From Cytophagaceae bacterium (GTDB taxonomy: Bacteria; Bacteroidota; Bacteroidia; Cytophagales; Cytophagaceae): a stretch of DNA of 64,000 bases. Shown here one piece after another: positions 1 to 64,000 of this stretch; positions within the stretch are counted from its first letter, which is position 1; every line of letters starts with the position of its first letter. The position numbers and the translations under genes were made by a program. The DNA is taken from contig JALONH010000004.1 in assembly GCA_025455005.1 (NCBI GenBank), positions 1 to 64,000 of the forward strand. Reading direction: 5' to 3'. The notes under the pieces were generated by a model that was not told where the DNA came from, ran no database searches, and saw nothing but the letters and a program-made list of their open reading frames with translations.

Positions 1-53
1 AACGCTTCACTGAAGAAAGGCAGACTATTTCTGTCTTTCTCTTTGAGGAAATA

Positions 54-344
54 TTAAATTAGAAATCTTGGAATTTTACTACGAGGTAAAAGTAAAGGTT
101 GGTGAGCTAACAGTTCAGCTTTAAAAATTTCAATTTGAGGTATGTTGGTAATGGTTATGGGGTCATACTTAGCCGGAACGGTTACGTTGTGGTTGTGGTT
201 ACCGTGATAGTCTATATGTCCGTCTGTTACATAGGATTCATAATGTGTCACACCTAAGGATTGAATTTCTTTGATGTAAGAAGGGAAGTCTGCACCCGAT
301 TTAACTTTGCTATGCGCTGCTTGTATTTGTTCTACTGTAAACAT
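54..344 (-). CDS. DUF1398 family protein, C-terminally shortened
   Basis: The N-terminal ~75 residues match the DUF1398 (YbcV-like) pattern, with MFTVEQIQAAHSKVKSGADF at the start and a YESYVTDGHIDYHG block. As I know the family, members are about 130-150 residues and continue after a KAxLxAHQ motif into a Cys-containing segment ending near a conserved Trp. Here the protein departs from the family right after AHQ and stops about 15 residues later, so roughly the last third is missing. I chose the Met beginning MFTVEQ because that is the usual family start; an upstream in-frame Met at 389 would add 15 residues. Function unknown. Probably a degraded gene, though a functional short form cannot be excluded. 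Confidence 0.6.
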   Translation of the reverse strand: MFTVEQIQAAHSKVKSGADFPSYIKEIQSLGVTHYESYVTDGHIDYHGNHNHNVTVPAKYDPITITNIPQIEIFKAELLAHQPLLLPRSKIPRFLI

Positions 345-408
345 AGGCATTTGATTTTGTGAGTAGTGATATGGTATGTTTGCTGACAAAAGGATTTGCT
401 AAGAAACG

Positions 409-636
409 TTATTTTTTTATTCGACTCAATATGAAGTATAGAATACATAAAAACACATTGAATCCAAAGAAGTATGTAAATATGTTTCTCATAAAGGGTG
501 TCTCACAGGGAGGACATTCGGACCCGGCAATACAGGGTTCACATTGAATTCCAAACGAATCCATAGCATATCGTGCTATTAATAGGATATTGACTAAAAG
601 GAATGCTAATATTATACTGTTGATTCGTTTTTGCAC
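409..636 (-). CDS. Small Cys-rich two-helix membrane protein
   Basis: A 75-residue protein with two hydrophobic segments (about residues 8-24 and 52-70) separated by a polar loop carrying four cysteines in the pattern CEPCIAGSECPPCETPFM. The arrangement helix, CxxC...CxxC loop, helix suggests a membrane hairpin whose loop might bind metal or form disulfides; this is inference. I recall similar short uncharacterised proteins in other Bacteroidota. It lies upstream of the shortened DUF1398 gene on the same strand, with a gap of about 290 bp to that gene's chosen start. No function can be assigned. Confidence 0.55.
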   Translation of the reverse strand: MQKRINSIILAFLLVNILLIARYAMDSFGIQCEPCIAGSECPPCETPFMRNIFTYFFGFNVFLCILYFILSRIKK

Positions 637-826
637 AAGAGGATGAGAAAATGTATAAAGCTTTTTTAAGTATCGCTGTATAGGTTATTAAATGTGATTG
701 TACGAAAGTACAGAGTGTATATCTTTATAACTATCACCTGCAAGGTCTTGCCACCAACTTTACTGTTTGTATCTACAAAAACTCTATTTGTTTTATTTTA
801 CCCCTCTAACATCCCACTTTTAACAA

Positions 827-1300
827 CTACCACTTGGTAAAGGGATTCATCGCTAAAAAACTATTGTAATACCGCTTGTCACCGGTGACTTCTTCTGCTA
901 TCCAATCCGGTATATTAAACATTTCTTCTTCAGTACGGACTTCTATCTCCGCTACGATCAAACCCTTATTTTCTCCTAAAAATACATCTACCTCCCAGTT
1001 CAACTCTCCCGTCGGTATTGTATACCGCCACTTCTCTATACTCTCTCCACATAAGGCATCTAACATCTCCCGAGCATCCTCCATCGGTAGGGTATACTCA
1101 TACTCTAACCGGGATAGCCCATTCGCACTACTCTTCCCTTTAATTGTTATCCATGCTTGTGTGGCTGTAGTCCTTATCCGTACTGTCGTACCACCCGCTC
1201 CGGATAAATAGCCCTGGCGCAAGTACTCCGGCTCCGGCTTCGCCAGCTTTTCCCATGCAGTAGTATGCACTAAAAATTTACGTTCCATCTCTACTGCCAT
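827..1300 (-). CDS. CYTH domain protein (triphosphate tunnel metalloenzyme)
   Basis: A 157-residue single-domain CYTH protein. The signature ExExK motif is at the N-terminus (EMERK, residues 4-8), followed by basic and acidic strands typical of the tunnel fold: RQGYL, TVRIRTT, WITIKGK, SRLEYEY and VAEIEV. Family members bind triphosphate-containing substrates with divalent metal; many bacterial short forms are inorganic triphosphatases, others adenylate cyclases or of unknown role. The start is set by the ExExK motif, which needs residues before the internal Met. The gene begins 8 bp after the moxR-like stop and probably ends the folding operon. The exact substrate cannot be read from sequence. 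Confidence 0.85.
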   Translation of the reverse strand: MAVEMERKFLVHTTAWEKLAKPEPEYLRQGYLSGAGGTTVRIRTTATQAWITIKGKSSANGLSRLEYEYTLPMEDAREMLDALCGESIEKWRYTIPTGELNWEVDVFLGENKGLIVAEIEVRTEEEMFNIPDWIAEEVTGDKRYYNSFLAMNPFTKW

Positions 1301-1308
1301 TTGTTTTA

Positions 1309-2277
1309 TTACAATAACTGTTGGATGATACGGTCTGTTGTCATGCCTTCTGCTTCTGCTTTGAAATTACGTACGATCCTATGGCGCAATACCGGTAAAG
1401 CGATCTGTTGTACATCTTCTATATCCGGAGAGTATTTACCTTGCAACAAGGCATGGCATTTTGCTGCTACGATCAAACTCTGAGATGCACGGGGACCCGC
1501 TCCCCATTCTATATATTTCTTCGTAATCTCGCTAGCCCACTCGCTCCCCTTACGGGTCTTGTGCACCAACTTAACGGCATACTCTACTACATTGTCACTC
1601 ACCGGCACTTTGCGCACCAACTGCTGATAGGCTTGTATTTTTTCTGCATTAAGAATCGCCTTCAATTGTGGCTTATAGTCACTCGTCGTGTTTTTCACGA
1701 TCGAGATTTCATCGGTATAGTTTGGATAATCTACAATCAAGTTGAATAGGAATCGGTCCAACTGCGCCTCGGGTAGGGGATAGGTACCTTCTTGTTCTAT
1801 CGGGTTCTGTGTAGCTAACACAAAGAAAGGTTTTTCTAAGGGCATACGTTTACCCCCCACCGTTACAGCATACTCTTGCATGGCTTCGAGTAAAGCAGAT
1901 TGTGTTTTGGGCGGCGTTCGGTTGATCTCATCGGCTAATACGATGTTCGCAAAGATGGGCCCCGGAACAAAGTGAATGCGACGGTTTTCATCTAAACTAT
2001 CCGACCCTACAATATCCGATGGCATCAAGTCCGGCGTAAATTGTATACGTTTGTAAGAAATGTCTAGTGTTGTTGCAATTGTATTTATCAATAACGTTTT
2101 CGCTAATCCGGGAACACCTACCAATAAACAATGCCCTTGACAAAAAATAGCCATTAAGGTCTGTTGTACAATGGTATCTTGCCCTACAATTACCTTAGAA
2201 ATCTCTTGGTGCAGACGTTTGTAATCGTCAAACAATTGGTTAGCTAAGCCAACCTCAGATGAAGGGGATGTACTCAT
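1309..2277 (-). CDS. MoxR-family AAA+ ATPase
   Basis: A MoxR/RavA-type AAA+ ATPase. Using the longer reading from the Met at 2298, Walker A GVPGLAKT lies at residues 61-68 and Walker B VLADEINR near 120-127, followed by sensor 1 (ATQNP) and an Arg-rich sensor region (LDRFLF). I prefer the Met at 2277 because its ATG overlaps the upstream stop as ATGA, a typical translational coupling; the alternative would overlap by 25 bp. MoxR proteins act as chaperones inserting cofactors or assembling complexes, often with VWA-domain partners, none of which is adjacent here. Located between the SurA-like gene and the CYTH gene in one operon. Confidence 0.9.
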   Translation of the reverse strand: MSTSPSSEVGLANQLFDDYKRLHQEISKVIVGQDTIVQQTLMAIFCQGHCLLVGVPGLAKTLLINTIATTLDISYKRIQFTPDLMPSDIVGSDSLDENRRIHFVPGPIFANIVLADEINRTPPKTQSALLEAMQEYAVTVGGKRMPLEKPFFVLATQNPIEQEGTYPLPEAQLDRFLFNLIVDYPNYTDEISIVKNTTSDYKPQLKAILNAEKIQAYQQLVRKVPVSDNVVEYAVKLVHKTRKGSEWASEITKKYIEWGAGPRASQSLIVAAKCHALLQGKYSPDIEDVQQIALPVLRHRIVRNFKAEAEGMTTDRIIQQLL

Positions 2278-3623
2278 TGATTTATTAAAATTTGACAATC
2301 TTTGTATTCGTTATCAATATCGATGTAGACTTGATTTTTCGTTTTATCGAACCATTTATCAATAGCGGTTTGTTTCTTTTGATCTAAAGCCGCATTCTGA
2401 ATTTTTTGATAATCGTCTTTTAAATTTGCTTGGTGCGCGGGTGTTTTAGATTTCAAGTAGATAATCCGAACAGCATCATCTCCATCAGCTGTTTTGTATA
2501 GTATAGGTGCTGTGATTTGTCCTACTTGCATGGTATCGATAATCATAAACACATCGGGATCCATGTCTTCCATTTGTATCTGTGAGCTCCCGGTCTGTTG
2601 GTCTGTAAACATACCGCCACTATAAAGAGTGGCTTTGTCGGCACTGTAATTTTTAACTGCACGAGAAAAAGAAATGGAATCAATTGAAATCAGTTGACGA
2701 ACAGAATCCAAAATCTGCGCCGGATATACTAAATCTTTACCACTGGTAGACGGACGGATTAAGATATGTCGGGTATTAAATTCGTTTCCTCTACGTTCGA
2801 TTAATTGCATAATATGAAATCCAAATTGACTTTCGATGACTTCAGACGTTTCGCCTGGCTTTAGTCGTAACGCAACAGATTCGTATTCGGTAACGAGTTC
2901 TCCTTTTTTGAAGAAGCCAATCTCGCCACAGTTCTTGGCAGACACGGGGTCGTCGGAATAGTTTTTAGCTAAGCGACAAAAATCTTCTCCGCTAAGAATG
3001 CGTTGACGAATCTCTTCTGCTTTTTTACGGTATTGTAATTTGTCCGTGCGATTAATCTCTGCATACCGTACGATTTGTCCTACCTCTACAGAGGATGAGA
3101 AATAGGGTAAAGAATCTTTGGGAATGGTTTTGTAGAATTTTTCTACTTCTCCCGGCGTGATTTTAACAGCGCTGGTTATTTGTTGTTGCATCTTTTGAAT
3201 AATCAATTGATCGCGAATTTGTGCATACAAATCTTGCTTCAGTTGGTCTATAGTTTTGTCGTAATACTTTTCCAACTTTTCTACTGAACCAAATTGCGAA
3301 ATAAAATAGTTCATGCGTCGATCCAGTTCACCGTTTACCTGTTCTCGTTCTACGGTCACAGAGTCCATCGCAGCTTTGGCCAACATCATTTTATTGATGA
3401 TGAGAGATTCCAATACGCGGCATTTGATGGCACTTTTATCCGGTAACAGTTGTGCTTCCGGACTTCTTAAAAATTGTAAATAGGCAATTTCTAATTCTGA
3501 TTTTAAAATAATATGGTTGTCCACTTTAGCTACGATTTTATCGACCACCTGTGCGTTTGCCTGTATCGAGCAAACGGTGGTGAATAAAATGAGGTAAGCG
3601 GCTTTTTGAAGGAAAGGCAACAT
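2274..3623 (-). CDS. SurA-like periplasmic peptidyl-prolyl isomerase
   Basis: A 449-residue secreted protein. The first ~25 residues are a signal peptide ending at ANAQ. A SurA N-terminal chaperone region follows (DKIVAKVDNHIILKSELE), then two parvulin-type (PpiC) rotamase domains: the first around residues 170-280 with FCRLAKNYSDDPVSAKNCG and GFFKKGELV, the second around 285-390, more divergent (HILIRPSTSGKD). The protein should help outer-membrane proteins fold in the periplasm. It lies 9 bp downstream of another PpiC-containing gene and overlaps the MoxR-like gene by 4 bp, so the three are almost certainly co-transcribed. The class is secure; orthology to E. coli SurA is approximate. Confidence 0.9.
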   Translation of the reverse strand: MLPFLQKAAYLILFTTVCSIQANAQVVDKIVAKVDNHIILKSELEIAYLQFLRSPEAQLLPDKSAIKCRVLESLIINKMMLAKAAMDSVTVEREQVNGELDRRMNYFISQFGSVEKLEKYYDKTIDQLKQDLYAQIRDQLIIQKMQQQITSAVKITPGEVEKFYKTIPKDSLPYFSSSVEVGQIVRYAEINRTDKLQYRKKAEEIRQRILSGEDFCRLAKNYSDDPVSAKNCGEIGFFKKGELVTEYESVALRLKPGETSEVIESQFGFHIMQLIERRGNEFNTRHILIRPSTSGKDLVYPAQILDSVRQLISIDSISFSRAVKNYSADKATLYSGGMFTDQQTGSSQIQMEDMDPDVFMIIDTMQVGQITAPILYKTADGDDAVRIIYLKSKTPAHQANLKDDYQKIQNAALDQKKQTAIDKWFDKTKNQVYIDIDNEYKDCQILINQ

Positions 3624-3632
3624 GAAGGGGTC

Positions 3633-5948
3633 TTATTGTTTGATTAAAGTATTGAGTTGAGACTCGTTTACAGTGATGGGATAGGTAGCTTTTAACTCTT
3701 TCACCCATTCTGCTTCTAAGTAATTTTGATAATCGGAAATAACTAATCCTTTGCACTCGTCAAAATATTTAGCTCTTGGTGCTTCCATACGATCTATTAG
3801 GATGTAGAAGAATCGGCCGTTGCGTTCAAATTCATAAGCACCCGGCGCAAAGGGTACTTGACTGACTAGGTCATTGTCTTTTTGTTGGTACAAGCCTTCT
3901 TGCACTTGAAGAGTTAAAGTAGATGTTTTGTTGTACTTCGCTTCCAATGATTTTTTTGACGAGGTGAACAATTCAATTTGTGCATATCGGTCGGCTAGAC
4001 GTTGTGCTTCTGTTTTGCGCTTTACTTGAGCGCCGCCATCCAATATTTTTATTTTGGAAAGTTTACCACTGTTGAATTCAATAAATTTTATCAAACTGTC
4101 TCTGCGAGCTTGATACACGGCAAGCGCTTCGCCGTTTTCCCGACTGATGGTTATGTGGGCACTATATGCTGTATCGCGCGCCATCAATACGATTAGTTTG
4201 GTGATTTGACTTTTAGACGCAGCGGATAAAGTCGCTTTGTTTTTTTCAAAGGACATTTTTTCAAAGGAATAATCAGTCACCGGGTAGTACGACAAACCAG
4301 CTTCTTTTTTAATACTTTCTAACGTGGTTTTATCGGCTGCACTAAAGATATACGCATGTGCCCGTTCATTCCATTGGTATTTCGACGACGTTTGTCCATA
4401 ATGTTTACGTAAGCCGGCTGTATCTTGAATGGCCTTTTGCCACACGTTGTCCTCCATGATTTGGAACAATAAAATGCCTTCGTAATATTCTTTATACAAC
4501 ATACGATAATCCAGGTACTTATCTGCAAGGTGAGCCTCTTCAAATGCAATTATGGATTCGTCTACATATTGTTTGTATAAATTGGAGAAATAAGAACTAG
4601 GAGATATAGACGTTTGCGGTTGTTGTTTGTCCCGTACATATTGAAAGAAGTTTTCAATCGTGTAGTTTTGATTTTTAATACTGAACAAGGTCACCGCATT
4701 TTTTTCTGAAGGGGTAAAGGTCCAGTTGGCTAAAAGCACCGTAGAATCTGCTTTGCTTATGGCGTAGGCATATGCTTTGGTATTTTCGGTAAAATTATTT
4801 TCTTTTTTCAATCGGTCGATCAACATGCGTTTGTTCATCTCTGAGCGAGAATCTTTGGTTACTTTAGCACGAAGGCTGGCTTCCACTTCTTCAAATGGGG
4901 CTAAAGGTTTGCGGTCTAATAATTTGATGATGTGCCATCCATAGGCTGTCTGTACCGGAGCGGATACATCGCCAATGTTTTTTAACTTGAAGGTTGCTTC
5001 TTCAAACGAAGGGCTGTTGAGTTTTCCGGTAGAGAACCAGTTGAGTTCACCACTTTTAGCGCGGGTATTGGGATCTTCTGAAAACTCTAGACATAGCATA
5101 GCCCAATCTTCACCGGATTTTACTTTTTGATAGATTTCATCTATTTTACCTTTCGCGATGATGGAATCTTCCGGATTCATACCTTGATTGTATCGAACCA
5201 TGATGTGAGCAGCGTGTACTTGTCCTTGAGAAGGTCTGCGGTCTACTACTTTTAAAATATGGTAACCAAACTTAGTGCGGAATATTCCGGATACTTGACC
5301 TACCGCAGTAGTATAGGCGGCGTTTTCAAATTCATATACCATCCGTAAAGAAGTGAAATAACCTAAATCACCTTTGTTGGATTTAGCGGAAGGATCTTCG
5401 CTGGATTGAGCTGCCAGTAGATCAAAGGATTCCCCTTTTACGATTTTATCGCGTAAAGCTTTTATTTTTCCATAGGCGATGAGGGTGTCTTTTGGGTCCG
5501 CATCCGGTTTACATAATATGAGAATATGCGAAGCGCGAATTTCTTCTTTCATACGATCATAGGCTTGGCGGATCATCATGTCGGTTACTTGTTTTTCAAC
5601 TAAGTAAGGAGCAGCCAATTGCTTGCGAAATCCTTCAAATTCACGTTTAAATCCGTCGGTGGTATCCATGCCCAGTGCTTTAGCCGCATGTACTTTTAAT
5701 TTGAATTTCAAGTACAAGTCCATGTAGTCTTGTAAACTTTCTTTGGTATAAGCATCCGGATTTTTACTGTTTGTTTTATTGTAAACATATTTAAACTCCG
5801 GAGTGGTGATGATTTCTTTTCCAACGGTTGCTATGGTAGAGTCTACAGGTGTTTTGGATGAAGACGTTTTCTTTTCTGAAATACAACCTAAATGAAAAGT
5901 TAAAGCGATGGCAATGCTAAGTGCCGGGTACAAACGGATAGAAAACAT
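3633..5948 (-). CDS. Large PpiC-type peptidyl-prolyl isomerase, lipoprotein
   Basis: A 771-residue lipoprotein: hydrophobic leader followed by a lipobox (HLGC near residue 22), so it is probably anchored on the periplasmic face of a membrane. Two successive parvulin domains are visible: residues ~135-235 (SHILI, FDLLAAQSSEDPSAKSNKGDLGYF, FGYHILKV) and ~240-345 (AAHIMVR, LCLEFSEDPNTRAKSGELNWF, YGWHIIKL). The remaining ~400 residues are a helical region without an identifiable domain, ending in a third rotamase-like region that is hard to define. Together with the next gene it forms a double-chaperone unit for envelope protein folding. It is the first gene of the operon. Confidence 0.88.
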   Translation of the reverse strand: MFSIRLYPALSIAIALTFHLGCISEKKTSSSKTPVDSTIATVGKEIITTPEFKYVYNKTNSKNPDAYTKESLQDYMDLYLKFKLKVHAAKALGMDTTDGFKREFEGFRKQLAAPYLVEKQVTDMMIRQAYDRMKEEIRASHILILCKPDADPKDTLIAYGKIKALRDKIVKGESFDLLAAQSSEDPSAKSNKGDLGYFTSLRMVYEFENAAYTTAVGQVSGIFRTKFGYHILKVVDRRPSQGQVHAAHIMVRYNQGMNPEDSIIAKGKIDEIYQKVKSGEDWAMLCLEFSEDPNTRAKSGELNWFSTGKLNSPSFEEATFKLKNIGDVSAPVQTAYGWHIIKLLDRKPLAPFEEVEASLRAKVTKDSRSEMNKRMLIDRLKKENNFTENTKAYAYAISKADSTVLLANWTFTPSEKNAVTLFSIKNQNYTIENFFQYVRDKQQPQTSISPSSYFSNLYKQYVDESIIAFEEAHLADKYLDYRMLYKEYYEGILLFQIMEDNVWQKAIQDTAGLRKHYGQTSSKYQWNERAHAYIFSAADKTTLESIKKEAGLSYYPVTDYSFEKMSFEKNKATLSAASKSQITKLIVLMARDTAYSAHITISRENGEALAVYQARRDSLIKFIEFNSGKLSKIKILDGGAQVKRKTEAQRLADRYAQIELFTSSKKSLEAKYNKTSTLTLQVQEGLYQQKDNDLVSQVPFAPGAYEFERNGRFFYILIDRMEAPRAKYFDECKGLVISDYQNYLEAEWVKELKATYPITVNESQLNTLIKQ

Positions 5949-6062
5949 AGTACGGTTTACTGATGGATGAATCGAGTTAATGATACAAACTAGTAACGAC
6001 TCCCCAAGGGGAATGGTATAAGCAGTACAAAATAATGATTTTTTTGGCGCTAAAAAAATAGA

Positions 6063-6479
6063 TTAGGCCATATTGACACTTTTATGCAATAAAAGTACGG
6101 TATAAGGCTCCGAACGGGATATTTCTATCGTATCCATGATTTTTTTCACTAATAATAGACCTATACCACCTTTACGTTTATCCGCAATCAGTTGTTTGAT
6201 ATCCGGCTCATGGTGCGCGTTAATGTCATATAAATCACCGGTATCGCGAATAACAAACGTGAGTTTACCTTGATCGTTTTTGATTTCTAATTCAATATCA
6301 TTCGGCATGACACGAGTAGGCGAATGCAACATTCGATTAGCACATACTTCATCAACTGCTAAAACCATCATGGCAATGTCACTATCGGGAACAGACATAG
6401 AGGTCAGTGTCCGATTCACAAAATCGCGAACTGCTTTTAAATTTTGAGTATTTCGTTCGATGATAAATTTGTGTGCCAT
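6063..6479 (-). CDS. RsbW-like anti-sigma factor / serine kinase (HATPase)
   Basis: A 138-residue GHKL ATPase of the RsbW/SpoIIAB class. Visible boxes: N-box VDEVCANRMLHSP near residues 48-60, G1-like IRDTGDLYDI, and G2-like GGIGLLLVKKIMD. Such proteins hold a sigma factor or other partner and phosphorylate the STAS antagonist. The ATG overlaps the stop of the STAS gene (TAATG), giving strong translational coupling. No sigma factor gene is next to it, so the final target is unknown; the N-box continuation (RMLHSP instead of the more usual NAxxHA) is mildly atypical. Confidence 0.85.
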   Translation of the reverse strand: MAHKFIIERNTQNLKAVRDFVNRTLTSMSVPDSDIAMMVLAVDEVCANRMLHSPTRVMPNDIELEIKNDQGKLTFVIRDTGDLYDINAHHEPDIKQLIADKRKGGIGLLLVKKIMDTIEISRSEPYTVLLLHKSVNMA

Positions 6480-6814
6480 TAGGCCAATACAGCTTTTGCT
6501 TCGTCTATTCCGGGAACAATTTTAATTAATTCGTCCAATCCAAGTATGGCAAATACTTGTTTTACTTTTTCACTCATGTGGCATAAGACCATGGAGCAAC
6601 CATCGTTTTGAAAATCTTGAATATACGACATGAATACACCGAGACCGGCGGAAGATATGTAGTGTAACTCTTGACAATCCACGATTATTTTGTGTTCTCC
6701 ATTGGCTCGAGCTGCGGCTATAGCCTCGTCTAGTTGAATACTAGAACTGGCGTCCAGGTCTCCTTCAATGGCTATCCTATAATACTCCTGTTCTTTGGAG
6801 GTGTTTATATGCAT
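6479..6814 (-). CDS. STAS-domain anti-sigma factor antagonist (RsbV-like)
   Basis: A 111-residue single STAS domain. The phosphorylation loop reads LHYISSAGLGVF; aligned by GLGV to SpoIIAA, Ser55 is the expected phosphoacceptor. In the partner switch the dephosphorylated form binds the RsbW-like kinase and frees its target. It is flanked by the RsbU-like phosphatase upstream (45 bp gap) and overlaps the kinase gene by one base, so all three components of the switch are encoded in order U-V-W. Confidence 0.9.
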   Translation of the reverse strand: MHINTSKEQEYYRIAIEGDLDASSSIQLDEAIAAARANGEHKIIVDCQELHYISSAGLGVFMSYIQDFQNDGCSMVLCHMSEKVKQVFAILGLDELIKIVPGIDEAKAVLA

Positions 6815-6859
6815 AGTGATAGTTGTTTACGATATAAGTTAAGCTAAAGTTGTCACATT

Positions 6860-8911
6860 TTAAACAAATCGAAGAACAAGTAAAGTACAATCGTCTTCGA
6901 ATTGTGTCGTTCCCATAAATAATTGAACATCTTCAATAATAACATCGTTCATTTCTTTTGCAGAAGCTTGGCTATGCTCTACAATCAAGCGTTTCAGACG
7001 GTCGTACCCGTATTCTTCCCTCGACGTATTGTGTGCTTCCACTAACCCATCAGTGTAGAGTATCAATGCATCTCCGGTGGAATAGTGCAATTCATACTTA
7101 TGAATAAAAGACGAATAACTTTGGTTTCGAGTAAGGCCTAATCCAAGTCCTTTTCCATCTAAAACACTCAGATTACCAGTACTGTTATGGAGTAGAAGCG
7201 CCGGGCAGTGGCCGGCTCGAGCGTATTCTATCTTTTGAATTTTTGGATATAGAATAAAGTAACTAAGGGTAATAAAAATCTTTTTTTCTAAGCACTTAGA
7301 CAAGGCCAAGTTGGCATGTGACATAAACACTTCAGGACTTAGGTTCATATGTACCAACGAATGGAAGATACCTTTCATTTGTGCCATCGTAAAGGCGGCA
7401 CTGGTCCCGTGTCCGGATACGTCACCGATAACTACGATGCAGACCTCATCCGAAATTCGGAAGACATCGTAATAATCCCCTCCCACGTCGGCTGCACCTT
7501 TAGAAAAGGCGTTCATCTGAATGAGAGGATGTATGTTGAGGTCTGACGGGATTAAACTCTTCTGTACCTCTTTGGCAATTTTTATTTCCTCTTTGTATCG
7601 CTCGGTTTGTATCGCCTCCGACATGAGACGGAAGTTTTTAATAGCGATGGAAGCTTGACTGACAAAGGTAAAGATGATATCCACCATTTCTTTGTCAAAT
7701 CCATCGGCTAAATTTTTAGCTAATACTAATGTTCCAAGTGTCTGATTGTTGGATGTGAGGGGCACCATCAACAAGGACTTATAGGATAAATGTTTCAGTT
7801 TATCGGCAAAGGGATAATCGTGAATATTTTTTATGTATTGCGGTTCGGAAAGAATATTGATTTGATTTTTGCGAAGTGTTTTTTTGATTTCAAATACATC
7901 AAACTCATCTATTTGAATGCTGGAAAAATCTTTCAAGGAGTTTCTTTCGTCTCGAATCTCCAGCCAGGCTGCATCGGCCATTACGGTTACTTTACTACTT
8001 TCTAATAATATGGAATAGACATCTTCTTCTTTATCTCCCAATTGTAAGGTTTGATGTAATTTTTGAAACAACATCACCTCCCCGAATTTTTGTTCGAAGA
8101 CAGAGGAGGTCGGCAGGTTAAACAGTAATACCAATAAGGCAACAAAACAATTAGCTAAAATAAAACCCATAGTAGCCAGGATAAAAATGTTGTCGGATAG
8201 ATCAATAATTAAAGTGGATATGATATGGTGTTCGTAAATGCGTTCCAGAAAAGTAAAAATGATAACTATAAGAAGAGCTAATAAAAGTATGCTGCGCCAC
8301 TTTTGTTTATAATTCATAAACGCCACCCATTTCAAATTAAACGTTAAGATGATTCCAGTAACGGTGAGGGGAGCGGTAGCCAAAATAAAGGATTGTTGCG
8401 AAATCGTGAACGAAAAAAAGTTGGATAGAATACTGATTAAAACAGCATATTCAAATAGGTGCCAAAGGATATCAGTTCGATTACTCTTTTGGAAGAGGAT
8501 CATTTTTTTCCAAACATAAAAACTATTGGCAATAAAAATAGTGATGAGGCCTAAGTTGATATGGTTAAATATATTGGTTAAGAGTGCGTCTTGACTTAAT
8601 TGTTTTTGGAGTAACAGATCCCCGGCTAGTTTAATGATAATGGTGATGGGAATAGTTACCGCACCTAAGAGGAATACTTGCCACAACATATCGGTCAATT
8701 GACCGGTTCGTTGAACCCCTATTTGAATTTTAAAGCCAAGAAACGTAAACAAAAAGAACGTACTCAAGAGTACGTTCATTGCTATGTCAGAGAAAATAAT
8801 AGGATAATTATTTTCCGGATGTTGAATAATTAAGACATCATTCACCAGTAGGATAATCCAACTGATTAATGCTAGGGAAAAATAAAGCCGTTTAAAGTGT
8901 AAGAGCGACAT
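6860..8911 (-). CDS. RsbU-like PP2C phosphatase with membrane sensor and GAF domain
   Basis: A 683-residue membrane-bound SpoIIE/RsbU phosphatase. The N-terminal ~260 residues contain about seven hydrophobic helices; a GAF-like domain occupies roughly 290-430 (MADAAWLEIRD, SLLMVPLTSNNQTLGTLVLA); a short helical linker leads to the PP2C domain at ~450-683 with GGDYYDVF, IGDVSGHG and LILYTDGLVEA, the metal-binding aspartates being intact. It should dephosphorylate the STAS protein encoded next, in response to a membrane or cytosolic signal sensed by the N-terminal part. It lies 10 bp after guaB, so probably shares its transcript. Confidence 0.9.
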   Translation of the reverse strand: MSLLHFKRLYFSLALISWIILLVNDVLIIQHPENNYPIIFSDIAMNVLLSTFFLFTFLGFKIQIGVQRTGQLTDMLWQVFLLGAVTIPITIIIKLAGDLLLQKQLSQDALLTNIFNHINLGLITIFIANSFYVWKKMILFQKSNRTDILWHLFEYAVLISILSNFFSFTISQQSFILATAPLTVTGIILTFNLKWVAFMNYKQKWRSILLLALLIVIIFTFLERIYEHHIISTLIIDLSDNIFILATMGFILANCFVALLVLLFNLPTSSVFEQKFGEVMLFQKLHQTLQLGDKEEDVYSILLESSKVTVMADAAWLEIRDERNSLKDFSSIQIDEFDVFEIKKTLRKNQINILSEPQYIKNIHDYPFADKLKHLSYKSLLMVPLTSNNQTLGTLVLAKNLADGFDKEMVDIIFTFVSQASIAIKNFRLMSEAIQTERYKEEIKIAKEVQKSLIPSDLNIHPLIQMNAFSKGAADVGGDYYDVFRISDEVCIVVIGDVSGHGTSAAFTMAQMKGIFHSLVHMNLSPEVFMSHANLALSKCLEKKIFITLSYFILYPKIQKIEYARAGHCPALLLHNSTGNLSVLDGKGLGLGLTRNQSYSSFIHKYELHYSTGDALILYTDGLVEAHNTSREEYGYDRLKRLIVEHSQASAKEMNDVIIEDVQLFMGTTQFEDDCTLLVLRFV

Positions 8912-8921
8912 GCAGGATTAC

Positions 8922-10409
<1,488 letters not shown>

Positions 10410-10543
10410 TTAGGTTCCTTATTTGCCGGACAAAAGTACTCAAAAAGATTGGTTTAATAAAATGGGATTTGTACTTATTTTATAATAGTTGTCAAAAACA
10501 TCATAAAACCGTAATATTGAATTGTAATCTATATATACCGCCT

Positions 10544-10966
10544 ATGTTGTCCAAGAAAGCGAAATATGCTTTAAAAGCGCTCCTTTTTTTAGGAAAAAAC
10601 GAAGACCGAGGAGTCCTATTGATTTCAGAAATTTCGGCAGAAGAAGGAATTCCCAAGAAATTTTTAGAACAGATTCTATTGGAGTTAAAGAAGCAAGGCA
10701 TATTACAGAGTAAACGAGGGAAAGACGGCGGGTACTTGTTAGGTAAAAATCCGGAGGACATTAATATAGGGGCTGTATTGCGTATTATAGATGGACCTTT
10801 GGCACCGATCCCCTGTGTGAGTAAATTGGCTTACCAGCGTTGTGACGAATGTATTGATGAGAATACCTGTGAAATACGAAATTTATTTTGGCAAGTCAGA
10901 GAGGAGACAGTAAAAATTTTGGATAACACATCCTTAAAGCAGTTAATGCAAAAAAATATTTTGTAA
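10544..10966 (+). CDS. Rrf2-family transcriptional regulator
   Basis: A 140-residue Rrf2 protein. The winged helix occupies the first ~80 residues: MLSKKAKYALKALLFLG, IPKKFLEQILLELKKQG and the wing SKRGKDGGYLLG. Cysteines at 91, 100, 103 and 109 (CVSKLAYQRCDECIDENTC) resemble the cluster-binding or redox region of IscR/NsrR/CymR relatives, but spacing alone does not prove an Fe-S cluster. I chose the Met at 10544 because it begins the conserved SKKAxYALKAL motif; the 25 residues upstream are not family-like. It precedes a TonB receptor and permease and is the natural candidate regulator of them. Confidence 0.88.
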   Translation: MLSKKAKYALKALLFLGKNEDRGVLLISEISAEEGIPKKFLEQILLELKKQGILQSKRGKDGGYLLGKNPEDINIGAVLRIIDGPLAPIPCVSKLAYQRCDECIDENTCEIRNLFWQVREETVKILDNTSLKQLMQKNIL

Positions 10967-11025
10967 AAAACTTTTTTACTTCTTTTTTTATCTATACTTT
11001 TGTCTATCTAATTGGTAGAGATAAT
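10959..11025 (+). promoter_or_regulatory. Promoter and candidate operator of the TonB receptor gene
   Basis: A Bacteroidota -7 element TACTTTTG sits at 10995-11002, with no clear TTG 19-20 bases upstream. Just downstream is an imperfect palindrome CTATCTAATTGGTAG (11004-11018). Upstream is TTTTGTAAAAAA, which continues into a near-perfect inverted repeat GTAAAAAACTTTTTTAC (10963-10979). The same two blocks at the same 39-base spacing occur before the DUF2490 gene at 13873-13929. The lack of a -33 element fits a regulated promoter. Regulation by the neighbouring Rrf2 protein is inference. Confidence 0.55.
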
Positions 11026-11140
11026 CTGCTATAATGCTTAAAAGTTCAATATAACCTTAACGAAAACGAATCACTATTTGAATAATATCTATTAACTCTA
11101 TATAGTATGTATATATAATAGTGATTACTACGAAAAAATT

Positions 11141-13696
11141 ATGAAAACTAACATTATTCTAAGCTTCTGGTTGATTGGAATAATCAGCTCTAAGTTGTTT
11201 GCTCAAACACACGAAATCCGAGGTGTGGTAGTCGATGAAAGTAAGCAGCCTTTAATTGGTGCGGTTGTCAATATTAAAAATACGATGGTCGGAACATCTA
11301 CCGATATAGATGGGAAGTTTGCTTTACTACATAAAGGTGAATTACCGATAACGTTGATTGTACGTTCGGTGGGATATCAAGTGAACGAAACTAGTATTGA
11401 TTCTATTTCCGCTCCAATAGAAATCGTACTTCAAGCGATAGTTACTCAATCCGTAGTAGTTACTGCGCGATACAAAGAAGAAGATCCTCAAGAAATTCCA
11501 ATTCCTATTACAGTAATAGGTGGGCCACAGGTAGAAGAAACCGGCGCCTTTAATGTGAACCGGGTGAAAGAATTGGTACCAAGTGTGCAATTGTATTCAT
11601 CCAATCCACGGAATACGGGATTAAACATTCGGGGTTTAGGTTCTACCTTCGGTTTAACAAATGATGGTATTGATCCCGGGGTTGGTTTTTATGTAGATGG
11701 AGTATATTACGCTAGACCCGCTGCTACTACCTTAGATTTTGTTGACATCGATCGAATAGAAGTATTGCGAGGTCCTCAAGGAACTTTATTTGGTAAAAAT
11801 ACTACATCCGGTGCTTTTAATATTACCACTCGTGCAGCATCCTTTACTCCAGGAGCTACATTTGAGTTGTCGTATGGTAACTATGGTTATATTCAAGCCA
11901 AGACTTCCATTACAGGACCTTTAATTAAAAACAGATTAGCCGCTAGAGCTTCCTTTTCGGGCACACAACGCGATGGAACAATTTATAATGTCAACTCTCA
12001 AAAATATATTAATGATTTGAATAACTTGGGTGGTAGATTACAATTTTTGTATACGCCGACCAGTAAAATAAAACTAACATTATCCGGAGACTATAACCAA
12101 CAACGTCCGGAAGGTTATGCGCAAGTCATAGCCGGTGTAGTAGAGACGCAACGACCGGCCTACCGTCAATTTAACTCTATTATATCCGATTTAAATTATT
12201 CTATCGTTTCTAATAATCCGTTTGATAGAAAAGTGGATCAAAATACCACCTGGCGTTCCGGAAACAAGTTAGGAGGGGTGTCGTTGAATGCTGAATTTAA
12301 AATAGGGAAAGGTTATCTGACTTCTATCTCAGCATGGAGATATTGGGATTGGGATCCGTCGAATGATAGAGATTTTACAGGTCTTTCTGCTTTACGTTTA
12401 TCTCAAGCAACATCTTTCCAAAATCAATATTCACAAGAATTACGCTATGCCACTGAAATAGGCAAAAAGTTTAATCTTACCTCTGGTGTTTTCTTATTAT
12501 CACAAGACATTAAATCCAATCCATATCAAATAGAAGAATCCGGAAAAGATCAATGGCGTTTTTCACAAAGTACAACGAATACCGCGTTATGGTCGACGCC
12601 CGGTTTGTTGGACGGATATGGAATTCGCACACGGAATGAATTAAAGTCGGTATCCGCGGCTGTTTATGCACAATTAGATTGGGCTGTAACCGATAAATTA
12701 CATGTGATTCCGGGTTTACGTTATAACTACGATGAAAAATCGGTAGACTACGAACGTGTTACCTATGGTGGTTTACAAACTACCGACCCAGCCTTACTAG
12801 CCATTCAGCGTAGTGTATATTCTAATCAAGCGTACACGATTAATCACAGAAGCAATCAGAATATTTCCGGGCAACTTACTGTTTCCTATAAAGTTTCGGA
12901 TAAAGTTAATACCTATGCAACGTATGCAAACGGTTATAAACCGATTGGGGTAAATATTGCAGGATTACCTTCTTCAGGTGGACAACCGTTATTAGATTTA
13001 GCGGTAGTAAAACCGGAATATTCCGATAACATTGAGTTTGGGGTTAAAACTACCCCAGTTAAGAATGCAACATTTAATGTAGCTTTGTTTAATACCAATG
13101 TAAAAGATTTTCAAACTAACGTACAAAGTCCTGAGTTAGGTGTGAATAGAGGGTATTTGGCGAATGCCGAAAAAGTTCGTGTGTTTGGCGGGGAAGTGGA
13201 TGCATCCATACGAGTACAAAAGTTTTTAACTGTAAATGCCAGTGTAGCTTATTTAGACGGGAAATACGTTTCCTTTACGAATGCTCCATTGCCTTTAGAA
13301 GAAACCGGCGCATCAGTATCGTTTAAAGATATCTCCGGTGGTCGTTTGCCGGGTATTTCTAAATGGTCCGGATCTGTAGGATTCGAGCTAAGTAAAGGTG
13401 GTACGTTTTTGGCAAAAGAAGGTCGCTTTTTTGTAGCTTTTGATACTTACTTCCGTTCAGAATTTTCCTCTAGCCCATCTCCGTCTAAATACTTAAATAT
13501 TGATGGGTATTCTTTGGTTAACGGTCGCTTAGGATTTAGAGCGACAGAGGGATTATCGGTATTTGTTTGGTCAAGAAACCTATTTAATACAAATTACTTT
13601 GAACAATTATTACCGGCATCCGGAAACAATGGAATGTATGCAGGAGTTCTGGGTGATCCTAGAACGTATGGTACAACCATTCGATATAGTTTCTAA
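11141..13696 (+). CDS. TonB-dependent outer-membrane receptor
   Basis: An 851-residue receptor. A signal peptide ends at KLFAQ; residues ~25-105 form a carboxypeptidase-regulatory-like domain (HEIRGVVVDESKQPLIGAVV) typical of Bacteroidota receptors; the plug follows at ~115-240 (VGFYVDGVYYAR, IEVLRGPQGTLFGKNTTSGAF), then a beta-barrel ending in the aromatic YSF terminus. The plug pattern resembles siderophore/vitamin-type receptors rather than SusC, and no SusD partner is adjacent. Placed with an Rrf2 regulator and a TSUP permease, it may import a sulfur compound or metal complex; that is inference. A hairpin terminator follows directly. Confidence 0.93.
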   Translation: MKTNIILSFWLIGIISSKLFAQTHEIRGVVVDESKQPLIGAVVNIKNTMVGTSTDIDGKFALLHKGELPITLIVRSVGYQVNETSIDSISAPIEIVLQAIVTQSVVVTARYKEEDPQEIPIPITVIGGPQVEETGAFNVNRVKELVPSVQLYSSNPRNTGLNIRGLGSTFGLTNDGIDPGVGFYVDGVYYARPAATTLDFVDIDRIEVLRGPQGTLFGKNTTSGAFNITTRAASFTPGATFELSYGNYGYIQAKTSITGPLIKNRLAARASFSGTQRDGTIYNVNSQKYINDLNNLGGRLQFLYTPTSKIKLTLSGDYNQQRPEGYAQVIAGVVETQRPAYRQFNSIISDLNYSIVSNNPFDRKVDQNTTWRSGNKLGGVSLNAEFKIGKGYLTSISAWRYWDWDPSNDRDFTGLSALRLSQATSFQNQYSQELRYATEIGKKFNLTSGVFLLSQDIKSNPYQIEESGKDQWRFSQSTTNTALWSTPGLLDGYGIRTRNELKSVSAAVYAQLDWAVTDKLHVIPGLRYNYDEKSVDYERVTYGGLQTTDPALLAIQRSVYSNQAYTINHRSNQNISGQLTVSYKVSDKVNTYATYANGYKPIGVNIAGLPSSGGQPLLDLAVVKPEYSDNIEFGVKTTPVKNATFNVALFNTNVKDFQTNVQSPELGVNRGYLANAEKVRVFGGEVDASIRVQKFLTVNASVAYLDGKYVSFTNAPLPLEETGASVSFKDISGGRLPGISKWSGSVGFELSKGGTFLAKEGRFFVAFDTYFRSEFSSSPSPSKYLNIDGYSLVNGRLGFRATEGLSVFVWSRNLFNTNYFEQLLPASGNNGMYAGVLGDPRTYGTTIRYSF

Positions 13697-13701
13697 ATTC
13701 A

Positions 13702-13740
13702 ATTTTCCATGGATAAGTGGCTGCCTTATCCATGGAAAAT
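13702..13740 (+). terminator. Strong hairpin after the TonB receptor gene
   Basis: A perfect 16-bp stem: ATTTTCCATGGATAAG at 13702-13717 and its complement at 13725-13740, with the 7-base loop TGGCTGC. The A/T-rich outer stem and following AATTAAAAAG fit a bidirectional-type factor-independent terminator. It separates the receptor transcript from the DUF2490-permease transcript. Confidence 0.8.
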
Positions 13741-13872
13741 AATTAAAAAGGAAAATCGTAATAGGAATAGAGGGTGCGCTTGCTTGAATCTAAAATATAA
13801 TTAGTTTAATGATTAATAAGGCAGAATAAAATATTGTGTTTATTTTGAAATAAAAGGAGTTGCAGAAAATAA

Positions 13873-13935
13873 TTTTGTAAAAAGTTTTCTGTATTCTGTA
13901 ATACCATGTATTTTTGTCTATTGATTCTATAGATA
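13873..13935 (+). promoter_or_regulatory. Promoter and candidate operator of the DUF2490-TSUP operon
   Basis: A -7 element TATTTTTG lies at 13909-13916, immediately followed by TCTATTGATTCTATAGATAAT. An upstream block TTTTGTAAAAAGTTTT starts at 13873. Both blocks, and the 39-base distance between their G residues (13877 to 13916), match the region before the TonB receptor (10963 to 11002). This shared layout implies one regulator for both transcripts. Confidence 0.55.
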
Positions 13936-13942
13936 ATTATAC

Positions 13943-14701
13943 ATGACGTTTCGATTAATATTTTCTAAGATCCTTTTAGTCTTGTTTTGCATCTCATATG
14001 AAGTTATGGCTCAAACCAAAGAAGTAGAACATGAAGAACAACTTTGGTTACAGACAAACCTTCGAATAAGAGTCGCAAAAAAATGGTTTGCTTATATTGA
14101 TGGAGGATTTAGGACACGTGAGCATTTTATTCAAGAACGGACTCAGTATTTCATACGTCCGGCGTCGATATTTCAAGTATCTAACAAAGTACAACTTTGG
14201 GGTGGTTACGCTTATTTTGAAACTTCTCAATGGATTAATGGTTACAATGATGTATTTCGTCCGGAACATCGATACTGGAATTTTGTAACCATACGAGAAT
14301 CGTTTAAACGATTTGAACTGCGTCATCGGTATCGATTAGAAGGTCGTTGGCAACAAGGATTCCAGCAAGGAGAGTTAACGGATAGTTATGATTTCTTTTG
14401 GCGCTTTGGGTATCAATTTCAAATCGTAATGGCTTTAAATAACGAGAAAATAATAGATAATACTTGGTTTTTGATAGCATCCGATGAGTTGATGGTAAAT
14501 GCCGGAAAAACTATAAATAATTACTTTGATCAAAATAGAATTTCTGCCGGTGTAGGGTATAATTGGAATGAACACTTCCGGATACAAGGTATATACCAAT
14601 ACATTTATGCTAAACAATCTAGAGGAGAAACAAGTATATCCGGAAATTCTATATGGATTACCCTACAAATGAATGTTGATATAAGAAAGAAAACTGAATA
14701 A
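13943..14701 (+). CDS. DUF2490 family outer-membrane-type protein
   Basis: A 252-residue protein with a signal peptide ending at VMAQ. The mature part is rich in alternating aromatic strands (WLQTNLRIRVAKKWFAYIDGG, RPEHRYWNF, FELRHRYRLEGRW, FWRFGYQFQIVMALN), the pattern of DUF2490, predicted small beta-barrels of unknown function. It lies 2 bp upstream of the TSUP permease gene, so the pair are one operon, with its own promoter. It could form the outer-membrane pore for the substrate handled by the permease; this is inference. Confidence 0.82.
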   Translation: MTFRLIFSKILLVLFCISYEVMAQTKEVEHEEQLWLQTNLRIRVAKKWFAYIDGGFRTREHFIQERTQYFIRPASIFQVSNKVQLWGGYAYFETSQWINGYNDVFRPEHRYWNFVTIRESFKRFELRHRYRLEGRWQQGFQQGELTDSYDFFWRFGYQFQIVMALNNEKIIDNTWFLIASDELMVNAGKTINNYFDQNRISAGVGYNWNEHFRIQGIYQYIYAKQSRGETSISGNSIWITLQMNVDIRKKTE

Positions 14702-14703
14702 TT

Positions 14704-15783
14704 ATGTCCAATGACGAAATAAAAAACAAGACCATTGAGCAATTAGAAAATGAAATTGCTGAACCTGAAGCGCAAGAGCAACTGATCGAAGAGGTAACGA
14801 TTGAGAATACAAAGAGTCCAATACTAAAAGTAGTTAGTATTTCATTAGCCGTTATACTTGCCATTGCATTTGGTATTACTTGGTTGTTTACCTCCGCACC
14901 GGCTGATACTCAAGTTCAAGTAGAAGCGTTTTGGGTATCCATATTCAATAAAGATTTAATACAATTTTTAGTAGTTGGGTTAATAGCACAAATGGTCGAT
15001 GGTGCATTAGGTATGGCGTATGGAGCTACGGCTAATGCTTTTTTAGTGAGCATAGGGGTTTCATCTGCCGGAGCCAGTGCCAGCATTCACATAGCAGAAG
15101 TGTTTACTACAGGAGCCAGCGGATTATCGCATTTAAAATTCGGTAACGTGAATAAAAAGTTATTTCAAAATTTACTAGTACCGGGCGTGATCGGAGCCAT
15201 ACTAGGTGCGGCTATTTTATCACTTTTAGAACAAGGGGCCTTATTTTCAGAAGACGATGCCAAAAAATACATTCGACCTTTTACTATGATCTACACGATG
15301 ATTTTAGGTTTCATTGTATTAAGCAAGGCAATACGTAAAGCTGCACCAAAGAATAAAATCACAAAAGTTGGTCCTTTAGCTGCGGTTGGAGGATTTATGG
15401 ACAGTATAGGCGGCGGGGGTTGGGGCCCAATTGTAACCTCTACCTTAATCAGTAGTGGCCGTGCTATTAATTATACTATCGGTTCGGTTAATTTAGCAGA
15501 ATTCTTTATTGCCTTATCCAGTTCGATTACCTTTATCGTTTTTGCCGGTTTAGCCGGAGATGGTACGATGTTGAGTTTGGTTCAAGTTATAATTGGGTTG
15601 ATCATCGGTGGTGTGTTTGCCTCACCTTTCGCGGCCTTGTTAGTTCGGTATGTTAAACGTAAACCTTTAATGATTTTCGTAGGTTGTTTTATCATTTTCT
15701 TAAGCACCAATACCTTATTGAAAATATTTTACAAAATAGATTTATTGGGTAGTTTCGCTAAATCTATAACCGGTTGGTTTTAA
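14704..15783 (+). CDS. TSUP-family permease (TauE/SafE-like)
   Basis: A 359-residue membrane protein of the TSUP (TauE/SafE, DUF81) family with about nine transmembrane helices. Repeated family motifs are visible: MVDGALGMAYGATANAFLVSIG and GGFMDSIGGGGWGPIVTSTLI. The hydrophilic first ~38 residues, rich in Glu, are longer than usual. Known members move sulfite, sulfonates, sulfur oxyanions or other anions, so a sulfur substrate is plausible but not shown. The following gene is convergent with a 9-bp gap. Confidence 0.88.
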   Translation: MSNDEIKNKTIEQLENEIAEPEAQEQLIEEVTIENTKSPILKVVSISLAVILAIAFGITWLFTSAPADTQVQVEAFWVSIFNKDLIQFLVVGLIAQMVDGALGMAYGATANAFLVSIGVSSAGASASIHIAEVFTTGASGLSHLKFGNVNKKLFQNLLVPGVIGAILGAAILSLLEQGALFSEDDAKKYIRPFTMIYTMILGFIVLSKAIRKAAPKNKITKVGPLAAVGGFMDSIGGGGWGPIVTSTLISSGRAINYTIGSVNLAEFFIALSSSITFIVFAGLAGDGTMLSLVQVIIGLIIGGVFASPFAALLVRYVKRKPLMIFVGCFIIFLSTNTLLKIFYKIDLLGSFAKSITGWF

Positions 15784-15792
15784 AAAAAAATC

Positions 15793-16653
15793 CTACTTCA
15801 CTACTTCTAAAAATCGATTGCGTCCGAAATGGTCGTCGTGTATTACGCAGGTCGACCATTCGTACATATGCGCCAATGCAAGCAAGGCATTTTTTTGGTT
15901 ATAATGTATTTCCGCCCATAGCGCTCCGCCTTTATTTAAATGTTGAAAAGCAAATTGTAGTAAGGCATTATAAAAAACAAGGGCTTCTTCATCTGCTACA
16001 AATAACGCGAGATGTGGTTCATACTGTACTACATTTTCCAGCATCTCTTTTTTTTCACTGATAGGTATATAAGGCGGGTTACTTACAATGATATCGTATT
16101 GTCCATACTTTAGTGCAGGGTGGAGAATATCATCTTGTATCCAAATTACATTTAATGTATTCTCCATTGCATTTCGATTTGCAACGTGAAGTGCGGCTTC
16201 ACTGATATCGACGGCATCCACATGAGCCAACGGAAAATTCCTTTTTAACTCTAAGGCGATACAACCACTTCCGGTACATACATCGATAATCGTATTCGGC
16301 TGCTTTTCTCTAAACGATTCAACAATCCGGTATACTAATTCTTCCGTCTCCGGACGAGGAATTAAAACGTCTTTATTTACATTAATTTTAGATGCTCCAA
16401 ATAGGGTGTATCCAATTATGTGTTGGATCGGTTCAAACAAGTTGATACGCTGAATGTCACGGTCTACTTCCGCCAGCTGTTCCACATTCCAATTTAACGG
16501 CTCCGGCATTAACCATACTTTTCGATTGAACTCCCACTTGTCTTCAAAATACCGACGCAGGATACTTTTTCTTTCCTGTTCATCATAAACCTGAAGCTTT
16601 TTGTAGCTTTGTTGCCAAAGCTCGGCAGTAGTAATTGGAAGAATGGAATTCAA
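15793..16653 (-). CDS. prmC: Peptide chain release factor N5-glutamine methyltransferase
   Basis: A 286-residue PrmC/HemK. It methylates the Gln of the GGQ motif of release factors using SAM. The N-terminal helical domain (residues ~1-85) leads into HIIGYTLFG and the methyltransferase domain with VLIPRPETEELV, the SAM loop DVCTGSGCIALELK and the catalytic IVSNPPYIP (NPPY near 190). Length and motifs are complete. It is a monocistronic minus-strand gene divergent from ribD. Confidence 0.95.
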   Translation of the reverse strand: MNSILPITTAELWQQSYKKLQVYDEQERKSILRRYFEDKWEFNRKVWLMPEPLNWNVEQLAEVDRDIQRINLFEPIQHIIGYTLFGASKINVNKDVLIPRPETEELVYRIVESFREKQPNTIIDVCTGSGCIALELKRNFPLAHVDAVDISEAALHVANRNAMENTLNVIWIQDDILHPALKYGQYDIIVSNPPYIPISEKKEMLENVVQYEPHLALFVADEEALVFYNALLQFAFQHLNKGGALWAEIHYNQKNALLALAHMYEWSTCVIHDDHFGRNRFLEVVK

Positions 16654-16728
16654 TGTGTATAATTCGGATTAACTTATTCTTGTCGATATGCGTTTGACAT
16701 ATAAACATCAACTCAAATATAACCTTTT

Positions 16729-17757
16729 ATGAATGCAGATGAAAGGTACATGCGTAGAGCTTTAGAATTGGCACAATTGGGATTAGGTAGTGTAAGTCCT
16801 AATCCACTTGTAGGTTGTGTCATTGTAAAAGACGATAAAATAATCGCGGAAGGGTACCACAAAACCTTTGGTCAAGCCCATGCAGAAGTGGAAGCAATCA
16901 AACAATTACCCTCCAGGGAAGCAGCCTCCGGCGCTACCTTATATGTTAATTTAGAGCCTTGTTCCCATACCGGCAAAACACCTCCTTGTGTAGATTTAAT
17001 TACGCAATACCCATTCCAACGTATAGTTTTTGCCAATATAGATCCCAACCCTCTGGTAGCAGGTGCAGGCTTTGAGAAGTTGATGGGCCATGGTTTTGAA
17101 GTGACGCAAGGTGTGCTCGAACATGAAGCACGCCAACTAAACAAACGTTTTTTTACCTTTATGGAAAAAAAACGACCTTACATCATTTTAAAATGGGCGG
17201 AAACAGCAGATGGCTTCATAGCCCGAGATGACTATAGTTCGAAATGGATCAGCAATGAGGTGTCGCGTCGTCTTACCCATAAATGGAGAAGTGAAGAAGA
17301 CGTGGTACTCGTTGGGACCAATACAGCCTTATATGATAATCCGCAGTTGAATGTGCGGGATTGGACAGGTCGGCATCCTGTACGTGCGTTTATAGATAAA
17401 ACCTTGCAACTTCCTCAAGCGGCACATTTATTGGATGGAACACAAACGACCATTTGTTATAACTACCAAGAGCAATACATCCATAATTTAGTGGATTATG
17501 TAAAATTAGATCCGGTACTCGATACTTTGGATCAAATACTGGAGGATTTGTACACGCGTCGATTAGGTTCTATTTTGGTGGAAGGGGGGAGTGTATTGTT
17601 GAAGGCTTTTATTCAAAAAAATCTATGGGATGAAATCCGTGTGTTTACAGCACCGGTCACCTTTCATTCCGGTATTGAAGCCCCGTCAGTGCGTCGATCT
17701 CCTGCCTATAAAGAACAAGTGTTAACCGATGAACTTAAAATTTATTACAATCAATAA
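16729..17757 (+). CDS. ribD: Bifunctional riboflavin deaminase/reductase
   Basis: A 342-residue RibD carrying out two successive steps of riboflavin synthesis: deamination and side-chain reduction of the pyrimidine intermediate. The deaminase domain (residues 1-145) has the zinc site HAEVEAI and PCSHTGKTPPC; the reductase domain (~148-342) has LKWAETADGFIA, DVVLVGTNTALYDNPQLNVR and ILVEGGSVLL. The opening MNADERYMRRALELAQLG is typical. It is slightly shorter than the E. coli enzyme (about 367) but complete. Confidence 0.95.
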   Translation: MNADERYMRRALELAQLGLGSVSPNPLVGCVIVKDDKIIAEGYHKTFGQAHAEVEAIKQLPSREAASGATLYVNLEPCSHTGKTPPCVDLITQYPFQRIVFANIDPNPLVAGAGFEKLMGHGFEVTQGVLEHEARQLNKRFFTFMEKKRPYIILKWAETADGFIARDDYSSKWISNEVSRRLTHKWRSEEDVVLVGTNTALYDNPQLNVRDWTGRHPVRAFIDKTLQLPQAAHLLDGTQTTICYNYQEQYIHNLVDYVKLDPVLDTLDQILEDLYTRRLGSILVEGGSVLLKAFIQKNLWDEIRVFTAPVTFHSGIEAPSVRRSPAYKEQVLTDELKIYYNQ

Positions 17758-17824
17758 TTCGTTTTTTTATTCGACTTACAACAACCGTCTTTCTGTATTG
17801 TTCTATAGTATATGCATTTGATTT

Positions 17825-18478
17825 ATGAAACAGACGTTTGACTTTTTAAAAAAATTAAAGAAAAATAATACGAAGGAATGGTTTGATGACCATCGTTCGG
17901 AATATGAATTGGTAAAGAAACAGATGCAAGAGTGGTTGCTTCAGTTTATTCCTAAAGTAGAAAAGCTAGATACTTCCATTCAAGATTTAGCGCCTAAAGA
18001 TTGCATGTTTCGAATTAATCGGGATGTTCGATTTTCAAAAAATAAAGATCCTTACAAAACCAATATGGGGGTAGTGTTTGCACCCGGTGGAAAGAAGTCC
18101 ACGAAAGGATGTTACTACGTGCACATAGAGCCCGGCAATTGTTTTATTGCTGGCGGAATTTGGATGCCGGAACCGGAGGCACTACAAAAGATTCGTCAAG
18201 AAATTGATTATAATGGATCCGCCCTTCAAACCATCGTCCGTAAAAAATCGTTTCAGAAATATTTTATCGATTTTGATTCGGAAAGCACCTTAACCCGTGT
18301 GCCTAAAGGTTATGCCGCAGACCATGAATATGCCGATTGGTTAAAATTAAAAAGTTTTACTGTTACCTATCCTATCGACGATTCCGTGCTGTTGTCCGCA
18401 GATCGAGACAAACTTTGTTTAGCTGTTTTTAAAGAAATTTTACCTATAAATCAATTTTTAACCACAGCATTAGATTAA
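17825..18478 (+). CDS. DUF2461 family protein
   Basis: A 217-residue protein matching the DUF2461 (TIGR02453) family, which has no firm function. Visible signatures are FLKKLKKNNTKEWFDDHRSEYE at the N-terminus, the MFRINRDVRFSKNKDPYKTNMG block (residues ~60-80) and a YVHIEPGNCFIAGGIWMPEP strand. It is soluble, with no signal peptide. It ends 2 bp before the next gene, so the two are likely co-expressed. Confidence 0.88.
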   Translation: MKQTFDFLKKLKKNNTKEWFDDHRSEYELVKKQMQEWLLQFIPKVEKLDTSIQDLAPKDCMFRINRDVRFSKNKDPYKTNMGVVFAPGGKKSTKGCYYVHIEPGNCFIAGGIWMPEPEALQKIRQEIDYNGSALQTIVRKKSFQKYFIDFDSESTLTRVPKGYAADHEYADWLKLKSFTVTYPIDDSVLLSADRDKLCLAVFKEILPINQFLTTALD

Positions 18479-18480
18479 AT

Positions 18481-19293
18481 ATGAAACGTTGGTTGGTATT
18501 GGGAAGTGGATGGTTGGCTTTACCCTTGGCAAAAAGGATACTGGAGAGAGGCGATGAAGTTGCGGTGACTACTACCGGTGAAGTGAAGTCAATTCGTTTG
18601 CAAAAGGAAGGGTATACGTCGTTTGTGGTCACGGGGAAGGCCGGAGTTTGGACTTATGATACAGCTTTTACTGATTGGTTAAGTCAAACAGATATTATAG
18701 TATATGCTATCCCTCCCGGTACTAAGCGCTCGACTGATAGTACGCATGATACGGATATTAAAGCCTTATTAGATTGGGTGACGTCCATTAGTAAGCCATT
18801 GTGGGTGTATTGTAGTACGACTTCCGTTTATCCGGACGAGAACCGTATACTCGATGAAACTTGGGATACTCAGTCATCTAGCGGTAATAGTGTAGTAGCG
18901 AAAGCAGAGCAATATATCAAAGAATCAGGAGTGCCGTATATAATTGCTCGATTAGGCGGTCTGTGTGGTCCGGATAGAATGTTAGCGAAATATTTTGCTG
19001 GAAAATCAGCGATTCCACAAGGCACTGCACCGGTGAATTTAATTCACTTACAGGATGTAGTACAGGCCCTTTTATTTATGGTAGACTACGGACATACTGC
19101 CGAAATTGTCAATATTGTAACACCGGAACATCCTACCAAACAAACATTTTATACTTGGTTGTGTGATCAGCAGGGCTTAGCAAAACCACAATTCGATGAA
19201 GATGTAATAGGAGGTAAAACTATAGAACCTGCGGTGTTACAGCGCTTAGGGTATACTTATATTTTCAAAAGTCCTTACGAATTTACGTATTAA
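18481..19293 (+). CDS. NAD(P)-dependent epimerase/dehydratase-like protein (atypical SDR)
   Basis: A 270-residue atypical short-chain dehydrogenase-like protein. The Rossmann start is WLVLGSGWLALPLAKRILERG, with a GxGWLG-type loop seen in YeeZ-like members; VYCSTTSVYPD and LIHLQDVV are further family marks. The usual YxxxK catalytic pair is not clearly present, as is common in this subgroup. Substrate unknown. It overlaps neither neighbour but abuts the convergent small membrane protein gene at its last base. Confidence 0.85.
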   Translation: MKRWLVLGSGWLALPLAKRILERGDEVAVTTTGEVKSIRLQKEGYTSFVVTGKAGVWTYDTAFTDWLSQTDIIVYAIPPGTKRSTDSTHDTDIKALLDWVTSISKPLWVYCSTTSVYPDENRILDETWDTQSSSGNSVVAKAEQYIKESGVPYIIARLGGLCGPDRMLAKYFAGKSAIPQGTAPVNLIHLQDVVQALLFMVDYGHTAEIVNIVTPEHPTKQTFYTWLCDQQGLAKPQFDEDVIGGKTIEPAVLQRLGYTYIFKSPYEFTY

Positions 19294-19482
19294 TCAATGG
19301 TGGTGGTCGTCTTTTGGAAGGAACGGATTAATCAAAAAGGCAACAAAAAATACGATAGCCCAAGTGGGGTATAGGTAGTGAAAATTTTCTACTTTTTTTC
19401 CTAAGAGATATAAGCCCAGTTGAGCCAAGGCACTAAATATTAAGCCTGTGATAGCTATAACTTGAAAGGCGTTCAGTTTCAT
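19294..19482 (-). CDS. Small two-helix membrane protein, hypothetical
   Basis: A 62-residue protein starting at the Met of MKLNAFQVIAITG; an in-frame extension upstream is polar and unconvincing. Two hydrophobic segments (about 6-24 and 33-52) are followed by a short acidic-histidine tail, PKDDHHH. The His-rich end could bind a metal but may be incidental. It abuts the convergent SDR gene and is divergent from ilvA, with ~70 bp between starts. No family recognised. Confidence 0.65.
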   Translation of the reverse strand: MKLNAFQVIAITGLIFSALAQLGLYLLGKKVENFHYLYPTWAIVFFVAFLINPFLPKDDHHH

Positions 19483-19551
19483 AGTACTAATATACATATA
19501 TTTTTTGAGTTTTTTTGTTAGTGAAAGGGGATAGACGTAATTTTGGAGCAC

Positions 19552-20811
19552 ATGGATACACAACATCAGGTTACAGTCCGTTCGATAGACGAAGCCGCTG
19601 AGCGCTTAAAAGGGGTGGCGGCCCACACTCCCTTACAATATAACCAACATTTGTCGGATATGTTTGGTGCGCATATCTGGTTAAAAAGAGAAGATCTTCA
19701 ATTGGTGCGTTCCTATAAATTACGAGGGGCGTATAATTTTATCAGCAGTTGTACTCCGGAACAAGTAGCGGCCGGTGTAGTGTGTGCCAGTGCCGGAAAC
19801 CACGCTCAAGGTGTTGCATATTCCTGTCGGCAATTAAAAATACAGGGCAAAATTTTCATGCCGGCTACGACACCTAAACAAAAAGTAGCACAAGTAACAC
19901 TGTTTGGGAAAGAATATGTGGAGGTGATATTAGTAGGAGATACGTTTGATGATTCTTATGCAGAAGCATTAACGTACTGTAATCAACACCAGATGTTGTT
20001 TGTTCATCCGTTTGATCATGCCAAAGTCATTGCCGGCCAAGGTACAGTAGCAAAAGAAGTATTAGAAGATATGCCGGTTATAATAGATTATTTGTTTGTA
20101 CCGGTTGGTGGGGGAGGCTTATCTGCCGGTATGTGTGTATACCTGAAAGAGAAGAGTCCGGATACTCGAATTATTGGCGTCGAACCCTTAGGAGCTCCGG
20201 CCATGAAACGTTCATTAGAAGAGGGGAGAGTCGTTACGTTGGATACTATAGATAAATTTGTAGACGGCGCAGCGGTAAAACGGGTAGGTGATTTAAATTT
20301 TGACATTTGCTCAGAATTTTTGGACGATTTAGAATTAGTACCGGAAGGGAAAGTGTGTAGTACCATTATAAAGTTATACAATGAAGAAGCTATTATTGCA
20401 GAACCGGCAGGGGCTTTAAGTATAGCGGTACTCGATTATTTTAAAGATTCCATAAAAGGTAAAAACATTGTTTGTGTGGTCAGTGGAAGTAATAACGATA
20501 TTGATCGTATGCAAGAGATCAAAGAACGTTCGTTATTATATGAAGGGTTAAAACATTATTTTATCATTCGATTTAAACAACGGGCAGGAGCATTGCGGGA
20601 GTTTTTAGATGAAGTATTAGGTCCAAATGATGATATCACGTACTTTGAATATACGAAAAAGACAAATAAGGAATCGGGTCCTGCCTTAGTAGGAGTGGAG
20701 GTGAAACATCGGGATGATTTTTTGGCATTAACAGAAAGGATGAAAGCCAAAGGAGTAGATTATACCTTAGTAAATAACGACTCGAATTTATTTGGATTTT
20801 TAATTATGTAG
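19552..20811 (+). CDS. ilvA: Threonine dehydratase (threonine ammonia-lyase)
   Basis: A PLP enzyme that deaminates threonine to 2-oxobutyrate for isoleucine synthesis. The PLP lysine lies in SYKLRGA near residue 60, the phosphate loop is VGGGGLSAG, and CASAGNHAQG is intact. The C-terminal ~90 residues (YFIIRFKQRAGALREFLDEV) form a single ACT-like regulatory domain, the shorter arrangement known from Gram-positive and Bacteroidota enzymes; the E. coli enzyme has two. I chose ATG at 19552 (419 residues); a TTG three codons upstream is in frame. Confidence 0.94.
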   Translation: MDTQHQVTVRSIDEAAERLKGVAAHTPLQYNQHLSDMFGAHIWLKREDLQLVRSYKLRGAYNFISSCTPEQVAAGVVCASAGNHAQGVAYSCRQLKIQGKIFMPATTPKQKVAQVTLFGKEYVEVILVGDTFDDSYAEALTYCNQHQMLFVHPFDHAKVIAGQGTVAKEVLEDMPVIIDYLFVPVGGGGLSAGMCVYLKEKSPDTRIIGVEPLGAPAMKRSLEEGRVVTLDTIDKFVDGAAVKRVGDLNFDICSEFLDDLELVPEGKVCSTIIKLYNEEAIIAEPAGALSIAVLDYFKDSIKGKNIVCVVSGSNNDIDRMQEIKERSLLYEGLKHYFIIRFKQRAGALREFLDEVLGPNDDITYFEYTKKTNKESGPALVGVEVKHRDDFLALTERMKAKGVDYTLVNNDSNLFGFLIM

Positions 20812-20813
20812 GG

Positions 20814-21602
20814 ATGAAAAGTTTAGTTATTTTTTTATCCCTCACCTTCTCTTTATTGGCTTGTACTTCTAAACCCTCCTCCGGTGTTTCCAATCTAAAC
20901 AGCGCGCATACGACCATCGATACTACTCCTTCTCCTGTGCGTTTTCCGGATTACATGGATAGTATTATTTGGTTGGCCTATGGTCCATCTCATGGGATTT
21001 TTAAAGTCTTTAGAAATGAAACCGCAACCTTAGAATGGCAAGATAGTCTTTCAGGTAAACAAGAGAAACGTTTCTTTTCAATTTCCCTAACTATTCAACA
21101 GGAAGGTCAATACTGGTCTTTATTAGGTATTGACACTAAAGGCGATTCCATCTTCTGTGGCGTAACGAATATGTGTCATGATGTAAGAAGTCCGTTTTAT
21201 TGTATGTTGAGGTATAAAGGAAAAGATTGGAAGGGTTTTGAAGGTCGTTTTTATTTACCAACCCTTTTTCATGATATTTATGTATTAAAAAAATATAATG
21301 ATAGCCAATTGGACCGGTGGGGAGAAAAATCTAATCAAGTTATATTGGAGGTGAACCTTACAGATAAGAGGCTTATGATAACAGGACCTTGTCAGTCTGC
21401 TACTATCCCATTTGAAATAGTTGCTCAAGACAATATATGTTTAGGTAAAGCAAAAATGTTGGGCAATTATTGTACGCTTGTCAATAATGGATTAGAACTT
21501 ATCGTAACCGTTCAACAACGTAGGTTTGCTCTGGATCGAAGCGGGAGAACAATCAGAATGATAGCACCCGGTGATACTTTAGAATTTTATAAAGTAGATT
21601 AA
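20814..21602 (+). CDS. Hypothetical lipoprotein
   Basis: A 262-residue protein with a clear lipoprotein leader: SLTFSLLAC with the acylated Cys near residue 17, followed by a Ser/Thr/Pro-rich linker to about residue 42. The rest is a mixed beta-rich domain with several Trp residues and no motif I recognise. It starts 2 bp after the ilvA stop and overlaps the convergent AsmA-like gene by 4 bases at its end. Function unknown. Confidence 0.75.
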   Translation: MKSLVIFLSLTFSLLACTSKPSSGVSNLNSAHTTIDTTPSPVRFPDYMDSIIWLAYGPSHGIFKVFRNETATLEWQDSLSGKQEKRFFSISLTIQQEGQYWSLLGIDTKGDSIFCGVTNMCHDVRSPFYCMLRYKGKDWKGFEGRFYLPTLFHDIYVLKKYNDSQLDRWGEKSNQVILEVNLTDKRLMITGPCQSATIPFEIVAQDNICLGKAKMLGNYCTLVNNGLELIVTVQQRRFALDRSGRTIRMIAPGDTLEFYKVD

Positions 21603-24088
21603 TCAAAATCAAAATACTCCGGATTTTCTTGTTGTTGAGTTTGCTGAGTTGTTGTTTTGTCTATTTCTTTCTTTTTAAATATCTGTATTAATTCTTCTTT
21701 CTCTTTTTTAATATCCGTTAAAATTTTCTCTTTTACTTTTTTGGTATCATAAGTAATTGAAAAATCATCGGTTGTACCCTTTATGATTAGAAATAATGTC
21801 ATTTCCCCTTTATCAGATGGGCGTATGGCTCCGAACGTAGCGTCCGGGTCTAATTTTTCTTTTTTAATATTTTTCATAGGGTATCCTATGTAGTAGTTGA
21901 TTTGGTTGTTAAAGGTATGCGTTCCGGAGATGCTCATTTCACCGATATTCGATTTGATCTTCATTTCCGGTAGTTGTACCGTTTCGTTAAAGATTAGAAT
22001 ATGATTTTTTAATTCAGAGAATTTAACATGATTGATTTGAGAGCCATCCACAAATTTTTGAATTTTTATCAGTGGTTCAAATTGAATGAGTTCTCCATTT
22101 TGAATGGTAATGTCTGCGTCACACACAAGAGAGGAGGAAGCGATGTTTAATTGGTTATCCAACTGAAAAATAAGACTAATATCGGATGATATTTGTCCTT
22201 TCAGATGTTTTTGAGTGATAAAGTCTTGACTGAAATTATCGAATACATAAAATAAGCTGTCAATAAACATTTTTTCGATTTTAGAATCGCTCTTAATCTC
22301 CAGAAGTTTTTCACTGATTACCTTGACAGTGTTGTTTCCGCTGTATTTCCCACCACAGAATAACATATTCGATTCAGAAAATTCTAAATAAGGATAACTC
22401 CATTTTATTTTTGAGGATATAGAAGATGCTTTGAATTTTTGATACTCGATTGTTTTGGCTTTCAAATCAATTTCTACTTTGTATTCTTTAAAAGAAGGTA
22501 AGAGGAAATTTTCATTTGAATTAGATTTATTTCGTTCTTCACTAAATAATAATTCATTGGCGTATATATTTTCCGCTACTAGGTCAGCTTGTATATACAT
22601 AGGTCGCTCCGGATGAATAATTTTCCCAATAAGGTTTTTAAACAATCCGTTTAATTTCATTTTAGAATGCCCGATTTCCAGTTGCACATCAGAGGCTGCC
22701 ACATCGTTTTTATTGAAGGTGCAGTCGCCCGATTCGATACGAATAGGATTCGGATAGTGGGTTAAATCGAGCCGAATATCTTGGAAAGAAATATCACCTT
22801 GAGAATTGAATCGGTCGAAGGTGGACACTTTTTCTAAGTCTTTTAAGCGACCATCTCCCAGAATGTTAACATGTAGATTTCCGGAGCTGCTCTTAAAGGT
22901 TTCATTTGGAAGGAATAAAGAAATCCAAGAGAAGTGTAGAATGCCTTTTAATTCGAATCGAATACTAGGGTCTACAAAATTACTGTACTCAAAAAAACCA
23001 TTGATTTTCTCATTATCAAAAGACGCAGAAATATTTTGAATCAAGATGGATGAAGTAGAGGGGTGTTGTTTAGAGCCATTGGAATAGCTTCCTTTGAATG
23101 ACGCATTTTTAATTTGCCCTTTTAAAGAAGGGTGTTGAACAGTAGCGTTATCCATACCAAATTGGAATCGAATAGAGGGTACGGCTTTATCTGACAGTAC
23201 ACCTTTAATAGAGCCCTCAAAGTATATGGAACCGTTTATATGGTATTGATTAATGGAGGTCGCATATTGTTTAGGTAATAAAGAAGTAATGGTTTGTAGT
23301 TCGTTTTTATTGCCTTTAAAATTTAAATCAAGAGTTGAAAGGCGATTGTCTACTGAGCCTTGAATAGTATAGGAGCCTTTTTCGATTTTTAGTTCAGAGG
23401 GATGAATTTCAAAAAGTTCCTTATCCGTATGATATGTTAAATGAGTGATGGATTGAATGTTTTTATCTAACAGATAAGAAATGGAATCCAGTGTAATTTC
23501 TTTTGATACTAAATCGCCCATACTATGAATATCATATCGATCATTTTCGAAACTCAGTTGAGCCGTATTGTTGTATATATAGAAGGCATAATGTTGGTTT
23601 TTATTTTCGAGGTCATATCGAAAATCGATATTTTTTAAAAATATGGATTCAATGGAGAAGTCTTTACTGTCCGAGGTGGAATCGTCCTTAATAATGGTGA
23701 AATTGTGTTCACCGGAGGCGTTCGTTTTAAGATACACATTCCCATCTTGTAAGGATAGGCGGGAGATGGTATAATTTCCTTTCCAAACATCAATAAGATT
23801 AAAGGACAGTGCAATTTTATTAATAGTAGAAAAGGGTGTCTTGACGGATGTATCCGGTTCATAAATACGGACTTTTTTGAAAATGATGGATAGCTCCGGG
23901 AAGTTGTAAAAGAGACTTAACTGTACATCTTTATCCACTTCAACTTTAGTATTTAATCGTCGATTGATTTGTTTGGTAGCCAGGTATATGATGTCCGATC
24001 GGAAAAAGTATAGAAGAGAAGCACCTGCAACGGTAAGTATCGTAACAGATAAAAAACTGTAAATCAGTATTTTTTTAAGGACTTTCAG
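21599..24088 (-). CDS. AsmA-family-like protein with uncertain start codon
   Basis: A long AsmA-like protein, predicted to be anchored in the inner membrane and to span the periplasm as a beta-rich chain. From the in-frame GTG at 23938 it is 779 residues, but reading upstream stays open for 54 more codons and encodes a typical AsmA head: a basic start KVLKKILIYSF, a hydrophobic helix, and IYLATKQINRRLNTKVEV leading into SLFYNFPELSI. No ATG, GTG or TTG lies between the TAA at 24101-24103 and that helix. CTG at 24088 is the best-placed initiator, giving 829 residues. The GTG alone would drop the membrane anchor. The C-terminus is Lys/Gln-rich. Confidence 0.8.
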   Translation of the reverse strand: MKVLKKILIYSFLSVTILTVAGASLLYFFRSDIIYLATKQINRRLNTKVEVDKDVQLSLFYNFPELSIIFKKVRIYEPDTSVKTPFSTINKIALSFNLIDVWKGNYTISRLSLQDGNVYLKTNASGEHNFTIIKDDSTSDSKDFSIESIFLKNIDFRYDLENKNQHYAFYIYNNTAQLSFENDRYDIHSMGDLVSKEITLDSISYLLDKNIQSITHLTYHTDKELFEIHPSELKIEKGSYTIQGSVDNRLSTLDLNFKGNKNELQTITSLLPKQYATSINQYHINGSIYFEGSIKGVLSDKAVPSIRFQFGMDNATVQHPSLKGQIKNASFKGSYSNGSKQHPSTSSILIQNISASFDNEKINGFFEYSNFVDPSIRFELKGILHFSWISLFLPNETFKSSSGNLHVNILGDGRLKDLEKVSTFDRFNSQGDISFQDIRLDLTHYPNPIRIESGDCTFNKNDVAASDVQLEIGHSKMKLNGLFKNLIGKIIHPERPMYIQADLVAENIYANELLFSEERNKSNSNENFLLPSFKEYKVEIDLKAKTIEYQKFKASSISSKIKWSYPYLEFSESNMLFCGGKYSGNNTVKVISEKLLEIKSDSKIEKMFIDSLFYVFDNFSQDFITQKHLKGQISSDISLIFQLDNQLNIASSSLVCDADITIQNGELIQFEPLIKIQKFVDGSQINHVKFSELKNHILIFNETVQLPEMKIKSNIGEMSISGTHTFNNQINYYIGYPMKNIKKEKLDPDATFGAIRPSDKGEMTLFLIIKGTTDDFSITYDTKKVKEKILTDIKKEKEELIQIFKKKEIDKTTTQQTQQQENPEYFDFD

Positions 24089-24171
24089 ATGGTTCGTTAA
24101 TTATGTAAAACAATGAAAATTAGTTTAATAATACAACGATGATTTTTTTAATAAATTTTAATAAAATCGTT

Positions 24172-24201
24172 TTGTATTTAAAAAAAAACCTATTATGTTT
24201 G
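24172..24201 (+). promoter_or_regulatory. Promoter of the tRNA-Val locus
   Basis: A textbook Bacteroidota promoter: TTG at 24172-24174, 19 bases, then the -7 element TATGTTTG at 24194-24201. It points at the tRNA-like copy at 24242 and the true tRNA at 24342, so both would be on one precursor. Confidence 0.7.
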
Positions 24202-24241
24202 CACTCCCTTACGACAACAAACACGTTGGGAAAGTAATAAA

Positions 24242-24307
24242 GGGAGCATAGCTCAGCTGGTTCAGAGCATTCCGCGCTTCGCAGCGGAAGGGTCACAGGT
24301 TCGAATC
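24242..24307 (+). pseudogene. Defective tRNA-Val-like copy with replaced anticodon arm
   Basis: The first 29 bases (GGGAGCATAGCTCAGCTGGT...) and the T-arm 5' part (GGGTCACAGGTTCGAATC) are identical to the true tRNA-Val 100 bases downstream. Between them the 17-base anticodon arm is replaced by a 20-base GC-rich hairpin around CCGCGCTTCGCAGCGG, and the copy breaks off before the 3' acceptor strand. It therefore cannot fold into a complete tRNA. It lies between the promoter and the true gene and would be transcribed with it. Confidence 0.75.
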
Positions 24308-24341
24308 AGATAAAATTGAAATACTGAAATAAAAAATAATT

Positions 24342-24416
24342 GGGAGCATAGCTCAGCTGGTTCAGAGCATCTGCCTTACAAGCAGAGGGTCACAGGTTCG
24401 AATCCTGTTGCTCCCA
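24342..24416 (+). tRNA. tRNA-Val (anticodon TAC)
   Basis: A complete 75-base cloverleaf. Acceptor stem GGGAGCA pairs with TGCTCCC and the discriminator is A; D-arm GCTC..GAGC; anticodon stem TCTGC/GCAGA with loop CTTACAA, anticodon TAC (Val); T-arm ACAGG TTCGAAT CCTGT. The CCA end is not encoded. A hairpin terminator follows 7 bases later. Confidence 0.97.
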
Positions 24417-24423
24417 CACAAAG

Positions 24424-24452
24424 AAAAACCTCATCTAACGTGAGGTTTTTTT
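24424..24452 (+). terminator. Terminator after tRNA-Val
   Basis: AAAACCTCA, a 7-base loop TCTAACG, then TGAGGTTTTTTT: a short GC-containing stem followed by a T run, a classical factor-independent terminator. Confidence 0.85.
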
Positions 24453-24475
24453 ATTTTAATTAAGTCAAAGAATGA

Positions 24476-24533
24476 GGAGTAGCTAAGGAAGGTTCAGAAC
24501 ATCCCGCGCTACGCAGCGGGAGTGGTCACATCG
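24476..24533 (+). repeat. Degenerate second tRNA-like copy
   Basis: GGTTCAGAACATCCCGCG (24491-24508) followed by a near-identical GC-rich hairpin CCGCGCTACGCAGCGG and GGTCACA parallels the defective copy at 24242. Its 5' third (GTAGCTAAGGAA) is eroded and the T-loop is lost. It lies after the terminator, so it is probably not transcribed with the tRNA. A relic of the same tRNA-derived element. Confidence 0.55.
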
Positions 24534-24621
24534 CATTTTTTCACTTCCGGGTATCGTTTCTACTCTCTTAATCCCGAAATTACTAAAGCTCCTTTCTTTT
24601 TTCTCCTAAAATATAAACCTC

Positions 24622-25377
24622 ATGAAGTACATTATTTATCTCCTCTTCTTACTCCCACTATTTTCCTTCGCTGACGCTACACCTAAATTTTATAATAAAA
24701 TTCATTTCGAAATTTATACTGAAGAGGGCAAATCGATAACCCAACCGGATAGTATTGTTATTTTTACTAACCCCTGTGAAGATTCAGCTTTTGTGTATAC
24801 TATTTATTTAGATCGAGCGCCTCGAGCCTATAGTGATTTGAATTTAAATTTTTATAAAGATGAAATGTTTCTTCTAGAGAAGAGAGAATTGGACTTTTTG
24901 AAATTATCTATATGGCGAAATAGCAAAAGGTACGATTCTCCTTGGATAGTCAATTCAGGTCAAAGAAGTTTTTATCGGTTTATTGCAAGAGAAGATGGTA
25001 AGCTATACGATGATTCACCTCCATTTTATACAAAGGTGTCAGAGTATTGGTTGGCTTTTGTAATGACTATTTTCTTGGAAATGCTCTATTTTGTTTGGCT
25101 TAATCGTAAACTTCAACTTTCATTGAAGAAACTACTATCTGTTTTATTGTTGGTAAATGTGCTTTCACACCCTCTTTTATGGTGGATGCACTCACATACG
25201 GATATAAATATATTGTTATTGGAGATAGGTATTGTATTCATTGAATCGGTTATTTTGTTTATATGCTTTTCTCCTTTAATTACTTATAATAAATTTTTTA
25301 AATGGTCGTTGTTTTCAAATCTCATCAGTTGGATTTTAGGAGGAATATTAATGTTTATTATGACCACTAATTTCTGA
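24622..25377 (+). CDS. Hypothetical membrane protein with extracytoplasmic domain
   Basis: A 251-residue protein: signal peptide ending near FADA, a ~115-residue extracytoplasmic beta-rich domain (KIHFEIYTEEGKSI, a FTNPCEDSAFVYTIYLD segment), and a C-terminal block of about four transmembrane helices from residue ~140 onward. No family recognised. The layout resembles small sensors or assembly factors but nothing supports a specific role. It stands alone between the tRNA locus and the GH5 gene. Confidence 0.65.
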   Translation: MKYIIYLLFLLPLFSFADATPKFYNKIHFEIYTEEGKSITQPDSIVIFTNPCEDSAFVYTIYLDRAPRAYSDLNLNFYKDEMFLLEKRELDFLKLSIWRNSKRYDSPWIVNSGQRSFYRFIAREDGKLYDDSPPFYTKVSEYWLAFVMTIFLEMLYFVWLNRKLQLSLKKLLSVLLLVNVLSHPLLWWMHSHTDINILLLEIGIVFIESVILFICFSPLITYNKFFKWSLFSNLISWILGGILMFIMTTNF

Positions 25378-25426
25378 TTAATGCACCACCTTTAGTATAT
25401 TAGTACTCCAATCAACAGTGTATTCC

Positions 25427-26461
25427 ATGTTTCTTAAACGTTTACTATTTATTATTATCTCCATTGTCTTTATTAGTGGAGTATCTGCACAGTCTACCAT
25501 AGTGGAAAAGTACGGTCAGTTGACCGTTAAAGGTACGGCCATGGTGAGTGCTACTTCCGGTGATACCGTTCAATTAGTTGGCATGTCCTTATTTTGGAGT
25601 CAATGGATGGGGCAATTCTATAATGCCTCTATGGTTAAAACCCTACGCGATGATTGGAAAGCTACGGTTGTTCGAGCCGCCATGGGGGTTGAAATGGGAG
25701 GCTATTCAGAAAATCCGGCCGAAGAGTTGATTAAAATACGCGAAGTAGTTGACGCTTGTATTGCTAAAGGGATTTATGTCATCATAGATTATCATTCTCA
25801 TGAAGCACATAAGAATCCGGAGATGGCTAAGAAGTTTTTTGCGGAAATGGCTAAACGATATGGCACTTATCCGAATGTGTTATATGAAATTTATAATGAG
25901 CCATTACAATACACTTCTTGGAATAAGGACATTAAACCATACGCTGAACAAGTAATAGCCGCGATTCGAACATACGACCCGGATAATATCGTAATTGTCG
26001 GAACTCGTCAATGGTCACAAAAAGTAACGGAAGCCGCTATTAATCCTATCGCGGACAAAAATACGATGTATACCTTACACTTTTATGCCGGAACACATAA
26101 ACAATGGTTACGGGATGAAGCCAAAGCGGCTATGGAAAAGGGGATAGCCTTGTTTGTAACCGAATATGGCACATGTGATGCTAGTGGTAATAATAATTAT
26201 GATCCGGTTGAAACGCAATTGTGGTTTGAGTTTTTAGATCAATATAAGATAAGTTATTGCAATTGGTCTATTGCCGATAAAGATGAAACGGCTTCTGCTT
26301 TAAAACCCGGCAGCAACGCGTATGGAGGTTGGTCGGATAGTGATTTAACGGAATCCGGATTACTAGTGAAAGAAAATATGATCATGAAGAATAAACCTAT
26401 TTTCGATACTCTAGTAAAAAATGAGAAAGTAAAAGTGAATAAAGAGAAAAAGAAAAAGTAA
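25427..26461 (+). CDS. Glycoside hydrolase family 5 secreted endoglucanase-like enzyme
   Basis: A 344-residue secreted GH5 enzyme, most like cellulases. The signal peptide ends at VSAQ. The (beta/alpha)8 domain shows GMSLFWSQWMGQFY, VRAAMGV, the IDYHSH strand, the acid/base Glu158 in YEIYNEPLQ, HFYAGTHKQW, and the nucleophile Glu246 in VTEYGTCDASG. There is no carbohydrate-binding module and no type IX secretion tail; the C-terminus is a basic Lys-rich tail. I took ATG at 25427 over a GTG three codons upstream. Substrate beta-1,4-glucan is the likeliest, but GH5 is broad. A long inverted repeat follows. Confidence 0.9.
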   Translation: MFLKRLLFIIISIVFISGVSAQSTIVEKYGQLTVKGTAMVSATSGDTVQLVGMSLFWSQWMGQFYNASMVKTLRDDWKATVVRAAMGVEMGGYSENPAEELIKIREVVDACIAKGIYVIIDYHSHEAHKNPEMAKKFFAEMAKRYGTYPNVLYEIYNEPLQYTSWNKDIKPYAEQVIAAIRTYDPDNIVIVGTRQWSQKVTEAAINPIADKNTMYTLHFYAGTHKQWLRDEAKAAMEKGIALFVTEYGTCDASGNNNYDPVETQLWFEFLDQYKISYCNWSIADKDETASALKPGSNAYGGWSDSDLTESGLLVKENMIMKNKPIFDTLVKNEKVKVNKEKKKK

Positions 26462-26472
26462 ATCATATTTTG

Positions 26473-26514
26473 GCTTACCCCTGCAAGGTTTCATAAAACC
26501 TTGCAGGGGTAAGC
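26473..26514 (+). terminator. Perfect 19-bp inverted repeat after the GH5 gene
   Basis: GCTTACCCCTGCAAGGTTT (26473-26491), loop CATA, then the exact complement to 26514. It can serve as a terminator, but there is no T run, and the core CCTGCAAGGT also appears near 738-747, so it may belong to a dispersed palindromic repeat family. Confidence 0.6.
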
Positions 26515-26637
26515 ATGTGATTCAACTAAAAATTATAATTATAAAAAGAATATTTCAGCCATCGCACTATATAGAGTGAGATAGCTTTTTTTATTTTGTA
26601 TTTTTTAAGGGTATGGATAAAAGTAGCTTCCCTTGTG

Positions 26638-26668
26638 TTGACATTGTGGTTTCAAGAGGTCATATTTG
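26638..26668 (+). promoter_or_regulatory. Promoter of the thiamine operon
   Basis: TTG at 26638-26640, 20 bases, then CATATTTG at 26661-26668, one mismatch from the TAnnTTTG -7 element. Transcription would begin around 26672-26676, right at the first base-paired strand of the TPP riboswitch. Confidence 0.55.
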
Positions 26669-26676
26669 TACCATAC

Positions 26677-26766
26677 ACTTTAGGGGTGTTTCTATTTGAA
26701 CTTTTAAATAGAGACTGAGACATACCCTCGGAACCTGATCAGGGTAATTCCTGCGAAGGGAAAAGT
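26677..26766 (+). ncRNA. TPP riboswitch (THI element)
   Basis: The conserved aptamer is present: ACTTTAGGGGTG opening, CTGAGACATACCC, GGAACCTGATCAGGGTAAT, and CTGCGAAGGGAA, closed by AAAGT pairing with ACTTT (P1). A stretch at 26807-26825 (CACCTAAGTGTATTGGTAC) is nearly complementary to the 5' side of the aptamer (26668-26688) and could compete with P1. It controls the thi operon starting at 26839, presumably lowering expression when thiamine diphosphate is plentiful; whether by termination or by masking initiation is not clear. Confidence 0.95.
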
Positions 26767-26838
26767 TAGGCACTTCTCTACAAGAATCCTTTTCTCCAAG
26801 GCTGCTCACCTAAGTGTATTGGTACCATTTAATCACCA

Positions 26839-29656
<2,818 letters not shown>

Positions 29657-29667
<11 letters not shown>

Positions 29668-30289
29668 AAGAATATCTAATATACACTACATAACGTCCGA
29701 CATTCAGTTGTTAGATTCATTACTATCGAGTGGACTAAACTGGGTACAACTTCGAATAAAGGATGCTAATACATCTACTGTAATTAAAGAAGCTGTAAAT
29801 ATAGTAGCCCTATGCAAACAGTACGGTGCCACCTGTATTATTAATGATTATCCGGAAATAGTTTTAGAAGTAGGAGCCCATGGCGTTCACTTAGGATTGA
29901 CAGATATGAAAGTTGCTGATGCTCGAAAATTATTGGGAGATCAAGCTATCATTGGTGGTACATGTAATACTCCGTTAGATATATTATATCAACATGAACA
30001 AGGAGCCGATTACGTAGGTGTAGGCCCCTATCGATTTACAGAAACGAAAAAGAATTTAAGTCCTATACTTGGTTTAGAGGGATATCAACGATGTGTTGAA
30101 TTTTGTCAAAATAATAATATTCATATTCCGATGATTGCAATTGGAGGAATCGTCCCAACCGATGTTCCTGCTTTAGTAAATTTAGGTTTACATGGTATTG
30201 CAGTATCCTCCGTCATTCGAAAGAATACCCAGCCATTAGAAGTACTTGAACAGTTTCAATCTAGTTTCAATCTATTGAACGTAAAATGA
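29657..30289 (+). CDS. thiE: Thiamine phosphate synthase
   Basis: A 210-residue (beta/alpha)8 enzyme joining HMP diphosphate and thiazole phosphate. Visible: [34 protein letters not shown] (the diphosphate/Mg site), GGTCNTPLD in place of the usual GxSxH loop, [14 protein letters not shown] and AIGGI. ATG at 29657 overlaps the thiD stop by 11 bases; a TTG three codons upstream is an alternative. A second, more divergent ThiE/TenI-like gene is found at 35317. Confidence 0.93.
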
Positions 30290-31062
30290 CACCAGATGTA
30301 TTAACCATAGCCGATACAACATTTCAGTCAAGATTATTTACCGGTACCGGTAAATTTTCTTCCGGAGAGGAAATGTATCATGCTTTACTTGCCAGCGGAA
30401 CAGAGTTAGTAACGGTAGCCTTAAAGCGAGTAAATCCGAATGAAAAAGAAGATATTATCTTTTGGTTACAAAAGGGAAATTTTCATCTACTACCGAATAC
30501 TTCCGGTGCACGTCATGCGAAAGAAGCGGTCTTAGCCGCCCACTTAGCACGCGAAGCACTTGGGACGAATTGGTTGAAATTAGAGATACATCCGGATCCT
30601 AAATATTTATTACCAGACCCTATTGAAACAGTAGCTGCTGCAGAGCAATTAGTAAAAGATGGATTTGTGGTGTTACCTTATGTACATGCTGATCCGGTTT
30701 TGTGTAAACGATTAGAAGATGTGGGTTGTGCTGCGGTGATGCCATTGGGAGCACCTATTGGTACGAATAAAGGATTAAAGACAAGTGATTTTCTAGAAAT
30801 TATTATAGAGCAAAGTAAGGTGCCTGTGATTGTGGATGCCGGGTTAGGAGCTCCATCTCATGCAGCAGCTGCTCTAGAAATGGGGGCTTCAGCAGTATTG
30901 GTGAATACAGCGATGGCTGTTGCCGGTGATCCGGTAGCGATGGCCGGAGCCTTCAAAAAAGCTTGCGAAGCAGGTAGAGAAGCGTATCAAGCAAAACTTG
31001 CCCCAATTAGAAAACAAGCCGAAGCCAGTAGTCCATTGTTGAGTTTTTTAGATTCCTTGTAA
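30286..31062 (+). CDS. thiG: Thiazole synthase
   Basis: A 258-residue ThiG, making the thiazole ring from deoxyxylulose phosphate, ThiS thiocarboxylate and dehydroglycine. Signatures: [18 protein letters not shown] with the Schiff-base lysine in [13 protein letters not shown] context, [13 protein letters not shown] and [19 protein letters not shown]. The start overlaps the thiE stop as ATGA. Confidence 0.97.
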
Positions 31063-31063
31063 G

Positions 31064-32176
31064 ATGTCAGAAATTTCTTCGTTGATAGATTCCTTAAATT
31101 GGAATGCAGTAGAACAAAGTATTCTGAATAAAACAGAATCAGATGTTTTACATGCATTAGATTCTTCTAAGCCTACACTGGAGGATTTCAAAGCTTTGTT
31201 ATCTCCTGCAGCAATTCCTCATCTATCTAAGATAGCAATGTTAAGTCAGCAATTGACCTTACAGCGTTTTGGCAGGGTGATGCAAATGTATGTGCCATTA
31301 TATTTATCCAATGAGTGTCAGAATATTTGTACCTATTGCGGATTTAGCATGGATAATAAACTAAAACGAAAAACACTTACCGACGAAGAAATTCTCCAAG
31401 AAGCACATATAATTAAAGCGATGGGTTATGAGCATGTATTACTGGTAACCGGTGAAGCTAATCATACTGTTGGAGTTTCTTACTTGCTAAACGCAGTAAA
31501 GCTATTACAACCCTTTTTTAGTCAAATCTCTATTGAAGTTCAGCCTTTGGAAGAAAACGAATATAAGTTATTAGTGGATGCCGGTGTGCATGCGGTTTTA
31601 GTATATCAAGAAACATATCATCGAGAAGTATATAAGACATATCACCCAAAAGGGAAGAAGTCTAATTTTGATTATCGACTTGCAACGCCTGATAGAGCAG
31701 GTGAAGCCGGTGTATATAAAATTGGATTGGGCACTTTAATAGGTTTGGAAAACTGGAGAGTAGAAGCTTTTTATACGGCGGTACATTTACAATATTTAGA
31801 AAAACGATATTGGAAAACAAAGTATTCCATCTCTTTCCCTCGTTGGAGACCTCATGCAGGTACTTATGCAGCAGAAAATTGTATTTCTAATAAAGAATTT
31901 GTGCAATTAATAAGCGCCTATCGTATCTTTGATCAAGAAGTAGAACTTTCTCTTTCTACCAGAGAATCTCCTAACTTTAGAGATAATGTATTTGCTCTTG
32001 GATTTACCAGTATGAGTGCCGGTTCTAAAACAAATCCAGGGGGCTATGCAAACAAAGAAGAATCCTTGGAGCAGTTCGAAATTTCCGATGAACGTTCTGC
32101 GGCTGAAATAGCAGAAATGTTAAAGTCAAAAGGTTATGAGCCCGTTTGGAAAGATTGGTCTACTTGTTATCATTAA
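31064..32176 (+). CDS. thiH: 2-iminoacetate synthase (radical SAM)
   Basis: A 370-residue ThiH that splits tyrosine to give dehydroglycine for ThiG, the anaerobe/facultative alternative to ThiO. The radical-SAM motif CQNICTYC (Cys85, Cys89, Cys92) is intact; LVTGEANHTVG, QETYHREVYKTYHPKGKK and the ARESPNFR-equivalent TRESPNFRD are present. One base separates it from thiG. Confidence 0.96.
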   Translation: MSEISSLIDSLNWNAVEQSILNKTESDVLHALDSSKPTLEDFKALLSPAAIPHLSKIAMLSQQLTLQRFGRVMQMYVPLYLSNECQNICTYCGFSMDNKLKRKTLTDEEILQEAHIIKAMGYEHVLLVTGEANHTVGVSYLLNAVKLLQPFFSQISIEVQPLEENEYKLLVDAGVHAVLVYQETYHREVYKTYHPKGKKSNFDYRLATPDRAGEAGVYKIGLGTLIGLENWRVEAFYTAVHLQYLEKRYWKTKYSISFPRWRPHAGTYAAENCISNKEFVQLISAYRIFDQEVELSLSTRESPNFRDNVFALGFTSMSAGSKTNPGGYANKEESLEQFEISDERSAAEIAEMLKSKGYEPVWKDWSTCYH

Positions 32177-32178
32177 TA

Positions 32179-33219
32179 ATGAACATTCGATATTCCCGAC
32201 AAATTATTCTTCCTGAATTAGGAGAGCAAGGACAAGCCAAGTTAAATGCTGCTAAAGTATTAGTAGTGGGTGCAGGTGGTTTAGGTTGTCCGGTATTGCA
32301 GTACTTAACCGCAGCCGGTGTAGGTACTATTGGGATCATTGATGGAGATACGGTGAACGTATCTAATTTACAAAGACAAATATTATACAGTACTTCGGAT
32401 GAAGGAAGATTAAAAGTAGAAGCAGCCAAAGAAAAACTACTAGCTTTGAATCCGGATGTAACGATTCATATCTACGCTTATTTTTTATCGAAAGAAAATA
32501 TATTGGACTTGATTTTATCTTATGATATTATTGTAGATGGTTCTGATAATTTTGCCACCCGCTATTTAATCAATGATGCTTGTGTGCTGACTAAAAAAGT
32601 ACATGTGTATGGAGCTTTGTTTAAGTTCGACGGACAAGTAAGTGTGTTTAATTATCAGAATGGACCTACCTATCGATGTTTATTTCCGCAACCTCCGGCG
32701 AAGGGGGAAGTTCCTAATTGCGCAGAAATTGGTGTAATAGGAGTGTTACCCGGAATTGTTGGTTGTTTTCAAGCCAATGAAGTGATTAAAATCATTACCG
32801 GAATGGGTGAAGTGTTATCCGGAAAGTTGTGGTTATATAATGCACTACAGAATTCAACGGATGTGATCAAGTTTTTTAGAACAGACCAAGCAGACTCTAT
32901 TACTACGTTGGGTGAATATGAAGAAGTATGTGTGACTGTTCCTGAAATTGATAAAGCTACTTTTTTGAATTGGAATGAAAATTCAAATGAAGTGTTATTG
33001 GTAGATGTAAGAGAAAAACATGAAGTGGAATTAAAATCCATTGGTGGTATGCATATGCCTTTGTCTTCATGGGAAAAAGAATGGACTTCCATTCCTTTAG
33101 ATAAAACCATCGTGATTCACTGTGCGTCCGGAATTCGAAGTAAAAAAGCCGCTACTTTATTAATTGAAAAGGGGTATCCGCGTGTATACAGTTTGTTAAA
33201 CGGATTGATGGATTTTTAA
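32179..33219 (+). CDS. thiF: ThiF/MoeB-like adenylyltransferase with C-terminal rhodanese domain
   Basis: A 346-residue E1-like enzyme. The N-terminal ~245 residues adenylate the ThiS C-terminus: VLVVGAGGLGCPVLQYL nucleotide loop, IDGDTVNVSNLQRQILY, and YRCLFPQPP. A rhodanese domain follows (~260-346), with VLLVDVREKHEVELKSIGG and the active Cys in VIHCASGIRSKKA, so activation and sulfur transfer are combined in one chain. The start 2 bp after thiH gives the canonical RYSRQIILPE opening. The end of the gene overlaps a short repeat shared with the 3' end of the ThiE-like gene at 35317. Confidence 0.93.
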   Translation: MNIRYSRQIILPELGEQGQAKLNAAKVLVVGAGGLGCPVLQYLTAAGVGTIGIIDGDTVNVSNLQRQILYSTSDEGRLKVEAAKEKLLALNPDVTIHIYAYFLSKENILDLILSYDIIVDGSDNFATRYLINDACVLTKKVHVYGALFKFDGQVSVFNYQNGPTYRCLFPQPPAKGEVPNCAEIGVIGVLPGIVGCFQANEVIKIITGMGEVLSGKLWLYNALQNSTDVIKFFRTDQADSITTLGEYEEVCVTVPEIDKATFLNWNENSNEVLLVDVREKHEVELKSIGGMHMPLSSWEKEWTSIPLDKTIVIHCASGIRSKKAATLLIEKGYPRVYSLLNGLMDF

Positions 33220-33234
33220 AATACGCTCAAACTG
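33206..33234. repeat. Left copy of direct repeat flanking a 2.1-kb segment
   Basis: GATGGATTTTTAAAAT followed by a CGCTC and TGAG block lies across the thiF stop and matches 35332-35360, at the end of the minus-strand ThiE-like gene. Read on the minus strand, 33206-33250 encodes AQFERILKIH, against TQFERILKIH in the ThiE-like protein. Confidence 0.6.
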
Positions 33235-33336
33235 AGCTATAGAATTTTTTGCTTTCCCATAAGTAACATAGTAGATCCACACCTTATAAGTTGTAAACAT
33301 GCTAAAGTTATATTTACTGCCATATTTTATTGATAT

Positions 33337-34503
33337 TTATTCTGTTATTAAACCTAAAAGGCTGTATGCAATGGCTTCAGCGGGTGTATTTTGATTTACT
33401 GAAACTGTAATAATAACTTGTGTTTTAATATCAAATACAATTACAGCTTTATAATTTTCGGTACCTCCACTATGTCCCATCCATTGGTTTTGTGTTCCAT
33501 TTATTTCGTTAAAATCATACAGCATTATTCCTAAACCGTAATATTGTCCTGTATTTACGAACATAGGATATAGTTTAGTAAACATAGCGTGTACTGTAGA
33601 AAAAGGTAATATTTGACCTGTTAATAATTTCATTAAAAAAGTAGCCATATCTTTTGAGTCACTTACAATATTACCCGCACCAAGTGGAACTGAAAATTGT
33701 GTTTCATTTACTTTGCCTCCTTTATGTGATAATGCCAAATTGGAAGGAAGTTCTTGAGGTTGTAATGCTCTTAACGATTTCAAGTTTAAAGGACCGGAAA
33801 TTCTATCACTTACAATTTCAGAAAAACTTTTCGCTTCAATTTTCTCGGCGATTAATGCTAATAAGAGATATCCTGTGTTACTGTAAGACCAATATTCACC
33901 AGGTTGAAAGAGATTATTTTGAGATAAAGCAATATCAAGCAATTCAGTTGGTGTTTGATAAACATTACTATAATGAAAGGAAGAATCGCTATTAAAACTA
34001 TAAATACCACTTGTGTGCGTTAATAGGTGCTCTATAGTTATTTTGTCAGAATATTCGAACTGAGGATACCATTTTTTTAGCTTGTCAGTAAGAGCAATTT
34101 TGCCGTCAGCTATTAACAAGTGAATAGTGATACTAGTAATTAATTTACCTACACTTGCCCAATAAAAAACACTGTTAGAATCAACCAAAATAGAATTGTT
34201 TTTTGAAATATATCCGGTATCTAACTGCCACATTCCCTTATCTGGAATTAAAGCTGTAACCGATAGTCCTATGATATTTTGACTAACTATGATTTGATTT
34301 ATCTTTTCATTTAGTTTTGTAGTGAGAGCTGTATCTGTAAGTTTAGAAAATGAATAATTAGTATCATTTGGAAAAGTAGTTAAAGCGGGCTGCTCATGAA
34401 GTTTACCTCCCTTGTATATTCCAATAGGGGAAATATTTTCGGTTTTACAGCTATTAACCAAGAGTGTAAACATACTCAAGAATAGGTAGGTGATTGTTTT
34501 CAT
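33337..34503 (-). CDS. Beta-lactamase-class-C-like serine hydrolase, lipoprotein
   Basis: A 388-residue serine hydrolase with a lipoprotein leader (FTLLVNSC, Cys near residue 19). Catalytic motifs of the class C/penicillin-binding fold are present: SxxK as WASVGKL, the YxN as YSNTGY, and HxG as GHSGG. Such proteins are often esterases or D-aminopeptidases rather than resistance enzymes, so no drug resistance should be inferred. The Met at 34503 starts a clean leader; an upstream Met at 34518 is possible. It lies in the interval between direct repeats with a SAP-domain gene upstream. Confidence 0.87.
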   Translation of the reverse strand: MKTITYLFLSMFTLLVNSCKTENISPIGIYKGGKLHEQPALTTFPNDTNYSFSKLTDTALTTKLNEKINQIIVSQNIIGLSVTALIPDKGMWQLDTGYISKNNSILVDSNSVFYWASVGKLITSITIHLLIADGKIALTDKLKKWYPQFEYSDKITIEHLLTHTSGIYSFNSDSSFHYSNVYQTPTELLDIALSQNNLFQPGEYWSYSNTGYLLLALIAEKIEAKSFSEIVSDRISGPLNLKSLRALQPQELPSNLALSHKGGKVNETQFSVPLGAGNIVSDSKDMATFLMKLLTGQILPFSTVHAMFTKLYPMFVNTGQYYGLGIMLYDFNEINGTQNQWMGHSGGTENYKAVIVFDIKTQVIITVSVNQNTPAEAIAYSLLGLITE

Positions 34504-34548
34504 TATAATATTGGTCAATCTTAAATAAAAGAAAATAGTAAAATAGAT

Positions 34549-35142
34549 TTATTTTGCAGTAAGTAAAAGATCAGTTCTTTCATATTCATTTGAACCTCTG
34601 AGCGCCGATTTTAGTTTCCAAAATTTCATAGCATCTTTACTTGACATTGTAGGGTTATCTTTCAAAAAAGCTCTCATATACCTGTTGTATTCAAATTGGG
34701 GCGCTATTTCGCTTTCATAGTTTTTATCTTTTTTCAATGTATGGATTCGATTCCATTCTACAATAGCATCGTTCAAGGTTTTACCTTTATTTTCTTTTAA
34801 CCATTTCATGAAAACAATATTAAAAGAAAAATGACTCCCAATTTCGGTTAGGAAAAAACGTCTTACATTTTCGCCATTTTTATAGTTATCACTGATGATA
34901 GTTTCTCGGCTTAAAGTCTCATTGTCCCAGTCAAAAGTAGAAGTAGATTTACTTTTTTTTATTTTATTCCTTGAAATTTTTCCTGTAGTTAAAAACTCAC
35001 GAATACGTTCGGCAATTTCAATTTTTCCACCCCAAGTGGGTATCCCATTTTTTCGACAAAATTCTATTAGCTCTTCTTTTAGCCAATAAAAATTATTAAA
35101 ATCATCAAGAGTAATGTTTTTATCGAGAACAGGTCTGTTCAT
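34549..35142 (-). CDS. SAP-domain protein with DUF6434-like region
   Basis: A 197-residue soluble basic protein. Residues ~10-50 (LDDFNNFYWLKEELIEFCRKNGIP...GGKIEIAERIREFL) form a SAP-type helix-turn-helix DNA-binding motif; residues ~68-125 (FDWDNETLSRETIISDNYKNGENVRRFF) match what I recall as DUF6434, often found with SAP. The C-terminal part is a helical tail (FEYNRYMRAFLKDNP). It is the upstream neighbour of the serine hydrolase gene. Function unknown; DNA binding is inferred. Confidence 0.75.
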   Translation of the reverse strand: MNRPVLDKNITLDDFNNFYWLKEELIEFCRKNGIPTWGGKIEIAERIREFLTTGKISRNKIKKSKSTSTFDWDNETLSRETIISDNYKNGENVRRFFLTEIGSHFSFNIVFMKWLKENKGKTLNDAIVEWNRIHTLKKDKNYESEIAPQFEYNRYMRAFLKDNPTMSSKDAMKFWKLKSALRGSNEYERTDLLLTAK

Positions 35143-35316
35143 TCTATCAATTGATTAAAAAATTAAAATAAAAGTTATTACATTAAAACTACAAAAAAAA
35201 AGTAAAATCAAGTATTTTAATAGGTTATTATTCCAATCAAGATAAAAGTAATAATTTTTAAAGAGATATTTATGGAAGGTTTTCATTGGCAGATTATATA
35301 CGATTAATAATTAACG

Positions 35317-35925
35317 CTATTGGTAATAATCTCGATGGATTTTTAAAATTCGCTCGAATTGAGTAATTGGATTTTCGTTATTCCAAATCGTTCCTAAAAG
35401 TCCTACACCAGCTAAGTTCCATTTTGTCCATTGTTCTATATTGGTATCGGAAATTCCTCCTAAACCTATCACGGAAATATTCTTGCTGTTTGCTTCGGTT
35501 AATTTGTTTTTGATTTCGTCTGAAGTAAATGAAGAAGTGTAACCTTCTTTACTGATAGAGGGAAACAGCGGACTGATAAAAGCATAATGATGTCGATGAC
35601 CTTCGTTTAATAAAGTATCAAAATCATGAAAACTTTTAGAACTTATGAGTTTACTAGCGATGGGATGTATCGCTTGGTGGGATTTATAATGAATGCCTTT
35701 TACATCAAATTCCAAAGATAGTTCATGATGTTCGTGAAACATAGTTTTAGAAATTGCTAAAGGAGATAAAGTGGAAACTTCTTTAGAGTAGGCTTCTCTA
35801 GTATAGGAAGGTTTTCTAAAATGAATCGTTACTTCAGGAAATTCAGCTAAAGCGTTTAGTATGTCTTTGTCACCCGGCTGAGAAATTTCCCTTGTAAATA
35901 TTTTCCACTGAAAGAGCTGGTTCAT
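35317..35925 (-). CDS. Divergent ThiE/TenI-like protein
   Basis: A 202-residue protein with the late strands of a thiamine-phosphate-synthase/TenI barrel: HYAFISPLFPSISKEGY, ISVIGLGGISDTNIEQWTKWNLAGVGLLGTIW. The early strands are weak: the Mg-binding INDY and the HLG segment are replaced by unrelated residues. It is more likely a TenI-like thiazole tautomerase or a non-catalytic relative than a second synthase. Its position facing the thi operon suggests it once directly abutted thiF. Roughly 80 bp separate it from the YceI gene. Confidence 0.75.
   Translation of the reverse strand: MNQLFQWKIFTREISQPGDKDILNALAEFPEVTIHFRKPSYTREAYSKEVSTLSPLAISKTMFHEHHELSLEFDVKGIHYKSHQAIHPIASKLISSKSFHDFDTLLNEGHRHHYAFISPLFPSISKEGYTSSFTSDEIKNKLTEANSKNISVIGLGGISDTNIEQWTKWNLAGVGLLGTIWNNENPITQFERILKIHRDYYQ
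35332..35360. repeat. Right copy of direct repeat flanking a 2.1-kb segment
   Basis: GATGGATTTTTAAAAT plus CGCTC and TGAG, within the last codons of the ThiE-like gene; it matches 33206-33234 at the thiF end with a few substitutions. The two copies bound the serine hydrolase and SAP-domain genes. Confidence 0.6.
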
Positions 35926-36012
35926 TCATGAAAAATACAAAAGAATTATGAATTACATTGTTCTTTACAGAAAATATAACTCATAATTCATAACTTATAA
36001 TTTACAACTAAA

Positions 36013-36540
36013 TCAAGCTTGCTTCACTAATTGGATTTCAGCTAGTAATTTCACTTCTTCACTTACCAGCACTCCGCCAGTTTCTAAAGCGGCATTCCAA
36101 GTAAGACCAAAGTCATTACGGTTTATTTTTCCATTCACACTAAATCCTGCTTTGATATTTCCCCAAGGATCTTTACCAATACCATTAAACTCTACTGCTA
36201 ATTCTACTGGTTTGGTTACATCTTTAATAGTAAGATTACCTTTTAAAATATAGTCATCTCCTTTTTTATCGAAAGAAGTAGAGTTGAAACTAATAGTTGG
36301 GAATTTTTCAGCATCAAAGAAATCACCGGACTTTAAATGTCCGTCTCGTTGTTCGTTTCCAGTAGAAATAGAATCGATTTTTGCGCTAAAGGAAACACCT
36401 GCATTTTCAAACGTATCGTCATTTGATTCTGCGCTGGCAGAAAAATCACCGAAGCTACCGGTAACGTTACTTACCATTAAGTGTTTTACTTTAAATTGAA
36501 CCTCGCTGTGTGTCGGGTCTAAAGTCCATGTAGTTGCCAT
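36013..36540 (-). CDS. YceI-like lipid-binding family protein
   Basis: A 175-residue YceI-family beta-barrel, a lipocalin-like fold that binds isoprenoid or other lipids. Visible marks: TWTLDPTHSEVQFKVKHLMVSNVTGSF, FDAEKFPTISFNSTSF, LTIKDVTKPVELAVEFNG, and DFGLTWN. This copy has no signal peptide, so it is probably cytoplasmic, as seen in a subset of the family. The Met at 36540 begins the conserved TWxxDPxHS opening; further upstream residues are not family-like. Expressed alone. Confidence 0.92.
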   Translation of the reverse strand: MATTWTLDPTHSEVQFKVKHLMVSNVTGSFGDFSASAESNDDTFENAGVSFSAKIDSISTGNEQRDGHLKSGDFFDAEKFPTISFNSTSFDKKGDDYILKGNLTIKDVTKPVELAVEFNGIGKDPWGNIKAGFSVNGKINRNDFGLTWNAALETGGVLVSEEVKLLAEIQLVKQA

Positions 36541-36664
36541 AAATTTATTTCGTTTAGTAATGATTATAGAAACAAAGATATAGGGTCCATCCGTCCGGAA
36601 CATTGAACTAGTTTAATTTCGATCGTCGCCCGGGTTTTTGTCTTCACGAACCCGTAATTGTTTT

Positions 36665-36684
36665 GGTTCGTGGAGACACGAACC
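36665..36684. repeat. Dispersed palindromic repeat, copy A
   Basis: GGTTCGTG, GAGA, CACGAACC: a perfect 8-bp palindrome followed by ACGGC. Copies B (36765-36784) and C (41797-41842, degenerate) lie in other intergenic spaces of the window, and partial fragments (TTCACGAACCCG at 36642) surround it. Intergenic repeat of the kind common in Bacteroidota; no coding. Confidence 0.7.
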
Positions 36685-36764
36685 ACGGCTGCAGCGTAGA
36701 CACGGAATATAGCGATGAAGTCCAGAAGCCCGGTTTCTATCTTTACGAATCCTGTTATGAATGA

Positions 36765-36784
36765 GGTTCGTGTGGACACGAACT
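36765..36784. repeat. Dispersed palindromic repeat, copy B
   Basis: GGTTCGTG, TGGA, CACGAACT followed by ACGGC, exactly 100 bases from copy A, with one mismatch in the right arm. Between the copies, GTAGACACGG at 36696-36705 may be a further eroded unit. Confidence 0.65.
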
Positions 36785-36848
36785 ACGGCGATAGTGTTAA
36801 TGAATTATTTTACTAAAAATTTATAACTCCCTGCCGGCGTTTATAACT

Positions 36849-36866
36849 TCCCCCTTCGGAGGGGGA
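36849..36866. repeat. GC-rich intergenic hairpin
   Basis: TCCCCCT, TCGG, AGGGGGA followed by TTGAGGGGGAGG. This C-run/G-run hairpin is a familiar intergenic repeat type in Bacteroidota and may act as a terminator or simply as a repeat. The rest of the 36541-36992 gap holds only the repeats and A/T-rich sequence. Confidence 0.55.
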
Positions 36867-36992
36867 TTGAGGGGGAGGCTGTTATTTATATATTGTATTG
36901 TTGTATTTCAGAAGGACACCCTCACGACAAAGGATTTCATAATTCATAATTATTTGTATTATCTTAGGACTTTAAATAACACTTGCAACAAC

Positions 36993-38165
36993 ATGCAACT
37001 AATTGAAGTAAAGGATAAAGCGACGGCTAAACGTTTTTTAGAATTTCCTGTACAATTATATAAAAAGGATAAATATTGGATTCGTCCGTTAGATTCCGAT
37101 ATCGAAGATATATTTAATCCGGAGGTAAATAAGTTCTTCCGTCATGGAGAAGCAACTCGTTGGATTTTAGTGGATGACAAAAGTAATGTTATAGGTCGTG
37201 TGGCTGCTTTTATTGACCGCAAGACAGCAAAGAAAACGGAATATACCACCGGTGGGATGGGCTTTTTCGAGAGTATTGATAGTCAGGAAGTAGCCAACAA
37301 ACTTTTTGATACTTGTAAAAATTGGTTGGCAGAGCGTGGTATGGAAGCGATGGATGGTCCAATCAACTTCGGAGATAGGGATAAATGGTGGGGTTTATTA
37401 ATACAAGGTTTTTACGAACCCATCTACGGTATGCCATATCATCACGCTTACTATCAACCTTTGTTTGAGAACTATGGATTTAAAGAATACTTTCAACAAT
37501 TCACGTACCACCGACCGGTAGAAGGGGAGTTGCCGGAAAAGTACAAAGAGAAATCTGATCGTGTGGCTCGCGATCCAAAATATAGCTTCCAACACATCGA
37601 AGCGAAGAAGCTAGAAAAGTACGCGGAGGACTTCAGAACGATTTATAATAAAGCTTGGGCTAAGCATAGCGGGGTTTCTGAGATGCCAAAAGCGCAAGCG
37701 ATGAATATTATGAAACAGATGAAGCCGGTGTTGGACGAAGATATTATTTGGTTTGCCTATTATGATAGCGAGCCGATTGCCTTCTTTATTATGATTCCGG
37801 AATTGAATCAAATTTTTAAACACTTAAATGGGAAGTTGAAAGGGAAGTGGGATATCTGGGCGAAGTTGAAATTTTTATATCACAAGTACACCGGTTCTTG
37901 TAAGAAGATGTTTGGTGTTGCCTTTGGGGTGGTACCGGAGTTTCAAGGTAAAGGATTAGAAGGTGCTATTGTAATGGCCGCTGCCCGACACATACAGCCT
38001 ATGGGGCGTTACACCGAATTTGAAATGAATTGGATTGGAGATTTCAATCCGAAGATGATGCGTGTAGCAGAATCCGCCGGTGGAAATATTCGAAAAGTTC
38101 ACGCTACCTATCGATTTATATTTGATCAGAGTAAGCCGTTTTATCGAATGAAGACGATAGAGTAG
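36993..38165 (+). CDS. GNAT-superfamily acetyltransferase-like protein
   Basis: A 390-residue soluble protein starting MQLIEVKDKATAKRFLEFP; the reading frame is open 42 codons further upstream but that part is repeat-derived. The C-terminal half (VFGVAFGVVPEFQGKGLEGAIVMAA at ~305-335) looks like the acyl-CoA-binding V/IxxxxQGxG/A segment of GNAT enzymes, followed by EMNWIGDFNPKMMRVAESAGG. The family is widespread in Bacteroidota, close to 380-390 residues, and its substrate is unknown. The N-terminal domain likely carries a degenerate GNAT fold. Confidence 0.82.
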   Translation: MQLIEVKDKATAKRFLEFPVQLYKKDKYWIRPLDSDIEDIFNPEVNKFFRHGEATRWILVDDKSNVIGRVAAFIDRKTAKKTEYTTGGMGFFESIDSQEVANKLFDTCKNWLAERGMEAMDGPINFGDRDKWWGLLIQGFYEPIYGMPYHHAYYQPLFENYGFKEYFQQFTYHRPVEGELPEKYKEKSDRVARDPKYSFQHIEAKKLEKYAEDFRTIYNKAWAKHSGVSEMPKAQAMNIMKQMKPVLDEDIIWFAYYDSEPIAFFIMIPELNQIFKHLNGKLKGKWDIWAKLKFLYHKYTGSCKKMFGVAFGVVPEFQGKGLEGAIVMAAARHIQPMGRYTEFEMNWIGDFNPKMMRVAESAGGNIRKVHATYRFIFDQSKPFYRMKTIE

Positions 38166-38391
38166 TTATGAGTTATTTCAGAGGTTTTGGTAGCGAGTAA
38201 CCTAATACAAAAATTGGGTTGAATTTGTCAGGATCTTTATGGTTAGCTTTTTCTTAAACACAGCTATTTAGTGTTATTCCAAACTATTATTGTTGAATTA
38301 CTAAATTGTTATGTTGAAAATCCTATAGATTTTTAAATAATACTCCGATACTCTGAAAGGTAGAAATTTTCTACTTGATACCACTCTCACA

Positions 38392-39182
38392 CTACTTTAA
38401 TGGTTTCATTAATTGGTAGTATACTTGTTCATATGCTTCTGAGCTTACCGACATATCTCCTCTAAATGGGTAATCTAACATAATGATTAAAAAAATCAAT
38501 ACTCCTATCGCAACCCCTATTAAACTATTTAATATGATATGTAATCGTAAACTTGGAATATGGAATAACCAACACGTCGCTTAAGTAATCAGTGCCCCTA
38601 TAAAAATCATTAACCAAACCGTAAAAGGCATACCACTTGAAACAGAACTTAATCGTTGTCTCCTTAATTCAATCAATCGTATTGTTTTAGTGCTTCGTGG
38701 TAAAGACCAATTTCACGTTCGGTCTTGGGTTCGAAATAATACAAATGTTTTTCAAACAGAGTGAGAAGTCGTGTTCCATCTGTTTGTGTAATTCCCTTTC
38801 GGTGAAGTGCCCATGCATCCGTAAACACATAGCGTGTGTAGTTTTCTAAGCTAACTTTTAAACTATCCGCATAGGGAGAAGGAAATGAACGAATATCTCT
38901 ATATAGCGCCGCTATGGCAGATGCTTCATTCGTTACTTTTTCATCCGCATCTTCATAGTTTTGCCAAACACCTGCTGCTAATAAACCTAACGTAATGCCA
39001 TAAAAAACTCCAATTGCGGATAGGTAAAAAGCTATTTGATCATTATTGTCATGCCCAGACCACCATTTTGAAATTAAAGGTCTTAATAGAAATATCCCTA
39101 AAACAGAAAATAAAGAAAAGGAACCTACAACAAAACTAAAGGCATACCAAAAAGGTATTTCATAAATCCAAAAGAAATCCAT
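38392..39182 (-). pseudogene. DUF4239 membrane protein, broken by frameshift and stop
   Basis: The open part encodes DUF4239 (bestrophin-like) residues: MDFFWIYEIPFWYAF, IGVFYGITLGLLAAGVWQNYEDAD, EASAIAALYRDIRSFP. It stops after ALKQYD, but shifting by one base at about 38684 continues the family sequence (RLIELRRQRLSSVSSGMPF, then VWLMIFIGALIT), a TAA at 38581-38583 interrupts that, and reading on gives IILNSLIGVAIGVLIFLII, LDYPFRGDMSV and YYQLMKPLK up to a stop at 38392. One frameshift plus one nonsense change in a ~260-residue gene indicate a pseudogene. The ~225 bases between it and the GNAT gene hold nothing I recognise. Confidence 0.85.
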
Positions 39183-39429
39183 AAAATAAAGAGTTGAAGA
39201 ATGAAGCAAATGATTCATTAAAAATAGAAAAAAATGCTATATATCGATATTAAATTTATATATAACTACTAAATTTTTAGTTTAGTCGACAGGTGAAGCC
39301 GGTTTTAGGGAGTCGTAAATGAATAGATATATTACTCTACTATGCATTTTTTAGTGATCCGTAGTCCTATTTGTTGTACATCTATGCTATAATATGTACC
39401 TTGATTTTGCGAAATCGCCCTATCCCTAC

Positions 39430-40011
39430 ATGTCTAATCTTTCTTTTCTTCAATCTATTTTTCCGGAACAAAACTTTACACAATCTGAGTACGATTTAAT
39501 TTTAAGTCAGTATGAATGTATATCATTTTCTAAGAACGATTATTTAATAGAAGAAGGGAAAACGGCAAATTACTATTACTTTTTAGAAACCGGCTTTGTT
39601 CGTTCGTATGTTATCGATTTAGAAGGAAACGATATTACAACTAAATTCTTTTCTGCTACCGATATTATTATAGATTGGCATTCTTATTTTTTAAAATCAA
39701 AAAGTAGAGAAAATTTTCAAGCAATCACAGCGATTACTGCCTGGAAGATTACATTTGAAAATTTTATGAAACTATTTTCTATAGAAGCGTTCAGAGAAGT
39801 AGGACGTACACGTTTAGTAAATCACTATTTTGATTTAAAACAACATTCTATTTCTATTATTGCAGACCCGGCGAAGGATCGTTACTTGCGCTTGTTAGAA
39901 GCCAAACCGGATATTATTCAAACAGTACCTTTAAAGCAAATCGCTACCTATTTAGGTATAACAGATACTTCTTTAAGTAGAATTAGAAAAGAATTAATCA
40001 ATGAAAAGTAA
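39430..40011 (+). CDS. Crp/Fnr-family transcriptional regulator
   Basis: A 193-residue regulator with an N-terminal cyclic-nucleotide-binding-type beta-roll (FSKNDYLIEEGKTANYYYFLETGFVRSYV) and a C-terminal helix-turn-helix (TVPLKQIATYLGITDTSLSRIRKELI). The Arg-Ser cAMP phosphate pocket is not conserved, as in most Bacteroidota members of this group, so the ligand is unknown. Start at the Met of MSNLSFLQSIF; a Met 12 codons upstream is also in frame. It heads a plus-strand series with a membrane protein, YCII and SRPBCC genes. Confidence 0.9.
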   Translation: MSNLSFLQSIFPEQNFTQSEYDLILSQYECISFSKNDYLIEEGKTANYYYFLETGFVRSYVIDLEGNDITTKFFSATDIIIDWHSYFLKSKSRENFQAITAITAWKITFENFMKLFSIEAFREVGRTRLVNHYFDLKQHSISIIADPAKDRYLRLLEAKPDIIQTVPLKQIATYLGITDTSLSRIRKELINEK

Positions 40012-40030
40012 GTTATACTAAATAGTCTAT

Positions 40031-40744
40031 ATGTTAGATTACACACTTTTAACAATACCATCTTGGGTTACCATTGTTTTTTTGATATCCATTCCACTAC
40101 CATTCTTGTTGATAGGGTTACTCGTACACTCTACATCTAGATTAATGGTATACAAACGTACTCCTATAGTGGTTAGTAGTTTTTTTATAGTATATCTACT
40201 GTATGTTATGTTTTTAGGATACTTCGGTGTATTTAAAAGTATGTCTTTTCCTCCCAAAATTATTTTGTTTACCACCTTGCCTTATGCTTTGATTTTATTT
40301 ATGTGGGTTCAACGTACAACGGTTTATGCTGATTTTATTCGTACTGTTTCCCTTGATCAATTAATCCGATTACATGTTTTTAGAATTATCGGTGTCTTTT
40401 TTATCCTTTTGTCCTACTATGATACCCTACCCAAAACCTTTGCTTGGATAGCAGGGCTAGGGGATATCTTAACAGCTATTAGTTCTATTTTTGTGGTGTA
40501 TGCAATACAACATAGATTCATTTATGCTAAACAAATAGTCTATGTGTGGAGTGTCTTCGGTACAGTGGATATTATTTTCACTTCTATAGCGGCAAATGTG
40601 TTAACCAAAATAGCTATCGATACAGGAGCACTAGGGGTTGATGTATTAGCAGAATTCCCCTTTTACATTATTCCTGCTTTTGCCCCACCCACCATATTAT
40701 TTCTACATTGGACTATCTTTAAAAAGATGAGATTAGAAAGCTAG
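40031..40744 (+). CDS. Seven-helix-like hypothetical membrane protein
   Basis: A 237-residue membrane protein with about seven hydrophobic helices and almost no soluble part. SFPPKIILFTTLPYALILF, LDQLIRLHVFRIIGVFFILL, GLGDILTAISSIFVVYAI and FPFYIIPAFAPPTILFLHW mirror segments of the protein at 42047, suggesting a shared family. No signature of a known transporter or sensor. It follows the Crp/Fnr gene by 19 bp and may be regulated by it. Confidence 0.7.
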   Translation: MLDYTLLTIPSWVTIVFLISIPLPFLLIGLLVHSTSRLMVYKRTPIVVSSFFIVYLLYVMFLGYFGVFKSMSFPPKIILFTTLPYALILFMWVQRTTVYADFIRTVSLDQLIRLHVFRIIGVFFILLSYYDTLPKTFAWIAGLGDILTAISSIFVVYAIQHRFIYAKQIVYVWSVFGTVDIIFTSIAANVLTKIAIDTGALGVDVLAEFPFYIIPAFAPPTILFLHWTIFKKMRLES

Positions 40745-40832
40745 TTTTTTCATTTCTTGTCCTATGGCAAGAATTCTATACTTTCAACCCGTCATATTTG
40801 TACCATCATCCACAATTAAACAAGAAAAAAAT

Positions 40833-41180
40833 ATGGTACAATCAAATGAATTTATGTTGTTGTTTCGGTTAGAACCTTCAACAGAGTCTACACCTACCGC
40901 TTCTGAAATGGAGTCCATGAAAGCAAAATGGGGCGCCTATATTGGAACAATAGCCATAGCTGAAAAATTAGTCAGTACGCATCAATTAGGATGGGAGGGG
41001 AGAAGAATAACATCAGATCTTAAGGAAGAAGAGGGTATATATATTGTCAATAACATAACCTTAGGTGGCAATATGGTGGTGAAAGCAAAAGATATGACAG
41101 AAGCCATTTCTCTCGCTAAAAAATGTCCAATTCTACAAATGGGAGGTTCAGTCGAGGTAAGAAATATTTTACCTATGTAA
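40833..41180 (+). CDS. YCII-related family protein
   Basis: A 115-residue single-domain protein of the YCII/DGPF superfamily: EFMLLFRLEPSTEST, MKAKWGAYIGTIAIAEKLVSTHQLGWEGRRI, VKAKDMTEAISLAKKCPIL and GGSVEVRNILPM. The family adopts a ferredoxin-like dimer; members are mostly of unknown function. The DGPF motif itself is not preserved. Start at the Met of MVQSNEFML. Confidence 0.85.
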   Translation: MVQSNEFMLLFRLEPSTESTPTASEMESMKAKWGAYIGTIAIAEKLVSTHQLGWEGRRITSDLKEEEGIYIVNNITLGGNMVVKAKDMTEAISLAKKCPILQMGGSVEVRNILPM

Positions 41181-41204
41181 TATTAATTCAACCACACTTA
41201 AATA

Positions 41205-41747
41205 ATGAACAAGAAAATGATTTTCATACTACTTGCTGTCTTATGCACTGCTTTTATTGGTTTCGGCTTCTATAAAGCAAAAAGTCTAACGTCCATTCAT
41301 ATCGTGTCTTCTGTAACCATCAACGGTACACCGGATGAAGTATTTGATATGGTTAAGTATTTACGCCATTTTCCTAAATGGTCGCCCTTCTTAGTTCAAG
41401 ATCCTACTCAACAATATGAAGTAAAAGGAACCGATGGGACTGTAGGAGCACAGTACCATTGGAATGGAAATAAAGGTAAAGATTTGGGGTATCAAGAAAT
41501 TGTTTCTATACAAGATAAAAAGTATATCGGGATGCGCTGCCGAATTCAAAAACCTTTTGTGGCTCAACCTACCTTCGACTATTATTTTAGTACTACCTCC
41601 TCCGGTACTGTTGTGAAGCAAGACTTTAAATTGTCATCAGGATGGGTAGACGCCTTCTTTCTTTGGTTATTTGGAGCAAAGTCCTCTATGGAAAAGACAA
41701 ACCAACAAGGATTGGATTTATTAAAAAAAGCTGTAGAATCGAAGTAA
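41205..41747 (+). CDS. SRPBCC (polyketide cyclase-like) protein, membrane-anchored
   Basis: A 180-residue protein with an N-terminal hydrophobic helix (residues ~4-22) followed by an SRPBCC/START-like domain: SVTINGTPDEVFDMVKYLRHFPKWSPF, YHWNGNKGKDLGYQEI, and TTSSGTVVKQDFKLSSGW. Such domains bind hydrophobic ligands; no catalytic residues can be named. The signal anchor places the domain outside the cytoplasm or at the membrane. 24 bp after the YCII gene. Confidence 0.85.
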   Translation: MNKKMIFILLAVLCTAFIGFGFYKAKSLTSIHIVSSVTINGTPDEVFDMVKYLRHFPKWSPFLVQDPTQQYEVKGTDGTVGAQYHWNGNKGKDLGYQEIVSIQDKKYIGMRCRIQKPFVAQPTFDYYFSTTSSGTVVKQDFKLSSGWVDAFFLWLFGAKSSMEKTNQQGLDLLKKAVESK

Positions 41748-41796
41748 AGAAAAGGAACTTTATCTTGTAAATGTAGTCGGTTTATGATTTAAATGT

Positions 41797-41842
41797 GGTT
41801 CGTGAGACACGAATCAAGGCTTAGTGAGACAGGAACCACGGC
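41797..41842. repeat. Dispersed palindromic repeat, copy C (degenerate)
   Basis: GGTTCGTGAGACACGAATC at 41797-41815 and GTGAGACAGGAACCACGGC at 41824-41842, two imperfect units of the repeat seen at 36665 and 36765. Confidence 0.6.
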
Positions 41843-41859
41843 TAAATAAAAGTATACTT

Positions 41860-41895
41860 ACTTTCAAGGGGTTTGAACCAAAACCTCTTGAAAGT
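41860..41895 (+). terminator. Hairpin after the SRPBCC gene
   Basis: ACTTTCAAGGGGTTT (41860-41874), six-base loop, and AAACCTCTTGAAAGT (41881-41895), a 15-bp stem with a single G-T pair, followed by TTATTT. Consistent with a factor-independent terminator for the series beginning with the Crp/Fnr gene. Nothing else is recognised in 41896-42046. Confidence 0.7.
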
Positions 41896-42046
41896 TTATT
41901 TATAAAGTAGATGTACCTGATTCATTATTTACATAAGGGGGTTCAGGATATACAAATCACGGTAAAAGGCTTTTTGATTTACGCTTATTTCTTAATAAAC
42001 TAAAATCCGGTGAGGCCTAACTTATGGCGATTATAATTTATATGTT

Positions 42047-42715
42047 ATGATGGAAAATATTTCTTGGTATTTAAGTTTACTCTTTATTTCTACCACACTT
42101 GGAACGATTTATTTATTATGTAGAGCATTACCCTCTACTCAAAATACTATACGTATACTAGTTGTTTGGTTATGTTTACAATCGGTTGTTGCGCTATCGG
42201 GATTTTATACAAATACCACTTCCCTCCCTCCACGGTTTTTAGGGATGGTAGTACCACCGGCTGTTCTTTTTATAGTCCTCTTTACATCCAAAAAAGGGAA
42301 AGAGTTTATCGACCAAATCTATCTGAGTAGCTTAATCCTACTACACGTGATTCGAATTCCGGTAGAAATAGTATTATACGGATTAAGTATAGAAAACGTG
42401 ATACCGGAATTGATGACGTTTGATGGTAGGAATTGGGATATTTTTTCCGGTATAACTGCACCATTTATTTATTATGGATATAGACAATCAAAAATTTCGA
42501 ATAGTATAGTATTAATTTGGAATTTCGTTTGTTTGTTCTTATTGCTGAACATAGTGCTTCATGCGGTTTTATCTGCTCCTTCACCTTTCCAACAATTTGC
42601 GTTTGACCAACCCAACATAGCCATATTTTATTTTCCTTTTAATTGGCTTCCGGCTTGCGTGGTACCTATTGTATTATTCGCACACCTAGTGGCTATACGA
42701 AAATTAATAAAGTAA
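42047..42715 (+). CDS. Seven-helix-like hypothetical membrane protein, relative of the one at 40031
   Basis: A 222-residue multi-helix membrane protein. SLPPRFLGMVVPPAVLFIV, LSSLILLHVIRIPVEIVLY, DGRNWDIFSGITAPFIYYGY and FPFNWLPACVVPIVLFAHL parallel segments of the 40031 protein in the same order, so I take them as members of one family. No known function. It has its own position after the terminator and no close partner. Confidence 0.7.
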   Translation: MMENISWYLSLLFISTTLGTIYLLCRALPSTQNTIRILVVWLCLQSVVALSGFYTNTTSLPPRFLGMVVPPAVLFIVLFTSKKGKEFIDQIYLSSLILLHVIRIPVEIVLYGLSIENVIPELMTFDGRNWDIFSGITAPFIYYGYRQSKISNSIVLIWNFVCLFLLLNIVLHAVLSAPSPFQQFAFDQPNIAIFYFPFNWLPACVVPIVLFAHLVAIRKLIK

Positions 42716-43012
42716 TAACTGTACAGTGGTATAGTTTCTTTTAAATCGATTATAAAAATTAATTTTATTAAATATGAAGATGTGATGTGCGTTTATTGGG
42801 TTTTGAAATTTTTTAAAATAATGTTGATCTGTTAAAATATAATTTTGTCTAGTGTATACGTAAAAGCTCTTTTAAAAAATTTTAAATCTGAAAAATACAT
42901 AAGTAATTTCCCTTAATGAAACCGCACTCAGATAATAAATTTAAAAAGCTCATAATGTAGAATGTAAATAGAATTTTTCTGTCCAATTCGAATACACTAC
43001 ACTTACTTCTAC
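42716..43012. other. A/T-rich intergenic region without recognised gene
   Basis: About 300 bases between two genes that both end here (converging). A TAATTTTG element at 42839-42846 fits the Bacteroidota -7 consensus on the plus strand, but no open frame or RNA motif follows. I see nothing else. Confidence 0.5.
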
Positions 43013-45715
43013 TTACTCTCCAATTAACACAAATGCAGCCCAATAATAAGGTGCAGCGTATTCTCCTTCTTCTATTAATTTGAGTTTTGCCAATCGTAAA
43101 GCTTCGTAATATTCCTTTTCCCCATCTGTGATGTATTGATGGAAATACGTCATCAATCGCGCGGTAGCTTCATCAGACACTTTCCAATACGACACCACAA
43201 TATTATCTGCTCCGGCATACAACAATGCCCTTGATAAACCGATAAGCCCTTCTCCTTTGGTTAATTTTCCTTTTCCGGTTTCGCAAGCAGACAAGCAAAT
43301 CAATTGAACTTGTTTGAAATTTAATGTATAAATATCTCCACTGTAAAGGGTAGAACTTTCAGGGTCTTTCCCATAAAAATATATACTGGATAATTCCGGC
43401 TCGGAAGGATGTACCCATCCATGTGTAGCTAAATGAAGGATGGAATAATTGGAAATACTATCTGATCGTAAATAGGCTTTACTGGCTGCTTCGTTTTTTC
43501 GTATTGTTACTTGACTACCGGCATACAGCTTACCTAACGCATTCACTTCTTCAGCACTACCGGGCAAACTATTTATTTGTAAGCCGGGAAAGTCAATCGG
43601 TGCAAACGCCAATAAGCCCTTACCTTTTCCTTGATAACTGTAAGACTCGTATAAACCGGCAGCAAAAGCATAACTGACAGCATATTTTTTTATTACATAA
43701 GGATATGCTGTCCAAGCAGCAGTATCTGACTTAGGACGGCTGGTGAATAACAGTTCAAAAGGTATAGTAGTGGCTATACCATCGGCTACTATTATGATGT
43801 GACGAATGGATTTCGGTAACACCGGGAGATAATAAGCACTTAAGATTTCATTTGTTTTAACAAACGTATTCGTCAATTGGTATTGGACACTATTTAAAAA
43901 GGCTGTTACTGTTTTTGTAAGTCGTTCAGGGGTTAGGGCTGTACTCATTCGTATTTCCTTAGTGGTAATACACAGTCGATAGAGTGTTTGACTACTTTCT
44001 GAACTTAAATACACTACCATCGCTTCATCTATCTTTAATTTTTGTTGTATCGATTCTACAGAAGGAATAGCACTGGCGTATTTCAATTGGAAGTAATCGG
44101 GGTATTGCTTTTCTAATGCTTGAATAAAATTTTCATATTCTCTTTTTAATGAAAAGTACGACGCTTTTATGGAAGTAATATCGTTTAAGGTATCGGTTGT
44201 TTTTAATAGTTGTTGTTCCAGCCATGTCAATTGAATTTGATACTCTTCTTCTTTTGCTAATAAAGAATCAGGAATACCACCAAATGACTTTGCTTGTGCA
44301 TCAGATATAGCTTGTTGTAATACGGCGCTTTTATTTTTTTCCATAAAATAAAAGCAGTCCTTAAGATATTGTTGGGGTCGAGTAGAATTCTGAGAAAGTT
44401 TATAGGCTACATCTACAGCTCTTTCGTTGAGTTCGCTTGCCCATCGAGAAGCATTAATTTTGTCTTTTTTACCCTTTCGTATTTTCCTAATCTCTGTCAG
44501 TATCGTATCAGCAGCATAGTAAGTATTCAAGGATGCTTGTAGATCTTTCATGCGAAGAGTTTTTTCTTCATGAACCAAACTTAAACAATGCGCTTTTTCC
44601 AATAGGCACGTTAAGAGTAAAGTTGGATCTATTGATTGTTCAAGTGATGGATTCTGATAAATCGACGTTGGACGAAAAGAATAACTATTATGTTGTAGAG
44701 CGAATTGAAATTGTTCTAATGCGGCTCCATATTGTTTCATGGCTTTATGAATTTCTCCTTTTAATAAGTAGGCATTTGCGGTTTGGGTTTGGGGGGCAGT
44801 ATAGATACGTTGGTACATATCAATTGCCTTCTGACAATCTTCTAGTGCAGCGGTATAATTTTTTTGCTCTACATAGACTTGTGCTTTACTGGTATAGATA
44901 AAGGCTTTGTTGCTGTGGTCCTTTGGGTATAGTGTATTCCAAATGGCCCAAGCTTTATCGTATTCAATTAACGAAGTGTTGTATATGCCGTCTAATCGAT
45001 AAATCAATGCGATGTTACTTATGGTTATTGCTATAGATTCATGGGTATTGGGGTAGATTTTTTGATATTCGGTCAACGCAGATTGGAATGAAAGTAAGGC
45101 CTTATTGTTTTGATTTCCGGTGTAAATTAATCCTAAGTTATTTTGAATCGCTGCAATGGAAGCCGGTTTGGGTTTAGGTAATTGTTGACGTATTCTTAAT
45201 GCTTGGTATAAATATTCCTCTGCACTTTCTAAGTTGCCTTGAAGCCAATAGCATAATCCAATCGTGTTGTATACTTCTGAGGTGGTATAGGAAGTGGAAG
45301 GGGAGGAATATGTAGAATTGATCTCGATATAACTTAAAGCTAAACGCGCTTCTTGAAGGGCTTGGTCTATCCTTCCCTTATACATCAAAATAGTCGCTTG
45401 GGTATGGTGTAACGTCGCTCTATCGATAGGATTATTTCCGGAGTTTTCGTTTAACTCTTGCTGAATAATGGATGCTGCTTCATCGAGACGACCGATACGC
45501 ACTAAACATTCCGCACTTTTATTTTTGCAATATAGATAGGAGCTCTTATCACTTCCTTGATAACTCATAGAAGCATTTTGATATTTTGCTAAACTTTGTA
45601 CGTAAGCACCATATTCAAACAACGTATCAGCTTCTTGCAAAAGAGAAAAAGGGTGTTGGGCGAAGCCAATGCCGGTCGACCATACGAAGAATAGAAAGAT
45701 GTAGCAATAGTTCAT
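43013..45715 (-). CDS. Secreted TPR-CHAT caspase-like protein
   Basis: A 900-residue protein: signal peptide to about residue 19 (FAQ), TPR repeats from ~25 to ~370 (for example YNTIGLCYWLQGNLESAEEYLYQAL), a helical linker to ~540, and a C-terminal CHAT domain. The caspase-like dyad is intact: His765 in LHLATHGW and Cys811 in LSACETGKG, with GADNIVVSYWKV near the end. CHAT proteins with TPRs are putative proteases activated by protein binding; several act in defence or programmed death, but exported Bacteroidota versions are mostly uncharacterised. It is the second gene of a pair, 9 bp after the beta-barrel gene. Confidence 0.92.
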   Translation of the reverse strand: MNYCYIFLFFVWSTGIGFAQHPFSLLQEADTLFEYGAYVQSLAKYQNASMSYQGSDKSSYLYCKNKSAECLVRIGRLDEAASIIQQELNENSGNNPIDRATLHHTQATILMYKGRIDQALQEARLALSYIEINSTYSSPSTSYTTSEVYNTIGLCYWLQGNLESAEEYLYQALRIRQQLPKPKPASIAAIQNNLGLIYTGNQNNKALLSFQSALTEYQKIYPNTHESIAITISNIALIYRLDGIYNTSLIEYDKAWAIWNTLYPKDHSNKAFIYTSKAQVYVEQKNYTAALEDCQKAIDMYQRIYTAPQTQTANAYLLKGEIHKAMKQYGAALEQFQFALQHNSYSFRPTSIYQNPSLEQSIDPTLLLTCLLEKAHCLSLVHEEKTLRMKDLQASLNTYYAADTILTEIRKIRKGKKDKINASRWASELNERAVDVAYKLSQNSTRPQQYLKDCFYFMEKNKSAVLQQAISDAQAKSFGGIPDSLLAKEEEYQIQLTWLEQQLLKTTDTLNDITSIKASYFSLKREYENFIQALEKQYPDYFQLKYASAIPSVESIQQKLKIDEAMVVYLSSESSQTLYRLCITTKEIRMSTALTPERLTKTVTAFLNSVQYQLTNTFVKTNEILSAYYLPVLPKSIRHIIIVADGIATTIPFELLFTSRPKSDTAAWTAYPYVIKKYAVSYAFAAGLYESYSYQGKGKGLLAFAPIDFPGLQINSLPGSAEEVNALGKLYAGSQVTIRKNEAASKAYLRSDSISNYSILHLATHGWVHPSEPELSSIYFYGKDPESSTLYSGDIYTLNFKQVQLICLSACETGKGKLTKGEGLIGLSRALLYAGADNIVVSYWKVSDEATARLMTYFHQYITDGEKEYYEALRLAKLKLIEEGEYAAPYYWAAFVLIGE

Positions 45716-45724
45716 GATGCCAAA

Positions 45725-46663
45725 TTAAAAACGCCATTCGATGCTGAGAGTGGTTACCCATTCGCGGGAGAGTCCATCTGGGTTTTGTTCTCTATTTATG
45801 ATTTTATGTCCTCCCATCCATTTTAATGCAGTAGCGGTGGAGAGGCGGTACCCTATTCCTCCTAAACCCGTAATGGCAGCGCCGGTAGTGTTGGGTGCAT
45901 CTATTCTAACACCAAATCGGTCTACGACTTGGTCCGGAGTAATTCTATAAATTGCGAGAATTCCTATATAAGCATTCCATTTGGTAGAGCGGAAGTTGCG
46001 TTCTATTCTTCCCATAATATCGGTACCCCGTTTGACTTGATTACCCAGAGGGTATTCGTTCGCTATATCTCGTAGTTCACTGCTCGCCCATTTACCCCAT
46101 AAGAATTCGTTACCATTAGCGTTGAATGCCATTTGATAACCGGTTGCCAACAACCATTTGCGAGTAATCAACGAAGCGCCGGCGACGGCATCAAACGTAC
46201 CTAAGGTCGTTTGGTAATACATCGGTAAAGGCCGTCCTTCTGTGTTGGATAAGTTAGAACTTCCGGTAGGAATTTTACCGCCTACAGTAAGTTGAAGGGA
46301 ATATGTTTTTTTTCGGAGAACCGGATAGGTAATAGCATAGGATACATCCGAAAGGCCATGTGTAGTGGCTAAGGGGCCGCTAACAAAATTATACGGTAGT
46401 TTAAGTTGAACCGACCAGTTTTTCCCGATGGAGGTGTTAAAGTCTATCATTTGTGACAGAATAACATCTTTAAATTTGGTAAAGCCAACGTAAGAAGTAA
46501 ATTCTATACTCTTTAATTGTATTGTTTTTCCCTCTGGTGAGGCTTGATTGGGCCGCATAGCTCCCATAGTACAAAAGCCCGCATCGGAACATCCTTGACC
46601 AAAGACAGACTGCATATAGAGAAGAGTAACGAGCGGTATCAATATGCGTAGAAGCATAAGCAT
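45725..46663 (-). CDS. Predicted outer-membrane beta-barrel protein
   Basis: A 312-residue exported protein; signal peptide to VFGQ, then GCSDAGFCTMGAM, a short Cys-containing mature N-terminus, and a long series of alternating amphipathic strands ending in the aromatic EWRF typical of outer-membrane barrels. I do not recognise a named family, though I recall similar Cys-containing openings in other Bacteroidota proteins. I took ATG at 46663 rather than the TTG one codon upstream. It is followed 9 bp later by the TPR-CHAT gene, so the two likely work in the same envelope process. Confidence 0.75.
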   Translation of the reverse strand: MLMLLRILIPLVTLLYMQSVFGQGCSDAGFCTMGAMRPNQASPEGKTIQLKSIEFTSYVGFTKFKDVILSQMIDFNTSIGKNWSVQLKLPYNFVSGPLATTHGLSDVSYAITYPVLRKKTYSLQLTVGGKIPTGSSNLSNTEGRPLPMYYQTTLGTFDAVAGASLITRKWLLATGYQMAFNANGNEFLWGKWASSELRDIANEYPLGNQVKRGTDIMGRIERNFRSTKWNAYIGILAIYRITPDQVVDRFGVRIDAPNTTGAAITGLGGIGYRLSTATALKWMGGHKIINREQNPDGLSREWVTTLSIEWRF

Positions 46664-46801
46664 CAAACGGTTAATGTTTTAAAGTACTGTAAAATATAAG
46701 TTTTTCCAAATACATGGCCCGCTATGTGGGGAAAAAAGGACGTATTCTTTGGCTTTTTCACCAATACATTCAATATTTGCAGTTCACAATCGTATATAAA
46801 A

Positions 46802-47728
46802 ATGAGTTTATTAGTTGTTGGTTCTGTTGCATTTGACGCTATAGAAACCCCTTTCGGCAAAACCGATAAAATTGTAGGCGGTGCAGCTACGTATATCAGT
46901 CTTTCAGCTTCCTATTTCAATCCTAAAATAAATCTTGTGGCTGTAGTTGGTGGTGACTTCCCTTCTTCCGCTATTACTACCATGAAAGAACATGGTATCG
47001 ATACTACCGGCTTGCAAATTAAACAAGACGAAAAAACGTTTTTTTGGTCCGGCAAATACCATAACGATATGAATACCCGTGACACCTTGGTGACGGAGTT
47101 GAATGTATTGGGCACCTTCGACCCTATTATTCCGGAAGAATATCAGTCTTGTGATTATTTAATGCTGGGTAATTTAGCCCCGTCTGTACAATCGACCGTT
47201 ATTCAACGATTGAAACATAGACCGAAATTGATTGTGATGGATACAATGAATTTCTGGATGGAGATTGCGATGGATGACTTAAGAAAAACTTTATCAATGG
47301 TTGATGTGTTGTCGATCAATGATGAAGAAGCCCGTCAGTTATCCGGTGAGTATGCTTTAATTAAAGCAGCACGTAAGATTATGGAAATGGGGCCTAAAGT
47401 AATCATTATTAAAAAAGGGGAGCATGGTGCGTTATTATTCAATAAAGACCAAGTTTTCTTTGCTCCGGCATTACCTTTGGAGGAAGTGTTTGATCCCACC
47501 GGAGCCGGCGATACTTTTGCCGGAGGATTTATTGGTTATCTTGCTAGTACTAACGATATCACCTTTGCTAATATGAAACGCGCTATCATATATGGTTCCG
47601 CAATGGCATCCTTCTGTGTAGAGAAATTTGGTACAGAACGATTAGAAAAATTGACCGACCATGAAGTAGAGTTGCGATTGAAAGAATTTGTCGACTTAGT
47701 TCAGTTTGAAATGACATTACCTAAATAA
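46802..47728 (+). CDS. PfkB-family sugar/nucleoside kinase
   Basis: A 308-residue ribokinase-fold kinase starting SLLVVGSVAFDAIETPFGK, with GGAATYISLSASYF, and the C-terminal PfkB signature FDPTGAGDTFAGGFIGYLA containing the catalytic Asp. Family members phosphorylate sugars or adenosine with ATP; the start GSVAFDxIETP is seen in a Bacteroidota-wide clade without firm substrate. An upstream frame of 26 codons is open but not family-like. Divergent from the barrel-CHAT pair and ends at a strong terminator. Confidence 0.92.
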   Translation: MSLLVVGSVAFDAIETPFGKTDKIVGGAATYISLSASYFNPKINLVAVVGGDFPSSAITTMKEHGIDTTGLQIKQDEKTFFWSGKYHNDMNTRDTLVTELNVLGTFDPIIPEEYQSCDYLMLGNLAPSVQSTVIQRLKHRPKLIVMDTMNFWMEIAMDDLRKTLSMVDVLSINDEEARQLSGEYALIKAARKIMEMGPKVIIIKKGEHGALLFNKDQVFFAPALPLEEVFDPTGAGDTFAGGFIGYLASTNDITFANMKRAIIYGSAMASFCVEKFGTERLEKLTDHEVELRLKEFVDLVQFEMTLPK

Positions 47729-47735
47729 TAACTAG

Positions 47736-47757
47736 AGCCTTCTTCGGAAGGCTTTTT
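47736..47757 (+). terminator. Terminator after the PfkB kinase gene
   Basis: AGCCTTC, UUCG-type tetraloop TTCG, GAAGGCT, then TTTTT: a classical factor-independent terminator ending 6 bases before the next gene. Confidence 0.92.
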
Positions 47758-47763
47758 ATTTCT

Positions 47764-49149
47764 ATGAAGTACCAAGCCTTTATTTTTACACTTGTTATTG
47801 TAGTATGGACTGCCTGCAAGAGTGTTCAGACGGTAGCGCCAAGCGCTTCGTATTCTTCTTATGTACATACGCCTCCGATTTCTGAAGTTTTTATTCCAAT
47901 AGAAATTTCTATTCCGGAGTTGGAAGGCATGTTGAATAAGCAGTTACAAGGGGTTCTGTATGAGGATTCGGATTTCTCAGATGATTTACTGTTAAAAATT
48001 GAAAAAGTAGAACCGATTCGATTACGCATGAATGGTGATGCCATCGAGTATACAGTTCCGATTAAATTGTGGACTAAAGCAGGATATGAGTTCAAACAAT
48101 TTGGTCTAAGTTTAAAAGATGTGTACGAGGGCGATTGTTCTTTACGTATTTCCTTCTCAACTAAAATAGAATTGAATCCTTTTTGGGAACTACGCCCCAC
48201 GACTACATTGCTATCGTATGAATGGATAGAAAAACCCACCATAACAAAAGGTCACATTACCATTCCAATAGGATTTGTAGCGGACAAACTGATTAAAACT
48301 CAAGAGAAAGTTATAACACAATCCATAGATGAACAAATAAAAAGTCAGATACCCATGCGCCGATATATGGAACAAGCTTGGACGGCTATGCACCAACCGA
48401 TTCAGTTTTACGATGATCCGGTTACGTGGTTGAAGATTACTCCTAAAAAAATATTGATTACTCCCTTAACAGGTACGGCCACAAGTTTAAAAGCGTTTGT
48501 CAAAATTGAGGCTATTACTGAAACGAAGGTTGGGAAAAAACCTACAGTGGTTCAAACTAATTTACCAAATGTCAGTTATACTAACGATCATTCCGGTGCG
48601 TTTATCATCACCGTGCTTAATGGAGTCGATTATGAAGATGCTAGTGTTGTAGCGGCTAAGTATTTAAAAGGAGAAACGTTTAGCTCTCCCTCCGGAAAGA
48701 AAAAAGTTACGGTTGATAGTATTCGTTTGTTTGGGAAAGGGGAGCAACTTGTTATTGAAACGCACGTGTCAGGAGCTTTGAAAGGAGCTATTTATTTTAC
48801 AGGCATTCCCACGTATGATTCACTTCGCCAAGTAATATATTTGAAAAACTTGGATTACGAATTACAAACTAAAAACGTATTGGCTAAATCTGCCGGGTGG
48901 TTATTGAAAAGTATTTTATTAAAACGTATGAAAGAAGTCATGGTGTATGATATAAAATCAGATATGATAGCCATACGTCAATCATTGGATGAGGCCTTGC
49001 AGTCTTATGCCTTAACTCCTCAAGTAAAGATATCGGCAAAAATCCAACAGATGTATCCTAAAACTATATTCTTAACACCGGAGTCTATGTCGTTCGTACT
49101 TTTTATCTCCGGTGACATGCAAGTTCGAGTAAACGGATTAGACCAATAA
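47764..49149 (+). CDS. DUF4403 family lipoprotein
   Basis: A 461-residue lipoprotein (lipobox WTAC, Cys near residue 18) matching DUF4403, a Bacteroidota family built of repeated lipid-binding-type beta domains. Marks include ISEVFIPIEISIPELEGMLNKQLQGVLYED, WELRPTTTLLSYEWIEKPTI and IYLKNLDYELQTKNVLAKSAGWLL. Residues ~20-35 are a Ser/Pro linker. Function unknown; location outer or inner membrane, periplasmic face. Its stop overlaps the helicase start as TAATG, coupling an envelope lipoprotein to a cytoplasmic helicase. Confidence 0.88.
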   Translation: MKYQAFIFTLVIVVWTACKSVQTVAPSASYSSYVHTPPISEVFIPIEISIPELEGMLNKQLQGVLYEDSDFSDDLLLKIEKVEPIRLRMNGDAIEYTVPIKLWTKAGYEFKQFGLSLKDVYEGDCSLRISFSTKIELNPFWELRPTTTLLSYEWIEKPTITKGHITIPIGFVADKLIKTQEKVITQSIDEQIKSQIPMRRYMEQAWTAMHQPIQFYDDPVTWLKITPKKILITPLTGTATSLKAFVKIEAITETKVGKKPTVVQTNLPNVSYTNDHSGAFIITVLNGVDYEDASVVAAKYLKGETFSSPSGKKKVTVDSIRLFGKGEQLVIETHVSGALKGAIYFTGIPTYDSLRQVIYLKNLDYELQTKNVLAKSAGWLLKSILLKRMKEVMVYDIKSDMIAIRQSLDEALQSYALTPQVKISAKIQQMYPKTIFLTPESMSFVLFISGDMQVRVNGLDQ

Positions 49150-52100
49150 TGAAAACAATACTGGAACGATTTCGGAAAAGATTGTTAGATGTTACATCAT
49201 CGAACCGAACCGTATTCCATAGTAGGCTAACTAAATCCTTGGACTTAGATTGGCATGCTGTTGATTATTTTAAAGGAGCATCCAAGGAAAGTGTGAGTGG
49301 TTTTATTCTACGATCTAATCCTACCATATCGATACTTCCGGTATACAATGCACGAAGTGAAGAAGGACAGCAATTATCGAATACGTTGCAACATCTCTTT
49401 ACCAAACTTCGTTATCTATCGGAAGAAAGAGGCGTTTATGATTTAAGTATAGGGTATATGTATTTGCAAGGCCGGTGGAAAGATGGGACTTCGGTTCGAG
49501 CTCCTTTGATACTTCAGCCGGTTCGTTTAGAAGAGAATCAAGGTAAATGGATCTTAACCAAAACGGATTCGCCACAATGGAACGAAGCACTAGGGATTGC
49601 TGCCGGTTATTTTCATGCTATACCCCTCGATTTGTCTGATTGGATCTCGTTATTAGATGAAACGAATGAGTTGAATACCATTGTTTTTAAAACCAATTTG
49701 TATGAACAACTAACTCAACAGGGTATAGATGTTCGATTTGCTTCCGATTATTTTACAGATACTCTACTCCCGTTTACATCACAAACCACTACGGATTGGC
49801 AAAAACAATTCGGTGCAGGGGAACTTTGGATACAATCTCATGCTGTACTTTCTATTTATCCTACATCTGGAAGCGTATTAGATAAAGATTACCGTACATG
49901 GTTAGATTTGGAAATACAAGACGAGATAGAGTCTTTTTGGTTATCTAAAACACTACCCTCCACTTCCGGTTCTTCAACCTTTCTTCCTTTTCATACAGAT
50001 GCGTTTCAAGATGAAGTACTTCAAACAGTATCCGGAGGTGCTTCTATAGTAGTTCAAGGCCCACCCGGTTCCGGCAAGTCAGAAACTATAGCCAATCTGG
50101 TTGCCTCTGCCATGGCGAAAGGAAAGAAAGTAGTAGTCGTTTCTCAAAAGAGAGCAGCATTAGATGTTTTGTATCACCGATTATCAAGTATTCAGATTGA
50201 TTCCCATGTTGCTTTATTGCAAGACATACATAGTGATCGAAAAAAAATCTATCAAACCATAGCATCGCATATTGAACAACTCGATACCTATAAGATGGAA
50301 GATAGTCAGTGGAGTTCTATTGAATCAGAAAGAAGGTTTACAGTTTGCTCGGATATTTTTTCTCAGTATGATAAAGAAGTAATACAATACAAACAAGCCC
50401 TGTTCGATACATCAATCGCTGAGTTTTCTGCTTATGAATTGTATTTGACACTTAATAAAAATAATATTTCCGAACTTTTTTCCAGTAGTTATATAGGTTA
50501 TCCTAAGTCTGTATTACATCATTCTATAGCACAATTGGAAGCCTTAATTCCTTATCAGGAACTTTTAACTGAACACTCTAATTGGTGGAAGGTACGTGTT
50601 TACGACCCTGAGGCTTATGCAGATTCTTTTCGAAGAACTAAGGTAGCAAAGGAATTATATGATCGTGTTCTCCATTTTGTAGATACGACGAATCAATATC
50701 ACATCAAAGTATTAGGACTTTTTTACCAACAGTGGAAGCAAGTTTCATTTAAGGATTGTATGCCTCCGTCAACATGTTTTGTCCACCATTTACAATTAAA
50801 AGATGTAGACTCTTTCTGTTCATACTGGTATCCGATCTATGAAGAGTACAAAATGGTACAACAACGCTATTCGGGAATGAGTCCGGAGGAACTAAATGCT
50901 TTGGTATTATTTTTACAACAATTAGAAAGTCAACAGCCTTGGATTCGATGGGTTAATGCTATACTGGAATATAAAAAATACAACTATTACAAAAATATTT
51001 TCTTGGGATTAGGATATGTATGGACTAGTCAAGATAGAAATAAAGCAATTGTAGAATTAACAACTGCAATAGAATGTCTAAATAAAATAATGTCAGGAGC
51101 TACAAAGTGGCAACTGTCTGAATTGAATTGGCTAACTACATTAGATCAGCTGCAAGTGTTGAAAAATTCCTATCAGTACATGCTTCAATTTTTTTATATC
51201 GATATAGAACAAACAGTAATCAGTTGGAGAACTAGTATGGAGCTATTGGAGGTTGATGTTAGTCTATTGAAACAACCGGCTTATTTTTTAACTAATTATA
51301 GTGTTGAACAAATCGGTTTTGCTTTACAAGAACCCAATTCGATTGATCCTTGGGAAAAGTGGGTGGCTCAACATACTGCAGATATACTATCGTATACAGC
51401 ACTGGAACTTCAGTTGACCAAAGAAACTAAAGCGTTGATGCAAAAAATAACCGGGTTAGGGTTGTTGTCTAAATCTAATGTAGAAGTAGCGGTACATTCT
51501 ATTTATTATTTTTGGCTGCAGCATCTAGAACGCATTTATCCAATTTTAAAAGTAGTCGACTCTATAAAGTGGAATCAACGGTATACACATTGGCCAAAAA
51601 TATATGAAGAAAGAAGGCATTTATCGGCACAACAAGTCCGTCAATCTATTCGACTACATACCTATCAAGGTAATACCTACAATCGCTTACAAAATAGAAC
51701 GTCCTATCGAGACTTATACCATCAGGTTACTAAAAAAAGAAGTGTTTGGCCAATTCGAAAGTTAATGTCGGAATACAGGGATGAACTATTTCAACTTATA
51801 CCTTGCTGGATGATGACACCTGAAATGGTCTCGATGTCGTTTCCGATGACAACTTGCATCGACTTGGTTATTTTTGATGAAGCATCACAGTGTTATCCGG
51901 AAATCGCATTACCCATTATCTTTAGAGCGCAACAAGTTGTTGTTGTCGGGGATTCTAAACAAATGCCACCTTATGATGTGTATCAAATACGTACAGATGA
52001 GGAAACAGAGGATTCTACTTTAGAAGAATCAGCAGAATCCATTCTTGATTTTTGCGAGAAGTATCTCCCCTCTCTTTTGTTAAAGGGACATTATAGAAGC

Positions 52101-52958
52101 CAACACTTAGCCTTGATTGAATTTTCCAATAAGCATTTTTATAATTCGGCTTTGATGTATATTCCTCCCTTTACTACAAAAGAAGATAATCCACTATCTT
52201 ACATTTATTTACATACCGGAAGATGGGCACAACAACAGAATTTGGTGGAAGCCGATTGGATTGTATCCGATGTAGTGAAAAAAATAGCACTAGGCCAACA
52301 TTCTATTGGGGTTATTACGTTTAATTATCCTCAAGCTATCGGTATTGAAAAACGGTTAGTGGAGACGGCACAAAAATTAGGCTTGGCTATACCGGAGTCT
52401 GTATTTGTTAAAAATTTAGAAAATGTCCAAGGCGACGAGCGCGATTATATTTATTTATCTGTTGGATATGCGCCTAATGCTATAGGGATACTCCAGCGTC
52501 ATTTTGGTTCATTAAACAAATCCGGTGGAGAAAGACGATTGAATGTTGCCATAACAAGGGCGCGGAAACATATGACCGTAGTCACTAGTATTTTGCCTCA
52601 TGAATTAAATACAGAAGGATTAAAAAACGAAGGAGTGGTTTTGTTAAAAGAGTACTTACAGTATGTCTATCAAGCTTCCGCTATGAATTGGAAGTCATTT
52701 CAACAGCATTGGAAAAAAAATATTCCATCCATATCAGCTTCTGCTGCTTATACATCCCTATACGGTACTGCAGAAGGTAATTATCCGTTTATTGATTTAA
52801 TCGAAGAAAAATCGACTTCAGACACTACTCTCTGGATTGATACAGATGATGCCTTACAACGCACATCTGCTCGTCATCATTTTTTATATAAGTGTATGGA
52901 AATGCAACAGAAAGGATGGACCTATCAACATTACAGAAGTAAAACCTTTTTAAAGTAA
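49149..52958 (+). CDS. DUF4011-type superfamily 1 helicase
   Basis: A 1269-residue SF1 (Upf1/DNA2-like) helicase. The N-terminus (FRKRLLDVTSSNRTVFHSRL) is the DUF4011 start. Walker A VQGPPGSGKSET lies near residue 303, a long helical insertion spans ~400-890, Walker B VIFDEASQCYPEIALP is near 910, followed by VVVVGDSKQMPP, GHYRSQH, QGDERDYIYLSVGY (near 1094) and RRLNVAITRARKH (near 1127). Many DUF4011 helicases carry a C-terminal endonuclease-like domain and DUF3320; none is recognisable here, the last ~110 residues being unassigned. Role in DNA or RNA transactions; defence involvement is possible but not indicated by neighbours. Confidence 0.9.
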   Translation: MKTILERFRKRLLDVTSSNRTVFHSRLTKSLDLDWHAVDYFKGASKESVSGFILRSNPTISILPVYNARSEEGQQLSNTLQHLFTKLRYLSEERGVYDLSIGYMYLQGRWKDGTSVRAPLILQPVRLEENQGKWILTKTDSPQWNEALGIAAGYFHAIPLDLSDWISLLDETNELNTIVFKTNLYEQLTQQGIDVRFASDYFTDTLLPFTSQTTTDWQKQFGAGELWIQSHAVLSIYPTSGSVLDKDYRTWLDLEIQDEIESFWLSKTLPSTSGSSTFLPFHTDAFQDEVLQTVSGGASIVVQGPPGSGKSETIANLVASAMAKGKKVVVVSQKRAALDVLYHRLSSIQIDSHVALLQDIHSDRKKIYQTIASHIEQLDTYKMEDSQWSSIESERRFTVCSDIFSQYDKEVIQYKQALFDTSIAEFSAYELYLTLNKNNISELFSSSYIGYPKSVLHHSIAQLEALIPYQELLTEHSNWWKVRVYDPEAYADSFRRTKVAKELYDRVLHFVDTTNQYHIKVLGLFYQQWKQVSFKDCMPPSTCFVHHLQLKDVDSFCSYWYPIYEEYKMVQQRYSGMSPEELNALVLFLQQLESQQPWIRWVNAILEYKKYNYYKNIFLGLGYVWTSQDRNKAIVELTTAIECLNKIMSGATKWQLSELNWLTTLDQLQVLKNSYQYMLQFFYIDIEQTVISWRTSMELLEVDVSLLKQPAYFLTNYSVEQIGFALQEPNSIDPWEKWVAQHTADILSYTALELQLTKETKALMQKITGLGLLSKSNVEVAVHSIYYFWLQHLERIYPILKVVDSIKWNQRYTHWPKIYEERRHLSAQQVRQSIRLHTYQGNTYNRLQNRTSYRDLYHQVTKKRSVWPIRKLMSEYRDELFQLIPCWMMTPEMVSMSFPMTTCIDLVIFDEASQCYPEIALPIIFRAQQVVVVGDSKQMPPYDVYQIRTDEETEDSTLEESAESILDFCEKYLPSLLLKGHYRSQHLALIEFSNKHFYNSALMYIPPFTTKEDNPLSYIYLHTGRWAQQQNLVEADWIVSDVVKKIALGQHSIGVITFNYPQAIGIEKRLVETAQKLGLAIPESVFVKNLENVQGDERDYIYLSVGYAPNAIGILQRHFGSLNKSGGERRLNVAITRARKHMTVVTSILPHELNTEGLKNEGVVLLKEYLQYVYQASAMNWKSFQQHWKKNIPSISASAAYTSLYGTAEGNYPFIDLIEEKSTSDTTLWIDTDDALQRTSARHHFLYKCMEMQQKGWTYQHYRSKTFLK

Positions 52959-52965
52959 TACAACG

Positions 52966-53808
52966 ATGAAAATGTTACTTCCCTTTCTATATTATTGTAA
53001 AATTCTACTTACCCCTACCGTTTCTATAGAACAAAGTCCAAACTATAAAAAAGTTGACATACGAATACATAAATATTCTACTTTAGATAGTGTAGTAACA
53101 GAATCCTCCGGATTATGTAAGGTCAATGATTCTACTTATGGGACAATAAATGATAGCGGTGGAAGCCCGTGTATTTACCTTGTCGATAGTTTGGGTGGTC
53201 TTAAAGAAACGATAGAAGTACCGAAAGCTAAAAATAAAGATTGGGAAGAAGTGCAATGGGTAGATGCTACAGCTACTTGGTGGGTAGGAGACATTGGTAA
53301 TAATGCAAACAAACGAAAAAATTTATGTTTTTATGAATATACCGGTGATAGTACGACAAAGCGCCATCCATTTCGATATGAGGATCAATTCGATTTTCCA
53401 CCAACAGAATTAAATTTTGATGCGGAAGCTTTTTATTATAAAAGCGATACTTTGTATTTACTTTCTAAAAACAGAACTAAGCAAGACGAAAAATTATATA
53501 GCCTGCCTATAGGTGACAGTATTGCACGGGTACAACAGAGAATGTCGATACAAGGGATGGTTACGGCAGCCTCACTCCGGACATCAGAACATAATCGGGA
53601 ACGCTTACTGGTACTGACGTATGGTTGGATTTATATTTTTGAACTACAGGAATCGGATAGTCAAATTCGTTGGACACCTATCGTTGTCCGAAAATTTTGT
53701 AGAGGGGGACAAAATGAAGCCATCTGTTGGGTGGATGCTTCCACCTTTTTAATAACAAATGAAAAGGGTGTAATTTTTAAAGCTACGATTCGAGGTTTAA
53801 ATGAATAG
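52966..53808 (+). CDS. Beta-propeller-like exported hypothetical protein
   Basis: A 280-residue protein with a hydrophobic N-terminus (probable signal peptide, ~1-20). The pattern ESSGLCKVNDSTYGTINDSGGSPCIYLVDSLGG, then NKDWEEVQWVD, WWVGDIGNNANKRKNLCFYEY and DAEAFYYKSDTLYLLSKNR belongs to a widespread Bacteroidota family of predicted propellers with no known function. It is 7 bp after the helicase gene, ending that operon, and overlaps the convergent ion-channel gene by 12 bases. Confidence 0.82.
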   Translation: MKMLLPFLYYCKILLTPTVSIEQSPNYKKVDIRIHKYSTLDSVVTESSGLCKVNDSTYGTINDSGGSPCIYLVDSLGGLKETIEVPKAKNKDWEEVQWVDATATWWVGDIGNNANKRKNLCFYEYTGDSTTKRHPFRYEDQFDFPPTELNFDAEAFYYKSDTLYLLSKNRTKQDEKLYSLPIGDSIARVQQRMSIQGMVTAASLRTSEHNRERLLVLTYGWIYIFELQESDSQIRWTPIVVRKFCRGGQNEAICWVDASTFLITNEKGVIFKATIRGLNE

Positions 53809-55908
53809 AATAATACAGCATAGTAGAATATAAAAGATTCCAACTATAACGCTGGCTTTTCGAATATCGATGCTTCTGACTTTATCTGTGTCGTATATGG
53901 CATTCACCACGATAACAATCATAAAATTAATCAATACAATGATAAAGGTAAGCCAAAAGAGATAATCGGCTTTGGTAAGATTTTGAGCTGTAGGTGTCGT
54001 GTCAGAAAATGAGATAGAAAAGGCAACAATGGACATGAAGACCCCAATACTGACTTCACCTAAATTTTCAAATGAAATATCTTTAATAAATAATAAGCTG
54101 ATAGAAATTAAACCAATTAGGAAAAGAGGAAGAACGATTTCTAATAGAGGAGTTGTAGGCTTACGAGCTATATCTAGCCGGAAGTAAATATTTTTAAACT
54201 CGTATAGTTTTTCTTCGTCCATATCCGGATCTCCATGCATGCCTCGGCTTACTTCATTGTCTACAGTTACATAAAATTCTGATTTGTCCCATTCATTAAT
54301 CTTAAATGTTGCTAATTTCTTTTCATCATACGTAAAACTCTTTTGATCAAAAGATACTTTTAATTCAGTGGATGGGTTGAGAATTTCTGCGCGTATATAT
54401 ATTTCTTGGTGATCAAACGGATAATTTTCTAATTCATAGTTGACATAAAATACACCGGATACTTTATACAATTTGTAGATTTGAGTCTTATATATTTTTT
54501 CAAATATTAACTCTCGAGAACTCTCATTCTGTTTCATGTTTTGGAAAATAATATATTTTTCCGCATCAAAGTTGGAAGAGTCTAATTTTACCCAATAATA
54601 AAAATCGGACGTAAACGAATTCGCATTCACATCAATATTGTAAATATCCACGATTTCCATTCCAAAAAATAAATTGGGTATTACTTCTCTAGATTCATTC
54701 AGTTGAAGAGGGTAGGAATGGAAATTTCCGTTGGAATATTCTGTAAAGGTAAGTTCTGGAATAACAGTATTCGTAGAGTCGAATATATAGATTTCATCTT
54801 CCTCTTTAACGGTAGTTCTTTTTAATCCGGAGAAGTATTTTCTGAAATCATGTTTACCCAAAGTGAGTGTGTCGCCTTGTTTTTCAAATTTGTTTTTTAT
54901 CATTTCAACCGCATCCCAACAACGTTCTACAAATAAAGGATGATTGGGGTTTTCAAATAAGTCAGGGTGAAAGGCCTTTAATTTTTTAATATCATGGTAT
55001 AATGGTTTAGACAAAGCATCCGTCGGATAACTTACGATGATCAGTTGATTGTCATTTTTATAACCAAACGTTTTAATAACAGTGGGATTAACGATATAAG
55101 CATGTCCTAATCCTTTGAAAGTAGAATACTTTCTATTGATATAAGCCAATAAGTGATTCCCTACATCCACATGTACATTGAATACGGTCCAAGTATCCAA
55201 TGTTTGAGGATTGCTAAAATAACTGTCAATAGATTGATATAACTGTATTGAATCTTCTTTGGTAAAGGATTTTCCGGATACTAAAAATTCTTTTTCAATT
55301 GTAATATCAGCATCTTGAAAAGCTTTTTTATAAAAGGGGTGAAGGCTATAATCGGACTCACTGATAAAATTTACTTTTTTTACTTTTAGTATTTTGGTTA
55401 TAAATGTAGTGATGTCATAAGGGAGATTGTCTTGAGATCCCGTGAATATGGCAGCCGGTCCGTAGTCTAAATGGTTTCGATCTGCATTGATGGCAATGAT
55501 CGGAAGCTGGTGCTTTCGTATGGTGCTTTGAGCGACACTTAAATGTTGTCCCCAAGTATTGTCAATAATAGCTACAATGGAAGAGTCTTGGGCGATGATA
55601 TTGTATATGGAATCACTTACTTTACCACTTTTTTGACAATCAAATGTTTTTAACTCTAATCGGTTGTATGGTAACTGAAGTCGACTTAAATATTCTTTTA
55701 AAAAAATCTCATGCAGTAAATCAAATTTATTTTTGGGTTGAAGGTGTACCGGAATACTGTCTGCATGATTGGTATATCGTCCGATATAAGCTAAATATTT
55801 AACCGGTTGTGATGCTTGGCTATAGTTTCGTAATGAGTACCATGCCATCCAACCAACTACAGTGAGAATCGGTAAAATCAGGTAAACGATTATTTTTTTA
55901 GACAGCAT
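53797..55908 (-). CDS. Fusion of a periplasmic-binding-protein type 1 domain and a pentameric ligand-gated ion channel
   Basis: A 703-residue membrane protein in three parts. Residues ~7-25 are a signal or anchor helix. Residues ~35-380 look like a type 1 periplasmic ligand-binding domain of the LivJ/receptor class (IIAQDSSIVAIIDNTWGQHLSVAQ, LPIIAINADRNHLDYGPAAIFTGSQDN, KKVNFISESDYSLHPFYKKAF). Residues ~400-585 are a Cys-loop-receptor-type extracellular domain with the hallmark YPFDHQ (496-501); no Cys-loop cysteines are seen, as in other prokaryotic channels. The channel follows: M1 588-608, M2 about 617-636 starting with a Glu in NLGEVSIGVF (the -1' position in known cation channels), M3 ~650-675, M4 ~688-703. 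Last gene of the ricT-gldH operon. Confidence 0.88.
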   Translation of the reverse strand: MLSKKIIVYLILPILTVVGWMAWYSLRNYSQASQPVKYLAYIGRYTNHADSIPVHLQPKNKFDLLHEIFLKEYLSRLQLPYNRLELKTFDCQKSGKVSDSIYNIIAQDSSIVAIIDNTWGQHLSVAQSTIRKHQLPIIAINADRNHLDYGPAAIFTGSQDNLPYDITTFITKILKVKKVNFISESDYSLHPFYKKAFQDADITIEKEFLVSGKSFTKEDSIQLYQSIDSYFSNPQTLDTWTVFNVHVDVGNHLLAYINRKYSTFKGLGHAYIVNPTVIKTFGYKNDNQLIIVSYPTDALSKPLYHDIKKLKAFHPDLFENPNHPLFVERCWDAVEMIKNKFEKQGDTLTLGKHDFRKYFSGLKRTTVKEEDEIYIFDSTNTVIPELTFTEYSNGNFHSYPLQLNESREVIPNLFFGMEIVDIYNIDVNANSFTSDFYYWVKLDSSNFDAEKYIIFQNMKQNESSRELIFEKIYKTQIYKLYKVSGVFYVNYELENYPFDHQEIYIRAEILNPSTELKVSFDQKSFTYDEKKLATFKINEWDKSEFYVTVDNEVSRGMHGDPDMDEEKLYEFKNIYFRLDIARKPTTPLLEIVLPLFLIGLISISLLFIKDISFENLGEVSIGVFMSIVAFSISFSDTTPTAQNLTKADYLFWLTFIIVLINFMIVIVVNAIYDTDKVRSIDIRKASVIVGIFYILLCCIILFI

Positions 55909-55909
55909 A

Positions 55910-57049
55910 CTACAATAATGAGGTAAAGAAAGTAGGGTTATTCTTCTTATAATTATAATATACTTTGCATAAAGGTACTATTAGGAGTAACAGAAATATA
56001 GTAAATATATATACCATGGGCAAATCAAAAGGCAATCCACCGGTTGATCGTATAGGTAATCCATAAAGGTGTGCTAAAGGTTGTCCAATCACTACAGCTG
56101 TCGCATGTGCAAGGAATAAATGAAGTATATAAAAAAACAAGGGCACTCTTCCGATTGTGTAAAATAGTTTCCACCGTTTTTTATTAGTAACCGATATACA
56201 AAAAAGTAATAGAAATAGTATAGTAAAGGTGGCTGTAATGTAATGAAGAGACATAGGGTATTTGGTGACGTTTAGAAAACTAAAAATTGTTTTGAGTGTG
56301 GTACTTTCTACATTCCAAGAATGTGGGTCACCCCAATTATTAGAGAACCTTAACAACAAGAAAAGGAGTAAGGAGATTAGAGAAGCCCAAAGCCAGGGTG
56401 TTGATTTTTCTTGTTTTAACCACGTAATACTAAAATCATACATCCCATACCCCAACAATACGACCCCCCACATAGGTACAATGGGATATAAGATATTTAA
56501 TTGTAAGGTATCATTAAGAAATACTTTTCCCGGAACCATTAGTATGTGCCAAAAAATAGAGGAGCTAGATATATTATAAAAAAACGCGCTTGTTATTAGG
56601 GTGAATAGTCCAATCAATCCACTAATTGATTTCGGTAGCCATAAGAATGGGATACAAGCCAACATCGAAACACCTAATGCCCATAAGACAAGTAATCCAA
56701 AACTATCAAAGGAATAATCAAAGTGCCAAGCTAGTTTGATTAAAGTAAATTCTAAAGTAATTAAGAAGAGACCTCGAGTGAATAAAAAAACAGCGATATC
56801 CTGAATAGATTTACGTTCCATTTGTATAGCTATGGAATAACCGGTGAGCCAAGCAAACGCCGGAGCACACAAGTGCGTTATCCATCGGGTTGTGAATAAA
56901 GCTAAGGTAGTTTTATTCGGGTCAGTAGGTGAAAAATCGAATGCATGTATATGAAAAAAGTCACGGGTGTGATCGAGCAACATCAATACCATAATGATGC
57001 CTCTTAAAATATCTAATGTAAAAATTCGATGAAGTGGCTTGGGGGGCAT
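55910..57049 (-). CDS. DUF1624/heparan-alpha-glucosaminide N-acetyltransferase-like membrane protein
   Basis: A 379-residue polytopic membrane protein with about ten helices. The N-terminus RIFTLDILRGIIMVLMLLDHTRDFF is the signature of the acyltransferase superfamily related to DUF1624 and the catalytic part of human HGSNAT; GRVPLFFYILHLFLAHA lies near the C-terminus. Members transfer acyl groups across the membrane to sugars; the substrate here is unknown. It is separated by one base from the gene on each side, so it is tightly coupled to DUF4919 and the ion channel. Confidence 0.88.
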   Translation of the reverse strand: MPPKPLHRIFTLDILRGIIMVLMLLDHTRDFFHIHAFDFSPTDPNKTTLALFTTRWITHLCAPAFAWLTGYSIAIQMERKSIQDIAVFLFTRGLFLITLEFTLIKLAWHFDYSFDSFGLLVLWALGVSMLACIPFLWLPKSISGLIGLFTLITSAFFYNISSSSIFWHILMVPGKVFLNDTLQLNILYPIVPMWGVVLLGYGMYDFSITWLKQEKSTPWLWASLISLLLFLLLRFSNNWGDPHSWNVESTTLKTIFSFLNVTKYPMSLHYITATFTILFLLLFCISVTNKKRWKLFYTIGRVPLFFYILHLFLAHATAVVIGQPLAHLYGLPIRSTGGLPFDLPMVYIFTIFLLLLIVPLCKVYYNYKKNNPTFFTSLL

Positions 57050-57050
57050 A

Positions 57051-57677
57051 TCAGTGGTCTATACTATATCCTTCCGGTGGCATTTTAAAATAAACACTTT
57101 TCCATTTGCGTTTATTTTTTACCAGTTTGAATTCAATTAATCCCTCCCCATGGGATACATCTTCAAACGATTGGAGTTTTAAATAGGCAATCATTTCTAA
57201 AGCGTCGTAAACACTGTTCACACGATAAGGGAAATCAGTTGTTCCGGAGCCGCTTTGTAATATGAGACGACAAAATAACGCATATCTGCTTAAATAATAT
57301 TCAGCATCTGCTGATTGTTGAGTAGAATGTAACGCATACGAATATTCCAATAGAGCGGTTAGGCTCACGGGATTTATTCTTAAGATGGAGTCGGCAAGAG
57401 CCATCACCTCTTTGTGTTTCCCGGCTACGGAATACGGTTTTAATAAGGCCTCTTGAAAGCCAATTTCTTCCGGTTTATACAAAGGTATTGTGGGATACCC
57501 ATAGTAGATTAAATAAAAATCGGATTTGGTTAAACTAGTATCTGACGCGTTTAAGCGTTGTACTAAAGATGGATACCCCCCTTTTTTTTCTATGGCAGTA
57601 AGGAGTGAATCTTTCGATTGGCTCCACCCAAGGAAAGAAAGAAAACTACAAACGATAGAAAATAAAAAAGTACGCAT
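57051..57677 (-). CDS. DUF4919 family exported protein
   Basis: A 208-residue protein with a signal peptide to about residue 19 (GWSQ) and a DUF4919-type body: FYLIYYGYPTIPLYKP, a TPR-like AGKHKEVMALADSILRINPVSLTALLEYSYAL and a late YFKMPPEGYSID. Unknown function, presumably periplasmic. It starts 5 bp after gldH. Confidence 0.82.
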   Translation of the reverse strand: MRTFLFSIVCSFLSFLGWSQSKDSLLTAIEKKGGYPSLVQRLNASDTSLTKSDFYLIYYGYPTIPLYKPEEIGFQEALLKPYSVAGKHKEVMALADSILRINPVSLTALLEYSYALHSTQQSADAEYYLSRYALFCRLILQSGSGTTDFPYRVNSVYDALEMIAYLKLQSFEDVSHGEGLIEFKLVKNKRKWKSVYFKMPPEGYSIDH

Positions 57678-57682
57678 ATTGT

Positions 57683-58153
57683 CTATAGGTTCTGTTTCAG
57701 TTTTATGCCAACAGCCTCTATTCCCTTTAAGGTATCTTGTCGCATGTATTGCTGAATGCGCAATGTGTGCGTACCTGCTGTAGGAAATCGTAATGTACTA
57801 TCAGATAAAATTTCTATGTCAAAGGAGTTCCCAAATCCGCCCCCCATAGGTTCGCCACTTTTACCGTTAAACAAATCTAATCCTTGAAGTTTTTTGGATA
57901 TCATCTGTTGTTTCGAATTTAAAATCGACCGATTCAACCAGATGTTATAATAGGGATAATCTACCGTATACCGCAACGTATAATAAAGCGAATAGGTAGC
58001 GGTGGGATCGGTTATATCAAAGGTAATATCGATTGGTTCTTGTTGTACCCAATTCGAATTATCTAATGGTACCATCGTATGCGTTACCAGATTTGACTCA
58101 GAACACGCTGATAGAAAGAGTATGGAAAATATAAAGAAGAGTGAATTACGCAT
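57683..58153 (-). CDS. gldH: Gliding motility lipoprotein GldH
   Basis: A 156-residue lipoprotein with lipobox SILFLSAC (Cys 17) and the GldH pattern: NWVQQEPIDITFDITDPTATYSLYYTLRYTVDYPYYNIWLN, GGGFGNSFDIEI and AGTHTLRIQQYMR. In Flavobacterium johnsoniae GldH is needed for gliding. The ATG at 58153 lies inside the last codons of ricT (8-base overlap); a much longer open frame upstream is the ricT tail read in another frame. GldH next to RicT is common in Bacteroidota. Confidence 0.93.
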   Translation of the reverse strand: MRNSLFFIFSILFLSACSESNLVTHTMVPLDNSNWVQQEPIDITFDITDPTATYSLYYTLRYTVDYPYYNIWLNRSILNSKQQMISKKLQGLDLFNGKSGEPMGGGFGNSFDIEILSDSTLRFPTAGTHTLRIQQYMRQDTLKGIEAVGIKLKQNL

Positions 58154-59570
58154 GATCCGGTCCGGGATTTGGAGAAGAGGATGAGTTATTATTTGGTCTA
58201 GGTCCACGTCTATTTTTATAAGGGTTCGGTCTATTATTTCCGTTATTCCCTTCATTCGAACGGTTCTCTTGATTTCGATTGTTTGGTTGTTGGTTTTGAC
58301 GCTCCGGTCTTGGACCTTTGTTTTCGAAAGGGGCTGGAGAGGAACGTTCGGGTCTTGGGCCTCGGTTCTCCGGACGTGGAGCGTTATTTTGTCTTTCCGG
58401 TCGATCCCCTTTTGTAACAGGAGGTGTGGAACTGTCGCCGGATAAGCTGGTAGAGGCGTTTGGTTTTTTCTTTTTCTTCTTCTTTTTCTTTTTGAACTTA
58501 TCATCAAAACGCGACAGTTCTTCTTGCTCACGTTGTTGAGAGGCAACTTCTTCAGCAGAATCTACGACTGCGTTGGTTTCAAGAGAAATAGGGGTCTCTC
58601 CGGATTTATTCAATTCGAGTATTTCAGCAACACGGTCTACCGGTATGGGGTGCCAAGTACTTTCATCTCGGTATCCAAACCACATGATGCGTCGGAAAAT
58701 ATCTGTCTTTTGTAAAAAGGCATCCCCTTTAGATGTTTTCAACGGAGCCTCCACTTCCGGAATTCCTTTTAGTGCTTCTAAATAGGTGTCTAACTCGTAA
58801 TTCAAACAGCATTTAAGTCGACCGCATTGTCCTGATAATTTAGAAGGGTTAAGGGACAAGTTTTGATAACGTGCAGCAGATGTATTGACGTTTTTGAAAT
58901 CCGTCAACCAAGTGGAACAGCATAATTCTCGACCACAGGAACCTATACCTCCTAGTCGCGCGGCTTCATGACGTAGGGAGATTTGTTTCATCTCCACTCG
59001 TATCTTAAACTCCGATGCTAATAATTTTATTAGTTCCCTAAAATCTACCCGATCATCCGCTGAATAATAAAACGTAGCTTTTGTATTGTCGGCTTGGTAC
59101 TCGATGTCCGACAATTTCATATTCAATTTTAATTGTTGAATAATTTCTCTTGTTCGATACAACGTACCATGCTCTCGATTTCGCGCTTGATCAAATTTTT
59201 CAATGTCTTTGGCTGTAGCTTTTCGGTAAATTGCTTTAAGTTCATCGTTATCGGCTACATTTTTTTTACGCATTTGTAGGCGTACCATTTCGCCTTGTAG
59301 CGAAACATACCCGATATGATGACCTGAAGCCACTTCGATTACAACCGGATCTCCGGCGTAAAGCTCTAGTTGTTTTGTGTTGCGAAAAAATTCTTTACGT
59401 CCATTTTTAAAACGTATCTCTACAACATCATACGCCGGAAGTGCTTCCAACGTCATGTTACCCAACCAATCAAACGAATTTAATTTATTACATCCTCCGG
59501 AACTGCAGCCGCCGCTTCCACAGCCTTTACTTTCGGTACTGCAACCCGAACTACATGAAGAACAACCCAT
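58146..59570 (-). CDS. ricT: PSP1/RicT-domain protein with N-terminal Cys-rich and C-terminal disordered regions
   Basis: A 474-residue RicT (YaaT) homologue. The core PSP1 domain spans roughly 45-300, with FDQARNREHGTLYRTREIIQQLKL, FYYSADDRVDFRELIKLLASEFKIRVEMKQ and the cysteines of GSCGRELCCSTWL and QCGRLKCCLNYE. Residues 2-27 hold ten cysteines in CxSGC-like runs. After ~360 a 12-Lys run leads into a Pro/Arg/Asn/Gln-rich tail to the C-terminus, probably disordered. In Bacillus the RicA-RicF-RicT complex carries iron-sulfur clusters and affects RNA processing; the Bacteroidota role is less clear. First gene of the operon. Confidence 0.9.
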   Translation of the reverse strand: MGCSSCSSGCSTESKGCGSGGCSSGGCNKLNSFDWLGNMTLEALPAYDVVEIRFKNGRKEFFRNTKQLELYAGDPVVIEVASGHHIGYVSLQGEMVRLQMRKKNVADNDELKAIYRKATAKDIEKFDQARNREHGTLYRTREIIQQLKLNMKLSDIEYQADNTKATFYYSADDRVDFRELIKLLASEFKIRVEMKQISLRHEAARLGGIGSCGRELCCSTWLTDFKNVNTSAARYQNLSLNPSKLSGQCGRLKCCLNYELDTYLEALKGIPEVEAPLKTSKGDAFLQKTDIFRRIMWFGYRDESTWHPIPVDRVAEILELNKSGETPISLETNAVVDSAEEVASQQREQEELSRFDDKFKKKKKKKKKKPNASTSLSGDSSTPPVTKGDRPERQNNAPRPENRGPRPERSSPAPFENKGPRPERQNQQPNNRNQENRSNEGNNGNNRPNPYKNRRGPRPNNNSSSSPNPGPDHA

Positions 59571-59735
59571 ATATACTATATCCTACTCGGAATCTCTTAG
59601 TGATTTTTGATATGTAACCAAACATACCCAATCAGTAAATATACTAAAAAAAAGCCTTAGTCTGTATTAAAAATCCTTAGTTGAAAGTCAGCAAGTTAGG
59701 ACTTTGGCTGAGCGGAAAAATAGCATAAATGACAG

Positions 59736-59760
59736 GGCCATCCTACATAAATGGATGGCC
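59736..59760 (-). terminator. Hairpin downstream of purD
   Basis: GGCCATCC (59736-59743), a nine-base loop, GGATGGCC (59753-59760). It lies 38 bases after the purD stop on the minus strand; there is only a weak T run, so the terminator assignment is tentative. The rest of the 59571-59797 gap should hold the promoter of the ricT operon, but I find no clear TAnnTTTG on the minus strand. Confidence 0.55.
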
Positions 59761-59797
59761 GCATACATTTGAATGGTATATAGGGAGGGGTAAATGC

Positions 59798-61084
59798 TTA
59801 GTGTTTTTCGATCAACAAATCTAGACCTATATCCTTACGATAATATTTATCTTTCCACTGTATAATAGAAGCTGCCGCATTTGATTTTTTTAAGGCCTCG
59901 GGTATAGAGTTACCCATAGCGGTAACAGCCATAACTCGCCCACCATTGGTAACTAATGTGTCATTGTGTAGGGAAGTGCCGGCATGAAAAACGAGTACAT
60001 CTTGGGTTTGCTCTACATTTGTGATGATGTCTCCTTTAGCGTATGAATCCGGATACCCACCCGCAACTAACATGACTGTAGTTGCAGTTTGTGGATCAAT
60101 GTCTAAATGTATTGTATTTAATTGACCTTTAGCAAGTGCTTGTAAAATCTCCACAAAGTCAGTATTGATTCTAGGGAAGACGACCTCTGTTTCCGGATCG
60201 CCCATTCGAGCGTTGTATTCGATTACATAAGGCTCTCCCTTTTTATTCATTAGACCAATGAAAATAAAACCTCTATATCGAATGCCCTCTTTTTTTAATC
60301 CTTGAATCGTAGGTAAAATGATACGATCTTCTACCTTTTTCATAAACGAGTCGTCAGCAAAGGGGACAGGGGAGACAGCGCCCATGCCGCCGGTGTTAGG
60401 ACCGGTATCTTTTTCCCCAATACGTTTGTAGTCTTTTGCTTCCGGTAGGATGAGATAATGTTCTCCGTCTGTAAGTATGAATACGGATAACTCAATTCCG
60501 GTTAGGAATTCTTCGATAACTACTTTAGCGCTAGCCTCACCGAAGCGTTTGTTTTCCAACATATCCCGCAAGGTGTCTTGGGCGGTAATGGTATCTTCAG
60601 CTATGATAACCCCTTTGCCGGCTGCTAACCCATCAGCTTTTAACACAACGGGTAAAGAATGAGAGGCTACATACTGTAATCCTGCATCTAATTCTGTATC
60701 GGTAAAGGTTTCGGACGATGCAGTTGGTATTCCATACTTCATCATGAATTGTTTAGAAAAATCTTTACTTCCTTCCAGTTGAGCCCCTATTTTATCCGGA
60801 CCTATTACAGGTATATGTTGCAATGCTTTTGTTGATAGGAAGTAATCCACTATACCTTCTACTAATGGGGCTTCCGGACCTACTAATACTAATTCAATTT
60901 TTTTATCGATACAGGTTTGTTCTATCGCAGCAAAGTCAGTAACACTTGCTGCTATATTCGTAGCTACGGAAGCAGTACCTGCGTTCCCCGGTAATACATA
61001 AAGTGCCGAACATAAGGGCGATTGCTTTATTTTCCATGCAAACGTGTGCTCGCGGCCACCGGAACCTATGATTAAAATATTCAT
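59798..61084 (-). CDS. purD: Phosphoribosylamine-glycine ligase
   Basis: A 428-residue GAR synthetase, the second step of purine synthesis. Intact blocks: NILIIGSGGREHTFAWKI, VVGPEAPLVEGIVDYF-like VLVGPEAPLVEG, LPVVLKADGLAAGKGVIIAED (ATP-grasp), GPNTGGMGAVSPVP and YVIEYNARMGDPETEVVFPR (metal site). Length is normal. Single gene, followed by the hairpin at 59736. Confidence 0.97.
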   Translation of the reverse strand: MNILIIGSGGREHTFAWKIKQSPLCSALYVLPGNAGTASVATNIAASVTDFAAIEQTCIDKKIELVLVGPEAPLVEGIVDYFLSTKALQHIPVIGPDKIGAQLEGSKDFSKQFMMKYGIPTASSETFTDTELDAGLQYVASHSLPVVLKADGLAAGKGVIIAEDTITAQDTLRDMLENKRFGEASAKVVIEEFLTGIELSVFILTDGEHYLILPEAKDYKRIGEKDTGPNTGGMGAVSPVPFADDSFMKKVEDRIILPTIQGLKKEGIRYRGFIFIGLMNKKGEPYVIEYNARMGDPETEVVFPRINTDFVEILQALAKGQLNTIHLDIDPQTATTVMLVAGGYPDSYAKGDIITNVEQTQDVLVFHAGTSLHNDTLVTNGGRVMAVTAMGNSIPEALKKSNAAASIIQWKDKYYRKDIGLDLLIEKH

Positions 61085-61168
61085 TTATGTAATAATCGAT
61101 TAGAGTTGCAAAGTACAAAGGTTGTTAGACAAAGACAAATAACAAAGCGGATGACTCAAGTATAAAAA

Positions 61169-61206
61169 AAAGAAAACCCCGTTGATTCATCAACAGGGTT
61201 TTCTTT
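61169..61206 (-). terminator. Terminator after recQ
   Basis: AAAGAAAACCCCGTTGA (61169-61185), loop TTCA, TCAACAGGGTTTTCTTT (61190-61206): a 17-bp stem with one G-T pair. On the minus strand its 3' arm ends in a T run. It lies 16 bases after the recQ stop. Confidence 0.9.
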
Positions 61207-61221
61207 ATAGAATAGGTAAAA

Positions 61222-63411
61222 TTAATTTGCTACTTCGGATAAAAACTTAACGCGCATCAAACGAATTTCTTCTTCTGAATACTCGGTATCGCCAAGTGTT
61301 TTCAGGGCTTCACGAATATTATCGTTTTCTGCTTGCATGAAGTAATCGTATATTTCATCTTGTTTATCACCATCTACTACTTGATCAATATAATAATCTA
61401 AATTCAATCGAGTTCCGGAATAACAAATGTGTTCGATTTCTTGAAGCACATCGGAAAATGTTAATTGTTTCGAACTGGCAATCTCTTCTAAATCTACTTT
61501 TCTGTCAATTTGTTGAATTAAATAAATTTTAATTTTAGACTTATCTACGGATGATTTAACGACCACATCTTTTGCTGTAACGATTTCGTTATCTGCAACA
61601 TATTGTGTAATTAAATCAATAAAGGGTTTGCCAAATTTATTAACCTTACCCATGCCGACACCCACTATTCTGCTTAAGTCCTCTTTTGTTGTAGGATATG
61701 TGGTTGCCATTTCTTCTAGAGAGGGATCTTGGAAAACAGCGTAGGGAGGAATATTTTTATCTTTCGCAACTTTTTTTCGCAATGCTTTCAACATGTCCAT
61801 TAATTGGTCATCGCATGCTTGCCGTATTTGAGAATTATCTTCTTCTAATTCCGCTTCTGCTTCTGCTTCAAAATTATGGTCGGCATATAACTCCATCGGA
61901 TACGGCTGTTTCAAGTAAGCGATACCTTTAGATGTCATTTTTACATTACCGAACAATTCTTCGTCCTTCTCTAACAAACCATGCAACAGTAATTGACGAA
62001 ATATGGAATTCCAATACGTAATAGATTGTTCTTTCCCTTTACCGTATACCGGAAGTTCTGTGTGTTTATAACTTAAGGCATATTCATTTTCAATGCCCGC
62101 TATAACCGAACAAAGGTGGTGGATAGAGAATCGTTCTTCTGTTAATAAAACGGATTGTAAAGCTGTAATAACTTCTTCTTGTACAGTAAATTTTGTGCGG
62201 TCGCTTTTGCAGTTATCACAATAACCGCAATCTTTATCCATCGTTTCACCAAAGTAATAAAGGAGTTGGCGGCGACGGCATACCGATGATTCCGCATACG
62301 AAGAGATTTCATGCAACAAGTGTTTAGCATTGTCTCTTTCCGTAACTGGTTTATCTTTATTGAATTTTTCTAGTTTTAAAACATCATTGGCGCTGTAAAA
62401 CATTAAACAATGGGCGTCGATACCATCTCTGCCGGCACGTCCGGTTTCTTGGTAGTAACCTTCCAGGGATTTTGGGGTATCGTAATGAACTACAAATCGA
62501 ACATCCGGTTTGTCTATGCCCATTCCAAATGCAATGGTGGCCACAATGACATCGGCTTCTTCATTTAAAAAAGCATCTTGATTGTGCATCCGGACATGGG
62601 AGTCAAGACCGGCGTGATAAGGTAAAGCGCGTACGTCGTTTACTTTTAATAACTCAGCAATTTCTTCCACTTTTTTTCTACTCAAACAGTAGATAATTCC
62701 CGATGCTCCTTTTTGTGATTTTACAAATTTGATTAACTTTTTCTTAGTGCCTCCTTTAGGACGTACTTCATAAAATAAATTCGTTCTATTAAAGGACGAC
62801 TTAAATATGGTAGCATCGTCCATTTGCAAGTTCTTCTGTATATCAATTTGAACTTTTGGAGTGGCGGTGGCTGTGAGGGCAATAATGGGGATATTCGGAC
62901 CTAATGAATCTATAATGGTTCTGATTTTACGGTATTCCGGACGGAAATCATGCCCCCATTCTGAAATACAATGGGCCTCATCTATAGCTACAAAGGAAAC
63001 TCTTGCTTTTTTCAAAAAGGTGATGTTGTCCTCTTTGGTAAGCGATTCCGGCGCGACATATAATAATTTAACCTCGCCGGAGAGCGTTTCTTTCTTCACC
63101 TTGGTCATTTCCGCTTTAGTCAAGGTAGAGTTTAGAAATTGGGCATTGATTCCAAACGCATTTAATTGATCTACCTGATTTTTCATTAAAGCAATGAGAG
63201 GCGAAATAACAACGGCAGTGCCGGGCATAGAAATAGCCGGCAACTGGTAACACAGCGATTTGCCGGCACCGGTAGGCATAATCACAAAAGTGTTATTACC
63301 TGCCATTACATTATTGATAATAGCTTCTTGGTTACCTCGAAATCTGTCATACCCAAATACAGATTTCAATTTATTGATAACCTCTATGTCGTGATCGATT
63401 AGTACAGACAT
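61222..63411 (-). CDS. recQ: ATP-dependent DNA helicase RecQ
   Basis: A 729-residue RecQ helicase, longer than the E. coli protein (about 610). Walker A MPTGAGKSLCYQLPA, the DEAH box VAIDEAHCISEWGHDFR, motif III LTATAT, and motif VI QETGRAGRDG are intact; the RQC zinc site (CRRRQLLYYFGE, CGYCDNC) follows, then an HRDC domain (~525-600) and a C-terminal helical region common in Bacteroidota. I took ATG at 63411 over the preceding TTG. Confidence 0.96.
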   Translation of the reverse strand: MSVLIDHDIEVINKLKSVFGYDRFRGNQEAIINNVMAGNNTFVIMPTGAGKSLCYQLPAISMPGTAVVISPLIALMKNQVDQLNAFGINAQFLNSTLTKAEMTKVKKETLSGEVKLLYVAPESLTKEDNITFLKKARVSFVAIDEAHCISEWGHDFRPEYRKIRTIIDSLGPNIPIIALTATATPKVQIDIQKNLQMDDATIFKSSFNRTNLFYEVRPKGGTKKKLIKFVKSQKGASGIIYCLSRKKVEEIAELLKVNDVRALPYHAGLDSHVRMHNQDAFLNEEADVIVATIAFGMGIDKPDVRFVVHYDTPKSLEGYYQETGRAGRDGIDAHCLMFYSANDVLKLEKFNKDKPVTERDNAKHLLHEISSYAESSVCRRRQLLYYFGETMDKDCGYCDNCKSDRTKFTVQEEVITALQSVLLTEERFSIHHLCSVIAGIENEYALSYKHTELPVYGKGKEQSITYWNSIFRQLLLHGLLEKDEELFGNVKMTSKGIAYLKQPYPMELYADHNFEAEAEAELEEDNSQIRQACDDQLMDMLKALRKKVAKDKNIPPYAVFQDPSLEEMATTYPTTKEDLSRIVGVGMGKVNKFGKPFIDLITQYVADNEIVTAKDVVVKSSVDKSKIKIYLIQQIDRKVDLEEIASSKQLTFSDVLQEIEHICYSGTRLNLDYYIDQVVDGDKQDEIYDYFMQAENDNIREALKTLGDTEYSEEEIRLMRVKFLSEVAN

Positions 63412-63445
63412 CAAACGAAAAGAGAATTTAATGGACGAACTTTAG

Positions 63446-63453
63446 TATATTTG
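63446..63453 (+). promoter_or_regulatory. -7 element upstream of the KdsD-like gene
   Basis: TATATTTG matches TAnnTTTG; transcription would begin around 63460, about 38 bases before the proposed TTG start. No clear TTG 19-20 bases upstream. Confidence 0.45.
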
Positions 63454-63497
63454 ACCGTTGAAAGGTTGTAGAAACTTGGTCTAAATCGTTAAGTAAA

Positions 63498-64000
63498 TTG
63501 AAGTTAACAAAAAATATCCAAACCATAGCAAAGGATGTAATATTATATGAATCCGATGCCTTAAAAAAAATGGTAGATGCCATTGATAATGACTTTGAGC
63601 GCATTATAGAGACTATTTTGGCATGTAAGGGAAGAGTAGTAATTACAGGAATTGGGAAAAGTGCCATTATTGCACAAAAAATTGTCGCTACTTTAAATTC
63701 TACCGGAACCCCGTCGCTCTTCATGCACGCCGCAGATGCTATACACGGCGACTTGGGGATGATTCAAAAAGAAGATGTAGTGATTTGTATTTCTAAAAGT
63801 GGTAATACACCAGAAATAAAAGTGTTGGTTCCGTTAATACGCCGACGGGGAAGTGTCTTGATTGGAATGGTAGGTAATATTGATTCCTACTTATCTCATA
63901 ATTCAGATTACCGATTAAATGTTACAGTAGAGAAAGAAGCTTGTCCTAATAATTTAGCCCCCACCACCAGTACTACTGCTACACTTGTAATGGGCGATGC
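63498..64000 (+). CDS. kdsD: KdsD/KpsF-type arabinose-5-phosphate isomerase, partial (window edge)
   Basis: The first 167 residues of a SIS-domain sugar-phosphate isomerase making arabinose 5-phosphate for the Kdo sugar of lipopolysaccharide. Family sequence starts right after a TTG (LKLTKNIQTIAKDVILYES), continuing VVITGIGKSAIIAQKIVATLNSTGTPS, FMHAADAIHGDLGMIQKEDVVICISKSGNTPEIKVLVPL and EKEACPNNLAPTTSTTATLVMGD at the window end. No ATG is available upstream before the in-frame TGA at 63459, so TTG at 63498 is the likely start. The C-terminal CBS domains are beyond the window. Confidence 0.9.
   Translation, partial: MKLTKNIQTIAKDVILYESDALKKMVDAIDNDFERIIETILACKGRVVITGIGKSAIIAQKIVATLNSTGTPSLFMHAADAIHGDLGMIQKEDVVICISKSGNTPEIKVLVPLIRRRGSVLIGMVGNIDSYLSHNSDYRLNVTVEKEACPNNLAPTTSTTATLVMGD

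Follow-up and report, generated by a model that had tools for sequence, protein, structure and literature searches.

The window analysed here, a stretch of 64,000 nucleotides of DNA from a Cytophagaceae bacterium, carries a gene whose single-chain product has a type I periplasmic binding protein (PBP) as its head, followed by an entire pentameric ligand-gated ion channel (pLGIC) module (Table 1). The interval and domain order given by the first-pass annotation are correct; family profiles, an AlphaFold2 model and fold comparison are in accord on both halves. The coding strand is minus; a plus-strand gene in the same interval was rejected, as that frame is riddled with stops. Other landmarks named by that annotation were also found, namely an N-terminal anchor helix, the YPFDHQ motif within the beta-sandwich, a glutamate ahead of M2 (Glu614), and four transmembrane helices, seen both in the model and by hydropathy (hydrophobic segments 584–614, 616–634, 646–675 and 680–703). 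In the host's own family the gene ends a PSP1-gldH-DUF4919-acyltransferase run, and we found no description of a channel gene closing such a run in the literature searched.

Table 1. Features of the PBP-headed pLGIC gene and of the gene run that it closes
Feature	Coordinates	Strand	Evidence or remark
Whole gene, 703 aa PBP-headed pLGIC (P0001)	53797..55908	-	One open frame; ATG at 55908, stop at 53797-53799
Residues 1-32, N-terminal hydrophobic anchor / signal-anchor, without Cys	55813..55908	-	Hydropathy; modelled helix 2-32
Residues 33-385, type I PBP head	54754..55812	-	Pfam matches; VIA Z 21.0 to 3hut over residues 35-399
Residues 386-585, periplasmic pLGIC ligand-binding-type beta-sandwich	54154..54753	-	LGIC_1, PDB profile, model, fold comparison
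Pro-loop YPFDHQ, residues 496-501, no Cys-loop cysteines	54406..54423	-	Alignment
M1, residues 587-607	54088..54150	-	Modelled helix; hydropathy
M2 and leading turn, residues 614-636	54001..54069	-	PDB profile alignment, model, family alignment
Glu618, M2 position 2'	54055..54057	-	Invariant in fused clade; alignment
M3, residues 646-671	53896..53973	-	Model; hydropathy
M4, residues 683-702	53803..53862	-	Model; hydropathy
HGSNAT_cat-type membrane acyltransferase, 1 nt upstream of channel gene	55910..57049	-	Pfam E 1e-9
DUF4919 protein, same gene run	57051..57677	-	Pfam
GldH lipoprotein, same run	57683..58150	-	Pfam E 2.6e-29; 155-aa start chosen inside scanned ORF 57683-58546
PSP1-domain protein, first of run	58146..59570	-	Pfam E 2.5e-30

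The search for homologues keeping both parts, proposed in the first-pass annotation, gave 15 other distinct full-length sequences, 42–64% identical, whose assemblies belong to Cytophagales and to other Bacteroidota. The sixteen fused proteins form one clade, and the head tree agrees on the main splits with the channel tree (53 rows, with duplicate proteins and the truncated sequences L043, L089 and L090 left out). The culture-collection strain Cytophaga aurantiaca DSM 3654 is among the members. A lipobox-like N-terminus with its Cys is present in 8 of the 16 and absent from the window protein; the literature searched gave no description of this feature in the clade. No relative turned up when viral contigs were scanned with the window protein, and in a search of viral structures pLGIC-like and PBP-like proteins at 11–18% identity were among the best five rows.

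The channel half matches the NCBIfam model LGIC_1 at 8.7e-7, far under the curated cut-off of that model, which also finds the fused proteins of five of six other genomes (7.7e-8 to 3.9e-6). Searched against the PDB with a family profile, this half gave pLGIC chains at 3.3e-7 to 2.4e-3 among the best 60 of 198 rows; the ELIC-GLIC chimera was matched at 3.3e-7 and DeCLIC weakly, at 1.5e-4. The Pfam pLGIC models had no match to the window protein at E up to 1, nor did PF02931 at E 0.001; the missing PF02931 match is a matter of model sensitivity and not of a defining trait of pLGICs. The same genome has a second, head-less pLGIC, which PF02931 finds. The Pro-loop residues P497 and D499, and Arg582 ahead of M1, are present in all 16 fused proteins and in all 37 simple, head-less pLGICs that were compared. 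Sandwich, Pro-loop and M1–M4 are shared with GLIC and ELIC.

By structure, Foldseek relates the protein to GLIC at 6.9e-15 with the full-length model and at 1.5e-12 with a channel-only model, and VIA relates the modelled channel to nAChR (Z 15.3, rmsd 9.6 Å over 227 residues). The full-length model has a pLDDT of 78 (62 for the inferior channel-only model), with about 87 in the head and block values of 44–68 over residues 491–590. The beta-sandwich and the four membrane helices that follow it have homology to solved pLGICs, and their interface is modelled at low confidence: rmsd values are 9–15 Å and target-normalised TM-scores mostly 0.35–0.43. The first-pass annotation had asked whether M1–M4 might fail to resemble a pLGIC; fold comparison says otherwise, with the placing of the helices against the sandwich poorly modelled.

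The modelled head superimposes on 3hut, a putative branched-chain amino-acid binding protein, with a VIA Z of 21.0 and an rmsd of 4.0 Å over 328 residues. This is the two-lobed PBP-I fold, which answers the earlier question of whether the first half is a type 1 PBP at all. By sequence, 14 of 15 family members match Peripla_BP_6 in Pfam at E up to 0.1 (best 1.6e-4); the head of the window protein itself is under the gathering cut-offs, with 13.2 bits vs 31.7 for PF13458 and 17.1 vs 25.9 for PF04392. A profile of the head alone, made from 13 of 15 sequences (L039 and L041 left out), gave only weak matches in the PDB, with LivJ (4gnr) at 0.075, the same level as a chance match to LptD. In other Bacteroidota genomes, the portion of the family profile that covers the head also finds stand-alone proteins (1.6e-7 to 2.2e-6), and the one that was examined looks LivJ-type. 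The case for the head rests on the fold comparison and on the single-genome profile matches, the PDB sequence search being weak.

LivJ, LivK and other Peripla_BP_6 proteins share the head fold at Z about 19–21. LivJ/LivK-type binding proteins are soluble transport proteins, and in the head their amino-acid contact residues are replaced. The LIVBP positions that we take to grip an amino acid are S79, T102 and E226; in the head the first is Gly (G120), the second Asp (D143) and the third A, S, T or I at position 270, mostly Ala or Ser, by a profile alignment whose register is approximate at 11% identity. These replacements leave the amino-acid sensing suggested by the first-pass annotation without support, and no description of them was found in the literature searched. 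Four of the seven alignable LIVBP contact positions are nevertheless invariant in 15 of 15 sequences, as compared with 47 of 353 positions over the whole head (p 0.007). Residues lining the cleft include W119, N141, D143 and H246. Since the cleft is well conserved and its amino-acid contacts are altered, another small ligand is likelier than an amino acid.

In fold the head also compares well with the N-terminal domains of AMPA/kainate receptors and the ligand domains of mGluR (Z 18–19). The proposed likeness to class C and glutamate receptors stands for fold and architecture, namely a membrane receptor that bears an N-terminal domain of PBP fold, and falls for the channel, which is of another type: the channel or 7-TM part of the animal receptors is unrelated to pLGIC. 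The AMPA/kainate N-terminal domains are not known to work with a small ligand, and by analogy with these matches the head may instead be structural.

In the pore helix the fused proteins depart from those that lack a head. A basic residue (R/K) at M2 position 0' occurs in 36 of the 37 head-less pLGICs compared and in none of the 16 fused proteins, where the residue is hydrophobic. Conversely, Glu at 2' is present in all 16 and in none of the 37. The window protein carries Glu618 at 2' in addition to Glu614, and G617, E618, V619, S620, G622 and I632 are identical throughout the clade. GLIC also has a Glu at -2', a numbering that agrees with our profile alignment; unlike the fused proteins, GLIC and ELIC have no head, and the clade differs from them in its 2' Glu and hydrophobic 0' residue as well. 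Glu rings at -2' and 2' with no positive 0' ring suggest the passage of cations, possibly divalent, so that cation selectivity is plausible from the residues present. The 0' basic residue is 79% conserved in pLGICs, so it is usual and not defining (PMC4795631). No description of an absent 0' basic residue with an invariant 2' Glu in such fusions was found in the literature searched.

What, then, might such a protein do? We consider it likely that it is a homopentameric receptor-channel of the inner membrane, probably cation-conducting, which is gated or tuned through its head by a periplasmic small molecule. Five identical subunits would assemble, each probably tethered at its N-terminus, with the two-lobed head in the periplasm, followed by the beta-sandwich and the four membrane helices, of which M2 would line the pore. 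A small molecule from the periplasm, probably not an ordinary alpha-amino acid, would close the cleft of the head; the closure would be relayed through the sandwich and Pro-loop so as to open or tune the pore, and cations, possibly divalent, would pass the Glu rings at -2' and 2'.

A less probable reading, still a serious one, is that the head is a modulator or a gatherer of ligand and not the trigger, the agonist (or protons or Ca2+) acting at the inter-subunit site of the beta-sandwich. The channel half is indeed the more conserved, with 89 of 318 positions invariant vs 47 of 353 in the head, although the conserved cleft speaks against a merely accessory head. The different N-terminal domain of DeCLIC is described as flexible and as accelerating gating, and it is not shown there to bind agonist (PMC12664993); Tasneem et al. 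suggest that a fused domain pre-concentrates or senses ligand (PMC549065). This reading and the preferred one are not exclusive, because it overlaps the tuning arm of the latter. A bolder version of the receptor-channel proposal, which we regard as doubtful, would see the channels as a Bacteroidota lineage apart, gated by the PBP and tethered twice to the membrane. In it the 2' Glu ring would stand in place of the usual 0' basic ring and make a calcium-type selectivity filter, so that Ca2+ or another divalent ion would enter the cell once the head senses a metabolite in the periplasm; in the home family the channel would be wired to the gldH/acyltransferase run, and perhaps to gliding.

We think it quite unlikely that the protein, instead of working as a channel, has a receptor-like or structural role in the membrane, such as signalling by change of shape to partners from the gldH-acyltransferase run. 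The unusual M2 lead-in with its missing 0' basic residue would fit such a role, but the identity of several M2 positions in all 16 proteins is what a pore would show. The gene neighbours also fit it within the host's own family, where the 10 of 19 genomes with the channel gene are also precisely those with the acyltransferase gene (Fisher 1.1e-5, ignoring kinship), the two being adjacent in 9 of the 10. Outside that family, however, the acyltransferase gene was present in none of eight chosen genomes with a fused channel (seven distinct if G510 and G939, whose channel proteins are identical, are one genome), and it was present in 4 of 10 other chosen genomes in which no fused channel was seen. 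An obligate partnership of the channel with an HGSNAT-type acyltransferase was rejected on these absences, and the link is lineage-specific, since the pairing is not kept elsewhere. A role in gldH-based gliding is perhaps hinted at by the neighbourhood. A chance fusion, frameshift or assembly artefact uniting two genes has a negligible chance of being correct, because the 15 other distinct full-length sequences share the architecture, from separate assemblies of both isolate and MAG origin, and the lone apparent split gene, L043, was rejected as such, being a contig break with both pieces in G740.

The architecture is already known in kind, and the differences in pore positions mark this branch. 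Fusions of PBP-I and pLGIC domains in alphaproteobacteria were reported from genomes by Tasneem et al. (2004; PMC549065), which bears out the first-pass remark on genome surveys; Magnetospirillum magnetotacticum and Bradyrhizobium japonicum are named there as having PBP-I/ART-LGIC fusions. As described there, these proteins likewise have an N-terminal PBP-I domain, a pLGIC sandwich and 4-TM and were proposed as ligand sensors; compared by that description, they differ in being alphaproteobacterial, whereas the present clade is from Bacteroidota. To tell one fusion event from two, alphaproteobacterial fusions were sought on plasmids by tblastn, the queries being the window protein, a head-less pLGIC and an Azospirillum pLGIC; each of the five pLGIC loci examined lacks a head (three from the eight Azospirillum records, one from Legionella adelaidensis and one of two from Streptomyces). 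DeCLIC from Desulfofustis (PDB 6v4a, 7q3g) is a pLGIC that likewise has an added N-terminal domain in the periplasm, described as two jelly-roll-type lobes with Ca2+ sites (PMC12664993). No such lobes were found here, the head being modelled as PBP-I.

According to a paper of November 2025, DeCLIC is the only pLGIC whose additional N-terminal domain has been even partly characterised (PMC12664993), so that the coupling of a binding domain to the pore of a pLGIC is an open question, as is the role of bacterial pLGICs. In the literature searched we found no report of a PBP-headed pLGIC being tested. Since the clade has a member in a culture collection, its cleft is conserved, its pore distinctive and its gene context clean, it seems practicable to screen for ligands, knock the gene out and solve structures. 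In these bacteria a domain that catches small molecules is joined to a relative of the ion channels of human nerve receptors, and the fused clade would be a modular counterpart to the animal glutamate receptors, in which a head likewise sits on a channel, there of an unrelated kind.

The first-pass annotation placed a type I periplasmic-binding-protein (PBP) domain and a pentameric ligand-gated ion channel (pLGIC) in one chain at 53797-55908 of the window. These coordinates were confirmed by reading of the open frame, and the strand, which had not been given, is minus: the gene runs from ATG to stop as a single frame encoding 703 residues, and the plus strand over the same interval is closed, with no open frame there. 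The union of PBP head and pLGIC is a real, conserved fusion.

Layout of the 703-residue fused protein
Feature	Residues	Basis
Hydrophobic anchor	about 1-32	predicted model and hydropathy
PBP head	33-385	
Beta-sandwich	386-585	
M1	587-607	
M2	614-636	
M3	646-671	
M4	683-702	

Pfam pLGIC models did not match the window protein, and NCBIfam LGIC_1 covered its residues 491-677 at 8.7e-7, far below the strict cut-off. In single-genome searches LGIC_1 was also found in the fused proteins of five of six other genomes (7.7e-8 to 3.9e-6), that of genome G066 giving no match. A phmmer search of the PDB with the window protein returned the nAChR beta chain, ELIC and others at about 1e-4, and a profile of 15 family members found an ELIC-GLIC chimera (3.3e-7), ELIC (about 1e-5), DeCLIC (1.5e-4) and GLIC (about 1e-3). 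GLIC was ranked first by Foldseek for both the full-length model (6.9e-15) and the channel-only model (1.5e-12), and VIA matched the latter to nAChR, GABA-A, GluCl, glycine-receptor and ELIC chains at Z 14.6-15.3, with rmsd of 8.9-10.6 A over 219-270 residues. Block pLDDT for residues 491-590 of the full model is 44-68; as modeled, the channel half is clear in its fold family and not in its fine geometry. By alignment, two Pro-loop residues, Pro497 and Asp499, and Arg582 ahead of M1 are kept in 16/16 fused and 37/37 simple, head-less pLGICs. Cys-loop cysteines are absent from the window protein, whose cysteines lie at 91, 330, 697 and 698. The same genome encodes a second, head-less pLGIC (contig C40, locus L001, 1117-2094 minus; Pfam Neur_chan_LBD, 2.3e-7), which adjoins a protein carrying a type IX secretion (CHU_C) tail. 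A further pLGIC-like gene, annotated as hypothetical, lies at 1743-2879 of L085, a linear Streptomyces plasmid.

Matches of the window protein alone to PBP models, ABC_sub_bind (0.0034) and Peripla_BP_6 (0.07), are weak and under cut-off, and 14 members of the 15-member family set match Peripla_BP_6 when E values up to 0.1 are allowed, 1.6e-4 being the best. The head part of the family profile finds separate proteins in other Bacteroidota genomes (1.6e-7 to 2.2e-6), one of which, L053, looks LivJ-type by eye. One-to-one profile alignment of the head with E. coli LivJ, LivK and nine others gave E 3.9e-5, probability 70% and 11% identity; against PDB sequences the head profile yielded only the LivJ entry 4gnr, at 0.075, the same level as a chance match to LptD. 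The head block of the model averages a pLDDT of about 87, and VIA superposed it on 3hut, a putative binding protein for branched-chain amino acids (Z 21.0, rmsd 4.0 A, 328 residues within 35-399), and on AMPA/kainate N-terminal domains and mGluR3 at Z 18-19. In the window's own genome a Peripla_BP_6 search at E 0.001 found nothing; because this search also misses the head itself, it could miss similar proteins there. Azospirillum sp. B510 plasmid pAB510b (L086, 3950-7354) carries a head-less pLGIC, then alr, then a stand-alone periplasmic protein that matches ABC_sub_bind (PF04392, 3.1e-9); this may be the same pairing in unfused form.

A search for homologues keeping both parts, as the first-pass annotation had proposed, yielded 16 distinct full-length sequences, the window's included, after deduplication of two overlapping sets. 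Full-length matches (44-65% identical) occur in 10 other genomes among 118 searched, the window's own included, and the genome_contigs collection holds 14 full-length loci and one partial, from Cytophaga aurantiaca, other Cytophaga and Cytophagaceae, and MAGs titled Chitinophagaceae, Cytophagales, Flavobacteriales, Bacteroidetes, Chlorobiota and Armatimonadetes. The last is the partial one (L043/L089/L090), a contig break over two contigs, both pieces of which occur in G740, a genome that turned up when the class of the Chlorobiota-titled G739 was sampled; the Armatimonadetes title is probably wrong. An order-level draw gave the full-length gene in 12/291 genomes, own included, and a phylum-level draw of 395 in the window's own genome alone; one carrier, G012, is a single-contig genome. 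In a 53-row pLGIC tree all 16 fused channels fall on a single branch (support 100/100, length 3.53), the place of which among pLGICs is unsure, as the program warns of long branches meeting. Head and channel trees agree on the main split (L012/L042/L039/L041 versus the rest) and share the groups L003-L005, L006/L008/L009 and L036/L038; they disagree at weakly supported forks, such as the joining of the window's protein and L007/L010/L011. Judging from the shared main splits, head and channel appear to have been inherited together after one fusion in a Bacteroidota clade.

Positions in M2 were set by gapless alignment to GLIC, in the usual prime numbering: E614 (-2'), N615 (-1'), L616 (0'), G617 (1'), E618 (2') and M625 (9'). 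Position 0' is L, I, M or V in the fused sequences and basic in 0/16 of them, and R or K in 36 of the 37 simple pLGICs, all of which come from loci collected in this analysis and include some near-copies. Glu occupies 2' in 16/16 fused versus 0/37 simple channels (Gly in 23 of the latter), and -2' is Glu in 12, Asp in two and Gly in two fused sequences. In the set of Jaiteh et al. (PMC4795631), 79% have a basic 0' residue, so its loss is unusual, not unique. We infer that the ring of Glu at 2' favours divalent cations.

The ligand contacts of the amino-acid-binding protein LIVBP correspond by profile alignment to head residues I52, G120, N141, D143, V245, A270 and F326, with Y150 in a gap, in a register that is approximate at 11% identity. 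G120, N141, D143 and F326 are invariant in 15/15 sequences (4/7 contacts versus 47/353 head positions, p 0.007), as are W119, H246 and two adjoining residues next to the gap, D186 and Y187; I52, V245 and A270 vary. LIVBP S79, T102 and E226, which hold the ends of the amino acid, are replaced in the same approximate register (11% identity) by Gly, Asp and Ala/Ser/Thr/Ile. Invariant contact positions together with these changes suggest a cleft that is kept and a chemistry that differs.

The channel gene ends a tight minus-strand run, PSP1 protein, GldH, DUF4919 protein, HGSNAT_cat acyltransferase and channel, with the four upstream genes at 55910-59570; three of its junctions are gaps of 1, 1 and 5 bases and the fourth is an overlap of 5, and the start of GldH within it is our choice. 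All four occur in order at the channel loci L029, L030, L031, L033 and L035; L032 and L040 have them except for a DUF4919 match. The run is absent at L034, L036, L037, L038, L041 and L042; L039 has a weak GldH match alone, about 3.3 kb off, and L043, which begins inside the channel gene, shows none of the four. Of 19 genomes of the window's family, the 10 that have the channel are also the 10 that have the acyltransferase, and the two genes are adjacent in 9/10; outside that family the acyltransferase is found in 0/8 fused-channel genome handles versus 4/10 others. On the plus strand, 49149-53808 holds a 1269-aa DUF4011/AAA_11-AAA_12 helicase-type protein, a relative of which also lies close to the channel gene in L031, L033 and L035, and then a 280-aa ORF that has no Pfam matches and whose 3' end shares 12 bases with the channel gene.

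PBP-I/pLGIC fusion is a kind already known. The statement in the first-pass annotation that fusions have been noted in genome surveys is borne out by Tasneem et al. (PMC549065), who report PBP-I fusions in versions "like those" of M. magnetotacticum and B. japonicum. They also count three versions in C. hutchinsonii, one of them simple, name Cytophaga among MCP-N/Cache fusions, and propose chemotactic roles. Jaiteh et al. (PMC4795631) left terminal parts out of consideration and describe such associations as known at the genome level only. No further description of a PBP-headed pLGIC appeared among the matches listed by searches of the open-licence literature. What is new here is a Bacteroidota clade with changed pore, cleft and anchor.

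By eye, the N-terminus closes with a lipobox-like G/A/S-Cys and then polar residues in 8/16 fused proteins, the Cys about 6-10 residues ahead of the first strand of the head; the other eight, the window's included, have a hydrophobic stretch without such a Cys (the start of L041 is uncertain). The N-terminus of the window protein may possibly be a cleaved signal peptide. The protein is most likely a periplasmic small-molecule receptor-channel that passes cations, by a mechanism that we infer. If membrane tethering is a conserved trait, each subunit would be anchored at its two termini, with the head restricted in position by the short linker.
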